This document shows, piece by piece, positions 1 through 64,000 of a stretch of 64,000 nucleotides of DNA. Within the stretch, counting starts at the first letter, position 1. Each line of letters starts with the position of its first letter. The notes under the pieces were generated by a model, which did no database searches, had not been told where the DNA came from, and saw nothing but the letters and a program-made list of their open reading frames with translations. Source of the DNA: Muribaculaceae bacterium (GTDB taxonomy: Bacteria > Bacteroidota > Bacteroidia > Bacteroidales > Muribaculaceae); NCBI GenBank assembly GCA_017621845.1, contig JAGASI010000024.1:1-64000 (forward strand), in the 5' to 3' direction. The translations under genes and the position numbers were made by a program.

Positions 1-28
1 GTCCGCTAAAATGACTACTTTTACCCAT
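1..28 (-). CDS. IS4-type transposase, 5' end only (cut by window edge)
   Basis: An ATG at 28 on the minus strand opens a frame that reads MGKSSHFSG and runs off the left edge. From memory this matches the N-terminus of the DUF4372-containing IS4-family transposases common in Bacteroidales, which usually start with MGKS and an aromatic residue. Only nine codons are visible, so the call rests on this short match and on the terminal-repeat-like sequence upstream. The rest of the gene lies outside the window, so its intactness cannot be judged. Confidence 0.5.
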
Positions 29-132
29 GGTTATTGTGATTTTTGGCGAAACCAAAATAACCAAATTGGGCTGACTCCTGCAAATGGAATCAGCCCTAAT
101 CTTTAATCACTTCAAAAAGTTTTATCGGACAG
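1..132 (-). mobile_element. Probable end of an IS4-family insertion sequence
   Basis: The element appears to end near 130-132, where the minus strand reads CTGTCCGATAAAACTTTTT, a plausible terminal inverted repeat. Between this end and the transposase ATG lies a leader of about 100 bases with a hairpin at 68-96 (GGGCTGA and TCAGCCC arms with inner TCC/GGA pairing). Such hairpins in IS leaders often block expression driven from outside promoters. The other end is outside the window, so the target duplication and exact boundary cannot be confirmed. Confidence 0.5.
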
Positions 133-395
133 CAATATTTTTTTTATTATTGTATAAAGACTTGATATAAGAGAACTCCGGCCTGCTGATTCGGGGTCAG
201 CGGACAGGAGCGGTTGGTATCCCCCCCCCCTGATAGAACTGCAAACTTCCAGACTCGGGATGCAGGCGCGGAGCGCCGGACTGTTATTAACCCCCGGTGC
301 AGGGACGGAGTCCCGAAGCCGGGGGCGTTAGCGGGTCACTTTTGAGTGAGGGCCGGAGGCATGAGTTGGGGTAGAGACTCTGCTAATGTTGTATG
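133..395. other. Intergenic region between the IS end and ligA
   Basis: No gene is visible. The stretch holds an AT-rich segment (133-180), a run of ten C at 221-230, and a palindrome cluster (annotated separately) immediately downstream of ligA. No classical terminator with a T tract follows ligA on the minus strand; the palindromes may serve that role. Confidence 0.6.
265..360. repeat. Cluster of GC-rich palindromes with TCC/GGA triloops
   Basis: Three hairpins share the same three-base loop: GGCGC-GGA-GCGCC at 265-277, GGGAC-GGA-GTCCC at 302-314, and GCC-GGA-GGC at 352-360. The middle one is nested inside a CCCCCGG/CCGGGGG stem (291-297 with 319-325). A further small hairpin, CACT/AGTG, lies at 337-348. 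The repeated design suggests an interspersed repetitive element of the REP type or a structured 3' end for the ligA transcript. Copy number elsewhere is unknown. Confidence 0.6.
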
Positions 396-2399
396 TTATT
401 GTAGCATAGTCAGGAAGTCTTGCTCGTTGATTATAGGGATGCCCAACTTTTGAGCCTTTTCTAATTTAGAAGGGCCCATATTCTCGCCTGCAAGGATAAA
501 GTCGGTTTTTTTGGAGATAGAACCGACGTTTTTGCCGCCATTTTGCTCAATCAATTCTTTATATTGCTCACGGCTATGTAGCGAGAATACTCCGCTGATA
601 ACTATTGACTTGCCGGCAAGAGCGTCAGATGATACTGATTTATCGGTTTCGGGCATTTCAAATTGTAGTCCGGCGTCGCGTAGTCGAGCGATGTTATCGC
701 GGTTGGTCTCAGAGGCAAAATAGTCGAGGATTGACACAGCGATGCGAGGACCCACATCTTCGATAGCTTGCAGTTGTTCAAGAGACATAGCCATGAGTCG
801 ATCAATGGAATGGACAGTGCGGGCTATTTTCTTGGCTGTTGTTTCGCCCACGTATGGTATTGAGAGGGCGAACAGAACCCGTTCAAAGCCCACAGATTTG
901 CTTTTCTCCAGTCCATCAATGATGCGTTCGGCGCTTTTCTGCCCAAACCGTTCCAGTCCCATGAGGTCGCTGACCTTGAGATCATATAAGTCGGCAATAT
1001 TCTTTACCAATCCTGACGAGAACAGAATTTCGGCGGTTTCCTCGCCAATTCCGTCAATATTCATCATGTGACGTCCTACAAAGTGCTCCACTCGTCCGGT
1101 AATCTGTGGCTGGCATCCCCACTTGTTGGGGCACACCCAGGCTGCTTCTCCATCAACGCGCACTAATGGGGTGCCGCATGCGGGGCAATGGGATACAAAC
1201 TTTACCGGCTCGGCTCCTTTAAGCCGGTTCTCTAAGTCAACGCCTGTGATTTTGGGTATAATTTCACCGCCTTTCTCGACATATAGCATGTCCCCCTCGT
1301 GTATATCGAGCGAGGTCATTATATCCTGGTTGTGGAGTGATGCACGCTTGACAATTGTTCCCGAGAGTAATACCGGCTCGAGATTGGCAACTGGAGTAAT
1401 GATGCCCATACGGCCTACATCAAATGAGACATATCGCAGACGTGTAGCAGCTCTCTCGGCCTGGAATTTGTAAGCTATGGCCCATCGTGGCGACTTGGCA
1501 GTGAAACCGAGGTTTAGTTGCTGTTTGAGTGAATTGACTTTGAAAACGAGACCATCGGTAGCGACCGGTAGCTCGCGTCGTGCTGTGTCCCAGTGATTGA
1601 TAAAGCGGTCAATCTCGTCAAGGTTATACAGCAGGGTCATGGCATCCGAAATTTTGAAGCCCCATCGACGTGCCGCCGCCATATTTTCATAATGGGTCGG
1701 GTAGGGGAGATTTTCGCCCAGAAGATAATAAAGATAGGCGTCGAGACCTCGGCTTGCGACAACAGAGGGGTTGAGAGACTTGAGGGTGCCGGCAGCGGCG
1801 TTACGCGGGTTGGCAAATAATGGTTCCTCGTTAAATGCACGCTCGGCATTAAGTCGCTCAAATTCAGTCCAGGGCAGTACAATCTCACCTCGTATCTCAA
1901 ACTTGTCGGGCCAGTCATTGCCTTGTAGTATCAGGGGTATAGAGCGTATGGTCTTGATGTTCTCAGTGACTACGTCGCCATGTGATCCGTCGCCACGTGT
2001 CACGGCACGCACCAGACGCCCGTGTTCATATATGAGCGAGATGCCGGTGCCGTCAAATTTCATCTCTCCGACAATCTCTATTTCTTGCTCTGGCAATGCC
2101 GTCTTTAATCGTGTGTACCATTGGTCAACATCGTCTATCGAGTAGGTGTTGCCCAGTGATAGCATGGGATATATGTGGGGCACTTGTTCAAATCCTGCCG
2201 ATAAATCACTTCCGACGCGATGGGTGGGCGATAGAGGATCATCATATTCGGGATGGGCATGCTCCAGATCTTCAAGTTCATGCATTTTCATGTCAAACTC
2301 GCGGTCTGAAATCGTTGGCGAGTTCAGGACATAGTACCGGTGGTTGTGTTGATTGAGTTCATCACGCAGTTGTTCGATATGTTGTCTGATGTTATCCAT
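396..2399 (-). CDS. ligA: NAD-dependent DNA ligase LigA
   Basis: Seals nicks in duplex DNA during replication and repair, using NAD+ to form a ligase-AMP intermediate. At 667 residues it has normal length. The order is Ia domain, adenylation domain with the KxDG motif (Lys114 is the AMP-accepting residue), OB fold around 325-400 ([10 protein letters not shown]), a four-cysteine zinc site (Cys405, 408, 423, 429), helix-hairpin-helix repeats around 440-580, and a C-terminal BRCT domain from about 590. Motifs DGLVFKVN (282-289) and WAIAYKF (306-312) are intact. The ATG at 2399 gives the usual N-terminus. It stands alone, back to back with the acyltransferase gene; a TAATTTTG element at 2433-2426 could be its -7. 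Confidence 0.97.
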
Positions 2400-2564
2400 G
2401 GTCGGAAAGATTAGAGATGTATATACAAAATTACAAAAAATCTCGTATTTAGCCTTATCCGGTCGGTCTGTTGCTCAAAAAAAATTCATAATTTTGCCAC
2501 AAAAAGGTGGCTCATCCCGAGCCTTCCTCAAATATGCTTTTTAATAACGTAAAATTCACTGATT

Positions 2565-3278
2565 ATGATTTATTTATATCGCGTATATCAGATAATAATA
2601 ATGATACCGCTGATGATTGTGGCAACGTTGTTGGCCTGTTTGGTTGTGTCTTTGGGCTCGATTATGTTCGGAGGCCGATGGTGGGGATATTATCCGGCCA
2701 TGATATGGGCACGTGTGATGGCGTGGCTGACGTTTGTGAAAGTGACGGTGAGAGGTCGTGATAATATTTCTAAGCGACAGTCCTATATCTTTGTCGCCAA
2801 TCATCAGGGAGCCTATGACATTTTTGCGATATATGGTTTTCTTGGACATAACTTCAAGTGGATGATGAAAGCATCGTTACGTAAAATACCGTTTGTCGGA
2901 TATACTTGTGAGCGCGCCGGCCATATTTATGTTGATCGTTCAACACCTTCGGGAATACGTAAGACAATGACAGCTGCCGAAAAACAACTTAAGGACGGTA
3001 TGAGTGTTGTGGTGTTTCCTGAGGGCTCGCGTACACGTACCGGTCGTATGGGCGCTTTCAAACGAGGTGCTTTCTTGTTAGCCCAGGAATTTGATCTTCC
3101 TGTGGTGCCTCTGACAATAGATGGCGCTTTCAGGGTGATGCCCCGTGACAGTAAATTGCCTCGTCCGGGCCATATTGTAATAACGATCCATCAACCAATC
3201 GAGGCTGTCGATGGAAAGCACGATATTCCTCAACTTATCGAAAAGTCCCACCGTGTGATTGAGGCTTCGCTAAAATGA
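2565..3278 (+). CDS. 1-acyl-glycerol-3-phosphate acyltransferase (PlsC family)
   Basis: Expected to transfer an acyl chain to the sn-2 position of lysophosphatidic acid at the inner membrane. An N-terminal hydrophobic stretch (residues 8-35) anchors it. The catalytic H-x4-D motif is NHQGAYD (His80, Asp85) and the substrate-binding block is FPEGSRT (151-157), followed by GAFKRGAF. The length of 237 residues is typical. Bacteroidales often carry several PlsC-like genes, and an ornithine- or glycine-lipid acyltransferase is a possible alternative role. A TAATTTTG at 2489-2496 may be its -7 element. Confidence 0.9.
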   Translation: MIYLYRVYQIIIMIPLMIVATLLACLVVSLGSIMFGGRWWGYYPAMIWARVMAWLTFVKVTVRGRDNISKRQSYIFVANHQGAYDIFAIYGFLGHNFKWMMKASLRKIPFVGYTCERAGHIYVDRSTPSGIRKTMTAAEKQLKDGMSVVVFPEGSRTRTGRMGAFKRGAFLLAQEFDLPVVPLTIDGAFRVMPRDSKLPRPGHIVITIHQPIEAVDGKHDIPQLIEKSHRVIEASLK

Positions 3279-3337
3279 ACATATTTATGTTGATTATTGT
3301 TAATGTTGTATTAAATACATTTAATAAATATTGAAAC

Positions 3338-3970
3338 ATGAAAACAATTGGCACAATATTCAAGTCGGTCGTTGCTATGGTAGCAGTGATGGTGATGGCA
3401 TCATGCTCAGAAGATGTTGATAAACTTACAGGTTCTTGGATTTCGGGTGAAACGCGGTTGCAACTCGATGAGGCAAACCTTGCCGACTGCCGTACAACCT
3501 CAAGGTTAACGTTTACTCCCGATAAAAATGACTCCCGCTCGGGTAAAATAGATATTGTTACAGATGTTGTGATAGATGACGCATTACCTCAGGTAGATTC
3601 ATTGACGGCTCCTTATGAGATTACAGTTGTTGGACAAGCCACGATTTCGGGTAAATATGAGTGGGCCAAAGACGAGGATGATGAAATTGTGGTTAGCCTT
3701 GATAACTCGACCCTTAGGGTCGTGGTTGATCCCGAGGGAGTGCAACTTGTATCTAACGCATTGACTCAAACAGAGACTCCTGAGGTAGTCCAGCTTAATC
3801 AAACAGCTCTTGCCGGTTTTTATCAACGTCAGGTGAAGCGCGCCATTCACACTGTTTATGACCGTTATACCAAAATAGAGGATATGAAGTTTGAAAAAAC
3901 CATCATGTCATGTGAGATAGGTAATCAGGATTATATATTCCGTCGTGTTGGTTCGGCTTCAGTTGAATAA
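3338..3970 (+). CDS. Putative lipoprotein, lipocalin-like, unknown function
   Basis: A 210-residue protein with a type II signal peptide; the lipobox ends at Cys23 (MASC). The mature part starts with a LTGSW motif, as in lipocalin-like DUF families of Bacteroidetes, and is rich in predicted beta strands with many Asp, Thr and Val residues. It carries no catalytic motif I recognise. It follows the acyltransferase after 59 bases and ends at a strong terminator, so the two may share a transcript. Likely a periplasm-facing or surface lipoprotein; function unknown. Confidence 0.7.
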   Translation: MKTIGTIFKSVVAMVAVMVMASCSEDVDKLTGSWISGETRLQLDEANLADCRTTSRLTFTPDKNDSRSGKIDIVTDVVIDDALPQVDSLTAPYEITVVGQATISGKYEWAKDEDDEIVVSLDNSTLRVVVDPEGVQLVSNALTQTETPEVVQLNQTALAGFYQRQVKRAIHTVYDRYTKIEDMKFEKTIMSCEIGNQDYIFRRVGSASVE

Positions 3971-3993
3971 CGGCTGTTGTTATTAATTAATTG

Positions 3994-4047
3994 AAAAAAC
4001 ACACTGATGGCCCGCTGATATCTATGGCGGGCCATCAATGTGTTTTT
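3994..4047. terminator. Bidirectional intrinsic terminator
   Basis: A stem of ATGGCCCGC (4007-4015) with GCGGGCCAT (4027-4035) is flanked by an A-run that pairs with the following T-run (AAAAAACACA / TGTGTTTTT). It sits between the convergent lipoprotein (plus) and barrel (minus) genes and can end transcription both ways. Confidence 0.9.
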
Positions 4048-4083
4048 ATTTCATGTCTTTAGTGGAGACAATACTCCAAGTTG

Positions 4084-4701
4084 TCAGAATAGCCATGCGG
4101 CGGTTACGGTCCAGTATTTGTTGCGACCGGTGACGTCTCCACCGTTGGAAATGCCGAGGTGTTTGGCGGCTTTGGTCATGCCTATGCCATAGCTGGCACC
4201 TATCTGCAAGTGGTTGATAAGTTCGGCGCCAAATCCAAAATTCCAGGATACGTCAAACTTCTTGCTCTCCCAGGCCTCGCTGATGGCTTTGCTTGAGGTC
4301 AGGAATGCAAAGCTGGGACCGGTGAAAATGTAAGGCTTGATAATCTTGCCGATACCTATTATGTTTATCTTCCACTTGAGGTTGAGGGGAATTTCAATCC
4401 AGTCCTTGGATAAATTGGTGTAACTGGTCTCGCCATTGGCGTCTTCTTGATAGAACTTGGAATCGCGACGTACATACATCACTGATGCGTCCATGCCGAT
4501 GCCAATGACGGGAGCGGTAAACTCAACCTGTAGACCACCTGTAAATCCGGCACGGTTATCACTTGACCATAGGTCGTCTGAAAATTTAAGAGAGTTGACT
4601 GTGAGACCTACACGAGGACCGATCTTGAACTCGGCATGTGCCGGCATTGTCAATGCCACGATGGCAATCACTGCAATTAATAGGCGTTTGAAGTTTTTCA
4701 T
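4084..4701 (-). CDS. Outer-membrane beta-barrel protein (porin-family fold)
   Basis: A 205-residue protein with a signal peptide (KRLLIAVIAIVAL, cleavage after AHA near residue 23). The rest shows alternating hydrophobic strands and the GPRVGL and GLQVEF patterns of small Bacteroidetes barrels of the OmpW/PorT-like type, ending in an aromatic residue (WLF) as barrels do for BAM recognition. No specific substrate can be inferred. It is a single gene with its own promoter region, divergent from the DUF59 gene. Confidence 0.8.
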   Translation of the reverse strand: MKNFKRLLIAVIAIVALTMPAHAEFKIGPRVGLTVNSLKFSDDLWSSDNRAGFTGGLQVEFTAPVIGIGMDASVMYVRRDSKFYQEDANGETSYTNLSKDWIEIPLNLKWKINIIGIGKIIKPYIFTGPSFAFLTSSKAISEAWESKKFDVSWNFGFGAELINHLQIGASYGIGMTKAAKHLGISNGGDVTGRNKYWTVTAAWLF

Positions 4702-4757
4702 AAGCTGTTTGGTTAATTATTGTTTGATTAATGTTTATGATGTCTTAATATACATCA

Positions 4758-4765
4758 CAAAGGTA
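4758..4765 (-). promoter_or_regulatory. -7 element for the barrel gene
   Basis: Read on the minus strand this is TACCTTTG, a perfect Bacteroidetes -7 box, 57 bases upstream of the ATG at 4701. No clear TTTG lies at the -33 position, so the upstream half is weak. Confidence 0.55.
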
Positions 4766-4793
4766 GCTTTATTTTTTTGTTATAAAAAATTCT

Positions 4794-4801
4794 TACCTTT
4801 G
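4794..4801 (+). promoter_or_regulatory. -7 element for the DUF59-lpxH operon
   Basis: TACCTTTG on the plus strand, 25 bases before the ATG at 4826, so the leader is short. The -33 half is AT-rich without a clear TTTG at the right distance. It is divergent from the matching element at 4765-4758, with 28 bases between the boxes. Confidence 0.6.
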
Positions 4802-4825
4802 TAAGATAATATAATGTACTGAAAA

Positions 4826-5146
4826 ATGACACCCGAAGAAAAATTACAGCTCGAGGAAAAGGTGGTGGCGATGTTGCGCACTGTCTTTGATCCTGAGATA
4901 CCGGTCGATATTTATTCGCTCGGACTTATTTATAGAATTGATGTCCGGGATAATGGCGACCTTGATATAGACATGACGCTGACAGCTCCCAATTGTCCGG
5001 CAGCCGACTTTATTGTTGAGGATGCTCGGCTTAAGCTTGAGTCTATTGATGGAATTAACAGCGTGAATATCAATATAGTGTTTACGCCTGAGTGGGATAA
5101 AGATATGATGTCAGACGAGGCTAAGCTTGAACTTGGTTTTATGTAA
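4826..5146 (+). CDS. DUF59/MIP18-family iron-sulfur assembly factor (SufT-like)
   Basis: A 106-residue protein of the DUF59 family, whose bacterial members (SufT, PaaD) assist maturation or repair of iron-sulfur proteins. Family signatures are visible: DPEIPV around residue 22, SLGLIY at about 31, TLTAPNCPAA with its conserved cysteine near residue 57, and PEWD near 90. It is followed after two bases by lpxH, with which it forms an operon. The pairing with lpxH says little about its target. Confidence 0.9.
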   Translation: MTPEEKLQLEEKVVAMLRTVFDPEIPVDIYSLGLIYRIDVRDNGDLDIDMTLTAPNCPAADFIVEDARLKLESIDGINSVNINIVFTPEWDKDMMSDEAKLELGFM

Positions 5147-5148
5147 TC

Positions 5149-5910
5149 ATGGTTAAACCGGCAGTGACATATTTTCTCAGTGACTTGCATTTAGGAGCAA
5201 CCTATATGTCTGATGAGCGTGAGCACGAGCGTCGGGTTATCGATATGCTTAAAATGATGTCCCATGATGCACGTACGGTCTATCTGTTGGGTGACGTGCT
5301 TGATTATTGGTTTGAGTACCGCACAGTAGTGCCTCGTGGTCATGTGAGATTCTTTGGACAGCTTGCCTCAATGGTTGATTCTGGAATTGAGGTTTATTGG
5401 TTTGCCGGAAATCATGATATATGGTTGTTTGACTACTTGTCCCAAGAGCTTGGTGTAAAGGTTGTGGATGGTACGGTAATAAAAGATATCGACGGCGTCA
5501 AATTCTTTCTTGGTCATGGCGATGGTATTGGAGATACTTCGCGTGGATTTAGAATTATACGGTCAATTTTCCGTAATAAAATATGCCAGAAGCTCTTTTC
5601 GGCAATACATCCCCGTTGGACAGTCCCATTTGCTTACCGTTGGAGCCGACATTCACGTAAGGTCAGAGGTGGAGGTGTGGCAACTTATGGTGGTGATGAC
5701 AATGAACCTCAGATGAGATTTGTGAAGGAATATAGCCTCAAGCATCCGGATATCAGGTACTATATCATGGGTCATCGACATGTTTTTGTAAATCGGCCTG
5801 TTGGTAATGGCGCCAACCTCATTATTTTAGGGGATTGTTTTAACCAATATACTTATGCCCGCTGGGATGGTCAAAATCTATCACTTGAACATTTTGACAC
5901 AACAGAGTGA
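5149..5910 (+). CDS. lpxH: UDP-2,3-diacylglucosamine diphosphatase LpxH
   Basis: Hydrolyses UDP-2,3-diacylglucosamine to lipid X and UMP in lipid A synthesis, at the cytoplasmic face of the inner membrane. The calcineurin-like metal sites are all visible: SDLHLG (Asp12, His14), LGDVLDYW (Asp49), AGNHD (Asn88, His89), LGHGDG (His123) and MGHRH near residue 205. The length of 253 is normal. It starts two bases after the stop of the DUF59 gene. Some Bacteroidetes carry further LpxH-like phosphoesterases, so this could be a paralogue, but the pattern fits LpxH well. Confidence 0.88.
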   Translation: MVKPAVTYFLSDLHLGATYMSDEREHERRVIDMLKMMSHDARTVYLLGDVLDYWFEYRTVVPRGHVRFFGQLASMVDSGIEVYWFAGNHDIWLFDYLSQELGVKVVDGTVIKDIDGVKFFLGHGDGIGDTSRGFRIIRSIFRNKICQKLFSAIHPRWTVPFAYRWSRHSRKVRGGGVATYGGDDNEPQMRFVKEYSLKHPDIRYYIMGHRHVFVNRPVGNGANLIILGDCFNQYTYARWDGQNLSLEHFDTTE

Positions 5911-6061
5911 AATCTTTACAAATTTTAACACAGGGTAAATTTATAGCCTTAAGTCCTTGGTTGGTTGGTTAATGAATTGATTATTAGATTGTTGGATTTT
6001 GGTTTTTGGGGAATGACATAAGGAGTGTTTTAAAAACATGCTTTATAACATAAAAAAATAT

Positions 6062-6092
6062 TTTGCACAATGTCACATAAGCAGTACCTTTG
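6062..6092 (+). promoter_or_regulatory. Promoter of the candidate small RNA
   Basis: TTTG at 6062-6065, a 19-base spacer and TACCTTTG at 6085-6092 form an almost ideal Bacteroidetes housekeeping promoter. It is the same arrangement as at the tRNA gene (7951-7981). No protein start follows before the terminator at 6181. Confidence 0.8.
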
Positions 6093-6097
6093 TACCG

Positions 6098-6181
6098 CAA
6101 ACCTAAAACAATCTTTTTTACCTTAGAAATTGTACCTATTGGAAACCTATAAGAAGGGCCTCTGTGATAGAGGCCCTTTTT
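6098..6181 (+). ncRNA. Candidate small RNA, about 84 nt
   Basis: A stand-alone unit lies between the promoter at 6062-6092 and an intrinsic terminator (arms 6154-6163 and 6169-6178, loop GTGAT, then a T-run). The body contains four ACCTA or ACCTT motifs at 6101, 6120, 6134 and 6145, and a possible CAAT/ATTG pairing across 6108-6132. There is no start codon with a meaningful frame. I do not recognise it as 6S, RNase P, SRP RNA or tmRNA, all of which are longer. The start is estimated from the promoter. Confidence 0.6.
6154..6181 (+). terminator. Intrinsic terminator of the candidate small RNA
   Basis: AAGGGCCTCT and AGAGGCCCTT form a perfect 10-bp stem with a five-base loop, directly followed by T residues. 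It lies about 245 bases after the lpxH stop, so it may also catch lpxH read-through. Confidence 0.9.
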
Positions 6182-6312
6182 ATGATATATCACTCTTATG
6201 CCGAATGATGTGTCGGGTAAATTGGTCTCCTGCTTAGTCGGTCTTTGTCTAACGGTATGGTGGTGAACTTTAACAAATTTTGTCGGATTTTGCACTGCTG
6301 AGTCCATTATAA

Positions 6313-6344
6313 TTTGTGACTATTGACAAGTTTTATTAATTTTG
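6313..6344 (+). promoter_or_regulatory. Promoter of the LysE-CBM9 operon
   Basis: TTTG (6313-6316), 20 bases, then TAATTTTG (6337-6344). The predicted start near 6351 leaves a leader of about 45 bases before the ATG at 6396. Confidence 0.7.
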
Positions 6345-6395
6345 TTGGCTATGTGAGGATGAGTTATTAAAATAGATGCCTCATAATTAAGTGTG

Positions 6396-7124
6396 ATGAA
6401 TGAATTTATGTACATATTACCGCGAGGACTTGCTATAGGTATTTTGATATCGGCGCCTATGGGGCCTATCGGTATGCTCATAATTCAACGCACTCTCAGT
6501 AAAGGCCGTTGGCCGGCATTTTTTACAGGTATTGGTGCAGCGTTTTCTGACTTGCTCTATTGCCTGCTGACCGGTCTGGGTATAAGTTTTATTACCGATT
6601 TTATCGAGCAACATCAATTTGGGCTACAGATGCTCGGTGCGCTCGTGTTGGCAGCGTTTGGAGTATACCTGTTTCGTAAAAATCCTACCCGAGCCCTGAA
6701 GCCTAACGAGATTACTGTCAATAACTATTGGTTGGACTTGGTTACAGGTTTTCTTTTGACGTTCTCCAATCCGCTGATATTGTTCTTTATAATTGGATTA
6801 TTTGCCCAGTTTAGTTTTATACTTCCCGAGTTTGGGCCTCACCATTTTATAGTGGGATATTCGATGATATTTGCCGGGGCGCTTTTGTGGTGGTATCTTA
6901 TCACGATGTTGGTTAATAAGTTGCGTAGTCGCTTCAATGTGCGTTCGTTGTGGCTGATTAACCGCATTATTGGCGGGGTTCTTATCGGTATGGCTGTGGT
7001 GGGAGCCGGTTATGGTATTCATAATGAATATATTGCACCTCATAAAGTTCACAAAACAGTTAGTGAAAGCCAGTCCCGTCATCAAGCCGGTATACCACCT
7101 GCTGTAAAATATTTAACTTTATAG
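6396..7124 (+). CDS. LysE/RhtB-family amino-acid exporter
   Basis: An integral inner-membrane protein of about 242 residues with roughly six hydrophobic segments. The N-terminal GLAIGILISAPMGPIG block is the family signature; the conserved Gly-Pro pairs sit in the first helix. LysE-type carriers export amino acids or related small molecules; the substrate here is unknown. A GTG at 6393 lies just before the ATG at 6396 and I prefer the ATG. The end is two bases from the next gene, so both form an operon behind the promoter at 6313-6344. Confidence 0.85.
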   Translation: MNEFMYILPRGLAIGILISAPMGPIGMLIIQRTLSKGRWPAFFTGIGAAFSDLLYCLLTGLGISFITDFIEQHQFGLQMLGALVLAAFGVYLFRKNPTRALKPNEITVNNYWLDLVTGFLLTFSNPLILFFIIGLFAQFSFILPEFGPHHFIVGYSMIFAGALLWWYLITMLVNKLRSRFNVRSLWLINRIIGGVLIGMAVVGAGYGIHNEYIAPHKVHKTVSESQSRHQAGIPPAVKYLTL

Positions 7125-7126
7125 AT

Positions 7127-7780
7127 ATGACCAAAACTTTAACCGTCCCTTATATACCCTCATTGGATGGCGAGGATAAAGTAGACCAGATACTTGCCAT
7201 CTTAGATAACGAAGGTGTCAGACGTTCGATAGCATCCCTTAATTGGCCGGATACATACCCCTATTCGCCATTGACGACGTTTACTATTGCTCATACCGGC
7301 AAAAACCTCTACATAGATTTTTTTGTACGTTGTAATTACCTCAGAGCGTGTAACTATACCAATCAGTCTCCGGTATCTCAAGACTCGTGTGTCGAGTTTT
7401 TTGTGTCCCCTACATCTGATAGCCATTATTGGAATTTTGAGTTCAACTGTATCGGGGCGATAAATGCCTCACATCGCAGTGAGCGTCATAATCCAACGCG
7501 TCTCAACGCCGACGAGTTGAACCGTGTGATCAGAGTGGCTTCGTGTGGAACTAAGCCTTTCTGTGAGATGGAAGGAATTTTCAGCTGGAATCTTTTGGTC
7601 AAGATTCCTCTTGACCTCATAGGCGTTAAGTATCAAGGAGTGCCCTTTAAGATGACAGGCAATTTCTATAAATGTGCATCGGCGACATCTGCTCCCCATT
7701 ACTTGAGTTGGAACCCGATAGACTCTCCCAATCCCGACTTCCATCGTCCTGACGATTTTGGTGAAATAATTCTTGCTTGA
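7127..7780 (+). CDS. CBM9-like carbohydrate-binding domain protein, no signal peptide
   Basis: A 217-residue protein resembling the family 9 carbohydrate-binding-like domain: a strand-rich fold with YIDFFVRC near 63, the VEFFVSP block near 87 and the WNFEFN block near 100, ending with HRPDDFGEIIL. Members of this fold usually occur in secreted glycan-binding proteins, but no signal peptide, TonB motif or catalytic domain is visible here, so it is probably cytoplasmic. It is translated two bases after the LysE-family exporter. Function unknown beyond probable sugar binding. Confidence 0.7.
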   Translation: MTKTLTVPYIPSLDGEDKVDQILAILDNEGVRRSIASLNWPDTYPYSPLTTFTIAHTGKNLYIDFFVRCNYLRACNYTNQSPVSQDSCVEFFVSPTSDSHYWNFEFNCIGAINASHRSERHNPTRLNADELNRVIRVASCGTKPFCEMEGIFSWNLLVKIPLDLIGVKYQGVPFKMTGNFYKCASATSAPHYLSWNPIDSPNPDFHRPDDFGEIILA

Positions 7781-7950
7781 TAAGGATGTTAACAGTTCTT
7801 GACCATAGCGAGATTACGTTAAGAATTTAGAATGAGGTTCTTGGTGATTGTCAAATTGTTTGCTTCATAGAAGTGTCGGTAAGATATATATTTTGTATTA
7901 TGCCTATTGGTAAATATGGTGTTAACTAAAGTTAAAACGCAAACAGAGGG

Positions 7951-7981
7951 TTTGTTGAATAAAAATAAAGTTATACCTTTG
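7951..7981 (+). promoter_or_regulatory. Promoter of tRNA-Glu
   Basis: TTTG (7951-7954), a 19-base spacer, and TACCTTTG (7974-7981). The tRNA begins 17 bases after the -7 box, leaving a short 5' leader for RNase P. Confidence 0.85.
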
Positions 7982-7998
7982 CAATCACAAAACAGTAA

Positions 7999-8074
7999 GG
8001 CGCATTAGTGTAGAGGCCTAGCACGCCGCTCTCTCAAGGCGGAGACTCGGGTTCGAATCCCGGACGCGCTACCA
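7999..8074 (+). tRNA. tRNA-Glu (anticodon CTC)
   Basis: A 76-base cloverleaf with encoded CCA. The D stem is GTGT/GCAC, the anticodon stem CCGCT/GGCGG with loop CTCTCAA places anticodon CTC, the variable loop has four bases as is normal for tRNA-Glu, and the T arm is TCGGG-TTCGAAT-CCCGG. The acceptor stem has one A-C mismatch at pair 6-67 and a G-T at 1-72. It reads the GAG codon, supplementing a TTC-anticodon tRNA expected elsewhere. Confidence 0.93.
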
Positions 8075-8077
8075 TCC

Positions 8078-8104
8078 ATCCCGGTCATCGACCGGGATTT
8101 TTTT
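8078..8104 (+). terminator. Intrinsic terminator after tRNA-Glu
   Basis: ATCCCGGT and ACCGGGAT pair perfectly around a CATCG loop and are followed by six T. It begins four bases after the CCA end. Confidence 0.93.
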
Positions 8105-8162
8105 ATTACATTAATTTTTCAGTTACGCTACGCTCTGTAGACCCACACAACATGGACCCCAT

Positions 8163-9182
8163 TTAGAGCGAAGAGAAGTGACGGCGACGACGTAGGTAAA
8201 AGGCGGTCAGGATATTGACGCGGGTATCTGATCGTGTGTCCAGAAGGTCGATATCGGGGTGGGTAGTGTAATCGCGTCGCATTTTGGCGAAGTCGCGGTG
8301 GGCATGCCACACGGCGGCCGCGTTTTTCCAATCAAAGGTGAGGATAAATTTGGTCCATGCCACAGTGTCTAACAGCCGTCGGCGCATGAGTTTTTTACGG
8401 CGAGTGGTGTCAGGAAGGTTTTTATGTAGAAGCAGTAGGTTGTTGCGGAAGTTTAAATAGGTTTTGCGTGGGTTGGATGCCGGAAGTGAGCCTCCGCCGA
8501 GATGATAGACATGGCTTGAAGGTATTACCTTTATGTTATGTTCAGACAGGAGTATGCGCCAGCATAGGTCTATTTCCTCCATGTGAGCAAAGAATTTTTC
8601 GTCCAGCCCACCAACTTCAAGGTAAAGGTCGGTGCGCACCATTAATGCGGCTCCGGTAGCCCAGAAGATAGAGATTACGTCGTCATACTGGCCGTTGTCT
8701 TGCTCACATACATGAAAGAGGCGACCTCGGCAGTAAGGATAGCCGTTGCGGTCGATGAAGCCGCCTGAAGCCCCGGCATATTCAAACATTGTCTTGTTAT
8801 TGTAACTCAGTAGCTTGGGTTGGCATGCTCCTGTCTCGGGGTGCTTGTTCATATACTCGGCCAGAGGATTGAGCCAACCTGCCGGAGTCTCGACGTCACT
8901 ATTGAGTAGTACAACATATTTATATAGGCCGGCCACACGCTTTATTGCAAGGTTGTAACCGCCGGCAAATCCAAGGTTTTTATCAAAATACATGGTCTCC
9001 ACGCGGTCCTTAAAGTCAATATCGAGTACTTGACGGGAGTCGTCGGTCGAGCCATTGTCGGCGACTATCACGTGACCTACTGAAGGGTCGGTATTGGCGA
9101 TTACCGACGGGAGATATTGTCTTAACAATTGGGAGCCGTTCCAGTTGAGGATGATTACGGCTACTTGAGGTGTGGTATTCAT
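8163..9182 (-). CDS. Family 2 glycosyltransferase (rhamnosyltransferase-like)
   Basis: Transfers a sugar from a nucleotide donor, probably onto a cell-surface glycan. The GT-A fold is clear: VIILNWNG at 9-16, VADNGSTD at about 40, LNSDVE (the metal-binding DxD equivalent) near 93, and the FWATGAALMVR, FFAHMEEIDLCWR and HLGGGS blocks further on, which match the WbbL-like subfamily. The length is 339 residues. It is the last gene of the minus-strand run, 59 bases after the LpxL-like acyltransferase, which suggests a role in lipopolysaccharide or capsule. Confidence 0.9.
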   Translation of the reverse strand: MNTTPQVAVIILNWNGSQLLRQYLPSVIANTDPSVGHVIVADNGSTDDSRQVLDIDFKDRVETMYFDKNLGFAGGYNLAIKRVAGLYKYVVLLNSDVETPAGWLNPLAEYMNKHPETGACQPKLLSYNNKTMFEYAGASGGFIDRNGYPYCRGRLFHVCEQDNGQYDDVISIFWATGAALMVRTDLYLEVGGLDEKFFAHMEEIDLCWRILLSEHNIKVIPSSHVYHLGGGSLPASNPRKTYLNFRNNLLLLHKNLPDTTRRKKLMRRRLLDTVAWTKFILTFDWKNAAAVWHAHRDFAKMRRDYTTHPDIDLLDTRSDTRVNILTAFYLRRRRHFSSL

Positions 9183-9241
9183 GATGAAGAGTAGTGGAAA
9201 GTGAAGATGAATGTTGACCTGTATGAACGTTTAGCCTTGAA

Positions 9242-10144
9242 TTATATGGGGGCATTTTTCCATCGGTTATGAGACCATAGCCATATAGCTGGATTATTTC
9301 TGATAGACTCCTCGAGCATCTTGAAATAGCAGTCAGTGATTTCCATGGGCTCGGTTTGTGACATGTCATCGGTGAGTAGTTTTACCGTGATTTTATAGTG
9401 ACCGCGACGAGGCTTGGACATATCCCAGTATACGGCAGCCATGCCGAGTCGGCGGCCAAGGGTCTCGGTTCCTGTAATAACCGGGGTGGGACGGCCGAGA
9501 AAGTCAATGATGTGTACCGTGTCACCGTGGCTGGGTTTCTGGTCACTCATAAATCCGGTGATGGATACTACGCCGTCTCGACGGGCGGTCAGAAGGGTGC
9601 GTAGGGCAACTTTCTTGGCGATGGAGACAGAACCAAAGCGTGATCTGATTTTAAGCATCAGCCGGTCAAAGTGTTGATTGCGTAACGGCCGGTATATCTG
9701 AGCAAACATATCGCCACGTGCAACTTGTTGTTGACATCCAAGCGTGATGCTTGGAGCCCATTCCCAGTTGCCGGTATGGGCAAAATAGGCTATGATGGAT
9801 TTTCCATTGTCGAGCAAGTCACAGATGATGTCGAGGTTTTCAAATACCATGCGGCGCTTCATCTGTTTATCGCTGATATGCAATAGTTTGATGGTCTCGA
9901 CTATATAGTCTGCAAAGTTGTGATAAAATTGTTTCTCGACATGTTTGAGTTGTTGAGGTGGGTAGTCGGGAAAACATTGGGAGAGATTTGTTCTGACCAT
10001 TTTTTTACGGTATCCAACGATATAGTAAATGAGAAAGTATATAAAGTCAGCCAGGATATATAGGATGTTTAATGGCAATAAAGCCAACAGGTATAGAAAA
10101 CCTGTAATTATACCAAATCCAATATTGCCTATAATCTTACCCAT
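9242..10144 (-). CDS. LpxL/HtrB-family lipid A acyltransferase
   Basis: A 300-residue inner-membrane protein that should add a secondary acyl chain to lipid A or a related lipid. It has an N-terminal hydrophobic segment (residues 8-42) and the catalytic H-x4-E motif HTGNWE (His123, Glu128). It starts six bases after the mtaB stop, implying translational coupling. In Bacteroidetes this family also includes enzymes for aminoacyl lipids, so the exact acceptor is uncertain. Confidence 0.87.
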   Translation of the reverse strand: MGKIIGNIGFGIITGFLYLLALLPLNILYILADFIYFLIYYIVGYRKKMVRTNLSQCFPDYPPQQLKHVEKQFYHNFADYIVETIKLLHISDKQMKRRMVFENLDIICDLLDNGKSIIAYFAHTGNWEWAPSITLGCQQQVARGDMFAQIYRPLRNQHFDRLMLKIRSRFGSVSIAKKVALRTLLTARRDGVVSITGFMSDQKPSHGDTVHIIDFLGRPTPVITGTETLGRRLGMAAVYWDMSKPRRGHYKITVKLLTDDMSQTEPMEITDCYFKMLEESIRNNPAIWLWSHNRWKNAPI

Positions 10145-10149
10145 GGTTG

Positions 10150-11472
10150 TCAGTCTATAAGTGAGGCATGAATAAATTCTCCATCATCGCTGAGTCGGTC
10201 GAGGCGCACATCTACAATATGGTTGTCCAGTGATGCCGGAGCATCGACATGTACTCTAAGATAGTTGTCGGTAAATCCGCTCATTGGATGTCCGTCGTGG
10301 GCGTGCTCGAGGAGTACCGGACGCACGGTGCCTATAAACCGGCGTGAAAAGTCGGCAAGTTTACGTTCTGATATGGCGAGCATCAGGTGGGTGCGTCTTT
10401 GTTGTTCGGCCGATGGAACTTTGTAGCCGATTTCCAGGGCTCGTGTGCCCGGACGCTCGCTGTATACAAACACGTGTAGTCGTGATATATCCAGGCTTTC
10501 AATAAAAGCCTTGGATTTTTCAAAATATTCAGGTGTTTCTCCCCGCGCACCCACGATAAGGTCTACACCGATAAAAGCGTCAGGCATTACGCGCCGTATA
10601 TGGTTGATACGTTGGGCAAACAATGCAGTATCATAGTGACGTCTCATGAGTTTTAAGACCTCGTCTGAGCCACATTGGAGTGGAATATGGAAGTGAGGCA
10701 TGAATTTGCGGGAAGCTGCACACCAGTCGATTATCTCGTCAGTCAGCAGGTTGGGCTCGATAGATGAGATACGGTAACGTTCGATGCCTTCGACTCGGTC
10801 CAATTCCTTGATGAGATCAAGAAAAGAATCATCGCGACCTTTGCCAAAATCGCCTATGTTGACGCCGGTAATCACAATCTCGCGTCCTCCTTGTGCCGCC
10901 GCTTCGCGAGCTTGTGTTACCAATTGCTCTATGGTGCCTGAACGAGATCGGCCACGAGCCTTGGGGATAGTGCAATAGGTGCACCAATAATCACACCCAT
11001 CCTGGACTTTAAGGAAAAAACGGGTGCGTTCACCGCGTGAACATGATGGTACAAACGATCGTATCTCACGAGAGTCGATGACCGATGTAATCTTGTTCTC
11101 TCGTTTTTGGGTCCAGTCATTAATAAATTGTAGTATGCGTCCTTTATCATCTTGCCCTGCGACGATGGCCACGCCGTCGAGTTTGGCTACTTCGTCAGGT
11201 TTAAGTTGGCCGTAACAACCGGTTACCACAATGGCAGCTTCGGGATAGCGCCGGTGAAACGAGCGGATGGCTTGACGGCACTTGCGGTCGGCGGTCTCAG
11301 TTACTGAGCATGTGTTGAGAATGATGAAATCGGGAGTCTCGCCGGTCGATACGCGACGTATGCCTGCTTCGCTCAGACTCTGGGCTATGGTTGAGGTCTC
11401 CGAGAAGTTGAGTTTACACCCAAATGTGTGATATAGGGCTGTTGTGTTTTTAAATATTTTATTATCAATCAT
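10150..11472 (-). CDS. mtaB: tRNA ms2t6A37 methylthiotransferase MtaB
   Basis: A radical-SAM enzyme that adds a methylthio group to t6A at position 37 of tRNAs reading ANN codons. The N-terminal UPF0004 domain holds three cluster cysteines (Cys19, Cys55, Cys86), the radical-SAM triad is Cys160, Cys164 and Cys167 (CDYWCTYC), and a C-terminal TRAM-like domain follows. At 440 residues it is full length. The FGCKLN motif near the N-terminus separates MtaB from MiaB and RimO. It starts four bases after the MBOAT gene ends. Confidence 0.94.
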   Translation of the reverse strand: MIDNKIFKNTTALYHTFGCKLNFSETSTIAQSLSEAGIRRVSTGETPDFIILNTCSVTETADRKCRQAIRSFHRRYPEAAIVVTGCYGQLKPDEVAKLDGVAIVAGQDDKGRILQFINDWTQKRENKITSVIDSREIRSFVPSCSRGERTRFFLKVQDGCDYWCTYCTIPKARGRSRSGTIEQLVTQAREAAAQGGREIVITGVNIGDFGKGRDDSFLDLIKELDRVEGIERYRISSIEPNLLTDEIIDWCAASRKFMPHFHIPLQCGSDEVLKLMRRHYDTALFAQRINHIRRVMPDAFIGVDLIVGARGETPEYFEKSKAFIESLDISRLHVFVYSERPGTRALEIGYKVPSAEQQRRTHLMLAISERKLADFSRRFIGTVRPVLLEHAHDGHPMSGFTDNYLRVHVDAPASLDNHIVDVRLDRLSDDGEFIHASLID

Positions 11473-11476
11473 TTAT

Positions 11477-12955
11477 TTAGAATTGAAAATAGATAAAGGG
11501 GGCGACATCTTCGCCACGTAGTTCAAGCACAAGCTGTACGATAACGATAAATACCAGAAACTTGACAACCCATGGCGATTTTACAAACTTATTGCCGACC
11601 TTGTCCCAAAATCCGGCAGGCATCGCGTGGGCGGCAATGATGACACCCATAAGTATGAGCCACAGCCATCGCACTGTGGCAAATGGCTCGAGGTAATCCC
11701 ACGAGAAGTCGGTGACAGTGTGGGACAGTATAGCCCAGGAGTCGGCCCAGGAGTCGGCTCGGAAAAACACCCATAGAGCTGCTACAAATGTCATGGTAAC
11801 AAGCCAGCACAGTATCTTGACCGGCCAATTATCGGTAATGCGTGATAGCCAGGGCTTGGATGCCTTGTGTATAGCGAGTCCTACGCCATGTATGCCACCC
11901 CAGAATACAAATTTCCATGAGGCGCCGTGCCATAGACCACCGATGAGCATAGTAGCCATGTTGTTGACATAGGTGCGGCCTTTGCCTTTGCGGTTGCCTC
12001 CCAGGGGTATGTAGATGTAGTCCCTGAGCCATGAAGACAGTGAAATGTGCCAGCGGCGCCAGAACTCGGTGACATTAAGTGATTTGTATGGAAAGTCAAA
12101 GTTCTTGGCCAACTTGAAGCCGAGTATCAGGGATATTCCTATCGCCATGTCGCTGTATCCCGAAAAGTCACAGTAAATCTGCATCGTGTAGCCAATGATC
12201 CCCATGAGACATTCAAATCCTGAATAAGTGGGCATACCGGTCTGGGGGTCCATGACAAATATAAGATCATTATATTGAGCGATATAGTCGGCGATGATGG
12301 CTTTTTTGACGATGCCTAAAATAATCAGCCAGAAACCGAAATAAACTTCGTCGCGTGTAGCCGGTGTGTTCTGTCGTATCTGGGGCAGAAAATAATCGGC
12401 GCGCACGATAGGGCCGGCGACCAATGCCGGGAAGTAGGACAGGAAGAACATGTATTCGAGCCAGGTTTTAGTGGGGGCTACACGTCCTTTATAGACATCA
12501 ACTATATAGCTTATAGACTGGAATGTATAGAATGATATGCCTACGGGCAGTATCAACTCGAGTGGCGCAAAGTTGGAGCCAACCATAGTGTTCCAGTTCC
12601 ACAAAAAGAAGTTGGCATACTTGAAGTAGCATAGAATTGACAGCGAGCATATCAACGAAATGATTACACACAACCGACGTTTCCATCTCTCGTTGGATGA
12701 GGCTACTATCTTGGATAAACCCCAGTCGATGAGCGATGTGCCAAATAACATTATGACGTAAAAACCGCTTGACTTATAGTAGAAAAATGCCGAAAATGCC
12801 ACGACAAATATCACCATCTGCCATAGGCGTTTTTTCAGTAATGCATATATGGGGATGAATACTATAAACATGGCCCAGAACACGCCGCTCGAGAAGAGCA
12901 TGGGCTCGTCCGGGTTATATTGGAGCTGTTGTAAGATATTGTTGATAATATCCAC
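11477..12955 (-). CDS. MBOAT-family membrane O-acyltransferase (AlgI-like)
   Basis: A 492-residue polytopic membrane protein of the MBOAT family that moves acetyl or other acyl groups across the membrane onto a polysaccharide or other acceptor. Conserved RRWHISLS (301-307) and the catalytic His343 in LWHGASW are present. Translation appears to begin at GTG (12955), since residues 13-25 (YNPDEPMLFSSG) match the conserved start of relatives and no ATG lies further upstream. An SGNH protein is encoded 61 bases upstream, the usual partner arrangement of AlgI/AlgX-like systems. Confidence 0.9.
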   Translation of the reverse strand: MDIINNILQQLQYNPDEPMLFSSGVFWAMFIVFIPIYALLKKRLWQMVIFVVAFSAFFYYKSSGFYVIMLFGTSLIDWGLSKIVASSNERWKRRLCVIISLICSLSILCYFKYANFFLWNWNTMVGSNFAPLELILPVGISFYTFQSISYIVDVYKGRVAPTKTWLEYMFFLSYFPALVAGPIVRADYFLPQIRQNTPATRDEVYFGFWLIILGIVKKAIIADYIAQYNDLIFVMDPQTGMPTYSGFECLMGIIGYTMQIYCDFSGYSDMAIGISLILGFKLAKNFDFPYKSLNVTEFWRRWHISLSSWLRDYIYIPLGGNRKGKGRTYVNNMATMLIGGLWHGASWKFVFWGGIHGVGLAIHKASKPWLSRITDNWPVKILCWLVTMTFVAALWVFFRADSWADSWAILSHTVTDFSWDYLEPFATVRWLWLILMGVIIAAHAMPAGFWDKVGNKFVKSPWVVKFLVFIVIVQLVLELRGEDVAPFIYFQF

Positions 12956-13016
12956 GATAGTAGGTGACGAATGTTAGGGTAATAATTATTGGTTGGTGTT
13001 ATGTGACCTTATGGTC

Positions 13017-13811
13017 TTATCGTTCTGAAGGTTGATGGACGTATATCTTGATTGGACGGCCGGATTTATCTTTGGGGTATTTCATCTTGATAGGGTGCTC
13101 GGCATGGCGAGGCATCCAGCGTGCTACAGAGTCCATCCAGAGGATTGCCGACGAACGTGTGGGATGAGCACCGTCTTTGGCACGATCAAAGTGCATGCCG
13201 TCACTCTTGAAGTAGCATCCCGGGCGGGTGTTGGATGCTATAAGGTCGTTGATGCCGGTATCGGGTTTCCAGTTGGGAGGACCAATCCATATGTATGGGA
13301 TATTACCGATATCCTTGAGTATTTTTTTGACATACTTGTCTCGCTTGGTGATGATGTCACGAACAAACAGTTCATTTGCACCGAGACATATAAATATATA
13401 GTTGGGTTTAATCTGTCTGATATAAGAGGCAAGTTTATTGCTGTTGCCCCACACCTCTGATGTTGAGCTATACCAGATAACCGAGTATAGTTTGTGCCCA
13501 TTTTGTTTGGCATAATGGGCAAGACGTGGTGAAAGACCCTCGAGCATGGAATCACCTATAAAGAGAATGGTTTTGGATGTGGTGTCTGTGGTGACGGCCT
13601 TGTCGGGGCGGCGACCTTGTGAGGCGCGGGAAGCGGCACCCTTGACTTTCCGGGCCGATACTTGGGGCTCTTTTAAACCCATTGTTTGTGCTATCCGGGA
13701 TGACTTGGGCTTGTAGGAGCCAATATGGAAGTCTTCAGATACAGATGTGGCAGCAAATGCCACAAATGCACATATTAGTATTAACCAAAGTCCTAAATAG
13801 TTTTTAGACAT
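13017..13811 (-). CDS. Membrane-anchored SGNH hydrolase, partner of the MBOAT protein
   Basis: A 264-residue protein with one N-terminal transmembrane segment (about 5-23) and a periplasmic SGNH domain. The blocks are GDS (Ser88), GANE (Asn147), and a DxxH pair (Asp213, His216) followed by PT. Proteins of this type transfer or remove acetyl groups from glycans in cooperation with an MBOAT channel. The gene lies directly upstream of the MBOAT gene on the same strand. The acceptor is unknown; the operon neighbours (acyltransferase, glycosyltransferase) point to a surface polysaccharide. Confidence 0.83.
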   Translation of the reverse strand: MSKNYLGLWLILICAFVAFAATSVSEDFHIGSYKPKSSRIAQTMGLKEPQVSARKVKGAASRASQGRRPDKAVTTDTTSKTILFIGDSMLEGLSPRLAHYAKQNGHKLYSVIWYSSTSEVWGNSNKLASYIRQIKPNYIFICLGANELFVRDIITKRDKYVKKILKDIGNIPYIWIGPPNWKPDTGINDLIASNTRPGCYFKSDGMHFDRAKDGAHPTRSSAILWMDSVARWMPRHAEHPIKMKYPKDKSGRPIKIYVHQPSER

Positions 13812-13842
13812 AAGTATGTAGGATAGTTGAATATGGGATATT

Positions 13843-14358
13843 TTAATTGGTTATAACACGATAGTTGGTAGAGCCAGAGTAAACACCATATCGGCGAAGG
13901 CTGTATCCACGTTTAGCCGCTGGCCCGGAGACGGCAATGCCTTGGTTCTCAAATACATCATACTCTGAGTGACACTTGGGGCACACTGCAAGATGGGTCT
14001 TGGAGTCAACCGACACACGTATCTCGGGGCTACATTCATAGGGACATGCCAAATCATAAGCCTTGGGGTCTCCCATGATGTCTCCTACAAGTAGCACACC
14101 TCCATAACCGGTATAGGTGGTCGCGGTATAGAAAAATCCGGTTGGCTGAGACTCGGTTTTGGTGCGGAAAAAGCGGCGGCTCTGCATTGCACCACCCACG
14201 CCATACATGTTCCACATCCCGACATCGGTAAATACAATCTGAACCGGCATCGAGGGTATGCGTTTGTCATCAACGCTGTCACATGAGGTGAGTGCCGAAC
14301 AGGTCAGCATCGTTATGAGCAGGTGTCTTAGTATATGTATTGATGAGTGTAGTGACAT
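13843..14358 (-). CDS. Rieske-like lipoprotein with altered cluster motif
   Basis: A lipoprotein of 171 residues (lipobox LTSC, Cys26). Its second half resembles a Rieske domain: ACPYEC at 104-109, CPKCHSEYD at 126-134, then a GPA loop and a short strand. In a true Rieske protein the first motif is CxH and the second CxxH. Here the first His is missing (CPY) and extra cysteines stand at 109 and 129, so the site offers Cys105, Cys109, Cys126, Cys129 and His130. It could bind zinc or an unusual cluster. The ATG shares one base with the argH stop (TGATG), so translation is coupled. Confidence 0.7.
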   Translation of the reverse strand: MSLHSSIHILRHLLITMLTCSALTSCDSVDDKRIPSMPVQIVFTDVGMWNMYGVGGAMQSRRFFRTKTESQPTGFFYTATTYTGYGGVLLVGDIMGDPKAYDLACPYECSPEIRVSVDSKTHLAVCPKCHSEYDVFENQGIAVSGPAAKRGYSLRRYGVYSGSTNYRVITN

Positions 14359-15728
14359 CAAATCAAGTTACGGGGATTATCGGTGAGCAGTATATTTATA
14401 GAATGGTTAATCATATCTTTATATTGCATAAACTTATCCATCTGTTTGTTGAACAGATTTTTGATACGATCATTGCCGAGGTTGCCGATAGAGCCGAGAT
14501 GGGTGTGGTGGATGTTGGTATCGGGGACAAATGTACCGTTTTCTATTTCGAGACCAACCTGGCGGTAAGCATCTCGGAACGGTATGCCTCTCAGGACGCG
14601 ACGGTTCACTTCCTCGACCGAATACATTGCGTCATAGCGTGGATCGTTAAGGGCCTCTTTGTTGAACTTGATGTTGTTGATGATATGGGCAGTCATGTCA
14701 AGCATGGCCTCGAGTTGGTCAAAGGCGGGGAGAAACGTTTCTTTGATTAACTGTAAGTCGCGGAAGTATCCTGATGGAAGATTGTTGGTCATCAAGGTAA
14801 TCTCGCCGGCAAGGGCCTGAAGGCGGTTGGCTCGAGAGCGGGTGAGCTCAAATACATCGGGATTTTTTTTGTGTGGCATTATTGAAGACCCGGTGGTAAA
14901 ACGAGGGTCGAGGGTTATAAAGCCAAAGTTCTGGGAGTTGAACATGCAAGCATCATAGGCCAGCTTGGAAATTGTGGCGGCAATATTGCCAATGGCCGAT
15001 GCCACGATGCGCTCGGTCTTTCCACGTCCCATCTGGGCGTACACCGAGTTTATAACCGTGGATTCAAAGCCTAACAATCGCGAAGTCATGTCGCGGTCGA
15101 GAGGGAATGACGAGCCGTATCCGGCGGCTGAACCCAAGGGGTTGCGGTTGGTGATGTCAAATGCGGCTTTGAGCGCCACCATGTCGTCGGCGAGGGACTC
15201 GGCATAGGCTCCCAGCCATAGGCCTGCTGATGAGGGCATAGCTACTTGAAGGTGGGTATATCCCGGCATAATGACGTCCCTGTAGTGTTCAGAACCATCT
15301 ATAAGGCTCGTGAACAGATGTGATACGTGGTGTGTGACGTCAAGGATACGGGAGCGTATGAAGAGTTTAAGGTCGACGAGTACTTGGTCGTTGCGTGAAC
15401 GCCCGGAATGTATTTTTTTGCCGAGGTCTCCCAACTTGTCGGTAAGCATCAACTCGACTTGTGAGTGTACATCCTCGACACCGGGCTGAATTTCAAATTT
15501 GCCTTTTTGGATTATGTCGTAGATGTTGCGCAGTTCGATGGTGAGTGCCTCGTGTTCATTGGCTTTTAATAGTCCGATGCTTTTCAGCATGGTAATATGA
15601 GCTATTGACCCCAATATGTCGCTTGAGGCGAGATACATGTCCATCTCGCGGTCACGACCTACAGTATATAGTTCTATATCGCGATCAACGTCAATGTTTT
15701 TCTGCCATAATTTGCTTGGCTTAGTCAT
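14358..15728 (-). CDS. argH: Argininosuccinate lyase
   Basis: Cleaves argininosuccinate to arginine and fumarate, the last step of arginine synthesis. The fumarase-superfamily signature GSSIMPHKKNPD is intact, and the N-terminal SGRSRNDQV block is typical. I place the start at the ATG at 15728 (MTKPSKLWQ, 456 residues), which overlaps the stop of the SRPBCC gene by eight bases. A longer frame exists upstream but adds residues not seen in the family. It is cotranscribed with pyrE and the SRPBCC gene. Confidence 0.95.
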   Translation of the reverse strand: MTKPSKLWQKNIDVDRDIELYTVGRDREMDMYLASSDILGSIAHITMLKSIGLLKANEHEALTIELRNIYDIIQKGKFEIQPGVEDVHSQVELMLTDKLGDLGKKIHSGRSRNDQVLVDLKLFIRSRILDVTHHVSHLFTSLIDGSEHYRDVIMPGYTHLQVAMPSSAGLWLGAYAESLADDMVALKAAFDITNRNPLGSAAGYGSSFPLDRDMTSRLLGFESTVINSVYAQMGRGKTERIVASAIGNIAATISKLAYDACMFNSQNFGFITLDPRFTTGSSIMPHKKNPDVFELTRSRANRLQALAGEITLMTNNLPSGYFRDLQLIKETFLPAFDQLEAMLDMTAHIINNIKFNKEALNDPRYDAMYSVEEVNRRVLRGIPFRDAYRQVGLEIENGTFVPDTNIHHTHLGSIGNLGNDRIKNLFNKQMDKFMQYKDMINHSINILLTDNPRNLI

Positions 15729-16155
15729 TGTCTGTAGTATCTTGGGCTGTGATGTTGGCCATGAGGGTGCCAAACTGGTCGGCAGCTTTCTGTAGATATG
15801 GTCCCACTAAAGGACGCAACATCAGTGGTATTTCAATATTTATGGTAGTAGTGACTGTGGTGTGACGTTCATCGATGGCTTGGAGAGATATAAGCATTTC
15901 CATTGGCATAATACCGCCGGATACCATCTTAATCATTTCATAAGTGCGCTCAGTGACTTGAAATCTTATTTCGCCGGCTTGAGGGTTTTTGATTACGATG
16001 GCGTCTTTTTCAAAACGGGTGTCTCCCAAGCGGGAACGTTGTTCCTCGGGTAGTTTGTCAATCGAGTTCTGGAGAGATGTGAGGTCTCCAAATCGGTCAA
16101 CGATAGTTTGAACCGGAACATTGACTGTTACCGGTTTTCCGTTATATGATGTCAT
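15721..16155 (-). CDS. SRPBCC (START-like) small protein
   Basis: A 144-residue protein with the helix-grip fold: an N-terminal strand (KPVTVNVPVQTI), a mid section GEIRFQVTERT, and a long C-terminal helix (LVGPYLQKAADQFGTLM). Members of the superfamily bind hydrophobic ligands or lipids. No catalytic residues can be named. It lies between pyrE and argH, 96 bases after pyrE. Its position in an amino-acid and pyrimidine operon gives no direct clue to its ligand. Confidence 0.75.
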   Translation of the reverse strand: MTSYNGKPVTVNVPVQTIVDRFGDLTSLQNSIDKLPEEQRSRLGDTRFEKDAIVIKNPQAGEIRFQVTERTYEMIKMVSGGIMPMEMLISLQAIDERHTTVTTTINIEIPLMLRPLVGPYLQKAADQFGTLMANITAQDTTDND

Positions 16156-16251
16156 TAAGTGGAGGGTATTAATGGAGTTATATAAGTGAGTTAATGCTCA
16201 CTCATGATTAATAAAAAAGGGTAGGAGTGGGAGGTAACTGGAGTTGGGCCC

Positions 16252-16890
16252 TTAGTGTTTGGGTGCCCAGTTGGCAGGATCTTCACGCCATTTTTTGAGG
16301 GTCTCGATGTCGGCTGTGGTAATATAGCCGGTAGAGAGGGCTGCTTCAAGCATGGCGTTGTAGTTGCTGAGAGTTACAAGCTCTACATTTGCTTTGGCAA
16401 AACACTCGGTGGCGACCGGGAAGCCATAGGTAAACATGGCTGCCATACCGATTACTTCACAGCCGGCGTTGCGAAGGGCCTCGACTGCTTTCAATGAGCT
16501 TTTGCCGGTAGAGATGAGGTCTTCGATGACTACAACCTTCTGACCAACCTTGAGATTGCCTTCGATTAGGTTTTCGAGACCATGGTCTTTGGGGGCTGAA
16601 CGCACGTATGCATAGGGAAGTCCAAGAGCATCGGCAACAAGTGCACCTTGGGCAATTGCTCCTGTGGCAACGCCGGCGATAGCGTCGGGGCGACCAAATT
16701 TCTCCAATATCACGCGGCATAACTCAATTTTGATAAAAGATCTCAGGTCGGGATAAGATAGAGTCTTACGGTTGTCGGTGTATATCGGTGAGTTCCATCC
16801 TGAGGCCCATGTGAATGGGTTGTCAGGCTGAAGTTTAATGGCCGAAATTTTAAGGAGCTTTTGGGCTAAAATGCGTTCTACAGTTTTCAT
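16252..16890 (-). CDS. pyrE: Orotate phosphoribosyltransferase
   Basis: Joins orotate and PRPP to form OMP in pyrimidine synthesis. The PRPP-binding loop VVVIEDLISTGKSS is clear, as are SAPKDHG and the ATGAIAQG block. I chose the ATG at 16890 (MKTVERILAQK, 212 residues), the usual start in Bacteroidetes; an upstream in-frame ATG at 16929 adds an atypical 13 residues and overlaps the probable promoter. It is the first gene of the long minus-strand run ending with the glycosyltransferase at 8163. Confidence 0.95.
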   Translation of the reverse strand: MKTVERILAQKLLKISAIKLQPDNPFTWASGWNSPIYTDNRKTLSYPDLRSFIKIELCRVILEKFGRPDAIAGVATGAIAQGALVADALGLPYAYVRSAPKDHGLENLIEGNLKVGQKVVVIEDLISTGKSSLKAVEALRNAGCEVIGMAAMFTYGFPVATECFAKANVELVTLSNYNAMLEAALSTGYITTADIETLKKWREDPANWAPKH

Positions 16891-16926
16891 AATGGCATGG
16901 TGTATAATTATTGGTGTTTTATGGTA

Positions 16927-16934
16927 CAAAGTTA
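16927..16934 (-). promoter_or_regulatory. -7 element for pyrE
   Basis: TAACTTTG on the minus strand, 36 bases before the ATG at 16890. No clear TTTG stands at the -33 position. It would drive the pyrE-argH run. Confidence 0.5.
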
Positions 16935-17193
16935 ACGATTTTCCATCAATTCACCACCATTTGGCCTTCTCTTTTAACGACAATTATACAGTAATCAATA
17001 TTATTTATGTAATCATTTTAATCTGCATTGGGGTATTCAGCCATGGTGACATGTCTCAATAAGTGGTCCAATACATGAATCATCATAGGCGTAAATTTTG
17101 CGAGATGGAGCCTATGTTGGGAATTATTGTGAGTTTTTTAGGGGATGTTTTTGTGATAATGAGGTAAGGCTAAGGGAATTTGGGGAGGGGGAA

Positions 17194-17228
17194 TATAAAA
17201 CCGGATGGGCACGGGGTGTTCATCCGGT
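17194..17228 (-). terminator. Terminator of the sigma/anti-sigma/DUF4252 unit
   Basis: A 13-bp stem (17200-17212 with 17216-17228, two G-T pairs, GGG/CCC loop) is followed on the minus strand by TTTTAT. It lies 62 bases after the DUF4252 stop. Confidence 0.8.
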
Positions 17229-17290
17229 GGGGGGAGGAGAAGGGATATGTTAAGGTTGGGGGATGAGGAGGGTGGAGTGGGGGTGTCGGG

Positions 17291-17764
17291 TTAATGGTCG
17301 AAGGATTGGGTGAGTTTTAGAAGATCGATTTTGCCGTGAATGGCGATAGCGTTGTACTCGGTATTCTCGTCGTTAATGACGACCAGCATAGTGGCTATTT
17401 CAGCGTTTTGGGGGTCGGGGTGGATGTAGATGGTAGTTGTCTCGTTGCCGTCTTCGATGGTTGTCGCGGGTTCTAATTGTAGTTGGTTGATGACTTTTTG
17501 ACAGATGGCACTGACTTCTTTTATCAGGCTTTTTTTCTCTACATTGATGACTTCGACGCCGTCGATGGATTTGATTGCATCGGAGGGAACGCCGTCGGTG
17601 ACTTTTTCAAAGCTTCCGGCCAGACGTAGCATGGCTTTGCCTACATAGATTTTGTTTATGCCGTCTTTGGAAGGTACTTCGCTGAAAATGCGTTGTCCTG
17701 AACATGAGGTCGATATTAAGATGGCGACCAGGAGGATGAGAAGGGAGGTGATTTTGCGTTTCAT
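17291..17764 (-). CDS. DUF4252 lipoprotein
   Basis: A 157-residue lipoprotein (lipobox STSC, Cys21) matching the DUF4252 family of Bacteroidetes, short beta-rich proteins whose genes typically lie with ECF sigma and anti-sigma genes. The pattern DGVEVINVEKKS and the C-terminal AIAIHGKIDLLKL are characteristic. It is the third gene of the unit, 32 bases after the anti-sigma gene. The family's molecular role is unknown; it may report envelope state or be an output of the regulon. Confidence 0.78.
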   Translation of the reverse strand: MKRKITSLLILLVAILISTSCSGQRIFSEVPSKDGINKIYVGKAMLRLAGSFEKVTDGVPSDAIKSIDGVEVINVEKKSLIKEVSAICQKVINQLQLEPATTIEDGNETTTIYIHPDPQNAEIATMLVVINDENTEYNAIAIHGKIDLLKLTQSFDH

Positions 17765-17796
17765 TGTATATCGGTATTTAGTGATTATTTGTTTGA

Positions 17797-18546
17797 TTAT
17801 ATGGAGTTTGTAATTTGAGAGATTTTGTCTATCGAATTGTTGATGGTTTCGGTCGAAGTCTTGATTGAGTTGGATGACCGGTCGAAAGATTGTTTTAGGA
17901 GTGCAAAGGATTGTTGGAGTATGGCTTGGGCTTGTTCGGGGGAGTCAATAATTTCATACCCGTCATCTGTAATCGGGGTTGGGTCGGATTGGTGGATAGT
18001 TGTTTTGGAAGTGTGGCTCTGGGCAACGTTGATGTTTGTATTGGCCGGAATTGTATTGGCTGAAATTGTATCTGCGGCTGATTTGCTGTTATTTGGCTCA
18101 GATGGTAGGTTGGTATTTGAATGATGTGGCGAATTGGAGGCGATGGCTGGGTGTTCGGTAGTGACTGCCAGCGTGGAGTCAGGGGCTGTCGGTATATTGA
18201 AAATGATTAGTAAAGCAATTGTCGCGGCTACGGCAATTGATGAAGATAGCCATGCCAAGCGTTTGAACCGGTTGGGACTCAGGGCCTTTGCCGAGGCCTT
18301 TTTCTCGGTATCGATAGCTGTATCTATTTCGGCGAGAAGCGACGGGTCAATGGTGGGAGCCTGGGGGACAGGGGTGTCTGAGGTGTGCCCAAATATCAGG
18401 GCTTCGGCTCTTAGGTCTTCGGGAATATTGTTGCTCGAGGTGAAGAAGTCATAGAGTAAGTCTTCCTGCTCGGGAGTCGTATTGCCTTGGTACCATAGGT
18501 CAAGTAGCTCGCGCGCTTGTTGTATGTTGGTGATTTTGTTATTCAT
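17797..18546 (-). CDS. Putative anti-sigma factor, single-pass membrane protein
   Basis: A 249-residue protein with an N-terminal cytoplasmic region resembling Bacteroidetes anti-sigma domains (ARELLDLWYQGNTTPEQEDLL, about 11-31), one transmembrane segment (about 97-117), and a periplasmic part of low complexity rich in Ser, Asn, Thr and Pro. The start codon overlaps the sigma-factor stop by four bases, which supports a sigma/anti-sigma pair made in fixed ratio. No zinc-binding HxxxCxxC motif is present. Confidence 0.72.
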   Translation of the reverse strand: MNNKITNIQQARELLDLWYQGNTTPEQEDLLYDFFTSSNNIPEDLRAEALIFGHTSDTPVPQAPTIDPSLLAEIDTAIDTEKKASAKALSPNRFKRLAWLSSSIAVAATIALLIIFNIPTAPDSTLAVTTEHPAIASNSPHHSNTNLPSEPNNSKSAADTISANTIPANTNINVAQSHTSKTTIHQSDPTPITDDGYEIIDSPEQAQAILQQSFALLKQSFDRSSNSIKTSTETINNSIDKISQITNSI

Positions 18547-19031
18547 AAGTTGGGCGATTTGGAGAGAATAGATTTGAGTTGTTGTCGGCCACGGGAGATA
18601 ATCTGTCTGACGTTGGCTTCGGTGTATCCGGTTTTGAGTGCTATCTGAGATGTTGAGTATCCATCCAGTGATAGTTTGATAAGAGTACCGCGAGGGTCGG
18701 GGAGTCGTTCAATGGCTTGTAGCAGGAGGTTCAATCTTTCTTTGGTGGTGTCGTCGTCATCATCTGGGGAGTCAGGGATAATATCAACTGTCGTGACGGG
18801 ATGTCGTTGTTGGAAGCGCATGTGGTTGATGGCGGCATTGCGGGCGACGGTACAGCAGAAGGCCTTGGGTATATCGGGGAGAGTGATATTTTCATGTCGT
18901 TCCCATAGTGATCGTATTGCTTCCTGGATTATGTCGGCCGCGTCATCGCTATTGTTGACAATGCGTATAACGACAGCAAACATCATGTTGTAGCATGGGA
19001 GTATATGGGTCTTGAACTGTTGTGACGTCAT
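18543..19031 (-). CDS. ECF-type RNA polymerase sigma factor
   Basis: A 162-residue sigma-70 family protein. Region 2 spans about 10-75 (DAADIIQEAIRSLWERHENI is the core-binding part) and region 4, with a helix-turn-helix, spans about 100-155 (LPDPRGTLIKLSLDGYSTSQIA and TEANVRQIISRGRQQL). It would direct polymerase to a stress or envelope regulon and be held at the membrane by the next gene's product. In Bacteroidetes such three-gene units are common and often autoregulated; the cognate promoter is not evident here. Confidence 0.9.
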   Translation of the reverse strand: MTSQQFKTHILPCYNMMFAVVIRIVNNSDDAADIIQEAIRSLWERHENITLPDIPKAFCCTVARNAAINHMRFQQRHPVTTVDIIPDSPDDDDDTTKERLNLLLQAIERLPDPRGTLIKLSLDGYSTSQIALKTGYTEANVRQIISRGRQQLKSILSKSPNL

Positions 19032-19113
19032 TGTCGGGTTGAAAGCATTGTGGTGTATATTTGTTGTTTATTATAATGACACTGATGTTGTCAATCTGTG
19101 ACAGGTATATGTG

Positions 19114-19154
19114 AAAAAAATTCCTCATGTCTCGTTATTGAGGCATGAGGAATT
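19114..19154 (-). terminator. Terminator after the TPR gene
   Basis: AATTCCTCATG (19119-19129) pairs with CATGAGGAATT (19144-19154); on the minus strand the hairpin is followed by a run of T. It ends the unit that begins at 22322. Confidence 0.92.
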
Positions 19155-19192
19155 GATTATTAATTGATTACAAGCGATATATGTTATATGGC

Positions 19193-20788
19193 TTAATTAT
19201 TTTTGTATGTGTCATATTGAGCCTTGGCCGCATCGGCTTTCTCTGTGTCGCCAAGAGCATTGTAATAGGTGTAGAGTATACCGTAGGCCTCTCGGTAGAC
19301 ATCGGCGTTGGATGTCTTGTTGGTGGCGTCCTGGTCAAGGAGTTTAATTGTTTCTTCGTAGGCCTCAGCTGCTTTCTGGTCGGGAACTTTGTTGTTTGCC
19401 AGTACAGCGAGTTGACCTACGCGGCGATAGTATTGGTAGGGGGATATGACACCTTCCATGGCTTTCTCCATGAGTTTGAGACCTTTTTCGGCATATTCTT
19501 TTGCGGCATCAACCTCTTCGGTGGCATATTTGGCTAATGCTGCAAATCGGTTGCTACCGGCGGCTGAGAAGTATTCGTTGGATTTGGGATCAGAGGTGTT
19601 TTCGATACTTAGGTTGATGTTGTCGGCCCATGATGGATAGTCTTTTTGGTCAAAGTACCAGTCGGCAAGGGCGCGATATAGCTGGGCGTCTTTGGGATAT
19701 TTCTGTATGCCTTTGAGGATAATATCTTTGGTGCCAATGGTGTCTTTCTTTACTTCGTAAAGGAGGTTGGCATATGTGCGGTAGTCGGCAGCGTTGAATT
19801 GACTGTCGTTTTTGGCGTTTGCAAAGTATTGCTGGGCCTCGGTGAGGGCTTCTTCTTTGCGGTTGAGGTTGTTGAGATTGAAGAATACAAGGCGTTGGAG
19901 CATGGTGTTGTCGGGAGTTTGACCTAAAACCTCACGAGCTGTCTGTAGTGACTCATCGTGTTTGCCACCGGCATAAAGGAGCACTGCATAGCGGGCCTTG
20001 TCCTCGGGGAAGTGGTTGGGGTTTTTGATATATTCGCCATATTGTTTGGCGGCGTCAGTCCACTGGTCGTTCATGTAGTATTTTTCGGCAAGCTCGCGTT
20101 GGGCGAGAGCTGATGTCGGATTGCGTTGGAGAAGTTCTTTAAGTTTCTCGATAGCATATTGGGGTACTACATAGAAGTAGGTGTTGGCATATTTGACGTA
20201 TCCTTCGGGGTTGTCCTCGTCAAATGTAATTGCTTGCTCATATTCGGTAGCTGCTCCATTATAGTCTTTGGCTTTAAACTTGCGGTCGCCCTCAAATACA
20301 TATATGGAGGGGTCTTTAAGTTTAGAGTCTTTGCGTGCTTTGTCAATCAGCTTGGTTATTTCTTTGTCATAAGCCACGGGGTCGGCGTTGAAGTAAGCGC
20401 GGGCAATGTCCACAAGAACTTCAGTGTTCTTTTTGGCATTTTTTTTGGCCGTGTCAAAGTATTTTTCGGCAGCTGACTTATCTTTGTCCATTAACGCGAG
20501 AGCGCCGAGGCCGACATAGTTGTATCCACATTGGGGGTTGGCTTGGGTGCCTAATTCAAAGTATTTCTTGGCTTCTGTCTTATTGTTGTTGGCAAGGTAA
20601 GATGAGCCGAGATAATAATAGGCAAGGGCCTTGTCGGTATCAGAGTTGTTGAGGTTGCGTTGCAGTAGCGTTATAGCGTTATCATACTGTCCGGCTTTGT
20701 AGTACTCGATACCGTCCTTATAGCCCTGGGCCATGGAGGATAGGGTGGTTGCTCCGAGGAGCATGGCTGCGATAAGAATTTTTTTCAT
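19193..20788 (-). CDS. Secreted tetratricopeptide-repeat protein
   Basis: A 531-residue protein with a signal peptide (MKKILIAAMLLGATTLSSMAQ) and TPR repeats along most of its length (for example ALAYYYLGSSYLANN near 55, GYVKYANTYFYV near 195). It is thus a periplasmic or surface-exposed scaffold for protein contacts. The ATG at 20788 is preferred over a GTG two codons upstream. It lies downstream of a PstS-like lipoprotein. In many Bacteroidetes these two follow an exbB-exbD-tonB set, which is not seen here. Confidence 0.83.
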   Translation of the reverse strand: MKKILIAAMLLGATTLSSMAQGYKDGIEYYKAGQYDNAITLLQRNLNNSDTDKALAYYYLGSSYLANNNKTEAKKYFELGTQANPQCGYNYVGLGALALMDKDKSAAEKYFDTAKKNAKKNTEVLVDIARAYFNADPVAYDKEITKLIDKARKDSKLKDPSIYVFEGDRKFKAKDYNGAATEYEQAITFDEDNPEGYVKYANTYFYVVPQYAIEKLKELLQRNPTSALAQRELAEKYYMNDQWTDAAKQYGEYIKNPNHFPEDKARYAVLLYAGGKHDESLQTAREVLGQTPDNTMLQRLVFFNLNNLNRKEEALTEAQQYFANAKNDSQFNAADYRTYANLLYEVKKDTIGTKDIILKGIQKYPKDAQLYRALADWYFDQKDYPSWADNINLSIENTSDPKSNEYFSAAGSNRFAALAKYATEEVDAAKEYAEKGLKLMEKAMEGVISPYQYYRRVGQLAVLANNKVPDQKAAEAYEETIKLLDQDATNKTSNADVYREAYGILYTYYNALGDTEKADAAKAQYDTYKNN

Positions 20789-20984
20789 GTTCACGTCTAT
20801 AATAATATTGTGTGAATTATTGTGCTTGTAGTCTGGTCTGTAATATAGACCGGGTTTTATGGATGTAAAGTTAGTAATTATGTGACTAATAAAAGGTGTG
20901 GACGTTGAATATATTGGCCGGTTATGTGCGTTAATAATAGTTAATGTGCTATCAATTAGCGTATTAGCTATTATTGTATGTTTG

Positions 20985-22007
20985 CTATTCTTGAACTAAT
21001 TCAACAATGTTGCGGTTGACCCGAGCCGGTAGGACGCCTGTGCGCATGATTATGCGTTGTCCATCGACACCGAGGCAGAAAGTGTAGAAGGCGCCGGCAA
21101 GGCCACCTGGAGAGGCAGTGGTAATCATATAAATCTGTCGTGTCAGAGGGTAGCGGCCATCATATATATATTGTTGATAGGGACGACGGGGCATTGGTTC
21201 ATAACGTATGACACCTAATGTTTTGACTCCTGCTTCATCCATGCGCTTGTTAATAGCCATGCCATCGACTGCCGATGTGTCGTTGGACAGAGCGGCGACA
21301 CGTTCTTCGGTGGTCATGTTATTCTCGCCAAGGTCACGCGTGAGTACGCTGACACCGACAACGCCAATGGAGCCCTTGCGTGATTTGACTTTTTCAAATA
21401 CTTCCTTGACCGAGCCGGCATCAAGGACGTTTTTTCCAAAGGGGCGGTTGTTGGTCAGAGAATCTCTCATGTATAGAGCAAGGCTTGACCCGGGTGAGTC
21501 AAAGTAAACTGTTACCGGGAGCTCGGGGTATTTAGGCATCTTTTCGCTCCATCCGGGGTCTATCTCGTTCCATTTTGAGATGTTGCCGGTCAAGATTTCG
21601 CCTATCTCTTTGTAGCTTAGATAGTCGACGGGGTTTTCATTATTAACTATAAGAGCCACGGCGTCAACTGCCAACATTCGAGACCTTACATTGCGACCTT
21701 TGTTCTTGAGTTGATTTTTTTCTTGGGTCGTGAGGTCACGAGCGATTATTATTGAGCGAGTGTTGTCGGCGAGCAACGAGTCTACAGCTTCAATCTGGGT
21801 GGTGTAGCGCGATAGAATATGAGTCTTGGGATAGCGGTATTCATATACAGAAATTAATTCCTCGAGCACGTCTTCAAACGAGTTGTCACAATAAATCGTC
21901 ATTGACCCTTCGGTGGGGGTTGTCTTCTGTTTAATGTCACACGAAGTGGCCATTAATGTCAGCAATAGCCCCAATCCTGATATAAGACTGAATGTGTATG
22001 ACTTCAT
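20985..22007 (-). CDS. PstS-like substrate-binding lipoprotein
   Basis: A 340-residue lipoprotein (lipobox ATSC, Cys23) with the type II periplasmic binding fold of phosphate-binding PstS proteins: MTIYCDNSF near 37, the LTGNISKWNEIDPGW block near 138, and the DSPGSSLALYMRD loop near 170. No ABC transporter genes (pstC, pstA, pstB) are adjacent, so phosphate import is not implied. In Bacteroidetes such proteins occur with TonB/ExbBD components and a TPR protein, suggesting a role in energising outer-membrane transport. Confidence 0.8.
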   Translation of the reverse strand: MKSYTFSLISGLGLLLTLMATSCDIKQKTTPTEGSMTIYCDNSFEDVLEELISVYEYRYPKTHILSRYTTQIEAVDSLLADNTRSIIIARDLTTQEKNQLKNKGRNVRSRMLAVDAVALIVNNENPVDYLSYKEIGEILTGNISKWNEIDPGWSEKMPKYPELPVTVYFDSPGSSLALYMRDSLTNNRPFGKNVLDAGSVKEVFEKVKSRKGSIGVVGVSVLTRDLGENNMTTEERVAALSNDTSAVDGMAINKRMDEAGVKTLGVIRYEPMPRRPYQQYIYDGRYPLTRQIYMITTASPGGLAGAFYTFCLGVDGQRIIMRTGVLPARVNRNIVELVQE

Positions 22008-22043
22008 TGTATAACTGTCAGTATTGTGATTTTAAACAACAGA

Positions 22044-22322
22044 TTAATCGATATCGGCATACAGGCGATATCCGCGCCAGAAACCGTAGACTACCAATAC
22101 GACACCTACCAGATAGCGTGCCCAATCCCATTGAGCCGGCATGTCAAAGAAGTTGATGAACATAAGCATACCCATGCCTATATATAGAAGAATCATGAAT
22201 ATGGAGAACACCACTCTTAATGCCTTGGGGGCTGCCGGACGTGGACGTGTCTCTTCGTCATGGCGATGCATCTGTTGACGGTATCTCATGAATTCGTCAT
22301 TGTCGTTAATTGTCTCTTTCAT
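22044..22322 (-). CDS. Small membrane protein, two transmembrane helices
   Basis: A 92-residue protein with a charged N-terminal tail (residues 1-34, many Arg, His and Asp) and two hydrophobic helices (about 36-56 and 66-84, the latter with YLVGVVLVVYGFWRGYRLY). I take the ATG at 22322 rather than the GTG at 22331. It is the first gene of the unit with the PstS-like and TPR genes, 36 bases upstream. I do not know its function; similar short proteins occur beside ExbD genes in Bacteroidetes. Confidence 0.6.
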   Translation of the reverse strand: MKETINDNDEFMRYRQQMHRHDEETRPRPAAPKALRVVFSIFMILLYIGMGMLMFINFFDMPAQWDWARYLVGVVLVVYGFWRGYRLYADID

Positions 22323-22626
22323 AATATTCACGTTTTAGGTAGTGATGTTTTACATTGATGAAGGGGTTATCAGGTCGTGCTGCTTTATTTGCTTGTTTGT
22401 GTATCACGGTGGGATAAATCCGCTTCTTAACTATTGTATTATTAACAATCAACAAGCTGTGATAGTTCGACCAACCAAAGTTACTAATTTAAATGTGTTT
22501 AATCGATATCTTTTAAGCAAAATTAAGTTAATAATTAAAATACTGTGTATAATGAGCGCTTTTTGATGAATGGTACTTGTGTTGTTTGTTGTGTAGATGT
22601 GTGAGAATTATTAATTTTGTAATTCT
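22323..22626. other. Divergent intergenic region before uvrA
   Basis: A TAACTTTG at 22483-22476 on the minus strand could be the -7 for the small membrane protein, giving a leader of about 150 bases. For uvrA, TAATTTTG at 22612-22619 is only seven bases before the ATG. Between them the DNA is AT-rich and holds no gene. Confidence 0.45.
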
Positions 22627-25470
22627 ATGAAAACGACAGCTTCAACATTCCCTCAAGACAATTCAGGCAAGGGGCAAGATATAATAGTTAAAGGAGACCG
22701 CGTCAATAATTTGAAAAATGTTGATGTGACTATTCCACGTAATAAAATGGTGGTAATTACCGGATTATCGGGGTCGGGTAAATCCTCGTTGGCTTTTGAC
22801 AGCTTGTATGCCGAGGGTCAGCGTCGCTATGTCGAGTCGCTGAGTAGTTATGCGCGACAATTTCTTGGACGCATGCCTAAACCCGACTGTGATTTTATAC
22901 GAGGCCTGCCACCTGCTATTGCTATAGAGCAGAAGGTCAATACTCGCAATCCTCGTTCAACTGTTGGAACCTCTACCGAGATTTATGACTATATGAGACT
23001 GTTGTATGGTCGGGTGGGCCACACCTACTCTCCTGTCACGGGGCATGAGGTCAAGCGTCATACAGTCAAGGATGTCATGGAGTTGATAACGCGATTGCCC
23101 GAGAGAACTCGTGTGGCGATAGTAGCGCCGATAACAATGCCCGAGGGACGTCCGGTGGGCAAACAACTTGAAGTTTATTTCAAGGCCGGATATACCCGTC
23201 TTGTAGATGGGGCCGGAGCTATGGTTGAAATCGAGGACTTGCTTGAACATGCACCGGTGTCTCTTGATGGATATATGCTGTTGATAGACCGCACTGTGGT
23301 TAGCGACCAAGCAGAGGAGGTGGCCCGCGTTGCCGAGTCGGTTGAGACGGCATTTTTTGAGGGTCACGATGCGATGTCAGTGTTGATTTTTGATGCCGAC
23401 CGTAAGATGATACGTCATGATTTCTCCACTCGTTTTGAGGCTGATGGGATTACTTTTTTACAACCTGACGAGCATCTGTTCAATTTCAATAATCCTTATG
23501 GAGCATGTCCCCGTTGTGAGGGGTTTGGTCGGTGTGTAGGCATTGATGAACGCCTGGTTGTCCCCGACCCGACGTTGTCGGTCTATCAAGATGCTGTGGT
23601 GTGCTGGCGAGGCGAGAAGATGAGCGAGTGCAAACATGATTTTATAAAGCGTGCCTCTGAACTCGGCTTTCCCATACACCGTCCGTATAATAAACTTACT
23701 GAACAAGAAAAAGACCTGCTGTGGCATAATCACGAGAAAGACTTTCCCTCGATAGACAACTTTTTTGAATGGGTCCAGTCCCAGCAACATAAGATACAGT
23801 ACCGTGTCATGTTGGCTCGTTATCGGGGCAAGACGCTTTGTCCTGAATGTCATGGTACACGTTTGCGCCACGAAGCCTCTTATGTACAGGTCGGAGGAAA
23901 GACGATAACCGATTTGGTACAGATGCCGGTTTGGGACTTGGATGAATGGTTTAAGGCTCTGACGCTTGGTGAGGCTGACTCCAAGGTCGCGTCAAGATTG
24001 CTTATAGAAATATGTTCGCGACTTAAATTTCTGGTAGACGTTGGTTTGGGGTATCTGACGCTTGACCGTCTCAGCTCTACGCTTTCGGGAGGTGAAAGTC
24101 AGCGTATCAACTTGGCAACCTCGTTGGGTAGCTCGCTTGTTGGGTCGTTATATATACTCGATGAGCCCTCGATAGGACTTCATCCCCGCGATACCGACAG
24201 GCTTATAGGTGTATTGCGCAGTCTACAACGTATCGGCAATACTGTTGTCGTTGTCGAGCATGACGAGGATATAATGAAATCGGCCGACTATCTTATTGAT
24301 GTGGGTCCCGAAGCCGGTACTCAGGGTGGTAATATTGTATACGAGGGTATTCCTTGTCCTGCTCGTCCGCTTGAATACAAGGATTCATACACGATGCAAT
24401 ATCTTAATGGCGCTATGTCTATCCCTGTGCCCAAACATCGCCGTGGGTGGTCGTCATCATTCACATTGACCGGTGCATGTGAACACAATCTCAAGGATGT
24501 CGATGTCACTATACCGCTTGGAGTTATGACTGTTGTAACGGGTGTCAGCGGTTCCGGCAAATCAACTCTTATACGAGATATAGTATATAAGGTATTGAAC
24601 AGGGAGTTGGGTGACGGAGGCGAAGCTCCGGGAGCCTATCATTCAATTCAGGGTGATTATAACCGATTGTCGGCTGTCGAAATGGTCAATCAGAGTCCTA
24701 TAGGACGGTCCTCTCGTTCCAACCCGGCGACATATATCAAGGCATACGATGAGATAAGACGTCTGATGGCCGAGCAACAACTCGCACGGCAAATGGGGTA
24801 CACTCCCGGGCATTTTTCCTTTAATACCGAGGGTGGCCGTTGTGAGGATTGCAAGGGTGAAGGTACAATTACCATAGAGATGCAATTTCTGTCAGACATC
24901 ACTATTGAGTGTGAAACATGTCATGGCAAAAGGTTTAAGCCTGAAATCCTCGAAGTAACTTATCGAGGCAAGAATATCCATGATATACTAATGATGACGG
25001 TTGACAATGCCATAGATTTTTTCAGACAGGATAAGGATAACCTTACGGCCTCAAAAATTGTCTCGCGGCTACAACCCTTATCAGACGTGGGTCTTGGGTA
25101 TATCACCCTTGGTCAAAGTTCTTCCACGCTATCAGGCGGTGAAAACCAGCGTGTCAAGTTGGCGTCTTTTCTGTCCGGTGCTACTGCGGGCCCCACGTTG
25201 TTTATCTTTGACGAGCCTACTACAGGTCTTCATTTCCATGACATCCTTAAATTGCTTGATTCATTTGATCGCCTCATCAAGGCCGGACACACGGTTCTGA
25301 TTATAGAGCATCACCTTGATGTCATCAAGTCGGCCGACTGGATTATAGACCTTGGCCCGGAGGGAGGCCGGGACGGTGGCCGTATAGTAGCCACTGGTAC
25401 ACCCGAAAGCCTTGTACGCGACTTTCCCGACACCTACACCGCCCGCTACCTTGCCCCTAAATTGAAATGA
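22627..25470 (+). CDS. uvrA: UvrABC excinuclease subunit A
   Basis: The damage-recognition ATPase of nucleotide excision repair, which loads UvrB at lesions. Two ABC modules are present: Walker A GLSGSGKSS near 48-56 and GVSGSGKST near 640-648, with signature motifs LSGGESQR near 487 and LSGGENQR near 836. Cysteine pairs of the zinc modules occur at CPRCEGFG near 297, CPECHG near 408 and CEDCKGEG / CETCHGKR near 739-770. The length of 947 residues is normal. It is a single gene, ending at a bidirectional terminator. Confidence 0.98.
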   Translation: MKTTASTFPQDNSGKGQDIIVKGDRVNNLKNVDVTIPRNKMVVITGLSGSGKSSLAFDSLYAEGQRRYVESLSSYARQFLGRMPKPDCDFIRGLPPAIAIEQKVNTRNPRSTVGTSTEIYDYMRLLYGRVGHTYSPVTGHEVKRHTVKDVMELITRLPERTRVAIVAPITMPEGRPVGKQLEVYFKAGYTRLVDGAGAMVEIEDLLEHAPVSLDGYMLLIDRTVVSDQAEEVARVAESVETAFFEGHDAMSVLIFDADRKMIRHDFSTRFEADGITFLQPDEHLFNFNNPYGACPRCEGFGRCVGIDERLVVPDPTLSVYQDAVVCWRGEKMSECKHDFIKRASELGFPIHRPYNKLTEQEKDLLWHNHEKDFPSIDNFFEWVQSQQHKIQYRVMLARYRGKTLCPECHGTRLRHEASYVQVGGKTITDLVQMPVWDLDEWFKALTLGEADSKVASRLLIEICSRLKFLVDVGLGYLTLDRLSSTLSGGESQRINLATSLGSSLVGSLYILDEPSIGLHPRDTDRLIGVLRSLQRIGNTVVVVEHDEDIMKSADYLIDVGPEAGTQGGNIVYEGIPCPARPLEYKDSYTMQYLNGAMSIPVPKHRRGWSSSFTLTGACEHNLKDVDVTIPLGVMTVVTGVSGSGKSTLIRDIVYKVLNRELGDGGEAPGAYHSIQGDYNRLSAVEMVNQSPIGRSSRSNPATYIKAYDEIRRLMAEQQLARQMGYTPGHFSFNTEGGRCEDCKGEGTITIEMQFLSDITIECETCHGKRFKPEILEVTYRGKNIHDILMMTVDNAIDFFRQDKDNLTASKIVSRLQPLSDVGLGYITLGQSSSTLSGGENQRVKLASFLSGATAGPTLFIFDEPTTGLHFHDILKLLDSFDRLIKAGHTVLIIEHHLDVIKSADWIIDLGPEGGRDGGRIVATGTPESLVRDFPDTYTARYLAPKLK

Positions 25471-25486
25471 AACAGATAATAATGAA

Positions 25487-25529
25487 AACTGAAGTTCTGC
25501 CCTACAGTATGACGGGCAGAACTTCAGTT
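25487..25529. terminator. Bidirectional terminator between uvrA and the phosphorylase gene
   Basis: A perfect 16-bp stem (25487-25502 with 25514-25529) flanked by A- and T-rich tracts. It separates two convergent genes. Confidence 0.93.
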
Positions 25530-25548
25530 GGTTTTCTATGGAATGGGT

Positions 25549-26427
25549 TTAGATACGCTCGAGAACGGTATGGATGAGGTCGCGGATACCGCCTTTATAG
25601 TTGGGGTTGGCTTCCTCATTAAAACGGTTGGCTATAATCGAGCATACGGTCATGCATTTGTGCCCCATGAGTTTGCCCATACCCTGTAGAGGAGCTGACT
25701 CCATCTCATAGTTGGTGATTTTGCGGCCATTGAAGCGGAATTCTTCAATCGAGCGGTTGAGTCCGGGATTGGCGAGGGCCAGACGCACTTCACGTCCCTG
25801 AGGCCCATAGAAACCGACTGCCGAGATGGTATTACCTCTTACCATATCGTCTTGTCCGATGCGGGCGACTAACTCGGGGTCGGCATCAACAACATATGGC
25901 TTGGCCCACAGCGGATTCCATTTGGTGTGCTCAGTGAAGGCTTTCTCAAATTCCAGATCGGCAACTTGGTTGCGGCCGGCATAGTAATTGAGCACGCCGT
26001 CAAAGCCTATTGACTTCTCGGCAATAACAGGCGTGCCGATTGATAGCTCGGGCTGGAGAGCTCCTGAGGTGCCTATGCGCACCATGGTGAGTTGGCGTGG
26101 GTTGTCTTTTACTTCACGGGTCTTGAAGTCAACATTGGCGAGAGCGTCCAGCTCGGTGATGACGATGTCTATATTGTCAGGACCGATGCCATGGCTTTGA
26201 CACATGATAGGTTTCCCTTTATATGTGCCGCCGATAGTGTGAAATTCACGTGATGATACCTCAAAGGTCTTGGTGTCAAAAAACTCGGCCACCATATCGA
26301 CGCGTGAGGGGTCGCCCACGAGGATGATGCGGTCTGTAAGCTGTTCGGGCTTAAGATGTAAGTGAAATACTGAGCCATCGCTATTGATGATAAGCTCTGA
26401 GGCCGGAATGATTTTAGGTGTTGGCAT
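25549..26427 (-). CDS. Uridine phosphorylase-like nucleoside phosphorylase
   Basis: Splits nucleosides with phosphate to a free base and ribose-1-phosphate in salvage. The PNP/UDP fold is clear: ILVGDPSRVD at about 36, SHGIGPDNIDI near 78 (the phosphate loop), MVRIGTSGALQP near 114 and the NYEMESAPL substrate-binding block near 239. The length of 292 residues agrees with the family. I use the ATG at 26427; a TTG at 26436 is also in frame. Substrate choice (uridine or another pyrimidine) cannot be fixed from these motifs. Confidence 0.87.
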   Translation of the reverse strand: MPTPKIIPASELIINSDGSVFHLHLKPEQLTDRIILVGDPSRVDMVAEFFDTKTFEVSSREFHTIGGTYKGKPIMCQSHGIGPDNIDIVITELDALANVDFKTREVKDNPRQLTMVRIGTSGALQPELSIGTPVIAEKSIGFDGVLNYYAGRNQVADLEFEKAFTEHTKWNPLWAKPYVVDADPELVARIGQDDMVRGNTISAVGFYGPQGREVRLALANPGLNRSIEEFRFNGRKITNYEMESAPLQGMGKLMGHKCMTVCSIIANRFNEEANPNYKGGIRDLIHTVLERI

Positions 26428-26521
26428 TGCTTTCAAGGTTAAGTTTAATTATATATATGTAATTGTATCGTAGAGATATGATATTGTCTTTTGTGGTATA
26501 ACGTTGAATGAAGGTTGAAAG

Positions 26522-27652
26522 TTAGTAATCAGTCTGTATAATCATATATCTGTTGCCGGGTAGTGTTTTGATGATATCGGCCATCTCGAGTTGAAATAAT
26601 ATTGATGATAATTCAGAATAACTAATTGCAAGTCTGATTATTATCTCGTTGGTCATGCAGTCGGGATGGTCCTTTATATAATTATAGACTCTTGACTGTT
26701 CGGGAGAGAGTTGAAGGTTTAGGGTCTGTTGTTTAGGCTGTTTGGGCCTTTTAGGCCAGTTCATTGCTTGTATCAGATCCTCGGCATTGGTAATCAGTGC
26801 GGCGCGGTTGGTGGCGATGAGGTGATTGGTGCCACGGCTGTACCGGTCGTTGATGCGCCCGGGCACTGCAAATACTTCACGATTGTATTCCGATGCTATA
26901 CGAGCTGTAATCATGGCTCCGCCCTTGGTATCAGACTCAACGACTATCGTGGCGTCACAAAGAGCGGCGATAATCCTGTTGCGGGCAATAAAATTGCCTT
27001 TATGTATTGACTGAGAGGTAGTATACTCAGTTACCAATGCTCCACCGGCATTGATTATAGAGGCGGCTGTAGATCGATGTTCGGCAGGATAGACGGTGTT
27101 GAGGGGATGGGCTGTAACTGCTATTGTGGGTATGTCACACTTGAGAGCGGCCTTATGGGCGGCGATGTCTATGCCATAGGCAAGCCCGCTGACAATAACC
27201 ACGTCGCGACCATACTCCTGTGCCAGGTCTCTGACCAGACGTGCTACCATTTCGGTGCCGTATGCCGTAGCGTTGCGTGTGCCGACTATTGCTACCATAT
27301 ATCGGCTGTCGAGGTTGGCGTTGCCATATGTATAAAGCATCATGGGAGCGTCATCACATACTTTCAGCCGGGTAGGGTATTCGTCATCTTCCATCCATAG
27401 CGGTATGATGCTCTTCCGGCTGATGAATTGCACTTCTTGGCGTGCACGCTCCAGGAGTCCTAAACGATAATCATCATTGGCAATCTTGGTGGAGACATGA
27501 AACCGGTTGATAAACTCCCGCTCATCCATCTTGAAAAACTCGGTGACATCCCCCACTGCCTCAAGCATGTGACGTCCCGTGGTGATGTTCATGCCGGGAG
27601 CCATCGACAGTGCTATGCGATAGGTGAGTGTGTTATCGTCAATGAGAGACAT
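26522..27652 (-). CDS. dprA: DNA-processing protein DprA
   Basis: Binds incoming single-stranded DNA and loads RecA during natural transformation. The 376-residue protein has an N-terminal SAM/HhH region, the Rossmann-like DprA core (VAIVGTRNAT near 124, VIVSGLAYGIDIAAH near 157, KGNFIARNRIIAAL near 219, SDTKGGAM near 239 and VFAVPGR near 257), and a C-terminal winged helix (about 310-370). It lies between the phosphorylase and thioesterase genes on the same strand. DprA is also widespread in bacteria not known to be competent. Confidence 0.95.
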   Translation of the reverse strand: MSLIDDNTLTYRIALSMAPGMNITTGRHMLEAVGDVTEFFKMDEREFINRFHVSTKIANDDYRLGLLERARQEVQFISRKSIIPLWMEDDEYPTRLKVCDDAPMMLYTYGNANLDSRYMVAIVGTRNATAYGTEMVARLVRDLAQEYGRDVVIVSGLAYGIDIAAHKAALKCDIPTIAVTAHPLNTVYPAEHRSTAASIINAGGALVTEYTTSQSIHKGNFIARNRIIAALCDATIVVESDTKGGAMITARIASEYNREVFAVPGRINDRYSRGTNHLIATNRAALITNAEDLIQAMNWPKRPKQPKQQTLNLQLSPEQSRVYNYIKDHPDCMTNEIIIRLAISYSELSSILFQLEMADIIKTLPGNRYMIIQTDY

Positions 27653-27704
27653 GGAGTGGGAAATTTAGTGGAATATAAAATGGGCGGTTGGGGATGAAGG
27701 GTGA

Positions 27705-28118
27705 TTATATGGTCTTGAGGTATTTACCAAAAGCTTGGGCGAGGACATCACCGCGGGTGAGGTGTCCGTTTTCTATGCAGGCGACAGTTATCATTGCCTT
27801 GATGACCGGGGTGCCATCCGGGAGATAGATGTCCTGTTGGAAATAAAATTTAGGACCTCGGCGGCCAATGTTTAGACAACTTACAAATTCGTCACCGATA
27901 TGCAAAGGTTGGCGGTAATCAATGCTGATATGGGCCAATACCGGGTCAATGCCTCGTGAGTGCATCTCGCCAAACGACAGACCCGCTTGGCGACAAAATT
28001 CATGCCGGGTGTGCTCGAGATAGTGAAGATAATTGGCATTATTGACAATGCCCTGATAATCAATCTCGTAGTCTCTTACCGACATGGGAAGTGAAAAGGT
28101 GTAGTCGCTATAATCCAT
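27705..28118 (-). CDS. Acyl-CoA thioesterase, 4HBT/YbgC type
   Basis: A 137-residue hotdog-fold enzyme expected to hydrolyse acyl-CoA or acyl-ACP thioesters. The signature YQGIVNNANYLHYLEHTRHEF (about 23-43) carries the substrate-binding and catalytic residues in the YbgC pattern, with Asn replacing the usual catalytic Asp (VNN instead of VDN). The second block DYRQPLHIGDEF follows near 78. It is encoded upstream of dprA, divergent from the Ntn hydrolase gene, and read from the promoter at 28151-28144. Confidence 0.85.
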   Translation of the reverse strand: MDYSDYTFSLPMSVRDYEIDYQGIVNNANYLHYLEHTRHEFCRQAGLSFGEMHSRGIDPVLAHISIDYRQPLHIGDEFVSCLNIGRRGPKFYFQQDIYLPDGTPVIKAMITVACIENGHLTRGDVLAQAFGKYLKTI

Positions 28119-28143
28119 TGTGCTTATAGTAGGTTTTAAAAAT

Positions 28144-28175
28144 CAAAGGTAATTAATTTTCATCATATACAGCAA
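28144..28175 (-). promoter_or_regulatory. Promoter of the thioesterase-dprA unit
   Basis: On the minus strand, a weak TTG-type -33 near 28175-28173, 21 bases, then a perfect TACCTTTG -7 at 28151-28144, 26 bases before the ATG. Confidence 0.6.
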
Positions 28176-28194
28176 CTAATAGACGATAAAGTTG

Positions 28195-28202
28195 TAAATT
28201 TG
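28195..28202 (+). promoter_or_regulatory. -7 element for the Ntn hydrolase gene
   Basis: TAAATTTG lies 22 bases before the ATG at 28225, divergent from the thioesterase promoter. No TTTG is seen at the -33 position. Confidence 0.5.
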
Positions 28203-28224
28203 TGTTGAAAAAATATAAAACGAT

Positions 28225-29325
28225 ATGAATAGAATAAATTACATGGCCATCCTGCTTCTCCTGATGGGTGTGATGTTGCCTGTGCAGGAAATGATTGGAT
28301 GTACCTCGATGATTGTGAGTGGACGTGTCTCGGCTTCGGGCAAGCCATTGCTCTGGAAGCATCGGGATACCGGCACAGAGCATAACTTTGTAGAACGTGT
28401 CTCCCGCCCGGGAGAATATGCCTATGTCGCGTTATTCAATGGAGGAGACTCATTGCTCCGTGAGGCATGGATGGGAATGAACGACCGGGGATTTGCGATT
28501 ATGAACACCGCATCTTATAATCTTGCCCCTGATACGGCCAAGGTCAAAGACCGCGAGGGTATAGTAATGTCGCGTGCTTTGGCCGTATGTCGCACAGTTG
28601 AAGACTTTAGCACGCTTCTTGACACCCTCCCCAAGCCACTCGGCGTTCAGGCCAATTTTGGTGTGATTGACGCTGAGGGTGATGGCGCATACTTTGAAAC
28701 CGACGATTATACATATAAAATATATAAACTCCAAGATAGTGAGACCGGAGTTTTGATACGTACCAATTTTTCGTTGTCGGGAAATGATACCGATGGTATG
28801 GGATATATACGTTACGATAATGCCCGTTATCTCACGCAGCAGGCCGTGGCTGGACATTCGCTTACGCCGGCTCATTTTACTGAATTGTGTTCACGCTCGT
28901 TTTATCATAGTATGCTTGAAAAAGATTGCGCCTGGGATACGACTGTCAGATGGGTTGTCGATCAGGATTTTATACCGCGATATTCGTCGTCAGCTTCTAT
29001 TGTTATTGAGGGATGTCTACCCGGGGAGTTTGACAATAATTATATAATGTGGACCACCTTGGGATATCCTCCTGTTTCACATGTAGAGAAAGTTACAATA
29101 GATGAAGTTCCCCGAGCTCTGAGACCGACAGCCGAGGGGTGGCGTGCGCCGGCTTGCAATAATGCTATAGAATTCAAGCGCAAGGCGTTCCCTGTACAAC
29201 GAGGTAGCGGCAAACGCTATATTGATATGGATTATCTCAGAGCGAAAAGTAATGATGAGTGTGACTTGAGTTTTAAAAACTACAAAATGCATTATCAGAT
29301 TAATAAAAGCGTGCAAAATAAATGA
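28225..29325 (+). CDS. Secreted Ntn hydrolase (C45/linear amide hydrolase family)
   Basis: A 366-residue protein with a signal peptide (MAILLLLMGVMLPVQ) whose cleavage would expose Cys26 of GCTSMIVSG as the N-terminal nucleophile. Further conserved parts are WKHRD near 49-53, GMNDRGFAIMNTAS near 83, and NFGVIDAEGDGAYFE near 144-159. The family includes acyltransferases and amidases acting on acyl-amino acids, penicillins or conjugated bile acids. The motif set fits the C45 (AAT-like) branch better than classical bile salt hydrolases. It probably acts in the periplasm; the substrate is unknown. Confidence 0.8.
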   Translation: MNRINYMAILLLLMGVMLPVQEMIGCTSMIVSGRVSASGKPLLWKHRDTGTEHNFVERVSRPGEYAYVALFNGGDSLLREAWMGMNDRGFAIMNTASYNLAPDTAKVKDREGIVMSRALAVCRTVEDFSTLLDTLPKPLGVQANFGVIDAEGDGAYFETDDYTYKIYKLQDSETGVLIRTNFSLSGNDTDGMGYIRYDNARYLTQQAVAGHSLTPAHFTELCSRSFYHSMLEKDCAWDTTVRWVVDQDFIPRYSSSASIVIEGCLPGEFDNNYIMWTTLGYPPVSHVEKVTIDEVPRALRPTAEGWRAPACNNAIEFKRKAFPVQRGSGKRYIDMDYLRAKSNDECDLSFKNYKMHYQINKSVQNK

Positions 29326-29347
29326 ACTATAAATTAACAATCATTTC

Positions 29348-29719
29348 ATGAACCCTGCAATTACAACAATACTGTTATTGATTATCTCCAATCTGTTTAT
29401 GACATTTGCCTGGTATGGGCATCTTAAACTTCAGTCGTCAGGAATTTCGAGCAACTGGCCCTTATGGGGTGTAATATTATTTTCATGGGGAATCGCTCTT
29501 GCCGAATATTCATTTATGATACCGGCCAACCGTATAGGTTTCAGTGGTAATGGAGGCCCGTTTTCATTGATGCAACTCAAGGTCATCCAGGAAGCTGTGA
29601 CATTGGTAATATTTACAATCGTGGTGATGTTTGTATTTGGAGGCGAGACACTCAGGTGGAATCACATACTGGCCTTTCTGTTGCTCATTATGGCTGTCTA
29701 CCTGATGTTCATGGATTAG
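29348..29719 (+). CDS. DUF486 (DMT-like) small membrane protein
   Basis: A 123-residue inner-membrane protein with four hydrophobic helices. The motifs FMTFAWYGHL near 18, GIALAEYSFMIPANRIG near 49 and QLKVIQEAVTL near 76 are characteristic of DUF486, a half-length relative of drug/metabolite transporters. It probably works as a dimer; the substrate is unknown. The gene follows the Ntn hydrolase after 22 bases and may share its transcript. Confidence 0.87.
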   Translation: MNPAITTILLLIISNLFMTFAWYGHLKLQSSGISSNWPLWGVILFSWGIALAEYSFMIPANRIGFSGNGGPFSLMQLKVIQEAVTLVIFTIVVMFVFGGETLRWNHILAFLLLIMAVYLMFMD

Positions 29720-29798
29720 ATGGGAGAGAGTGCCGGATGTAGAAACAAGAGAATAAAGAGAATAAATAAATTTTTAGAGGCTTATAACACTATGTGTG

Positions 29799-29829
29799 TT
29801 GGCGTAATGAGAAAAAATTTATAAATTTG
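29799..29829 (+). promoter_or_regulatory. Promoter of tig
   Basis: A TTG-type -33 (29799-29801), about 20 bases, and TAAATTTG at 29822-29829. The leader before the ATG at 29919 is about 83 bases. Confidence 0.6.
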
Positions 29830-29918
29830 CAGGCTGTTAACACTCCAATACTCGAGAGTGTTAAATACTCGTGGAAATTATTTAGTAAATAAACATCATA
29901 AACACTGACAATAGCGAT

Positions 29919-31289
29919 ATGAACGTTAATTTTGAAAAAACCTCGGATGTTGCAGGTCTCATTACCGTCAACGTCGTTGAGGCTGACTATGCTGAAAAAG
30001 TAAAGAAAGAACTTAAAGAAATATCTAAAAAACGCACAGTGCCCGGTTTCCGCCAGGGTCATGTGCCTATGGGACAGCTCCAGCGCATGTTTGGTAAACA
30101 AGTCAAGAGTGACGTCCTGAATCAAGAAGTATATGAGGCTGTCATTAAGTATCTCCAAGAAAATAAAATTTCGGTTCTCGGAGAGCCTCTTCCCGTTGAT
30201 GTCAAAGAAGTAGATCTCACACAACCTGACTACACGTTCCAATATGAGGTAGGCCTTACCCCCGAGATTAACATCACCATCGATAAGAACGACAAACTTC
30301 CCTTCTATGAAATTGAAGTCAGCGACGAGATGATTGCCGAGCAGGATAAGAACTTCTGCGAGCGCTTTGGTTCTCAGGTTCCAGGAGAAGAAGTTACCGG
30401 ACGAGCCCTTGTTAAGGGTACCATCATGCAGATGAACGAGGATGGCACTATCAACGAGAATGAAGGAGCTGTTCAGGTGATTGACGGTATCGTTGCTCCC
30501 TTCCTGTTCAAGAGCGAAGCCCAGAAAGCAATCTTCGAGGGTAAGAAAGTAGGAGATAAAGTCGTGTTCAATCCCTATGAAACTTGTGAAGGCAATCCCG
30601 CCGAGCTCGCTTCTATGCTTCACCTCGACAAGGATATCGCCAAGGATATCAAGGACAACTTTGAAATGGCCATAAGTGAAATCATTGTTGTGAAGAATGC
30701 CGAGCATGACCAGACGTTCTTTGATAATGTTTTTGGACACGACAAGGTTCACAATGAAGAGGAATACAAAAAAGCAGTAGCCGACATGATTAAGGCTCAG
30801 CTCAATGGCAACTCTGTAAGTCTTTTCAATCGTGAGGCTTCAGACTACCTCGTGGAGAAATATGGCAATATGACCCTGCCCGTTGAATTTCTCAAAAAAT
30901 GGCTTGTAGCACGCAACGAAGAACTTACCGCTGAGAATATTGACAAAGAGTTTGAGCAGATGCTACCCTCGCTTAAGTGGCAATTGATCAAGGAACGCGC
31001 TGCCCAGGTGCTCAATGTCAAAATTACCGAAGATGATATACTTTCTTATGCCAAACAGATGACATATCATCAATTCCTCCAATATGGCATCACCAATGCC
31101 GATGATGAAACTATCACAGCATCAGCCAAACGTATCCTTGCCGACAAGAACTACCGTAGTCAGATTGTCGAACAAGTAGGCGACCAAAAACTCTTTAGCG
31201 CTATTTCAGAAGCTGTATCTCTTGATAAAAAGGAAATTTCGCTTGAAGACTTTAAGAAAGTCGTTGACAAAATCAACAACGCTGAATAA
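29919..31289 (+). CDS. tig: Trigger factor
   Basis: Ribosome-bound chaperone and peptidyl-prolyl isomerase for nascent chains. The N-terminal ribosome-binding domain has the signature VPGFRQGHVPMGQL (about 43-56, GFRxGxxP). The middle domain (about 150-245) is a much-altered FKBP-like domain, and the C-terminal helical domain forms the chaperone cradle. The length of 456 residues is normal. It precedes clpP and clpX, a conserved order in many bacteria. Confidence 0.93.
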   Translation: MNVNFEKTSDVAGLITVNVVEADYAEKVKKELKEISKKRTVPGFRQGHVPMGQLQRMFGKQVKSDVLNQEVYEAVIKYLQENKISVLGEPLPVDVKEVDLTQPDYTFQYEVGLTPEINITIDKNDKLPFYEIEVSDEMIAEQDKNFCERFGSQVPGEEVTGRALVKGTIMQMNEDGTINENEGAVQVIDGIVAPFLFKSEAQKAIFEGKKVGDKVVFNPYETCEGNPAELASMLHLDKDIAKDIKDNFEMAISEIIVVKNAEHDQTFFDNVFGHDKVHNEEEYKKAVADMIKAQLNGNSVSLFNREASDYLVEKYGNMTLPVEFLKKWLVARNEELTAENIDKEFEQMLPSLKWQLIKERAAQVLNVKITEDDILSYAKQMTYHQFLQYGITNADDETITASAKRILADKNYRSQIVEQVGDQKLFSAISEAVSLDKKEISLEDFKKVVDKINNAE

Positions 31290-31600
31290 TACATAGCGCA
31301 GACCTTATAAATACCGATGGCTGACATGGTGCCGATTTGCCATGCCAGCCATCGGTGTATTGATATAAATATGAAACAACTTACGACATGGATAATAGTT
31401 ATCAGGGGATTTATGCCGGAAAATATATGTTGAACTTTTGGAAAAATTATAAAAGAATAAAATATTTATTGGCAAAGTATTGTGTAAATTAGAATTTTTT
31501 TTATAACTTCGTAATGGCAAATAGGCGTTTTAAACCGGCGAGGACCGGAAATTATGTCATTGCCTATGATTAACCCGGTTATTAAGAAAAAAAATATATT
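31290..31600 (+). other. tig-clpP intergenic region
   Basis: A gap of 311 bases holds a hairpin behind tig (31313-31356) and an AT-rich region at 31430-31520. TAACTTCG at 31504-31511 is a possible -7 for clpP, leaving a leader of about 85 bases. Nothing else is recognised. Confidence 0.5.
31313..31356 (+). terminator. Hairpin after tig, possible terminator
   Basis: ACCGATGGCTG (31313-31323) pairs with CAGCCATCGGT (31346-31356), with an inner CATGG/CCATG stem. The following sequence is only moderately T-rich, so termination may be partial and clpP may receive read-through. Confidence 0.6.
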
Positions 31601-32302
31601 ATGATAAACAATAATGACTTCAGAAACTATGCCGTGCATCACCTCGGTATGAACGGTCTTGCACTTGACCAATACACATCAAAAATTAATGACAGCAATA
31701 TCGTAAGTGCCAGCTATATCTCCCCGACAATCATAGAAGAGCGTCAGCTCAACGTGGCCCAGATGGATGTGTTCTCACGCTTGATGATGGACCGTATCAT
31801 ATTCCTGGGCACTGATGTCAACGACTATACAGCCAATGTAATCCAAGCCCAACTGCTATATCTTGACTCGGCCGATCCCGGCAAGGATGTATCTATATAT
31901 ATCAACTCTCCCGGTGGCTCAGTGTATGCCGGTCTCGGTATCTATGACACTATGCAGTATATCTCGAGCGATGTAGCCACAATATGTACCGGAATGGCAG
32001 CATCAATGGCGGCAGTGTTGCTGGTAGCCGGCGAAAAAGGCAAGCGATTTGCCTTGCGACATTCTCGTGTGATGATACATCAGCCCATGGGCGGGGCACA
32101 GGGCCAAGCATCGGATATTGAGATAACCGCCCGTGAAATCCAAAAACTAAAAAAAGAACTCTATACTATTATATCAGACCACTCGGGTCAACCATTTGAG
32201 AAAGTTGAGGCCGACTCAGATCGCGATTACTGGATGACCGCCGGCGAGGCCAAAGAATACGGTATGATTGATCAAGTACTCATCCGCGCTAAGAAAGCTT
32301 AA
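31601..32302 (+). CDS. clpP: ClpP protease, proteolytic subunit
   Basis: Serine protease that degrades proteins delivered by ClpX. The catalytic triad is visible: Ser135 in GMAASMA, His160 in MIHQPM, and Asp209 in DRDYWM. The 233-residue length includes an N-terminal extension of about 35 residues relative to the E. coli enzyme, as in many Bacteroidetes, which may contain a propeptide. It lies 11 bases upstream of clpX, so the pair is cotranscribed. Confidence 0.96.
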
Positions 32303-32313
32303 TTTTTATACCA

Positions 32314-33558
32314 ATGGCTAAGAAAAAAAATCAAGTAGAATGTTCATTCTGTGGTAGGCCGGCCTCGATGAGCGAGGTGATGATACCTTCGGCCAATCAG
32401 GAGGTATACATCTGTGCCGAGTGTGTCGACCAGATTCACACATTGCTCAAGGACTATCGCGGTGGCGACTCACATGAAGCTCTTGACAAAAATAACGATA
32501 TAGACCTGCAGAAAGTACCCAAGCCTAAGGAAATAAAAGAATTCCTCGACCAATATATCGTTGGACAAGATGAAGCCAAAAAGTATATGTCGGTGGCCGT
32601 ATATAACCACTACAAACGTTTGGCTCAAGAAGCAGGAGATGATGTTGACATCGAGAAGAGCAATATCATACTCGTTGGGCCGACAGGTACCGGCAAGACA
32701 CTTATAGCTCGTACTATAGCCAAGATGCTTGATGTACCCTTCACCATAGTCGATGCCACTGTCCTCACTCAGGCCGGATATGTAGGCGAGGACATTGAGT
32801 CTCTGCTGACACGACTGCTCCAGGCTGCCGATTATGATGTAGCTAAAGCCGAGCGAGGTATCGTGTTTATTGATGAAATTGACAAGATTGCACGTAAAGG
32901 TGACAACCCCTCGATTACGCGTGATGTCAGTGGTGAAGGCGTCCAACAAGGCCTACTCAAATTACTCGAAGGCTCTATTGTAAACGTTCCGCCACAAGGT
33001 GGCCGCAAGCATCCCGAGCAAAAGATGATTCCTGTCGATACCAAGAATATTCTGTTTATTTGTGGTGGAGCCTTTGACGGTATAGAACAAAAAATCGCCC
33101 ACCGTCTCAACTCCCATGTGGTAGGCTATTCGGCTGACGGTCGTCGACACCTCAAAGGTGAGCAATATATGCGTTATGTTGCTCCTCAGGACCTCAAATC
33201 ATTTGGTTTGATACCCGAGATAATCGGTCGTCTGCCGATACTCACCCATCTCGATCCACTTGACAAGGAAGCCCTGCGAAAAGTCCTTACAGAACCCAAA
33301 AATGCTGTTACCAGACAGTATGAAAAACTGTTCAAGATGGATGGTGTCAAACTTAAGTTTGATGACAATGCTCTGGACTATATCGTTGACAAGGCTATAG
33401 AATTTAAACTTGGAGCACGTGGACTTCGCTCGATTGTCGAGGCTATAATGATTGATGCAATGTTTGATATCCCATCGAGCAAGACCAAGACTTTTACGGT
33501 AACCCGTAAGTATGCCGAAGAAAAGATCAGACAGTCCAATCTCGATGATTTCAAATAA
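32314..33558 (+). CDS. clpX: ClpX ATPase, substrate-recognition subunit
   Basis: AAA+ unfoldase that recognises tagged substrates and threads them into ClpP. The N-terminal zinc-binding domain has Cys10, Cys13, Cys34 and Cys37. Walker A is GPTGTGKT (Lys128), Walker B is IVFIDEIDK near 190-198, and the sensor/arginine motifs lie in the region 300-370 ([10 protein letters not shown]). At 414 residues it is full length. It follows clpP directly. Confidence 0.97.
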
Positions 33559-33699
33559 CTCTGCCAAAGGCATGACTTGTGAAGTCCAACCACTGTCAAT
33601 CATAATGTCACCGACTTTACTCGGCAATTAGTAATGACCGGACCACATCATGCCAGCGTTAAAAAATACTCCTCTGAACCCATAAAATAAATTTAATCC

Positions 33700-35880
33700 A
33701 TGGTAACTAAACAGCAACTTGCCCAAGCCCTTAAATATCACTTTGGTTTTGATACATTCAAGGGCAACCAAGAAGACATAATATTAAGCCTTCTCAATGG
33801 ACACGACACTTTTGTGCTCATGCCTACCGGTGGTGGCAAGTCGCTATGTTATCAGTTGCCGGCATTGATAATGGACGGCACTGCCATAGTGGTGTCTCCA
33901 TTGATAGCCTTGATGAAAAACCAGGTAGATGCTATGCGTCACTTCAGTGCCAATGACAGCATCGCCCACTTCCTTAACTCATCTTTGACGCGGGCAGCCA
34001 TAGAGCAAGTAAAGAGCGATGTCCTCTCGGGACACACTCGATTACTATACGTTGCTCCCGAGTCATTGACCAAGGAAGATAATATCGAGTTTTTCAAGCT
34101 GGTAAAAATCTCATTTTATGCTATAGACGAGGCGCATTGTATCTCGGAGTGGGGACATGATTTCCGCCCCGAATATCGTCGCATACGTCCTATAATCAAT
34201 GAAATATGCAATCGCCCCGTTATCGCGTTGACCGCGACCGCCACGCCTAAGGTTCAACACGATATACAGAAAAATCTCGGCATGACCGATGCCAACGTCT
34301 ACAAGGCCTCGTTCAACCGCCAGAACCTATACTATGAGATAAGGCCCAAAAACAAAAATATCGATCGCGATATCATCAAATTCATAAAGAACAATGAAGG
34401 TAAGTCGGGTATAGTATATTGTCTTAGCCGTAAAAAAGTCGAAGAGTTTGCTACGCTTCTTACGGTCAACAACATCAAGGCATTACCCTATCATGCAGGC
34501 ATGGATGCCGCCACACGTTCGGCCAATCAGGATGCCTTCCTTCACGAGCGTGTAGACATTATCGTTGCCACGATTGCATTTGGTATGGGTATTGACAAGC
34601 CCGATGTGAGATTTGTGATACACTACGATATGCCTAAGTCTCTTGAAGGATATTACCAGGAGACAGGACGAGCCGGTCGTGATGGAGGCGAAGGCCGTTG
34701 CATAACCTTCTATGCTGCCAAGGACCTGCGCAAGATGGAAAAATTCATGCAGGGAAAACCACTGTCCGAACAGGAAATAGGTAAACAGCTATTGATGGAG
34801 ACTGCGGCATATGCTGAATCTTCGGTTTGCCGGCGACGCACGTTGTTACATTATTTCGGAGAAGTGTATGACCGGGACAACTGTGGCAACTGTGATAACT
34901 GTGTCAATCCCAAGCCCAAGATAGAAGCGCGTGAGGAATTACTTGAGATACTTGAGGCTATACAAATCCTTGGCGAGCCGTTCAAGGCCGAGCACATAGT
35001 TGACGTGCTCAGAGGTCGTGTGACTGCCGACATTAAGTCTTATAACCATCAAGACCTTGAGATATTTGGATGTGATGACAAGTCCGACCCCAAATTCCTC
35101 CATACAGTTATAAGACAAGCAACCCTTGAAGGTCTTATACGTCGAGATATCGAAAATTATGGGCAGATAAATATTACACCTGCCGGCTTAGAGTATATGC
35201 AATCGCCCCACTCGTTTAAGGTGGTCGAGGATGTGGATTATAGCAATGAAGACTATGAAGTCGAGATGTCGGGAGGCGCTTTGTCGGTGATTGACCCCGA
35301 GCTATATTCAATACTTAAAGATTTGAGATCTAAGGTGGCACGGCGACTTGACCTGCCCCCATATGTCATTTTCCAGGACCCGTCGCTTGAGGCTATGGCT
35401 ACAACTTATCCCATTTCACTTGAAGAATTGCAGAACATCCCGGGTGTTGGCTCGGGTAAGGCCAAGCGTTATGGTAAGGAATTTGTAGAAGTTATTAAAA
35501 ACCACGTTGAAGAGAATGATATTGAACGTCCCGAAGACCTGAGAGTGCGCTCGGTAGCCAATAACTCACGTATGAAAATATCAATCATACAGGCTATTGA
35601 CCGAAAGATCGCTCTTGATGAACTTGCCAACAGCAAGGGTATTGACTTTGACCAGTTGCTTGACGAATTGGAAGCTATCGTATACTCAGGCACTAAAATC
35701 AATATCGCATATTATATAGACACAATCCTTGACGATGATATGCAAGAAGAGATATATACATATTTCCGCACTGCAACATCCGACAGCCTTTCTTTGGCCC
35801 GTGAAGAATTTGAATCAGAATATACCGACGAGGAATTAAGACTCGTGCGTATAAAATTCATCTCCGAGATGGCTAACTAA
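33700..35880 (+). CDS. recQ: ATP-dependent DNA helicase RecQ
   Basis: A 3'-5' helicase of the RecF pathway. Walker A is TGGGKS (43-48) and the DEAH box is Asp143-His146. Motif VI is QETGRAGRDG near 325, the zinc site is formed by cysteines around 378-407 (CRRRT, CGNCDNC), followed by a winged helix and an HRDC domain around 520-605 (LPPYVIFQD, IPGVG). The C-terminal part (about 615-726) is a helical extension typical of Bacteroidetes RecQ. It follows clpX after 141 bases. Confidence 0.96.
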   Translation: MVTKQQLAQALKYHFGFDTFKGNQEDIILSLLNGHDTFVLMPTGGGKSLCYQLPALIMDGTAIVVSPLIALMKNQVDAMRHFSANDSIAHFLNSSLTRAAIEQVKSDVLSGHTRLLYVAPESLTKEDNIEFFKLVKISFYAIDEAHCISEWGHDFRPEYRRIRPIINEICNRPVIALTATATPKVQHDIQKNLGMTDANVYKASFNRQNLYYEIRPKNKNIDRDIIKFIKNNEGKSGIVYCLSRKKVEEFATLLTVNNIKALPYHAGMDAATRSANQDAFLHERVDIIVATIAFGMGIDKPDVRFVIHYDMPKSLEGYYQETGRAGRDGGEGRCITFYAAKDLRKMEKFMQGKPLSEQEIGKQLLMETAAYAESSVCRRRTLLHYFGEVYDRDNCGNCDNCVNPKPKIEAREELLEILEAIQILGEPFKAEHIVDVLRGRVTADIKSYNHQDLEIFGCDDKSDPKFLHTVIRQATLEGLIRRDIENYGQINITPAGLEYMQSPHSFKVVEDVDYSNEDYEVEMSGGALSVIDPELYSILKDLRSKVARRLDLPPYVIFQDPSLEAMATTYPISLEELQNIPGVGSGKAKRYGKEFVEVIKNHVEENDIERPEDLRVRSVANNSRMKISIIQAIDRKIALDELANSKGIDFDQLLDELEAIVYSGTKINIAYYIDTILDDDMQEEIYTYFRTATSDSLSLAREEFESEYTDEELRLVRIKFISEMAN

Positions 35881-35886
35881 AAAGCT

Positions 35887-37380
35887 GTGACGCTAAAACA
35901 CATAAATATACAACAACTCGTAACAATCAAAAAGATCCCAAAAAACGTGAAATCAACAATACTTAACCGGTTATATAAAGAATATACAGGAAAGGAAGCC
36001 ACCGGGATAGAGGAATTACCATCATCGGGCTCCAACCGTAGATACTTCCGTCTACTTGGCGAGCCCTGTCTCATCGGAGTTCTGGGTACATGTCTGCCGG
36101 AAAACGAGGCATTCCTATATCTCGCCGACCATTTCAGACAAAAAGGTCTGCCGGTGCCCAAGGTCGTCTCCATCTCTGACGACCGTATGGCCTATCTCCA
36201 GGAGGACCTTGGAGACACGGTACTTTTTAAGGCTATTGAAAAGGGACGTCTCACAGCATCATTCTCCAATGAAGAAAAAGACTTGTTAGTCAAAACCATA
36301 AAACTGTTGCCCGACATACAGTTTGCAGGAGCAGTAGGACTGGATTTCAATATATGTTATCCATCGACTCAGTTTGATGTGCGCTCTATAATGTGGGACC
36401 TCAATTACTTTAAATATTGTTTTCTTAAAGCAACCGGTCTCGAGTTTGACGAGGATAAACTTGAAAATGATTTTCAAGCTATGTCCGAGGTACTGATGCG
36501 TTCCCAATCGAGCACATTTATGTATCGTGATTTCCAGTCACGCAATGTCATGATTGTCGATGGCAATCCGTGGTTTATAGATTTCCAGGGTGGCCGCAAG
36601 GGCCCGTTCTATTATGACGTGGCATCATTTCTGTGGCAAGCTAAAGCCGGATTTCCCCAAAGTCTGCGTAAAGAACTTATAGGCCACTATATCGAAGCCT
36701 TGCGTAAATATAAACCCGTCGACGAGGATTACTTCAACGAGCAACTGAGACAGTTTGTATTGTTCCGCACTCTGCAGGTGCTCGGCGCTTATGGATTTCG
36801 TGGCTATTTTGAGAAAAAGCCCCACTTCATGCAGAGCGTACCTTATGCTATTGCCAATCTTCGCGAACTGCTCAAAGAACCATTCCCCGAGTATCCTTAT
36901 CTCAGTGAACTATTGCATAAGTTGGTAAATCTCAATCAGTTCAGCGATCAGATAAAAAAACGTTCATTGACAGTGAGGGTCATGAGCTTTGCATACAAGA
37001 AAGGTATTCCCGACGATACTACCGGCAATGGTGGCGGATATGTATTTGACTGCCGTGCTATCAACAATCCCGGCAAGTATGAACGCTATAAACCTTTTAC
37101 AGGACTTGATGCCAATGTGATAAAATTCCTTGAAGATGATGGCGAGATTACCGATTTCCTTGCCAACTGCCGGAATCTTGTAGATGCCTCGGTCAAGCGT
37201 TATATGGAACGGGGTTTCACGAGCCTGATGGTAGCTTTTGGTTGTACCGGTGGGCAGCATCGCTCGGTATATAGCGCCCAGCACATGGCTGAGCATATCA
37301 ACAAGCAGTTTAACGTCAAGGTTGAGCTTGTTCATCGTGAGCAGAATATTGAACAAACATTTGAGCCACGCGAAATATAA
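35887..37380 (+). CDS. Kinase (APH-like) fused to a RapZ C-terminal domain
   Basis: A two-domain protein of 497 residues. Residues 25-345 form an aminoglycoside-phosphotransferase-like kinase with SGSNRRYFRL as its first nucleotide-binding strand, YRDFQSRN (213-220, catalytic Asp215) and IDFQGG (metal-binding Asp232), features shared with amino-sugar kinases such as AmgK. Residues 361-490 match the C-terminal domain of RapZ, which binds glucosamine-6-phosphate, with SFAYKKGIP at 367-375, FTGLD at 404-408 and GCTGGQHRSV at 452-461. Start codons are GTG at 35887 or GTG at 35947. The following gene encodes a MurU-like nucleotidyltransferase, so a cell-wall amino-sugar role is likely. Confidence 0.82.
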   Translation: MTLKHINIQQLVTIKKIPKNVKSTILNRLYKEYTGKEATGIEELPSSGSNRRYFRLLGEPCLIGVLGTCLPENEAFLYLADHFRQKGLPVPKVVSISDDRMAYLQEDLGDTVLFKAIEKGRLTASFSNEEKDLLVKTIKLLPDIQFAGAVGLDFNICYPSTQFDVRSIMWDLNYFKYCFLKATGLEFDEDKLENDFQAMSEVLMRSQSSTFMYRDFQSRNVMIVDGNPWFIDFQGGRKGPFYYDVASFLWQAKAGFPQSLRKELIGHYIEALRKYKPVDEDYFNEQLRQFVLFRTLQVLGAYGFRGYFEKKPHFMQSVPYAIANLRELLKEPFPEYPYLSELLHKLVNLNQFSDQIKKRSLTVRVMSFAYKKGIPDDTTGNGGGYVFDCRAINNPGKYERYKPFTGLDANVIKFLEDDGEITDFLANCRNLVDASVKRYMERGFTSLMVAFGCTGGQHRSVYSAQHMAEHINKQFNVKVELVHREQNIEQTFEPREI

Positions 37381-37424
37381 AGGATAAAAATTCATCACCT
37401 CTTATTCATCACTTAAAGACAAAA

Positions 37425-38168
37425 ATGAAGGCAATGATATTTGCAGCCGGATTAGGCACACGTCTTAAGCCGTTCACTCTATACCATCCCAAGGCATTGG
37501 TTGATGTGGGGGGGGAACCAATGCTCGGTCGTGTTGCCCGACGGTTGATAGAGGCTGGTGTTGACCATCTGATTATTAATGTTCACCACTTTGCAGACCA
37601 GATTATTGACTATGTGAAAAAATGTGATGGTTTTGGGGTCAATGTTGATATAAGTGACGAGTCGGACTGCCTGCTTGATACCGGTGGCGGTATTTTAGCT
37701 GCCCGACGGTGGCTTGACGGAGACCAACCATTTATTGTCCACAATGCCGATATCCTTTCTGATTTTGACATAAGTGACATGTACAAGCATCATGTAGACT
37801 CGGGTAATCTTTCAACGGTACTGGCCTCATCGCGTCAGACATCACGTTATCTCTATTTTGGCCGCGACAGCTTGACGATGAAGGGATGGGGCAATATTAC
37901 CACCGGTGAGTATAAACCTGCCGGATTTATACCCGGCGAAGACAACCTGAGGCTTGCTTTTGATGGCGTGCATGTGTTAAGCCCCGAAATCTTTCCGTTA
38001 TTGGAAACTTATTGCACAGAACCTAAGTTTTCAATAACACCGTTTTACATAGATGTGTGTAACCGATACCCTATCGGAGCATATATACCACAAGGCGATT
38101 TTCACTGGTACGACGTAGGACGTCCCGAGACACTCGAGGCTGCCCGTCAATATATAGAGCATAATTAA
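37425..38168 (+). CDS. Sugar-1-phosphate nucleotidyltransferase (MurU/HddC-like)
   Basis: A 247-residue enzyme that should activate a sugar-1-phosphate with an NTP. The nucleotide-binding signature AAGLGTRLKP stands at 7-16, followed by the PKALVDVGG block (Lys23-like) and the VHNADIL metal-binding Asp near 107. It starts 44 bases after the kinase/RapZ-C gene. By analogy to AmgK-MurU, the pair may make UDP-MurNAc or a related sugar in cell-wall recycling, but NTP and sugar specificity cannot be read from the sequence. Confidence 0.83.
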   Translation: MKAMIFAAGLGTRLKPFTLYHPKALVDVGGEPMLGRVARRLIEAGVDHLIINVHHFADQIIDYVKKCDGFGVNVDISDESDCLLDTGGGILAARRWLDGDQPFIVHNADILSDFDISDMYKHHVDSGNLSTVLASSRQTSRYLYFGRDSLTMKGWGNITTGEYKPAGFIPGEDNLRLAFDGVHVLSPEIFPLLETYCTEPKFSITPFYIDVCNRYPIGAYIPQGDFHWYDVGRPETLEAARQYIEHN

Positions 38169-38169
38169 A

Positions 38170-38613
38170 ATGACTGAAGAAACTTCCAATATCAAGCAAG
38201 AGCTACTCGACCGCCGATACCTGAGAATGTCAGCAATATGGGCCGAAAATTCTTATTGCCAGCGACGTAAGGTGGGTGCTATCATCGTAAAAGATCAGAT
38301 GATTATCTCTGATGGTTATAATGGAACACCTTCGGGGTTTGAAAACGTGTGTGAGGACCTGTCAGGAATAACAAAGCCCTATGTGTTGCATGCCGAGGCA
38401 AATGCGATTACCAAGGTCTCACGGTCCAACAACTCGAGCGATGGTGCCACGCTTTATGTCACCTCATCACCATGTCTCGAGTGCTCCAAACTTATCATAC
38501 AGGCCGGCATAAAACGTGTCGTTTTCAATGAAATGTATCGGCTCAGTGATGGTATCGATTTGTTGAAACGTGCCGGCATCGAGATAGTTCACATCCCTGA
38601 CTTAAAGCCCTAA
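38170..38613 (+). CDS. dCMP deaminase family protein
   Basis: A 147-residue zinc-dependent deaminase. The zinc site is HAEANAI (His74, proton shuttle Glu76) with PCLEC (Cys102, Cys105). Members convert dCMP to dUMP for thymidylate synthesis; ComE-type proteins are close relatives. Translation starts one base after the upstream stop, indicating an operon with the nucleotidyltransferase gene. Confidence 0.9.
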   Translation: MTEETSNIKQELLDRRYLRMSAIWAENSYCQRRKVGAIIVKDQMIISDGYNGTPSGFENVCEDLSGITKPYVLHAEANAITKVSRSNNSSDGATLYVTSSPCLECSKLIIQAGIKRVVFNEMYRLSDGIDLLKRAGIEIVHIPDLKP

Positions 38614-38675
38614 TTCAAGATAATTTTTAATATAGAGATTAATCATATAATATAGAGAGTCTTATTCTAAAAGAA

Positions 38676-40292
38676 ATGCACGGTTCTTACAAAAAACATT
38701 CTTGGTTGCCGCTGATATTGGCGGTGACATTTGTTGCAGGACTATGGTTGGGATGGTTTATCAACAAGCCCATGGAGATGACTCCGGGACAGAAAAACCT
38801 CCAGAACCTGCTTAACATTATCAAGGATAACTATGTCGACGAGATAGACCTCGACTCGCTCATTGAACGTTCAATACCCGGTATTCTGAGCAACCTTGAT
38901 CCACACTCGTCTTATCTGTCTCCCGAGGACAAACAACAACCCGACGAATTGGAGGGTAGGTTTGGTGGTATTGGAATTCAATTCCAGATTTATAATGATA
39001 CGGTCTGTGTAATCGAATCAATGGTCGGTGGTCCCGCCAATAAGGTTGGTGTCATGGCCGGTGACCGTATACTTTCAGTTGATGGGAAAAATATCGCCGG
39101 TACCGGAATTACCAACGAAGACGTGTTTAAAGTCCTGCGCGGTCAAGCCGGCTCCAACGTTAAGATTACAGTTAAACGTCAGGGTGCTTCAAAGATTCTG
39201 ACATTTGATATCACTCGAGGCAATATCCCTGTCCAGTCTATTGACGCCGCTTATATGCTCGATACTACAACGGGATATATCAAGATAAATAATTTTGGCC
39301 GTTCGACTTATGCTGAGTTTATCAAAAGTATGAATGGCCTCTTGCAACAAGGAGCCTCCAATTATGTCATTGACCTGCGTGGTAATACGGGCGGTTATAT
39401 GGAGCCTGCTATTTTGATGGTTAATGAGTTCTTGCCGGCCAATAAGGTAATTGTCAGCACCAAGGGCCGTAAAGCCGAGGATAACACTACGGTGATGAGC
39501 GACGGTCGTGGACAGTTTAAAGATGCATCTCTGGTTGTCTTGACCGACGAGGCGACAGCAAGCTCGTCTGAAATTTTCTCCGGAGCTATTCAAGACAATG
39601 ACCGGGGATTGATCATCGGCCGGCGCACCTTTGGCAAAGGCCTTGTCCAGCGCCCCATATCTCTCCCCAATGGAGGTGAGATACGTCTGACTGTCCAACG
39701 TTATTATACTCCATCGGGACGTTCGATACAGAAAGATTATGTCCCCGGCAAGAATACCCAGTATGAGTTGGAGATATATGAGCGCTACAAAAGTGGCGAA
39801 ATGATTTCGATAGACAGTGTTAAACTTGACAAGAAACATATATTCAAGACCGCTTCGGGGCGTGAGGTATATGGTGGTGGTGGTATTATGCCCGACATAT
39901 ATATGCCTACCGATACAACCGCGTTTACCGGGTATTTTGTCAATGCCTATAATGATGGCCTGTTTCAGAAATTTGCCTATGAATTCTGTGATCTCAACCG
40001 TGGTGATCTTAAAGATGTCAAGAATCTCAAGGAGTTGCTGTCACGACTCCCCGCCGATAATGTTCTGTTAAGCTCATTTGTGGCATTTGCTGTTCAGAAT
40101 GGACATCCTGCCCGATGGTATTATATCAACATATCCCAGCGTTTGATTGTTGGACAACTGAAGGCATTGATTGCCCGAGATGTACTCGGTATACCGGCTT
40201 ACTTTGAAGTCATCAATGGAGATGATGTTAATGTCAAAAAAGCTATTGAGGTTATACATAATGGTAAAGCCCGGTCCCCAATACGTCCTTAA
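38676..40292 (+). CDS. S41-family C-terminal processing protease (CtpA-like)
   Basis: A 538-residue periplasmic protease anchored by an N-terminal segment (about 10-30). A PDZ domain spans about 95-175 (GRFGGIGIQF, VGVMAGDRILSVDG), followed by the peptidase domain with the nucleophile in TASSSEI (294-300) and the general base Lys321 in FGKGLVQ. The C-terminal region beyond residue 400 extends past the catalytic core. It likely processes or degrades envelope proteins. It follows the deaminase gene after 62 bases. Confidence 0.93.
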   Translation: MHGSYKKHSWLPLILAVTFVAGLWLGWFINKPMEMTPGQKNLQNLLNIIKDNYVDEIDLDSLIERSIPGILSNLDPHSSYLSPEDKQQPDELEGRFGGIGIQFQIYNDTVCVIESMVGGPANKVGVMAGDRILSVDGKNIAGTGITNEDVFKVLRGQAGSNVKITVKRQGASKILTFDITRGNIPVQSIDAAYMLDTTTGYIKINNFGRSTYAEFIKSMNGLLQQGASNYVIDLRGNTGGYMEPAILMVNEFLPANKVIVSTKGRKAEDNTTVMSDGRGQFKDASLVVLTDEATASSSEIFSGAIQDNDRGLIIGRRTFGKGLVQRPISLPNGGEIRLTVQRYYTPSGRSIQKDYVPGKNTQYELEIYERYKSGEMISIDSVKLDKKHIFKTASGREVYGGGGIMPDIYMPTDTTAFTGYFVNAYNDGLFQKFAYEFCDLNRGDLKDVKNLKELLSRLPADNVLLSSFVAFAVQNGHPARWYYINISQRLIVGQLKALIARDVLGIPAYFEVINGDDVNVKKAIEVIHNGKARSPIRP

Positions 40293-40312
40293 CCGTCTAA
40301 AATACAGTAATC

Positions 40313-40858
40313 ATGGATAAACAAACAATAAGGCATCGAATCAAGACTCATAAGTCACTGCTTGACGAGAACGAGAAAAAAAATGCGGCACAGGCTGTTT
40401 TTGAGACGCTCGAGAATACAGCGGCCTTTGTGATGGCCAATCATATACTGGTTTATCACTCGCTTCCCGATGAACTTCCCACCATAGCATTTATTGATAA
40501 ATGGAGTAGCCTCAAAACTTTTTATTTGCCACGGGTCAATGGCATAGACCTTGACATATTGCCATATGATCGTTCTCGTCTGAGTCTTGGAGCGTTTCAT
40601 ATTGAGGAGCCTCAGGGCGATGATATCTGCGATATTGAGAATATAGATATGATTGTAGTCCCGGGGGTGGCGTATGACCGTCATGGCAACCGCGTTGGAC
40701 GTGGTAAAGGATATTATGACCGATTATTGGCACGATCCAAAGCCATTAAGGTGGGTGTGGCTTATGATTTCCAACTCGTTGATGATATTGATGCTGAACC
40801 ACACGATATCAAGGTCGATTTCATTATCACAGATAAAGGTATGTACCGACCTGTTTAA
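40313..40858 (+). CDS. 5-formyltetrahydrofolate cyclo-ligase
   Basis: Converts 5-formyl-THF to 5,10-methenyl-THF with ATP, recycling folate. The 181-residue protein carries the family block VPGVAYDRHGNRVGRGKGYYDRLL (about 122-145), whose glycine-rich part binds ATP. It lies 20 bases after the protease gene and 15 bases before the GNAT gene on the same strand. Confidence 0.94.
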   Translation: MDKQTIRHRIKTHKSLLDENEKKNAAQAVFETLENTAAFVMANHILVYHSLPDELPTIAFIDKWSSLKTFYLPRVNGIDLDILPYDRSRLSLGAFHIEEPQGDDICDIENIDMIVVPGVAYDRHGNRVGRGKGYYDRLLARSKAIKVGVAYDFQLVDDIDAEPHDIKVDFIITDKGMYRPV

Positions 40859-40873
40859 TAGACCGGTTTAATT

Positions 40874-41404
40874 ATGGATTATCTGAAATATTCAGGGGAA
40901 CAATCGGCCGATGGGGCGTCTGTAGTAAAATTATATCGCGCGGCTTTCCCACGTAGCGAGCGACGTCCATGGCCTGATCTTGTCGACAAACTCAGGACTT
41001 CCAACGGTGTTTTTAATCTTGACTGTTGGATGAACTATGGCTCGTTTGTTGGATTTATCAGCTATTGGCTGCTGGATGATGTGGTATATGTCGAGCACTT
41101 TGCTGTAGAAGACCGTTATCGCGGCTGTGGCATGGGGGCTGATATATTGCGATGTTTCAAAGAGCGATTTCCTGACCGGCCCATAGTGCTCGAGGTTGAG
41201 AAACCATTCAGCAACGATATGGCGTCACGTCGCATAGGCTTCTATCGTCGTCATGGATTTGAAGTGGTGTCCACCGAGTATCTTCAACCGCCTTACCATG
41301 AGGATGAGGATATGTTACCACTTGATCTGATGGCAACGGCACCTATCGATGTGCCACGTGTCTCGCGGCTCATTCACACCAATGTTTATGGTGTCGATGA
41401 ATAA
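40874..41404 (+). CDS. GNAT-family N-acetyltransferase
   Basis: A 176-residue acetyltransferase with the acetyl-CoA binding segment VYVEHFAVEDRYRGCGMGADIL (about 75-96, R/Q-x-x-G-x-G/A pattern). The C-terminal FYRRHGFE block is typical. The substrate is unknown. Its stop overlaps the menD start by eight bases, so it is translated together with the menaquinone genes, although no role there is known. Confidence 0.88.
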   Translation: MDYLKYSGEQSADGASVVKLYRAAFPRSERRPWPDLVDKLRTSNGVFNLDCWMNYGSFVGFISYWLLDDVVYVEHFAVEDRYRGCGMGADILRCFKERFPDRPIVLEVEKPFSNDMASRRIGFYRRHGFEVVSTEYLQPPYHEDEDMLPLDLMATAPIDVPRVSRLIHTNVYGVDE

Positions 41405-43118
41405 ATCTCCAGATAATTTTATAAAACCTGTAATCCCATTGAAAACTACTGATAAGTTTAACGTGCAAGCCGTTGTAGAGGGTATGGTAAGCGCCGGCGT
41501 AGAGCATGTTGTCTTGTGTCCGGGTTCGCGCAATGCTCCCTTGCTGATAGCTGTGTCACGTGATGAGCGCCTCAAAAGCGATGTAGTCATTGACGAGCGC
41601 TCAGCGGCGTTTATAGCTTTGGGCATCGCGATACAGACCGAGAGACCGGTGGCCGTGGTATGCACCTCGGGGTCGGCTGTCTTGAACTTTGCGCCGGCAG
41701 TGGCCGAGGCTTATTACAGGCGTGTGCCGTTGATAGTTATCAGTGCCGACCGTCCTGATGAATGGATAGACCAGGATGACAGCCAGACAATCAGACAACG
41801 TGGCATTTTAGATAACATAGTCAAAAAATCATGTCACCTTGATGATATTACTCCCTATGACAGCGTCGCTCGTCATCGCCAGATTATACGTCAGGTAGTC
41901 GATACATTGTATATTGCAAAAGCCGGACCTTCAGGTCCTGTTCATATCAATATTGAGATGGACGAGCCGTTAAATCATGTAAGTGAACCTGTCCAAATTC
42001 CTCTCATATCGATTCATGCCGATATGACAACATGGCCCGAAGAAGAGTTGGCTTTATTGGCTCGTGAGATAAATAATACAAGCCGTGTGATGATTGTATG
42101 CGGCTTCATGTCACCAAATCCGTTGGTCTCTGATTCCCTTAAAAAATTGGCCACGCGTGATAACATTGTCGTGTTGGCCGAAGCACAAGCCAATGTACGT
42201 GCCCCGGGGGTTATTAATAATGTTGATACAGTTCTGCGTGCTGTAAAAAATAAAAGAGATGACTTAGCTCCCGAATTAGTTGTCACCGTCGGCGGTGCAT
42301 TGTTGTCAAGACATGTCAAGACATGGATGAGGACAATCAAGGGGTTGAAGCATTGGCACATCGGAGTGCGTGACATGTCGGTGGACCCGTTCTTGGCGCT
42401 CGTCTCCCGCATTGAGGATAGCCCAATCAATGTATTACCCGACTTAATTTCCGCATTAACTCCCGTGGACAGTGATTATCGTCTTAAATGTCAACAGATG
42501 GCACATGAGATGATAGAGCAGGGACGTCGGTATATAGAGGACTCTCCTTGGAGTGACCTTAAAGCTGTGAGTACTCTTGTTGATAGTCTTGAGCCGAGTA
42601 TTAACGTTCATGTCTCCAATGGAACTGCTATACGTTATGTTCAGTTGTGTGACAGCTCACGATTGGGACGCGTGGAGTGCAACCGTGGTGTCAGTGGAAT
42701 AGATGGCGCCACATCGACAGCCATCGGCAGCTCATCGGTGTACAATGGTACAACATTATTGTTGACCGGAGACATGAGTGCCCAGTATGACATGGGGGCC
42801 TTGGCTTCAACCTTGGTTGACCATCGTTTTAAGATGGCAGTGCTCAATAATGCCGGTGGTGGAATATTCAGGTTTATCGACACCACACGCTCTTTGCCCG
42901 AGCTGGAACGTTGTTTTGCGGCCGATGTTCGTCTGCCCCTCAGACAATTGGCCGAGGGTTTTGGATTTGACTACTTTTGTGCATCTTCGCTTGATGAACT
43001 TGACAGCGTGTTGCCTTCATTCCTCGCACCATCTCTTCGTCCGGCAATTTTAGACTTACAGACACCTCCCGACCTGTCGGCTCGGGTTATTACATCATAT
43101 TTTAAATCTATTGAATAA
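41397..43118 (+). CDS. menD: MenD, SEPHCHC synthase
   Basis: A thiamine-diphosphate enzyme that joins isochorismate and 2-oxoglutarate in menaquinone synthesis. The PYR domain has [10 protein letters not shown] near 36-45 and a conserved Glu in VIDERSAAF; the PP domain carries [12 protein letters not shown] and ending LNNAGGG, the diphosphate-binding signature. The start at ATG 41397 gives 573 residues and overlaps the preceding stop; a longer frame upstream lies within the GNAT gene. It heads menDBCE. Confidence 0.94.
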
Positions 43119-43125
43119 TTACAAT

Positions 43126-43944
43126 ATGCACACTTGGAAAACTATCAAAGAATATTCCGATATCCTATTTGATTTCTATAACGGAATAGCCCGTATCACA
43201 ATCAATCGCCCTGAGGTCTATAATGCTTTCCGTCCTCAGACCAATGCTCAGATACTTGAAGCTCTTGGTTATTGCCGAGACCACTCCGAAGTGAGAGTCG
43301 TGGTGTTGACCGGTGCCGGCGACAAGGCATTCTGCTCGGGAGGTGATCAGAATTATAAGAGCCGTGGTGGCTATCGTGATGCAGACGGGACACCGCGACT
43401 CAATGTCTTGGATATTCATAAAGCTATACGCTCGTTGACCAAGCCGGTCATTGCTATGGTCAATGGCTATGCTATCGGTGGGGGTAATGTGCTACAGGTA
43501 GTGTGTGACCTAACTATCGCGTCAGAGAATGCCCGCTTCGGTCAGACCGGCCCCAAGGTCGGTAGCTTTGACGCCGGGTTCGGGTCGTCTTACCTTGCTC
43601 GCTGTGTAGGTCAGAAGAAGGCGCGTGAGATATGGTTCCTGTGTCGCCAATATACTGCCGCTGAGGCTCTCGAGATGGGCATGATAAATAAGGTGGTGCC
43701 ACTCGAGCGTCTCGAGGATGAGGTCGTCGAGTGGTGTGAGACGATAATGAAGCGTAGCCCATTTGCGATACGTATGGTCAAGCGCGCTTTGAATGCCGAG
43801 TTGGACGGACAGCATGGACTGATGGAATTTGCCGGTGACGCGACATTGATGTATTATCTTATGGACGAGGCTCAGGAAGGTAAAAATGCGTTTCTTGAGA
43901 AACGTGATCCTGATTTCGACCAATTCCCTCAGTTCCCTGGTTAA
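43126..43944 (+). CDS. menB: MenB, 1,4-dihydroxy-2-naphthoyl-CoA synthase
   Basis: A crotonase-fold enzyme that closes the naphthoquinone ring from o-succinylbenzoyl-CoA. The oxyanion-hole motifs AFCSGGDQ (near residue 70) and [10 protein letters not shown] near 112 are present, and the [13 protein letters not shown] segment is specific for MenB. I use the ATG at 43126 (272 residues); an in-frame TTG at 43111 lies inside the menD end. Its stop overlaps the menC start by one base. Confidence 0.96.
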
Positions 43945-45005
43945 TGTCTGAGGTAGACTCTCAACTGGTATTGAAGGCCGTCTATAAACCGTTGCGTCTC
44001 GACTTCAAGTTTGAGGCAGTGACTTCTCGTGCCCGCATGCGTCATAAGGATACTTACCTTGTCAAGCTATACGATCCGGTTAACCCCGAGAGGGTAGGAT
44101 ATGGTGAGTGTGCCCTGTTCAGGGGGCTCAGCGCTGAAGATGATGCGGGCTATGAAAAACGTTTGGCACATGCATGTGAAGACCCGGTGGCATGGCTTAA
44201 AGATAATGCCGGGCGCCGCGACTCATCGATAACATTCGGTATGGAAAGTGCTATATCTAATCTTGGCGGAAATCAGTGTCGTTGGCACTCGGGTGAGGTG
44301 AAAATACCCATCAATGGATTGGTGTGGATGGGAGATCGTGATCTTATGGCCCGGCGTGTCGAGGAAAAGCTCGACCAAGGATTCAAGTGCCTCAAACTTA
44401 AAATAGGCGGTATTGACTTCCGGGACGAACTGGAATTACTCAGGATTATACGTGAAAATTTTCCTGCCGACCGACTCCAGCTCAGGGTTGACGCCAACGG
44501 TGCTTTTACTCCTGACAATGCAATGGACCGTCTCGAGGCTCTGGAACGTTATGACCTGCACTCGATAGAGCAACCGATACGTCAGGGACAATGGAAAGAT
44601 ATGGCATGGCTGTGTCGCGAATCCCCTATCCCCATAGCACTTGATGAGGAGCTGATACCGTTGTCTCTTGACCCGGACAATCGTGAACGTATGCTTGACT
44701 TGGTGATGCCAGCTTATATTATACTCAAGCCATCGTTGTGTGGAGGGTTTGGCGTAGCCGACCGATGGATAGAGATGGCACGGGAGCGAGGTATAGGATG
44801 GTGGGCAACATCGGCCTTGGAGTCTAACATTGGTCTTGACGCTATTGCCCGGTGGCTCGGTGACAAGAATATCCCTGAAAGCGAGATGATGCATCAAGGA
44901 CTTGGTACAGGTATGTTATATCATAATAATATACCATCGCCGGTCATTCAACAGGGACAGTATTTAACATATAATCCTCATGGGACATGGCAGTATGACT
45001 TTTGA
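43944..45005 (+). CDS. menC: MenC, o-succinylbenzoate synthase
   Basis: An enolase-superfamily dehydratase acting on SHCHC. The 353-residue protein has the catalytic Lys pair in CLKLKIGG near 152 and metal ligands in RVDANGAF (Asp near 182), SIEQP and IALDEELI. The start overlaps the menB stop (TAATG), which indicates translational coupling. A dipeptide epimerase function is excluded in practice by the cluster context. Confidence 0.93.
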   Translation: MSEVDSQLVLKAVYKPLRLDFKFEAVTSRARMRHKDTYLVKLYDPVNPERVGYGECALFRGLSAEDDAGYEKRLAHACEDPVAWLKDNAGRRDSSITFGMESAISNLGGNQCRWHSGEVKIPINGLVWMGDRDLMARRVEEKLDQGFKCLKLKIGGIDFRDELELLRIIRENFPADRLQLRVDANGAFTPDNAMDRLEALERYDLHSIEQPIRQGQWKDMAWLCRESPIPIALDEELIPLSLDPDNRERMLDLVMPAYIILKPSLCGGFGVADRWIEMARERGIGWWATSALESNIGLDAIARWLGDKNIPESEMMHQGLGTGMLYHNNIPSPVIQQGQYLTYNPHGTWQYDF

Positions 45006-45942
45006 AGAATTCAGACAGCAGTGGGAAGATAGCCGTGATTTTATAATAGCTCATACTTCGGGATCTACAGGCGTGCCCAAGGAGATACGTCTGCTCAAGG
45101 GTGATATGGTCGCTTCAGCCAAGGCTACCAATCGATTTTTTGGTATTGGTCATAATTCCAGCCTTTTATGTCCGTTGTCATTGGATTATATTGCAGGTAA
45201 AATGATGGCAGTGAGAGCCATAATTGCCGGCTGTGAAGTGAAATTTCAGCCGCCGTCGCGACAGATTGAGGTCAGAAGGTGTGACCTGTTGGCTATTGTC
45301 CCGGTCCAATGTGAGAGCTTCTTACAACAATATACCCCCGATGTCAAAGCAGTGATAATCGGTGGTGCCAGGCTTTCGCCTACGGTATCGACGCGACTCA
45401 TCGAGATGGGGGTCAATGCCTATGAGACCTATGGCATGACTGAGACCTGTTCTCATGTGGCATTAAAAAAAGTAGGGACTCAATATTTTGAGGCAATGCC
45501 CGGAGTGACATTCACGACAGACTCGAGAGGATGCCTTGTGGTGAATGTCCCTGGAATGTCAATCAGGCATGTTGTGACCAATGACATTGTTGATTTAGTA
45601 TCGTCAACTAAGTTTGATTGGATTGGACGTGCTGATTTTGTTATAAACTCAGGAGCAGTCAAAGTTCACCCCGAGCAGATAGAAGCTCAGATGCGCGCTA
45701 CACTTGACCGTGATGTCCCCTTTTATGTTACGGCACGTGAAGATTTCCGCTGGGGACAGCGCCCGATTGTAGTTACTGACGATCGGGATGCTGTCGAGTC
45801 GTTGACCCGGGCCATTTGCGCTATAGATGATAAAGTCAAGCGCCCCGACGGCGTGGTGACCGTCAGGACGCTCATGTATGGTGATAATAGTAAAATCAAA
45901 AGGTTGCCTTTATCAGAATTGGAAGTTATCCAAACTTACTGA
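44995..45942 (+). CDS. menE: MenE, o-succinylbenzoate-CoA ligase (compact form)
   Basis: An AMP-forming ligase that makes o-succinylbenzoyl-CoA. The ATP loop HTSGSTGVPKE is near residue 22, the YGMTETCSH motif near 143, and the GRADFVINSGAVKV hinge near 211. At about 315 residues it is much shorter than typical MenE (450-490), missing most of the large N-terminal domain before the ATP loop, as is usual in Bacteroidetes. The ATG at 44995 overlaps the menC stop by 11 bases. Its 3' end overlaps the convergent regulator gene by 17 bases. Confidence 0.9.
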   Translation: MTFEEFRQQWEDSRDFIIAHTSGSTGVPKEIRLLKGDMVASAKATNRFFGIGHNSSLLCPLSLDYIAGKMMAVRAIIAGCEVKFQPPSRQIEVRRCDLLAIVPVQCESFLQQYTPDVKAVIIGGARLSPTVSTRLIEMGVNAYETYGMTETCSHVALKKVGTQYFEAMPGVTFTTDSRGCLVVNVPGMSIRHVVTNDIVDLVSSTKFDWIGRADFVINSGAVKVHPEQIEAQMRATLDRDVPFYVTAREDFRWGQRPIVVTDDRDAVESLTRAICAIDDKVKRPDGVVTVRTLMYGDNSKIKRLPLSELEVIQTY

Positions 45943-46624
45943 TCTTTTTCAATGCCTGCTCGTTGATAATCTTGATGCGTCGCCCGTCAACGAGGATTAT
46001 TTTTTCATTTACAAATGCCGAGAGGGTGCGTATGGCGTTGGATGTAGTCATGTTGGAAAGGTTGGCAAGGTCCTCGCGTGACATAAATATATTGATGGTC
46101 ATGTTATCATCCTCATATCCATAGTTGGCCAATAGAGCTATCAGAGCCTCGGCAAGACGGCCACGTATATGTTTCTGGGTGAGATTGACGATGCGTGTGT
46201 CTGAACCACCGAGATTGTGAGAGAGCTCTGAGATGAAGAACCATGCCAACTTCATGTTGTTGTTAATCATTTCCTTGACAAGCGACATAGGAAGAGCCCC
46301 CATTGTTGAAGCCTCAAAGGCACATGCACTCGACATGTGAGGCTCCTCGGCAAAGGCTGCTCGGTAACCAAAGTACTGTACCGGCCGCATCAGGCGTATT
46401 ATCTGTTGGCGGCCTCCAACTCCATCCTTAAATATTTTTACCTTGCCTTTGAGAAGACACCATAGATGTTCGGCATCATCGCCTTGGGCATAGATTATCT
46501 GGTTTTTCTTAAAATGTTGTATGTTGAAGTTGTCGATGACAAGACGACGTTCGTCTCCATCGAGCACCGACCATATATCGGCCATGTCATCGTTTATGAC
46601 TTTTTCGAGAGCAGCTTTAATCAT
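45926..46624 (-). CDS. Crp/Fnr-family transcriptional regulator
   Basis: A 232-residue regulator with an N-terminal cyclic-nucleotide-binding-like domain (about 20-130; GDDAEHLWCLLKGKVKIF near 48-65) and a C-terminal winged helix (about 155-225, MSREDLANLSNMTTSNAIRTL). The residues that bind cAMP in Crp are not conserved, nor are Fnr-type cysteines at the N-terminus, so the ligand is unknown. It is convergent with menE. A TACATTTG at 46798-46791 may be its -7, giving a leader of about 160 bases. Confidence 0.9.
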   Translation of the reverse strand: MIKAALEKVINDDMADIWSVLDGDERRLVIDNFNIQHFKKNQIIYAQGDDAEHLWCLLKGKVKIFKDGVGGRQQIIRLMRPVQYFGYRAAFAEEPHMSSACAFEASTMGALPMSLVKEMINNNMKLAWFFISELSHNLGGSDTRIVNLTQKHIRGRLAEALIALLANYGYEDDNMTINIFMSREDLANLSNMTTSNAIRTLSAFVNEKIILVDGRRIKIINEQALKKISKFG

Positions 46625-47158
46625 TATATTACCGTTGCCTTGGTGAAAGTTATGAGTGTAATTATAGGAAATGGAAACCTGTTGGAAAGATGTTGCTTGA
46701 TAACATAGTGTGACATGTATTTATCGCAAGTTAGAGAAGGGACGATATATAACGATAAATAACTGCTGTAAGATTATGTTGAACAACATGCAAATGTAAT
46801 AAAAAAAATTAAAATAGCACCCGGATATATGAAAAATCCGAAAAAAGAGACAATAATTATCCATTCAGGATAATTGTCAGCTTTTTGCCTCGTCATAAAG
46901 TTTTATTGGATAGTTATATTGTAAATGTAAAAAAAATGGTTTTTATTTTTTTTGTCACGGCAAAGCTATACGTTGTAGGTCAGCGTATTAATATATGATT
47001 GTGCGATTGTTCCGACAATAAAACGACGAGCCGATATTTTAGTCAATCGATACGCACATTAAGCATGGACTACGATAGGATGTAATTATTTAAGAGCCTT
47101 CCCACCTTAGACAATAACATCAATTGTATGTGATTATGGTATGTGGTACAGCCCTTGA
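46625..47158. other. Long AT-rich intergenic region with a near-palindrome
   Basis: This 534-base gap contains the putative promoter of the Crp-type gene, two hairpin-forming sequences (CGGAT/ATCCG at 46822-46840 and AATTATCC/GGATAATT at 46855-46875), and A- and T-runs. From about 46980 to 47158 I see no gene or terminator. Confidence 0.5.
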
Positions 47159-47806
47159 TTACCCTTGGTGGCCATCAGTGAGGACGCGGCGGGCGCCAAT
47201 AAAGCGCTTGCCATAATAGGAGTCAGAGGGGTAGACATTATACATGACACCGTTGTGGGTGGCAGCATGAATGAATTTGACACGTCCATCGGGTAGAACT
47301 TCGACGGCCATACCTACATGGCCCACTGTGCTACCGCCCTTGCGTCCGGCAAAAAACATTAAGTCCCCGGGCTTGATATCCTTGACGTTAATTTTTTCAC
47401 CTTGACGGTACTGGTCGCGTGATGAGCGGTTGAGCTTGATATTGAATTTGTTGTAGACGTGGCCGATAAATCCCGAACAGTCAAATCTTTTGGGACCAAT
47501 TGCCCCATAGCGATAAGGAGTCCCAAGGTGTTTGGCGGCATATTTTACAATATCTATTGCCAATTCGTCATTATCCGTTGTCTCTTGTTCATTTTCATCG
47601 TCGATGGTGTCAATCGGTTGATTATTGTACAGCTCGGTATTGAGAAAGGGAGAGGTAATGTTATCGGTAGAGCGTGTTTCATTGATAGCTTCATAAACAG
47701 AACCTGTGTCGGGGTCGGATGAAGTGTTTAATGCCGATATAGTAAGGGGTAAGAAATATAATGTAGATAAAGTAATTAAAGATAAAGATTTATTGAAAAA
47801 AATCAT
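47159..47806 (-). CDS. Secreted NlpC/P60 (C40) peptidase
   Basis: A 215-residue protein that should cut peptidoglycan stem peptides in the periplasm. It has a signal peptide (about 1-25), an acidic Asn/Asp/Thr-rich linker (26-82) and a C-terminal NlpC/P60 domain with catalytic Cys110 in FDCSGF, His163 in VGHVGM, and His180. No substrate-targeting domain such as SH3 or LysM is present. It is a single gene. Low-complexity linkers of this type usually act as spacers. Confidence 0.9.
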   Translation of the reverse strand: MIFFNKSLSLITLSTLYFLPLTISALNTSSDPDTGSVYEAINETRSTDNITSPFLNTELYNNQPIDTIDDENEQETTDNDELAIDIVKYAAKHLGTPYRYGAIGPKRFDCSGFIGHVYNKFNIKLNRSSRDQYRQGEKINVKDIKPGDLMFFAGRKGGSTVGHVGMAVEVLPDGRVKFIHAATHNGVMYNVYPSDSYYGKRFIGARRVLTDGHQG

Positions 47807-48067
47807 GATAAGTTGTGTCGTAGTGTGTTTATCCGGTTAAAAAATTAAGGGTGTATAGATAATTGGTTGATGCACCTTAAATGTTAATTGATACGCGAAA
47901 TTAACAAAAAAAACCGAGAAATGTTAATGTCTTATGATAATTTAGACACATTTCACATAAATTCAAAGAAGCATTTATTTCCCCCTAAATATTAAATATA
48001 ATGATAAATCTCGAGCGCGTGCATGATTATCAATTGCTCTATTTTGATTGTTTTCATCGAGCTTGGG

Positions 48068-49090
48068 TTATAATATGGGCCTGGAGTTGATGTCTGAGCG
48101 GGGCATTAGCCAGTGTTCAATGGGGCGGGACAGGAGGTTGATTATAAGGGAGCATGCATAAGATATGACGGTTGTGACCAAGAAGATTATTATTGGATAG
48201 CGGAATGAATAGATAAAATCCTTGAATAAGTAAAGACATAGCCAGCTGTGTATCATCCACATGTTCATGGACTGGTTGCCAAGTTTGATGAGAACTTTTT
48301 TGATAACTTTTGGAATCGAGGCATATTGTAAGCAGGTAATTATGCAAAAAGCATAAATACAGTCATATGTTATTTTAAGGCTGATCAGTACACACACTGT
48401 CAATATTCCCCATGCCCACCATCTATATCCTTTGACACGAGAGACTATTGCTCCTAAACGTTCAAAGAAGCGAGTTCGGGCAGCCATAGCTCCCAGTGAG
48501 AAATTAAACAGGAGGTAAAATACCAACAGAATATTATTAATAAGGGGATCAAATTTAAAATCCCCGACATTATGTCGGAATATATAGCTGACAACCATAC
48601 GTAAGGCCAGCGTGACCACGATGATATGAATAGCTCTGAATCGTTTATAAAATGTAAAAATCCAGGGTGCGCACAGTGATAGTACCACATATGGCAACAG
48701 GAACCACATGGTGATGTTATAAGAAGTTTGGTAGCCCGTGGCATTGTCCAACACTTGCATTAAACTGCCGTGGTAGGTCTCGGGATAGAGATTATGGCCG
48801 ATGATTAAGGCTATGGTAAGGATTATCCAGTAGTGGATGTAAAGTTTAATGAGACGACTATAGTGATGTTGGTCGCCACGCTGATATACTTTATATAAAC
48901 CATAACCGCCCAATATTAGAAAAAAGGCTACAGGATTTGAGGCGTGGCTGAGGATGTTTACCAGAGGGATGTCATTTATGATTATAAGGTTGTGACATTG
49001 GTCGACAACATCTCTATATTCAAATAGATGCAAAAAAATCATCAGGAGTATGGCTACTCCTTTCATCATCCCGGTATCTTGTCTGTCCAT
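48068..49090 (-). CDS. Acyltransferase-3 family membrane protein
   Basis: A 340-residue protein with about ten hydrophobic segments. The N-terminal GVAILLMIFLHLFEYRD contains the conserved His of this family (near 21), and SHASNPVAFFLILGGYGLY near 49 follows. Acyltransferase-3 proteins acetylate or succinylate surface glycans or membrane lipids. It is encoded 12 bases downstream of a barrel gene and near an SGNH gene, which together resemble a glycan-modification group. The acceptor is unknown. Confidence 0.83.
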   Translation of the reverse strand: MDRQDTGMMKGVAILLMIFLHLFEYRDVVDQCHNLIIINDIPLVNILSHASNPVAFFLILGGYGLYKVYQRGDQHHYSRLIKLYIHYWIILTIALIIGHNLYPETYHGSLMQVLDNATGYQTSYNITMWFLLPYVVLSLCAPWIFTFYKRFRAIHIIVVTLALRMVVSYIFRHNVGDFKFDPLINNILLVFYLLFNFSLGAMAARTRFFERLGAIVSRVKGYRWWAWGILTVCVLISLKITYDCIYAFCIITCLQYASIPKVIKKVLIKLGNQSMNMWMIHSWLCLYLFKDFIYSFRYPIIIFLVTTVISYACSLIINLLSRPIEHWLMPRSDINSRPIL

Positions 49091-49102
49091 CGCGAGAATA
49101 TC

Positions 49103-49750
49103 TTAGAAAGTGCCGGAGATTTCGATAAACCCTCCTTGGTTGATTTTGGTTGTGTATGTAACGTGGCCTGATGAGGTGATATGGTAATCACGGTAACAGT
49201 CGAGTGTCGAAATCTGGTAGCCGGCGGTGATGGCGACAGGGCCCACATAGAATGTCGGGCCGATGTTGCCGCCAAAGGTGATGTTGCGGCATTTATAGTC
49301 GAGTTCGCGATAGTTACCGTTAAGGTTAATGTTGGAGGTGAAGTGGTAGTTGGTGGAGAAGCGCACCCAGGGCTTGAATGTCATGCCTAAGGCCAAGTTG
49401 TTGCCGGTCCAAAAGTTGGGCGTGAGTATAACTGCCGATGGCTGGAAGTAGAAAGCGGTGGGGCCGACTTCATAGTCATCATAGTAGCCGTAGCCATAGT
49501 CCCATTCCCATCCGTCATCGTATGTCAGGTCACCCAAGAGGCCGTCGCTACCGGTCTGGCGCCATAGGCCGATAGCTCCGCCAAGACCGACATACGGGCA
49601 CACCATGTAGTGATAGTTAAGCCCAATAGAGTAGACATCACCGTTAAAGTCAAGGTCTAAACCTGTGCGATGTCGGGGGTCGTCAGGCGGGCTGTGCATT
49701 GTTGATGCTGTCAGGATTATGCTTGACAGGAGGACAGTAAGTTGTTTCAT
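49103..49750 (-). CDS. Outer-membrane beta-barrel protein
   Basis: A 215-residue protein with a short signal peptide (MKQLTVLLSSIILTAS). Repeating amphipathic strands (YSIGLNYHYMV, NLALGMTFKPWVRF, ITFGGNIGPTFYVG) and a final aromatic (SGTF) indicate a small outer-membrane barrel. A Tyr/Asp/Gly-rich loop near 78-96 (WEWDYGYGYYDDYE) is likely exposed. No family name can be assigned. It lies between the acyltransferase-3 and SGNH genes and may be transcribed with them. Confidence 0.68.
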   Translation of the reverse strand: MKQLTVLLSSIILTASTMHSPPDDPRHRTGLDLDFNGDVYSIGLNYHYMVCPYVGLGGAIGLWRQTGSDGLLGDLTYDDGWEWDYGYGYYDDYEVGPTAFYFQPSAVILTPNFWTGNNLALGMTFKPWVRFSTNYHFTSNINLNGNYRELDYKCRNITFGGNIGPTFYVGPVAITAGYQISTLDCYRDYHITSSGHVTYTTKINQGGFIEISGTF

Positions 49751-49794
49751 CGTTTGTGGCTTAGGTATGGGGTAGTGGTATGTGAGGCTCGGGT

Positions 49795-50910
49795 TTATTT
49801 GAGAACTTCAAGTAGAGCGTCGTACAGGAGATTGGCCATGACGATATATCCGGCTTTGACAGGATGGATGCGGTCTTTGTTGAATAGGTTGTCGCTGATC
49901 CACTTATCCGAAGCACCGTGACCGCCTGCTATCTCATATAGGTTCCATGTCATCACGCCTTCATGTGTGGCTTGGTCCTTGATGACCTTGACGGCCTCGC
50001 CTACACGCTTGTTTATGTCATAGTATGGCGAGAGTGGACGTTTGCCGTGATTACGGTTTTTCTGGCACTCCATAGGCAGGGATACCAGGATGGGTGTATC
50101 GGGGTTGTAATTTCTGATTGTTTTAATCAGGTCGTGTACCGAGCGGCGTATTGCGTCGTCAGACATTGTCGAGAAGCCTTCGTTGGTGCCCATGGACAGG
50201 ATAATGAGGTCGGCGTCGAACAATCGTGTGTCGGAAGCAAAATTATTAATGAGCGAGTAGTCGGTAAAGCAGGCGCCATTGTTGCCAATGGAAGAAAAAA
50301 GAATTCCGGGTTGTCCGTTGTCAAGGATTGCGCCATATATTGCCTCACCGGCATCGACATTGGTGATTACCGAGTCTTGGGGAGTATCGTAAGAGACTTT
50401 TTTGATACCCTTGGATGAGATGAAGGTAGCGTTGGCAATCTGATGGCCCGGCTGGGTAGTATGCCAGGTGACTGTTGTAGGTTGGTCGGGGATTGCCGAG
50501 ATGCCTGTCATGCCGGGATGGGCAGGCCAAGGATATTTCAACAGTCGTGTCTGGGTCCAATGAGACTTGTCCAGTGGTGAGGTGATTGTATAGTTGACGG
50601 GTTGATTGGTGCCGGCGAGTTTCAATGGGGATATGAGGCCGCGTCCGGCGTTGCCCCAGTGTTTCTGCAGGGAGTCTCTAAGACAGTTGGTGATAAACTC
50701 GGCCTGGATATGTGAGTCTCCTATATTAAGTATCTTAACAACATCATTGGTGCCTGAGCGTAGTGCTGAAAGCTTGGTCTTAAGGGCTGACAAGTCTGAG
50801 CCGTTAATCTCTATATGGTTGGCGTTGATATTGATGTATGGTGCGTAGTCGGTTGCCGAGGCTGTAATACCGGCTATCATCAGCGTGCCGGCAATTAAGG
50901 TCTTTCTCAT
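49795..50910 (-). CDS. Secreted SGNH/GDSL hydrolase-like protein
   Basis: A 371-residue protein with a signal peptide (MRKTLIAGTLMIAGITASA). The catalytic blocks are IGDSHIQAEF near 66-75 (nucleophile Ser), LSMGTNEGF near 242 and DRIHPVKAG near 345. An inserted beta-rich domain lies between blocks I and III (about 120-210). Such proteins in Bacteroidetes are likely esterases removing acetyl groups from glycans or peptidoglycan. It sits upstream of a barrel and an acyltransferase-3 gene, the enzyme type that would add such groups. Confidence 0.83.
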   Translation of the reverse strand: MRKTLIAGTLMIAGITASATDYAPYININANHIEINGSDLSALKTKLSALRSGTNDVVKILNIGDSHIQAEFITNCLRDSLQKHWGNAGRGLISPLKLAGTNQPVNYTITSPLDKSHWTQTRLLKYPWPAHPGMTGISAIPDQPTTVTWHTTQPGHQIANATFISSKGIKKVSYDTPQDSVITNVDAGEAIYGAILDNGQPGILFSSIGNNGACFTDYSLINNFASDTRLFDADLIILSMGTNEGFSTMSDDAIRRSVHDLIKTIRNYNPDTPILVSLPMECQKNRNHGKRPLSPYYDINKRVGEAVKVIKDQATHEGVMTWNLYEIAGGHGASDKWISDNLFNKDRIHPVKAGYIVMANLLYDALLEVLK

Positions 50911-50999
50911 TGGGTATATATGATAAGGATTATGTAAAATCAGTAGTATTTAATGGATTAAAGTTGGTTAAATGATTTGTCGATAGGTGTTTAAATTGA

Positions 51000-51596
51000 T
51001 TAAAAAGCGATGCCGAGCCTTAGCTGTATAAAGCCAATTCCGGGGCAGTCACGCAGGTAGTCACCGTTGTAGCACTCTTTTTGGCCAAGATAGGTGTAGG
51101 AGAGTGTCAGGTGGGACGAGAATTTATGGCCTGCAGCGAGGGTTATGCCCATGCCTCCCGATAGGTAGGGAACTGTTTCTTGACGGTCATGGTCAAGGTA
51201 GCTTGGAGCCACGCCACCACGCAGGTCCATAAACAGCAGGCGTCGATGTTGGCTGAAGTCGGTGCGGAAAATCAGTGATAGCGGAAAAGTGCGTGATGAG
51301 TTGGAAACCATGACGTCGGCCTCGGCACCCACGCCTATAAATCTTATCCATTTCCATTCCATGCCGAACATGGCACCGATGCCCAAGGCCGACATATCGT
51401 GGCCGGTCATATCTACAGAAGCACCGATATCGGCACCCCATGTAAAACGTAGTGGGCGTTCTTGAGGTGCTATTGTTGTAGCTTCGTTGGATAACGTAGT
51501 TGACGTGGTGTCGGACGGTGATGATGCCCATGATTGGCCGCTGATAGTGGTTATTAGTGCTATTAGCGGGATTATCAGGCGCTTGAGTCTGTTCAT
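51000..51596 (-). CDS. Outer-membrane beta-barrel protein
   Basis: A 198-residue protein starting at the ATG at 51596, which overlaps the prmA stop by four bases (ATGA). A signal peptide (LIIPLIALITTISGQSWA) precedes barrel strands (FTWGADIGASVDM, IGFIQLRLGIAF at the end). Loops are short and charged. It is similar in size to the other barrel proteins in the window but shares no clear sequence with them. Function unknown. Translational coupling to prmA appears to be a matter of gene packing. Confidence 0.7.
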   Translation of the reverse strand: MNRLKRLIIPLIALITTISGQSWASSPSDTTSTTLSNEATTIAPQERPLRFTWGADIGASVDMTGHDMSALGIGAMFGMEWKWIRFIGVGAEADVMVSNSSRTFPLSLIFRTDFSQHRRLLFMDLRGGVAPSYLDHDRQETVPYLSGGMGITLAAGHKFSSHLTLSYTYLGQKECYNGDYLRDCPGIGFIQLRLGIAF

Positions 51597-52441
51597 TGCT
51601 TGACGAGTATTAGGCATGTCCAGTTGTTGAGAACTGAGTGAGAGACCTCGACAAGGCCATAGGGGCGAGAGGCCTCGGCGATTACCGGAATGTCGTAGTC
51701 ATAAAATCCGCTGAGTATCATAGTGCCGCCTTGTTTAAGAACTCGGGCATAGGCGGCAATGTCGCCGGTGATAACATTGCGGTTGATGTTGGCAACAAAA
51801 ATGTCGACAGGTTTAATGTTCTCAAGGGCTGAGGCGTCACCGTTGATAAGGGTCACGTTGCCTTCGGGAAGGTTTAGTGCGACATTTTCAAGGGCATTGG
51901 TATAGGCAAAAGAGTCTATTTCGATGCCGGTAACAGGGTGTGCTCCTCTCATAGAGGCCAGTATTGCCAGAATGGCTGTCCCGGTACCCATATCAATGAG
52001 TGACTTACCCTTGAGGTCGATAGACAGCAGTGCCTCGATAACTTGGGAGGTGGTGGCATGGTGACCGGTGCCAAAAGCCATCTTGGGGTCTATGACTATG
52101 TCATATTCGGCTGTGGGGATATCGGTATGAAAGGATGAATGAATTACACAGCGGTCTCCAACAACTATTGGTTGGAAATAATTCAACTCCCATTCTCTAT
52201 TCCAGTCTCGCCCTTCAACCAAGGCTTGGTTATAGGTGATACTGACATCCATGGGGAAGTCTGACAGGATGTCATCGATTTTGTCTTTGTCAAAATCTTC
52301 AGCTTTAACGTAAGCAGTCATGCCCTCGTCATCGGCTACAAAACTTTCATAGCCGTTATCGGCAAGAAATGCAGCCAATAGGTCAGCGGCATCTTCGCTT
52401 GTCGGTTTTATCTTAAAATGGACCTCACGATAGTCGTTCAT
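51593..52441 (-). CDS. prmA: Ribosomal protein L11 methyltransferase PrmA
   Basis: Methylates ribosomal protein L11 using S-adenosylmethionine. The SAM-binding motif DMGTGTAILAILA is near residues 147-159, the acidic loop GIEID follows near 169, and the NINRNV catalytic block is near 215. An N-terminal substrate-binding domain of about 80 residues is present. The length of 282 residues is normal. It is read from a clear promoter at 52499-52468. Confidence 0.94.
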   Translation of the reverse strand: MNDYREVHFKIKPTSEDAADLLAAFLADNGYESFVADDEGMTAYVKAEDFDKDKIDDILSDFPMDVSITYNQALVEGRDWNREWELNYFQPIVVGDRCVIHSSFHTDIPTAEYDIVIDPKMAFGTGHHATTSQVIEALLSIDLKGKSLIDMGTGTAILAILASMRGAHPVTGIEIDSFAYTNALENVALNLPEGNVTLINGDASALENIKPVDIFVANINRNVITGDIAAYARVLKQGGTMILSGFYDYDIPVIAEASRPYGLVEVSHSVLNNWTCLILVKQ

Positions 52442-52467
52442 TGCATATTTAAAGTGTTGGTTTGCTA

Positions 52468-52499
52468 CAAAAGTACGATAAAAAATTCAGTAGACAAAA
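52468..52499 (-). promoter_or_regulatory. Promoter of prmA
   Basis: Minus strand: TTTG (52499-52496), 20 bases, TACTTTTG (52475-52468). The leader before the ATG at 52441 is about 20 bases. Confidence 0.75.
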
Positions 52500-52503
52500 T
52501 AAT

Positions 52504-52538
52504 ACACCGAGCATCGGGGCAATCCCGGTGCTCGGTGT
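52504..52538 (-). terminator. Terminator-like hairpin after the CotH gene
   Basis: A 15-bp stem (52504-52518 with 52524-52538, one G-T pair) around GCAAT, 22 bases beyond the CotH stop. It is followed on the minus strand by TATTATTTTG, which also contains the -33 of prmA. Confidence 0.8.
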
Positions 52539-52559
52539 CATGATATGATGATTTGTCGT

Positions 52560-54311
52560 TTATCGGATAGTTACTTTTGAAGCTCCATTGTTGTCGGTAA
52601 TGATGTACATGCCCGGGGTGGAGAGGGTGAGGTCTCCCGAGCCTGAGGCTACAAGCGAGCCTGACAGGGTGTAAACTCTAATCTCGGCCGGAGCATGGAT
52701 GGTAAGACCTGATATGCTCCAGTTATTTCCACTTAGTGTAATGTCCTCGATACCGAGTGGGTTGTCTACAATGAGAGTTTCTTTGGCGGGGTTAAAGGTG
52801 ATGGTGGCATTGGAGAGTTTGCCGCCATTGCTGTTCACTTGAAGGTTGACACCTTTGGCTAACAGGTGGTATGCTTCACCGATGTTTACTTTATTATCAT
52901 CACTTCGTCCACCAAAGTCAATACTATTCCAGTCAGCGCCGCCAATTTTGAAATCACCGTCAAGGTTTACGCCATTGGCTACAAATACGCCATTGGTGTA
53001 TGTCATCTTGATTGATGTATCCCATCCACAGTGAGCCCCGCGGACGTATACGTTGAGGTCTGAATAATCTACCGGCAGAGGAGTTCCCCATTCTTGGGCA
53101 AGGAATTGGGCTTTGGCCTTGAACATGTTCTTGAATTGGGCGGCACAGTCAATGACATCGGCATTGCCATACTGAGGCCAGCGCTCCGAGCTGTTCTGGG
53201 CGGCCTGGCTGATATGGGCGGCATAGTTATCGATGTATTCGGTCATGTATTCATAGCTGTTGGCGATGAATTCGGCCCATACCTCTTTGACTTTATCTTG
53301 AAAACGTGGAAATTTATATATCTCACCAATCCAGGTTTGGTTGAATTGAGGTTCGTCCCATATAAATTGGTTGGTGCCACGTTGATAGGCATTGCCAAAG
53401 TCCCATACCGGTCCAAAGATCCATTTTTTGTCGGCACCCATATCTCGGTGCATGTAGCAACTGCCGTGGAATGACTCACAGTCATCCATGATTTCTTGGA
53501 CGACATAGTAACGTGCCAGCGCGTCGATGTCGATATATTTTTCCCACTCGGTGGAAGTTTTGTCCGAGGTATAGATTGCGGTATTCATAGCCTCGGCTTG
53601 GGAGCGCAGGAAGTTTTCTTGTTCGGGAGATAATAACTCGGGAGTTTTATAAGTGAGTATGATGGGGTAGCCGTTGCCCTCGGTGATTTTGACATGAGGG
53701 TCGTTCTCATAGTTGTCAATCTCGACGAGCCAGCCACCGGTGATGGAGTCGGGATTGGTGATGAGGTCGGGTTGCTCGACGATGTTGACTCGGTCTTTGT
53801 CAACGCGTATAAGTTCGGTGAGGAAGTATACGCCGAGATAATCACCGTTAAGAACATATTCGACAGGGGCATCAGCCGGAGTCCATGCCAGTCCCATGCG
53901 ACGGCTTAGCTCAAAGCCTACGGCGTTTCTCAGGAAGCCAAGGTTGTCATCGGCGTGTGCCAACAGACCAAAGTGCTTGCTTTTTTTCATGCCCATGAGT
54001 TTGGCCTTTTCTGTAAGTTTGAGACGATAAGGTTTTTTGTCAAAACCTACCCAAGTGTAATTGCCACGTCCACGTATCTGGAGGGTTAGTGGGGCCTCGG
54101 CAGTGCCGATAGCTGAGATATCAGCGTTGCCTTTGGGGTCAAGATAGTAGGTTCCTTTGACATATTCCTCTTTAGAAGTGACGGGTACACCGTTTTCGGT
54201 GTTTACGTAGATAACCGGTAATGTGCCCGATGGCTCGACGGCGTTAGCCAAAAATGTCGCGCCCAAGATAGCAAGCGCTGTTAACGAGCGCTTTAAGTAA
54301 GATGTGTACAT
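52560..54311 (-). CDS. CotH-kinase family protein with T9SS-type C-terminal domain
   Basis: A 583-residue exported protein. It has a signal peptide (1-25), a CotH domain (about 80-400; IRGRGNYTW, KKPYRLKLTEKAKLMGM, LGVYFLTELIRVDKDRVNI, and GPVWDFGNAY near 312), a middle region of unclear fold, and a C-terminal tail of about 75 residues (ITLSGNNWSIS to STPGMYIITDNNGASKVTIR) resembling the type IX secretion sorting domain. Bacillus CotH phosphorylates spore-coat proteins. Here the partner would be a surface glycoprotein or polysaccharide-bound protein; unknown. Confidence 0.82.
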   Translation of the reverse strand: MYTSYLKRSLTALAILGATFLANAVEPSGTLPVIYVNTENGVPVTSKEEYVKGTYYLDPKGNADISAIGTAEAPLTLQIRGRGNYTWVGFDKKPYRLKLTEKAKLMGMKKSKHFGLLAHADDNLGFLRNAVGFELSRRMGLAWTPADAPVEYVLNGDYLGVYFLTELIRVDKDRVNIVEQPDLITNPDSITGGWLVEIDNYENDPHVKITEGNGYPIILTYKTPELLSPEQENFLRSQAEAMNTAIYTSDKTSTEWEKYIDIDALARYYVVQEIMDDCESFHGSCYMHRDMGADKKWIFGPVWDFGNAYQRGTNQFIWDEPQFNQTWIGEIYKFPRFQDKVKEVWAEFIANSYEYMTEYIDNYAAHISQAAQNSSERWPQYGNADVIDCAAQFKNMFKAKAQFLAQEWGTPLPVDYSDLNVYVRGAHCGWDTSIKMTYTNGVFVANGVNLDGDFKIGGADWNSIDFGGRSDDNKVNIGEAYHLLAKGVNLQVNSNGGKLSNATITFNPAKETLIVDNPLGIEDITLSGNNWSISGLTIHAPAEIRVYTLSGSLVASGSGDLTLSTPGMYIITDNNGASKVTIR

Positions 54312-54348
54312 TTTGAATGATTGGATTAGTAAGTATGATTAGGTGGTG

Positions 54349-54379
54349 CAAAGGTAGTAATTATGGTCGGATTGTACAA
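54349..54379 (-). promoter_or_regulatory. Promoter of the CotH gene
   Basis: Minus strand: TTG at 54379-54377, 20 bases, then TACCTTTG at 54356-54349. The leader is about 32 bases to the ATG at 54311. Confidence 0.7.
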
Positions 54380-54537
54380 GTGGCTTTGGTGGGGTGGCAG
54401 CAGGAAAATGAGGGTGATAAAATGCGGGTCATACTATTGGGGTTTAATCGTGGTGTGGTTGCCATTGAGCTTGATGTTGTTGAGCTCGATGGGGCTTAGA
54501 GGTGTCAAGTCGGGGTGGGGTATGGGGGTCTGATGTT

Positions 54538-55572
54538 TCATTGGGCCGGTGTTGAATTGGACTGATGGTTAGTAGTATAGGGTGTAATCATCGATGTGAC
54601 AGCTGACAGGATACATGTTGCGGAAATATAGGCAAGTGCTAATATTATGCCGTCTGTGATATCGAGCCCGGTAATGTGGTTGTATGTTCCTGATATCAGC
54701 CAGCTTAAGAAGGACAGCCACAGCGTGGCCTGTACTGATAGACATAGTGTGCACCAATGTTGTGCACGATAATGTTGATACCAGATGCTCCAGAATGAGT
54801 AGGGCAGACAGCAGATGTTGAACAGGGCAAGCCATGGCCAGCTACCGGGAAATGCTGACATGGCGATAAGGGATACGCTGAAATAGCTGAGACCAATCTC
54901 GCTCCAGCTGAAAACTCCAAATAACTTGGCGCCCTCGGAGGATAATACATGGTCACATCCTCCATGTTGAACCACGCCACATACTCGGTCGGCAGTAGAT
55001 GAATCCACGTGCCAGGTTTTCTTGATGAGCAGCACACTCGTGAGGATGCCGATAATATTCAGCAGGCACACAAGGGTGGTGCCTACGCCGGTGAATACGT
55101 CTGTGTATATCCCCCCTAAAATCACCAATGCCAATGGACCGAGTGCGAGAGCCAGATTGCGGCAACGGGTGATGAATGATACAAATTCATGACGGCCTAA
55201 GTCCGGCTCACGGGACTTGTCGGTAGGGAAAGCCATAAATACAGTGCCATCAAGTCGTGCCTGAAATTCATCGCGAGGCGAGGATTGATGTTTGCTGTTA
55301 TATAGATATTCTACTGTGTTGTCGCTGATCTTGGTAATTATTACAAAGGTGCCGGCTGAGGTGCGAGCCATGAACGGTGGGGTCAGTGTCATCACATCAG
55401 CGGGTTTGTCGCATTTATAACCGGTAGATTCAATGTTATAGGACTTAAGCGCATAGGCCAGCCCGAATAGTGACTTGAAAGGCATGTTACGGTACACACG
55501 GTCGGAATATTCTGACGTGTGCGGGACCTCGAGTTCGCTAAGAAAGTCAGTGAGGAGGGTGTGTCGTGCCAT
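54538..55572 (-). CDS. VKOR-family thiol oxidoreductase with an N-terminal degenerate C39-like domain
   Basis: A 344-residue membrane protein. Residues 1-115 resemble a peptidase C39 domain, but the catalytic Cys and His are absent; the FKSLFGLAYALKSYNI helix and the LYNS end of the fold remain. About 135-310 form a VKOR helix bundle with the loop cysteines Cys198 and Cys206 and the quinone-side CxxC Cys274 and Cys277 (HWCTLC). VKOR proteins reoxidise periplasmic thiol enzymes by passing electrons to quinone. No fused thioredoxin domain follows, unlike many relatives; a separate thioredoxin gene lies 29 bases upstream. Confidence 0.83.
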   Translation of the reverse strand: MARHTLLTDFLSELEVPHTSEYSDRVYRNMPFKSLFGLAYALKSYNIESTGYKCDKPADVMTLTPPFMARTSAGTFVIITKISDNTVEYLYNSKHQSSPRDEFQARLDGTVFMAFPTDKSREPDLGRHEFVSFITRCRNLALALGPLALVILGGIYTDVFTGVGTTLVCLLNIIGILTSVLLIKKTWHVDSSTADRVCGVVQHGGCDHVLSSEGAKLFGVFSWSEIGLSYFSVSLIAMSAFPGSWPWLALFNICCLPYSFWSIWYQHYRAQHWCTLCLSVQATLWLSFLSWLISGTYNHITGLDITDGIILALAYISATCILSAVTSMITPYTTNHQSNSTPAQ

Positions 55573-55601
55573 GGTTCTTGAATGTGGTAAAGAAAAAGGC
55601 G

Positions 55602-55895
55602 TTAAAGATGAGACTGAACATTGTTGAGAAGTACCTCAGCGTCGAGCTCACCGGTATGACGCCAACGCTCCACTCCGTCTTTATAAATGATGAAAGTGGG
55701 CACTGACTCGACGTTGTAAACCGATGCTGCCCTGGAATTATTGTCAATGTCAAGCTGAACAACTTGGGCGCGTCCTTCAAGTAATTCTTTAACCTGGGCC
55801 ACGATGGACATCATGTGTTGGCAGTGAGGGCACCAGGAGGCATAAAATTCAACAAGTACGACGTCACTCGATTTAATTATTTCTTGGTATGTCAT
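55602..55895 (-). CDS. Thioredoxin-like protein next to the VKOR gene
   Basis: A 97-residue thioredoxin fold with the active site WCPHC (Cys22, Cys25) and the cis-Pro segment ESVPTFIIYK near 62. I chose the ATG at 55895 (MTYQEII) because relatives begin there; a longer frame from 55946 would add an unsupported segment. No signal peptide is seen, so the protein is predicted cytoplasmic. The gene precedes the VKOR gene, with which it is probably cotranscribed. Confidence 0.88.
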   Translation of the reverse strand: MTYQEIIKSSDVVLVEFYASWCPHCQHMMSIVAQVKELLEGRAQVVQLDIDNNSRAASVYNVESVPTFIIYKDGVERWRHTGELDAEVLLNNVQSHL

Positions 55896-56001
55896 AGTAT
55901 AAGGGATTAAAATAAAAGTGTGGTTACCAAGATAACAATGCCCCATCCGATAAGTTCAAATTGATATAAGGACGGTATATAAATTGGTGATGATATAGGT
56001 A

Positions 56002-56955
56002 TTATACAGTGATTGAGTGGAGAGGCCTAATAGTGTTGAAGGTTGTCAGCAGGTCGGTGGGTGTACAGTCTTCGTCGTGGTCTGTGAGTCGGGTGAGATA
56101 GGCCAGATGGCCGATAATCCTCTCGGGAGAATGTTTTTTTCTCAGTTCTTCCATCGACATTGCTCCATCACGTTTGGAGAGGCGTTGTCCGGCTTTATTG
56201 ACTAGAAGTGGAATATGACACCATTGAGGTATGTTGTAGCCTAAAAGTTCATAGAGATAGATTTGTTGGGCCGAAGATAACAATAAGTCGTTGCCACGAA
56301 CAACCTCTGTGACCCCCATGAGAGCGTCATCAACGACGACAGCGAGTTGATAGGCCCATGCACCGTCGGCCCGGCGTAATATGAAATCGCCACAGTGATG
56401 GGCAAGGTTGACCGACTGCTGACCATACACTTTATCGGTGAATAAAATGTCTCGGTCGGGGACATATATACGTGTTGAGCATCCTTGAGTGTCATAGGAG
56501 GTGTTGAACGGAGGCCTTGGGGCAGGACGGCATGTGCCTGCATATACAACGCGCCCGTCACTCTGATGAGGAGCTTGAGTGGAGAGAATATCGCTACGGC
56601 GACAGTGACATGGATAAGTTAATCCCATAGATGTTAGTCGTGTCAAGATTTGGTCATAGAAGTGACTCCTTAAGCTCTGACAGTATGGGCCGTGTTTACC
56701 GATGTTGTCCAATCCTCCTTCGTCCCAGCTGAGGCCGAGCCATTGTAGATCGTCCTCAATAAGTCGGGCGTATTCATGACGAGAACGTTGTGGGTCGAGG
56801 TCTTCGATGCGCAGTATCCATCGTCCTCGGCGTGTCTTGACAGATAACCACGATATTAATGCCGCATATATATTACCCAGATGCATACGACCGCTGGGCG
56901 ATGGCGCGTATCGCCCTACCGGGGTGTTGTTGTCTGTTTTAGTGGTATTGTTCAT
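56002..56955 (-). CDS. gluQ: Glutamyl-Q tRNA(Asp) synthetase
   Basis: A 317-residue truncated glutamyl-tRNA synthetase without the anticodon-binding domain, which attaches glutamate to the queuosine at position 34 of tRNA-Asp. The HIGH-like motif is APSPSGRMHLGN (17-28), KMSKS is replaced by LSKRDG near 260, and a zinc site is formed in YPCHCRRSD near 114. It is a single gene after the thioredoxin, reading from its own region. Other fused or duplicated GluRS-like enzymes are possible but the short length supports this call. Confidence 0.9.
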   Translation of the reverse strand: MNNTTKTDNNTPVGRYAPSPSGRMHLGNIYAALISWLSVKTRRGRWILRIEDLDPQRSRHEYARLIEDDLQWLGLSWDEGGLDNIGKHGPYCQSLRSHFYDQILTRLTSMGLTYPCHCRRSDILSTQAPHQSDGRVVYAGTCRPAPRPPFNTSYDTQGCSTRIYVPDRDILFTDKVYGQQSVNLAHHCGDFILRRADGAWAYQLAVVVDDALMGVTEVVRGNDLLLSSAQQIYLYELLGYNIPQWCHIPLLVNKAGQRLSKRDGAMSMEELRKKHSPERIIGHLAYLTRLTDHDEDCTPTDLLTTFNTIRPLHSITV

Positions 56956-57091
56956 AAATGTGTAATGAAGCGGGACATGACTTGACAGCGTGCAGACAGT
57001 ATAGATTGGTCAGGGTTCTCCCCTCCCATTCATTAAAATGCATCGGTGTGATTATGTCACATTATGATATCGTTTTTTATTAAGGTGTTAT

Positions 57092-57127
57092 AAAAAATTA
57101 ATGCCCGCGTCTCACGACGAAGGCATT
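57092..57127 (-). terminator. Terminator of rpsF-rpsR-rplI
   Basis: AATGCC (57100-57105) with GGCATT (57122-57127) and an inner CGTC/GACG stem, followed on the minus strand by a run of T (A-run at 57092-57097 on plus). Confidence 0.9.
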
Positions 57128-57171
57128 GTTGGAGGGGTATAATAGAATTTGGGAATTTGTGTTCAATACAA

Positions 57172-57615
57172 TTATTCAGCTACAACCTCAAATGGGATTT
57201 CGACAGAAACTTCCTTGTGGAGGTTAACAGTAGCGGTGTATTTGCCCACTTCTTTAACAGGCTCTTTAATGGCGATGAGCTTGCGGTCAACATTGTGGCC
57301 GAGCTTCTCGAGGGCCTCAGCGATTTGGATAGCGTTAACAGAACCAAATACTGTGCCGGTAGAGCTTGTTTTAGCGCCGATTGTGAGTTCTACGCCCTGA
57401 AGTTGAGCGGCGAGAGCCTCGGCATCGGCTTTGATTTTGGCAAGTTTGTGAGCACGTTGACGCTGATTTTCAGCTAAAACCTTAAGAGCTGAAGGAGTAG
57501 CGATTACAGCTTTGGCGGTCGGAATAAGATAGTTGCGACCATAGCCGTTTTTTACTTCTACGACGTCGTCCTTGTATCCAAGTCCGCGAACGTCTTCTTT
57601 GAGAATAATCTTCAT
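57172..57615 (-). CDS. rplI: Ribosomal protein L9
   Basis: A 147-residue protein of the large subunit that binds 23S rRNA domain V. The N-terminal signature GLGYKDDVVEVKNGYGRNYLIP (about 11-32) is unmistakable and is joined by a long helix to the C-terminal domain. It is the last gene of the rpsF-rpsR-rplI operon, 24 bases after rpsR. Confidence 0.97.
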   Translation of the reverse strand: MKIILKEDVRGLGYKDDVVEVKNGYGRNYLIPTAKAVIATPSALKVLAENQRQRAHKLAKIKADAEALAAQLQGVELTIGAKTSSTGTVFGSVNAIQIAEALEKLGHNVDRKLIAIKEPVKEVGKYTATVNLHKEVSVEIPFEVVAE

Positions 57616-57639
57616 ATAAGTAATCCTTGAGCTAAATGG

Positions 57640-57909
57640 TTATTTCATAAGGTCAGTAACGTAGGGCAGGAGGGCAAGGTGACGAGCACGTTTAACGGCC
57701 TGGGCTACACGACGCTGGAATTTAAGAGAAGTACCTGTGATACGGCGGGGAAGTATTTTGCCCTGCTCGTTGAGGAATTTCTTCAGGAACTCGGGATCCT
57801 TATAATCAACATATTTGATGCCACTGCGTTTAAAGCGACAATATTTTTTCTTTTTAACGTCTACTGACATGGGGGTCAGGTAGCGGATTTCAGATTGAGC
57901 TTGTGCCAT
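57640..57909 (-). CDS. rpsR: Ribosomal protein S18
   Basis: An 89-residue small-subunit protein that binds with S6 on the platform. The conserved block [22 protein letters not shown] (32-53) and the basic RRITGTS are intact. An N-terminal extension of about 14 residues is usual in Bacteroidetes. It starts three bases after the rpsF stop. Confidence 0.97.
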
Positions 57910-57912
57910 GAT

Positions 57913-58290
57913 TTAGTCCTCCTTTACAGTTTCGGCAGCAGGAGCTGCGGTTTCATTTTGTTTGTTACCTTTAAGGCTACGACGTTTGGCTGCATATTCG
58001 GCAGCATATTTGTCTAAGCGGAATGTGAGGAAGCGGATGACACGTTCGTCACGACGGTAGGCTGTCTCGAGTTTTTTTACTACATCACCGGGGGCGTCAA
58101 ACTCAATCAGAGTATAATATCCGGTTGATTTCTTGTCAATGGGGTAGGCCAGTTTTTTAAGACCCCATTCTTCGGTGTTCACCAAAGTAGCACCGTTGTC
58201 GGTGAGGACCTTGCTGAATTTTTCTACCGCTTCCTTCATCTGAACATCAGACAAAACGGGAGTTAAAATGAAAACGGTTTCGTAATGCAT
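57913..58290 (-). CDS. rpsF: Ribosomal protein S6
   Basis: A 125-residue small-subunit protein pairing with S18. Residues 1-98 form the S6 domain ([37 protein letters not shown]); the C-terminal tail to 125 is Ala/Glu-rich and disordered. It is the first gene of the operon, with a long leader from the promoter at 58397-58366. No ssb gene lies between rpsF and rpsR, unlike the common Firmicutes order. Confidence 0.97.
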
Positions 58291-58365
58291 TGTTTATTAA
58301 TGTATTAAATGAATGATTTTTGTCGGCTTAGGTTGTGTTTAAATGATTTTGTCCCAAACCGGTGG

Positions 58366-58397
58366 CAAAGGTAGTAATTTCTTTGTAATCCACCAAA
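58366..58397 (-). promoter_or_regulatory. Promoter of rpsF-rpsR-rplI
   Basis: Minus strand: TTTG (58397-58394), 20 bases, TACCTTTG (58373-58366), a near-consensus match. The leader of about 70 bases before the rpsF ATG could carry S6:S18 autoregulation, but I cannot confirm a structure. Confidence 0.83.
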
Positions 58398-58542
58398 TTT
58401 TTTGGAGCGCTCGTTTATTAATTTATCCGTGGGTTCAACTTCGCTGACATGTTAGCAGACAATAAGAGCACTGATTGGCTTACGTATGGTTTGTCAGATT
58501 GGGGATTGATTAAACTATAGGTTGTTTAAAAGTAAATATACT

Positions 58543-59529
58543 CTAATGTTTTATCCAATTGATGATTGTGGTGATGACTTGAGGGTCAGGCGTTGGAACG
58601 GCTTGGGAGTATTCATTCATGAGTCCTGTTATTGCCGGTTGGAATAGGTGGTTCATGCCCTGACACTCGATGACATGGGCTTTAGGGTTAAGGTTGCGAA
58701 TTGTTTCGAGATTACCAATCAATACTTGTATGTCTTTGGTCCCGTTGAGAGCAAGCCACGGAATATTGACATGTTTGATGTCGTCGGCCGGGTCATAGCG
58801 TAGCATCTCGCGGTAGTAGTCACTGCACACGGCATTTATCTGGGTGGTGACTTGCTCTTGAACCTGAGGTAAGCGGGCGGTGTCACTGAGCTTGGCGTTG
58901 ATATGGTTATATATCAGTGTGCGTGCAGTAATGGCGGGTAGTGGAGACTTGGCTACATCCATGATATATCGTTGGTCGTGTTCAGCGTCCCATCGTCCGG
59001 TATGAGCCACGGCTATTGCTCTTGACTGTGACATGATAAGAGAATCGCCGGCCCAGGCCGGAGCAGCCAAGGTAATAATATAGCCAACTCGGGGATTGTG
59101 AGCACCCTGGCGTATGGCAATGGTGCCTCCTTGGGAATGTCCGAGGATACCGATACGGCTCTCGGGGTATAGGGAGTCGACATAGGCGATGGCGCGCGTG
59201 ATATCGCTGTTGAGCATATCCACGGTGTTGCCCGATATATTACCGGTGCTGGCGCCGACACCACGGTCGTCGAGTCTCAATGATGCTATGCCATGGGTCG
59301 CGAGGGAGTCGGCAATGACTTTGAACGGTTTATGGCCCATAATCGTTTCGTCTCGGTCCTGGGGCCCGCTTCCGGTCACCATTATCACCACATCTTCCGG
59401 TGTCTTGCTACCCGGCGTTACCAGTGTCCCGGCCAGCGAAACTCCGTTACCTGATATTATTACTTCTCGGTTGATACTTATACACTGTAAAAAAGAGAAA
59501 GTCAGCAACGCGGCGATTAATGGTCTCAT
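58543..59529 (-). CDS. Alpha/beta hydrolase, exported
   Basis: A 328-residue hydrolase with an N-terminal export signal (1-16, FLQC at its end, possibly a lipoprotein). The nucleophile motif is GHSQGG (Ser132), the oxyanion part VTGSGPQDRDE stands near 51-61, and the Asp and His of the triad lie in NGTKDIQ and GMNHLF. The SGPQDRD pattern is typical for a family of bacterial acyl-esterases or peptidases of unknown substrate. It is 21 bases after the RSH gene. Confidence 0.83.
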   Translation of the reverse strand: MRPLIAALLTFSFLQCISINREVIISGNGVSLAGTLVTPGSKTPEDVVIMVTGSGPQDRDETIMGHKPFKVIADSLATHGIASLRLDDRGVGASTGNISGNTVDMLNSDITRAIAYVDSLYPESRIGILGHSQGGTIAIRQGAHNPRVGYIITLAAPAWAGDSLIMSQSRAIAVAHTGRWDAEHDQRYIMDVAKSPLPAITARTLIYNHINAKLSDTARLPQVQEQVTTQINAVCSDYYREMLRYDPADDIKHVNIPWLALNGTKDIQVLIGNLETIRNLNPKAHVIECQGMNHLFQPAITGLMNEYSQAVPTPDPQVITTIINWIKH

Positions 59530-59550
59530 GTTGGGTGGGGAGATGTTGGG

Positions 59551-61485
59551 TTAGTAGCGTTTGACTTCGTCTACGCTGTCTATGGCCGAAATGGAACGGA
59601 TGATAGAGGCTAATTCATCGGCCGAATGTACGCCAAATGAGATTTTGCAGGTGACTATTGAGTCGACAGTCGAGGTGTTGATGGAGTCGATGGCGAGCTT
59701 GAGCCGATTGGTGATACAATCAACCAGATCAACAAACAGGTGGTATCGGTCGATGGCTTTGATAATGATAGTGACGGGGTAAAGTGTCTCGTCGGGCTCA
59801 AAGTCGACGGCAACTATGCAGTCGCCTTGCTGAGAAGCATAGCATATCGCGTCGGGGCAGTCGCGTTTGTGTAGCGTGATGGATCCATCGGCCTCTTTAA
59901 ATCCTATTACTTCCTCGCCGGGGATAGGGTTACAACATGAGCGATGACAGTATTTGGGTTTGGGCAGTGTGTTGAAATAGGCTGCTATAAGATTTTTGGC
60001 TTTATAAGTCACTACAGCCTCGAGCCAGTCGCGGGAGGGATTGATGTTATTGTCGGTAAAAACCTGAACGACGTCGCCACGACGCAGTGGAGCTTTTATC
60101 GGTGTCAGGAAGCCATTGACACGTGCATACTTGGTTTTATGGCCTTTTTCGGCCATAGTCTCATAGGCAAAGTCAAGTACTGTGGCTTTCTGGGGAAGAA
60201 TTACGGGTGAGCCTTGGGTAGTGAAGGTCATGATGTCATCGTTGTAGAATGAGGTTACGACTTTCTCGATGAAGTTGGTACCGTCACGGCCTTGTTTGGC
60301 AATGTCTCGTAAGACACCGCGAAATTTTTCAATCCAGCGTTTGATATTATCCTCGTGTCGGTCGGCTACACATCCTAACTGAGAGTCACGCACCATCCGT
60401 TCCGATGATATATGTACTTCTTGCCAACGGCCGAAGTCGGCCAATAGCTTGACGTGGAAGCTCTGGTAACCGTTTTCCTTGGGTGAGTCAATATAATTGG
60501 ATATGCCACCGGGTTTTTCGCGGAAGTGGTCGGTGAGCACCGAGTATATTTTCAGAGCCATGTTTTTCTCGGTGATGTGGCCGGGAGTCTTGAAGATAAT
60601 TTCGGTAAAGTGGCGATATTTCAGGTGGTTGAAGTCGTCGCCATATTTATGCATCTTGCGCCAGATGCTGTAAGGCTGACGATATTCGATGAATACGTTG
60701 ACATCGATACCGGCTTGGGCCATGGTCTGCCTGATCTGGCTTACAAAGCGGTCGAGACGTTCGCGTTGACCTACCCGGTCCTGCTCGGTGAGGTATTGGA
60801 TTTCTTGATATTCGTGAGGACAACGGAAGCGAAAGCTGAGGTTCTCCAGCTCGGTCTTGACATTATATAATCCCAGACGGTTGGCCAAGGGTGCATAGAA
60901 GTAGTCGGTCTCACCGGCGATTTTCATTTGTTTGTCGGGGCGCATGGATGAGAGTGTGCGCATGTTGTGAAGACGGTCTGAAAGTTTGACTAACAGCGCG
61001 CGTATGTCATATTGTACCGAGTCAAGCATCTGACGGTAGTTGTCAACTTGCCTGGAGTACTCATATTTTTCTTTCTTGGGTTTAGTGACCACCCTTACCA
61101 GGAATGACACGTCTCGTCCAAAACGTTTTTCAATATCCTCGACTGTGTAAGGGGTGTCCTCGACCACGTCATGAAGGAACGCGGCGATGACCGATGCCGA
61201 ATCGAGCATCAGTTCCTCGGCAGCGATGGTGGCGACTGCTATAGGATGTAGGATATAAGGCTCGCCGGTCTTGCGTTTCTGAGGGGCATGAGCCTCACGA
61301 GCCAGCGCAAAGGCATCTTTGATAGTGGCAAGTTCTTGAGGAGTGACGCGTGAAGCCATCACATCAAACACGTGAGCGGCTCGTTGCTCTATCAGGGTGT
61401 TGTAGTCAATGTCGTCTGAAAGCGGGGTGGAATGGACGATGGATGATTGGTTGTTCGGCGGTAGAGTGTTCATATCCTGTGTCAT
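59551..61485 (-). CDS. RelA/SpoT-family protein with intact hydrolase and degenerate synthetase
   Basis: A 644-residue RSH protein, from the ATG at 61485 (a TTG upstream is also in frame). The HD hydrolase domain is intact: the HPIAVA block, HDVVEDT and RLHNMRT. The synthetase domain keeps YSIWRKM and SPKENGYQSFH but lacks key residues: the FDLIAIR Asp is replaced in FNHLKYRHFTEIIF, GRFKDY is GGISNY, and AHW is lost. A TGS domain (about 410-475) and a C-terminal ACT domain follow. It probably degrades (p)ppGpp and lacks synthesis; a second RSH gene would be needed elsewhere. Confidence 0.86.
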   Translation of the reverse strand: MTQDMNTLPPNNQSSIVHSTPLSDDIDYNTLIEQRAAHVFDVMASRVTPQELATIKDAFALAREAHAPQKRKTGEPYILHPIAVATIAAEELMLDSASVIAAFLHDVVEDTPYTVEDIEKRFGRDVSFLVRVVTKPKKEKYEYSRQVDNYRQMLDSVQYDIRALLVKLSDRLHNMRTLSSMRPDKQMKIAGETDYFYAPLANRLGLYNVKTELENLSFRFRCPHEYQEIQYLTEQDRVGQRERLDRFVSQIRQTMAQAGIDVNVFIEYRQPYSIWRKMHKYGDDFNHLKYRHFTEIIFKTPGHITEKNMALKIYSVLTDHFREKPGGISNYIDSPKENGYQSFHVKLLADFGRWQEVHISSERMVRDSQLGCVADRHEDNIKRWIEKFRGVLRDIAKQGRDGTNFIEKVVTSFYNDDIMTFTTQGSPVILPQKATVLDFAYETMAEKGHKTKYARVNGFLTPIKAPLRRGDVVQVFTDNNINPSRDWLEAVVTYKAKNLIAAYFNTLPKPKYCHRSCCNPIPGEEVIGFKEADGSITLHKRDCPDAICYASQQGDCIVAVDFEPDETLYPVTIIIKAIDRYHLFVDLVDCITNRLKLAIDSINTSTVDSIVTCKISFGVHSADELASIIRSISAIDSVDEVKRY

Positions 61486-61510
61486 ATCTGTAATTATCAA
61501 ACGTTCCCGA

Positions 61511-61540
61511 CAAATTTACAAAAAAACTTCTGACACACAA
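61511..61540 (-). promoter_or_regulatory. Promoter of the RSH gene
   Basis: Minus strand: a TTG-type -33 near 61540-61538, 19 bases, TAAATTTG (61518-61511), giving a leader of about 20 bases to the ATG at 61485. Confidence 0.65.
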
Positions 61541-61768
61541 TTCCATTGTCGAGACAAAATAAATAGTTGCGGAACTAATTACAAAATCGAGAGTGGTTGT
61601 AAAGTCGATGAGACATATACTATACTGCCGCATCTGTGGGGCTTTAGCCCATAGCTTCAATAATATGGCTATTATTATGTTCCTGCGGTTCATAGCATAA
61701 TAGCTTCTGATATATGCAATCAATGTTTATATAACCTCTTAATGTGCGCTTTGAGAGGGGGGGGCTAA

Positions 61769-61802
61769 AGATTAAGCCTCGGAAATTTCCGAGGCTTAAT
61801 CT
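61769..61802 (-). terminator. Hairpin after spt, possible terminator
   Basis: A perfect 14-bp stem (AGATTAAGCCTCGG with CCGAGGCTTAATCT) around AAATTT, 20 bases past the spt stop. On the minus strand it is followed by CTTTAGCC and C-runs rather than a T-run, so it may protect a 3' end instead of terminating strictly. Confidence 0.65.
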
Positions 61803-61821
61803 GATATGATAAGTTGTCTTT

Positions 61822-63009
61822 TTAAGGGATAAGGTCGTGTTTGCGGAAAACTTTGCGTATTTTTTCAAGCGCAGTTGTTACTTGCTCTTTGGTGTGCGTG
61901 GCCATCAGTGAGAAACGTATCAGCGTGTCTTGGGGCGCAACGGCAGGTGAGACAACGGGGTTGACAAAAATTCCTTCATCAAGCAGGTCACGGGTGATGG
62001 TGAATGTCTTGATGTTATCGCGTATGAACAATGGTATAATCGGAGTAGATGTATTGCCAATCTCACATCCCATATCGCGGAATCCGTTGAGAGCATAATT
62101 GGTAATCTCCCAGAGGTGTTCCTGAAGCTCGGGTTCCTCAATCATGATGTCAATGGCTTTAAGAGCTGCGGCTGTAGATGCCGGGGTAATTGAGGCGGTA
62201 AAGATATAGGAACGTGAGTGGTGACGCAGGTAATTGGTTATTTCTTTGTCAGTGGCAATAAATCCGCCAAGTGATGCAAATGACTTAGAGAATGTGCCCA
62301 TAATCAGGTCAACATCATTGGTGAGGCCAAAGTGATTGACTGAGCCGCGGCCACCCTCGCCGAAGACGCCTATGGCGTGAGCCTCGTCTACCATGACGGT
62401 CGCGTCATATTTTTTGGCGAGGCGTACAATCTCGGGAATGTTGGCAACATCGCCTTCCATTGAGAACACGCCGTCGGTGACGATGAGTTTTACTTTGTCG
62501 GGTTCACAGCGTTGCAATTGTTTTTCCAACGACTCCATGTCATTGTGTTTGTATTTTAATTGCTGGCTGAAAGATAGACGCCGGCCCTCGATGATTGAGG
62601 CGTGGTCTTGTTCGTCCCACAGGATATAGTCCTCACGACCGGTCAGACATGATACGACTCCAAGGTTGACGCCAAAACCGGTGGAGTATATCATGACGTC
62701 TTCTTTGCCGATATATTCGGCAAGACGTGCTTCAAGTTTCTTGTGTAAGTCAAGTGTGCCATTGAGGAAGGGTGAACCGGCACATCCCGTGCCATACTTA
62801 CGTGTTGCCTCGATGGCGGCTTCTTTGATACGTGGGTCATTGACAAGGCCGGTATAACAGTTGGAGCCAAACATCAATACTTTTTTACCATTGATGATTA
62901 CCTCGGGGTCTTGTTCTGATGAAATTGCACGGAAATAGGGATATACGCCTGCTGCTTTAACCTCTTGGGGTACTGTGTATTTTGCAAGTTTTTGCTGGAG
63001 TAGCTTCAT
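61822..63009 (-). CDS. spt: Serine palmitoyltransferase
   Basis: A 395-residue PLP enzyme that condenses serine with an acyl-CoA to 3-ketosphinganine, the first step of sphingolipid synthesis. The PLP lysine is in GTFSKSFAS (near 242-250), the DEAHAIGVFG block near 208, and the glycine-rich FLNGTLDLH near 81. It resembles the Bacteroides Spt enzymes rather than Kbl or BioF: the N-terminus MKLLQQKLAKYTVPQ and the LSFSQQLKYKHNDM segment are as I remember them there. A TAACTTTG at 63071-63064 could be its -7. Kbl is the main alternative. Confidence 0.86.
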   Translation of the reverse strand: MKLLQQKLAKYTVPQEVKAAGVYPYFRAISSEQDPEVIINGKKVLMFGSNCYTGLVNDPRIKEAAIEATRKYGTGCAGSPFLNGTLDLHKKLEARLAEYIGKEDVMIYSTGFGVNLGVVSCLTGREDYILWDEQDHASIIEGRRLSFSQQLKYKHNDMESLEKQLQRCEPDKVKLIVTDGVFSMEGDVANIPEIVRLAKKYDATVMVDEAHAIGVFGEGGRGSVNHFGLTNDVDLIMGTFSKSFASLGGFIATDKEITNYLRHHSRSYIFTASITPASTAAALKAIDIMIEEPELQEHLWEITNYALNGFRDMGCEIGNTSTPIIPLFIRDNIKTFTITRDLLDEGIFVNPVVSPAVAPQDTLIRFSLMATHTKEQVTTALEKIRKVFRKHDLIP

Positions 63010-63290
63010 AGTTTAATAATTGTTTTCAAACTATCTGTCAGCCATTTTGGCCAAATCAGGCTACAAAGTTACATAAATTTTCCTAATCAAGATACTGGGA
63101 ACTCAAAAAAACTTGAAAAAGTTTACTAAAATGGTCGGTTCATGAGCCGATTGTGGTGGCTATGTGTTTATTATAAGTATGTTATTCTATTATACCTCTT
63201 GTTTTAGATTGTATATGGTCGTTGGTGTGTAATGTCTTGGGGTGATGAATATTGGAGGGTGATGGATGTGGTATTTATTGTAGCTTTTTA
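63010..63290. other. Intergenic region between spt and the small hypothetical gene
   Basis: A stretch of 281 bases; it holds a probable -7 (TAACTTTG, 63071-63064) for spt and no gene. Confidence 0.5.
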
Positions 63291-63647
63291 TCAGAGTGCC
63301 ACTTGAAAAGCGCCACGTATACGGTCGGTAAGGGACATTTTGACCGGCTTGATGTCGATTGCAACTTTAGAGTTTTGTTTATTCAGGAATATGATTGATG
63401 AGTGAAGAACTATGGCTACCCATTCGTCAAGATTTACTATTGCATTTATTTTGTCCAGGCTTATTGCATGGAATGGAGATTGAGGATCAATGCTGTTGAT
63501 GATGAGTTCGTTGGTGTCGGGATCGACATATACGCCGTGAAATTCTGAAGTCGATTCAAAGAGTATGGGCATGTCGAGATAATCAACAGACGATGGACGT
63601 TGGGCGAATTTTTTATACAGGTCGGTTATGTTCTGTTTGGTTATCAT
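63291..63647 (-). CDS. Hypothetical protein, 118 aa
   Basis: A soluble 118-residue protein with no signal peptide or transmembrane helix. It has an alternating pattern with HGVYVDPDTNELIINSI near 37-53 and AIVLHSSIIFLNKQ near 78-91, and a basic C-terminal segment (DIKPVKMSLTDRIRGAF). I do not recognise it. It may be conserved in Bacteroidales. It is a single gene with an AT-rich upstream region. Confidence 0.55.
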   Translation of the reverse strand: MITKQNITDLYKKFAQRPSSVDYLDMPILFESTSEFHGVYVDPDTNELIINSIDPQSPFHAISLDKINAIVNLDEWVAIVLHSSIIFLNKQNSKVAIDIKPVKMSLTDRIRGAFQVAL

Positions 63648-64000
63648 ATCTTTTGTTTTTTATGTTTTGTTTATGATGTTTTTTAATTTTTGCTTTTAAA
63701 TTCCTTTTTAAAGGGATTTTTTAACTAAGTTCGCAAATATAACCCCGCTCGCAGCTAAAAAGTTTTTGGAAAAATGTCAAAAAGTGCAGTTGTAACAATA
63801 TTGTAACCGACATGTATCACATGTAACATTTATACAACATTTATGTCAATTTTCAGGGGCGAATATGCGAGTATAAATGTAAACAACCTCTAATTAGGTA
63901 GGAGGACTCTTGAGAGTAATGAGAAAAGACGGCAGGAGTTTATCACAGTCGTTAAGACCGGTGATAAACTCCTGTAAAGGTTATTGTGAGATAAGAAGAC
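63648..64000. other. Right-end intergenic region with structured leader
   Basis: The stretch starts with AT-rich DNA upstream of the hypothetical gene (63291-63647), whose -7 may be TATATTTG at 63741-63734. At 63871-64000 lies an apparent structured transcript start with a strong hairpin; see the next entry. Confidence 0.5.
63871..64000 (+). promoter_or_regulatory. Possible structured leader or small-RNA start
   Basis: A TATAAATG-type -7 (63872-63879) precedes CTAATTAGGTAGGAGGAC with a Shine-Dalgarno-like AGGAGG at 63900-63905, an ACTC/GAGT mini-hairpin and an ATG at 63919 that opens a frame running off the window. A perfect 14-bp stem (63933-63946 with 63961-63974) follows at once. There is no T-run, so it looks more like a leader structure than a terminator. 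The -33 half is weak. Confidence 0.35.

Follow-up and report, generated by a model that had tools for sequence, protein, structure and literature searches.

A BTnc060-related small RNA gene of Bacteroidales with a Cur-type operator and a candidate SulP target in Muribaculaceae

Introduction

In the papers surveyed, few small RNAs (sRNAs) of Bacteroidota are described together with both their regulator and their target. MasB (BTnc201) of B. thetaiotaomicron, an sRNA of about 100 nt that is described as narrowly conserved and that targets BT_1675, is the one shown there to be activated by Cur (PMC10994844). Cur is described as a master regulator that governs how carbohydrates are used and the gut is colonised (PMC3878776, PMC6989115). 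The sRNAs of the 14-member multicopy FopS family use a 5′-end seed to repress the mRNAs of transporters at the translation start (PMC11697453). BTnc060 is listed as an sRNA in Rfam (RF04184, model length 213 nt), and a search by this name in the paper collection used here found nothing.

Here we analysed positions 6062–6181 of a 64-kb stretch of Muribaculaceae DNA (hereafter, the window), which a first-pass annotation had described as a complete promoter–terminator unit without a protein gene. CyaR and Spot 42 are CRP-controlled sRNAs of enterobacteria, and the window sRNA would resemble them in being controlled by a CRP-family regulator and in adjusting transport under sugar limitation; it differs from them in phylum and in regulator ligand, and a sequence relation is not expected. 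With BTnc060 it shares a homologous core, a GTGA-loop terminator and the character of an autonomous intergenic gene, but the 5′ half of the long RF04184 model corresponds to the operator and promoter in the window. Like MasB, which pairs near the 5′ region of its target mRNA (PMC10994844), it has an upstream Cur-type site; going by the description of MasB, the two differ in that MasB is narrowly distributed and acts on BT_1675, whereas the window sRNA is order-wide and has another candidate target. It has in common with GibS and FopS (PMC7366714, PMC11697453) an unfolded RNA with single-stranded seeds, a terminator, and predicted pairing with translation-start regions, often those of transporter mRNAs, but it is nearly always present in a single copy and carries two internal ACCU seeds.

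Results

A putative independent transcription unit

The unit is made up of the following elements.

6062–6065, + strand: −33 element TTTG of a sigma-ABfr-type promoter (sequence and promoter-pattern scan)
6085–6092, + strand: −7 element TACCTTTG (promoter-pattern scan; kept in homologues)
6098–6181, + strand: putative small RNA of ~84 nt (conserved core, match to covariance model R1 at 6098–6189, BTnc060 homology)
6156–6181, + strand: intrinsic terminator hairpin and U tract (fold; compensatory changes in 9/9 counted pairs, 44 homologues)

The near-perfect promoter noted in the first-pass annotation was borne out as an exact Bacteroidota promoter, TTTG-N19-TACCTTTG, at 6062–6092. Such promoter matches occurred 5 times in the 64 kb, compared with 1.39 expected from shuffles. 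The terminator, called perfect in the first-pass annotation, is a strong one; it reads GGGCCTCT-GTGAT-AGAGGCCC-TTTTT and has a stem (6156–6163 with 6169–6176) followed by TTTTT at 6177–6181. With its 5′ end predicted from the promoter and its 3′ end from the terminator, the putative transcript had a minimum free energy of −27.8 kcal/mol, against a shuffle mean of −13.2 (z −4.9; 0/200 shuffles as low); almost all of this stability comes from the terminator, and the remainder of the RNA is nearly unpaired. The repeated ACCT motifs were recovered as four copies, at 6101, 6120, 6134 and 6146. An alignment of 44 diverse homologues showed the copies at 6120 and 6134 to be invariant or nearly so, the copy at 6101 to be largely retained, and the copy at 6146 to be variable. 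The architecture also matches that of the transcription unit of a nearby tRNA, as originally observed: a stand-alone tRNA-Glu (CTC) unit with its promoter at 7951–7981, the tRNA at 7999–8074 and a terminator at 8078–8098 has the same layout.

A conserved reading frame was absent on both strands across 142 loci. Coding for a protein or leader peptide was rejected: no sense ORF is shared by these loci, and the 107-aa ORF that the window has on the antisense strand is open by chance, the median open run across the 142 loci being 29 aa. The gene has its own promoter and an intrinsic terminator and is free of a conserved ORF, as expected of a trans-acting base-pairing sRNA.

Distribution across Bacteroidales

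A pattern scan of public genomes located the core in at least 120 named Bacteroidales contigs; among the matches listed were Bacteroides, Phocaeicola, Mediterranea, Xylanibacter, Hoylesella, Barnesiella, Coprobacter and others. BLAST searches found the sRNA in 61 of 99 related genomes. When we applied a covariance model (R1) built from 44 diverse copies, the sRNA was detected in 53 of 393 genomes sampled across the order, representing at least 15 families and almost always with one copy per genome. Among 296 genomes sampled from the whole phylum, R1 matched only genomes of Bacteroidales. The terminator stem showed covariation: 89.5% of cells were paired, versus 70% in shuffles, and double changes numbered 74, versus 19. 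Two further observations concern copy structure: two sRNA copies were seen in one genus (genomes G383 and G443), with single copies elsewhere, and one homologue (L143:6340–6450) carries tandem ACCTTA/ATACCTA motif blocks, reminiscent of a duplication of the seed region.

Single consensus matches do arise by chance, but the order-wide conservation of core, operator and terminator makes a fortuitous juxtaposition of promoter and terminator, devoid of function, hardly credible. This comparison of genomes establishes the gene and its conservation throughout the order. The promoter, the ACCT motifs and the terminator, whose conservation in relatives was to decide the matter, are all kept across Bacteroidales while no frame is, which supports the initial proposal of an sRNA unit without a protein gene. 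It is thus very probable that positions 6062–6181 are a genuine gene for a small regulatory RNA, one predicted to be expressed here.

The unit lies between lpxH (5149–5910) and a LysE-type gene (from 6393). Its neighbours vary by clade: besides lpxH they include a 229-aa gene in Bacteroides and elsewhere a 579-aa gene, among others, and the gene downstream may point either way. This difference between clades argues for an autonomous, trans-acting RNA. That the element is instead a 5′ leader, attenuator or riboswitch of lysE is very unlikely: it does share a strand with lysE and precedes that gene by ~210 nt, but the gene that follows it varies among homologues and often has the opposite orientation, the terminator is strong, an alternative conserved stem was not found, and a separate promoter-like match at 6313–6344 precedes lysE. 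We rejected the leader reading because the neighbours are not conserved. The match at 6313–6344 (TTTG..TTAATTTTG) is a further TTTG-N-TAnnTTTG pattern and is possibly the lysE promoter.

A Cur-type operator and a probable Cur orthologue

A palindrome directly precedes the −33 box, and a gene for a CRP-family regulator is present elsewhere in the window.

6037–6052, + strand: Cur/BT4338-type palindromic operator CATGCTTTATAACATA (12/14 specified bases of the consensus; fixed offset in homologues)
45926–46624, − strand: CRP/FNR-family regulator, probable Cur (BT4338) orthologue (PF00027 and PF13545)
46775–46790, − strand: Cur-like palindrome preceding the CRP-family gene, candidate site of autoregulation (pattern scan)

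The consensus reported for Cur/BT4338 is wwwTATGTTnTAnAACATAwww (PMC3878776, PMC6989115). The palindrome is CATGCTTTATAACATA in the window, TATGTCGTAAAACATA or similar in relatives, and GATGTTATAAGACATG in Bacteroides. The match in the window, at 12/14, is not perfect; at least 11/14 was reached in about 145 of 158 unique homologues, nearly always 73–75 bases before the AATCTT of the core, and in 2.2% of shuffled upstream DNA. Counted from the predicted start near 6098, the centre of the site falls at about −53. The operator is in this way established by comparison, and it would place the sRNA promoter under the control of Cur, which is predicted to bind there.

The genome encodes two proteins with a PF13545 (Crp-type HTH) domain, one of which is the product of 45926–46624. 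Cur-like sites occur upstream of most orthologues of this gene, and the palindrome at 46775–46790 is consistent with the reported autoregulatory site of BT4338 in Bacteroides (PMC6989115/PMC3878776). From its family and its own Cur-like site, the gene is a probable Cur orthologue; it adjoins a menC/menE-like gene pair. Across the 393 genomes of the order, the sRNA was found in 49 of 60 with a close Cur homologue (at least about 54% identity) versus 4 of the 333 others, a statistic (Fisher p 9e-47) that is confounded by shared ancestry; in 11 genomes with a close Cur homologue the sRNA was not detected.

Relation to BTnc060

At the gathering thresholds, Rfam reported only the nearby tRNA and nothing at the sRNA, in line with the initial impression that no known RNA family was evident. 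That impression did not hold in an E-value search, in which the covariance model RF04184 (BTnc060) gave a significant match of 60.3 bits (E 6.5e-9) covering 5989–6183. This score lies below the gathering score of 228.9 bits, so that the element is a BTnc060 homologue and not a member as Rfam defines the family. Residue by residue, the alignment with BTnc060 follows AAAACAAUCUUU..UUACCUUA..UACCUAUUG and the terminator with its GUGA loop, and the core AAAACAAUCUUUUU-ACCUUA ... AUACCUAUUG plus terminator is common to the window element and BTnc060. Among ten sources tested, the RF04184 threshold was passed by loci of B. faecis, B. congonensis and B. finegoldii and failed by clear homologues, namely Phocaeicola, Coprobacter, Hoylesella and Barnesiella-type loci and the relatives of the window; three loci that pass it (L105, L122 and L124) carry the same core. 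As judged from these alignments, the window sRNA is a divergent BTnc060 homologue that stands outside the family as Rfam draws it. The matches to STnc430, sroB, NrrF and other Rfam families were weak, not clearly separable from chance, and were set aside.

The Cur-type site and the −33/−7 boxes fall within the 5′ half of the RF04184 model. This half may represent a longer BTnc060 isoform or promoter DNA included in the model, and we favour the latter. Were the functional RNA longer, like the 213-nt model, it would start well upstream and the palindrome and the TTTG/TAnnTTTG boxes would be transcribed. The coverage of 5989–6183 by RF04184 speaks for such an RNA, as does the weak conservation beyond the palindrome in Bacteroides, to about −100 from the AATCTT anchor. 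In Muribaculaceae, however, conservation starts at the palindrome and is at background level 5′ of it, and the conserved part consists of a Cur-type operator and −33/−7 boxes whose spacing is fixed, which is what promoter DNA should look like; we consider the longer RNA improbable. The short transcript from near 6098 is the preferred form, and these results suggest that the limits of RF04184 are too narrow and that its model extends too far at the 5′ end.

SulP mRNA as a candidate target

Candidate targets were sought by combining seed patterns with the leaders of orthologous genes. Two segments of the sRNA came to serve as seeds.

6113–6126, + strand: seed A, UUUUUUACCUUAG region (mostly single-stranded; near-invariant; complements 13/42 SulP leaders)
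6128–6141, + strand: seed B, AAUUGUACCUAUUG region (UACC invariant in the alignment; complements 16/42 SulP leaders)

In the discovery step, occurrences of AAGGTAAA near an AUG in the genome of the window were ranked by duplex energy. The top rank went to the leader of a SulP permease (PF00916), CTAAGGTAAAAATATG, in which 12 nt are complementary to UUUUUACCUUAG. SulP orthologues were then fetched regardless of motif, and their leaders were found to carry, at varying places, AGGTACAATT or AATAGGTACAA (complementary to seed B) or AAGGTAAAAAAGA (complementary to seed A). The longest exact complement to the sRNA averaged 10.05 nt in 42 Muribaculaceae SulP leaders versus 6.17 nt in 334 other leaders (p 1.5e-19). 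Since SulP had first been picked by a motif search in the genome of the window, the copy from that genome was excluded from the control test, in which a complement of at least 9 nt was present in 31 of 41 SulP leaders, compared with 1, 1 and 0 for the sense, reversed and complement-only controls (mean lengths 6.4–6.6 nt). With 500 shuffled sRNAs, the mean against SulP leaders was 6.16 nt (sd 0.32, maximum 7.56). The median distance from the end of a site to the AUG is 11 nt, and leader identity is otherwise low (0.42); a 9-nt match was lacking in 11 of the 42 leaders. Comparison of leaders thereby establishes the complementarity, and the ACCT-centred seeds, complementary to AGGT-containing SulP start regions, lend support to the earlier suggestion that the ACCT motifs could pair with AG-rich targets.

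When six gene families with enough members were compared, only SulP stood out. Genome-wide pattern searches of 297 genomes of the family met SulP again in other genera; scans by seed pattern partly returned the antisense strand of the sRNA itself. As a general target, the cur mRNA was rejected: 3 of 30 cur leaders had a site of at least 9 nt, and there was no family-wide signal. Exact complements of seed B were also seen in other start regions, those of a clpX-like gene (L334), a signal-peptide protein (L338), a transporter-like membrane protein (L343), cur in one genome (L344) and an EamA-like protein (L345), and these may be lineage-specific targets.

The same complementarity was not seen in five SulP leaders from outside Muribaculaceae, which points either to a lineage-specific target or to an incomplete model. 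One could accordingly read the element as a conserved sRNA with a Cur-type operator for which SulP is not the true target. It would then act on different mRNAs, or its unpaired ACCU repeats would serve to titrate a protein. The SulP leaders of other families, which are without complementarity though the sRNA is conserved there, fit this account, as do the good sites in single leaders of other genes (L334, L343 and, for cur, L344). Against it, the complementarity in Muribaculaceae is antisense-specific, whereas a motif bound by a protein should recur in the sense orientation, and it involves two seeds and falls at the start region; we hold this account to be unlikely. Apart from selection for pairing, little would account for the repeated use of two distinct seeds where translation of a single gene begins, and we retain SulP mRNA as the candidate target.

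Discussion

Taken together, we consider it likely that 6037–6181 is a complete, independently transcribed trans-acting sRNA gene, orthologous to BTnc060, that is activated by Cur, pairs with SulP mRNA and blocks its translation. In the proposed mechanism, Cur would bind the palindrome near −53 and activate the sigma-ABfr-type promoter, most likely under sugar scarcity, and RNA polymerase would make an RNA of ~84 nt that is largely unpaired save for the terminator. Its two ACCU-centred seeds would pair with AGGU-containing start regions of targets, and such pairing over the ribosome-binding region is expected to block ribosome loading, so that regulation would be negative in sign. The best-supported target in Muribaculaceae is the mRNA of the SulP-family (PF00916) anion permease, of which less protein would be made when sugars are scarce. 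Precedents exist for both halves of this scheme: MasB for an sRNA of B. thetaiotaomicron that Cur activates and that works by pairing (PMC10994844), and the FopS sRNAs for repressing transporter mRNAs where translation starts (PMC11697453).

On a wider scale, we lean towards an order-wide riboregulator wired to Cur, with two interchangeable ACCU seeds and targets that gain and lose sites quickly, which would control SulP in Muribaculaceae and for which the 5′ half of RF04184 is promoter DNA. The BTnc060-like kind of sRNA was already known; new here are the Cur-type operator at a fixed place, the regulator Cur and the SulP target, the last two of which we infer from sequence. The study of this sRNA thus yields a named operator, two seeds and one candidate target, all of which are testable. 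If the proposed scheme is true, it would link Cur to post-transcriptional control across many gut genera.
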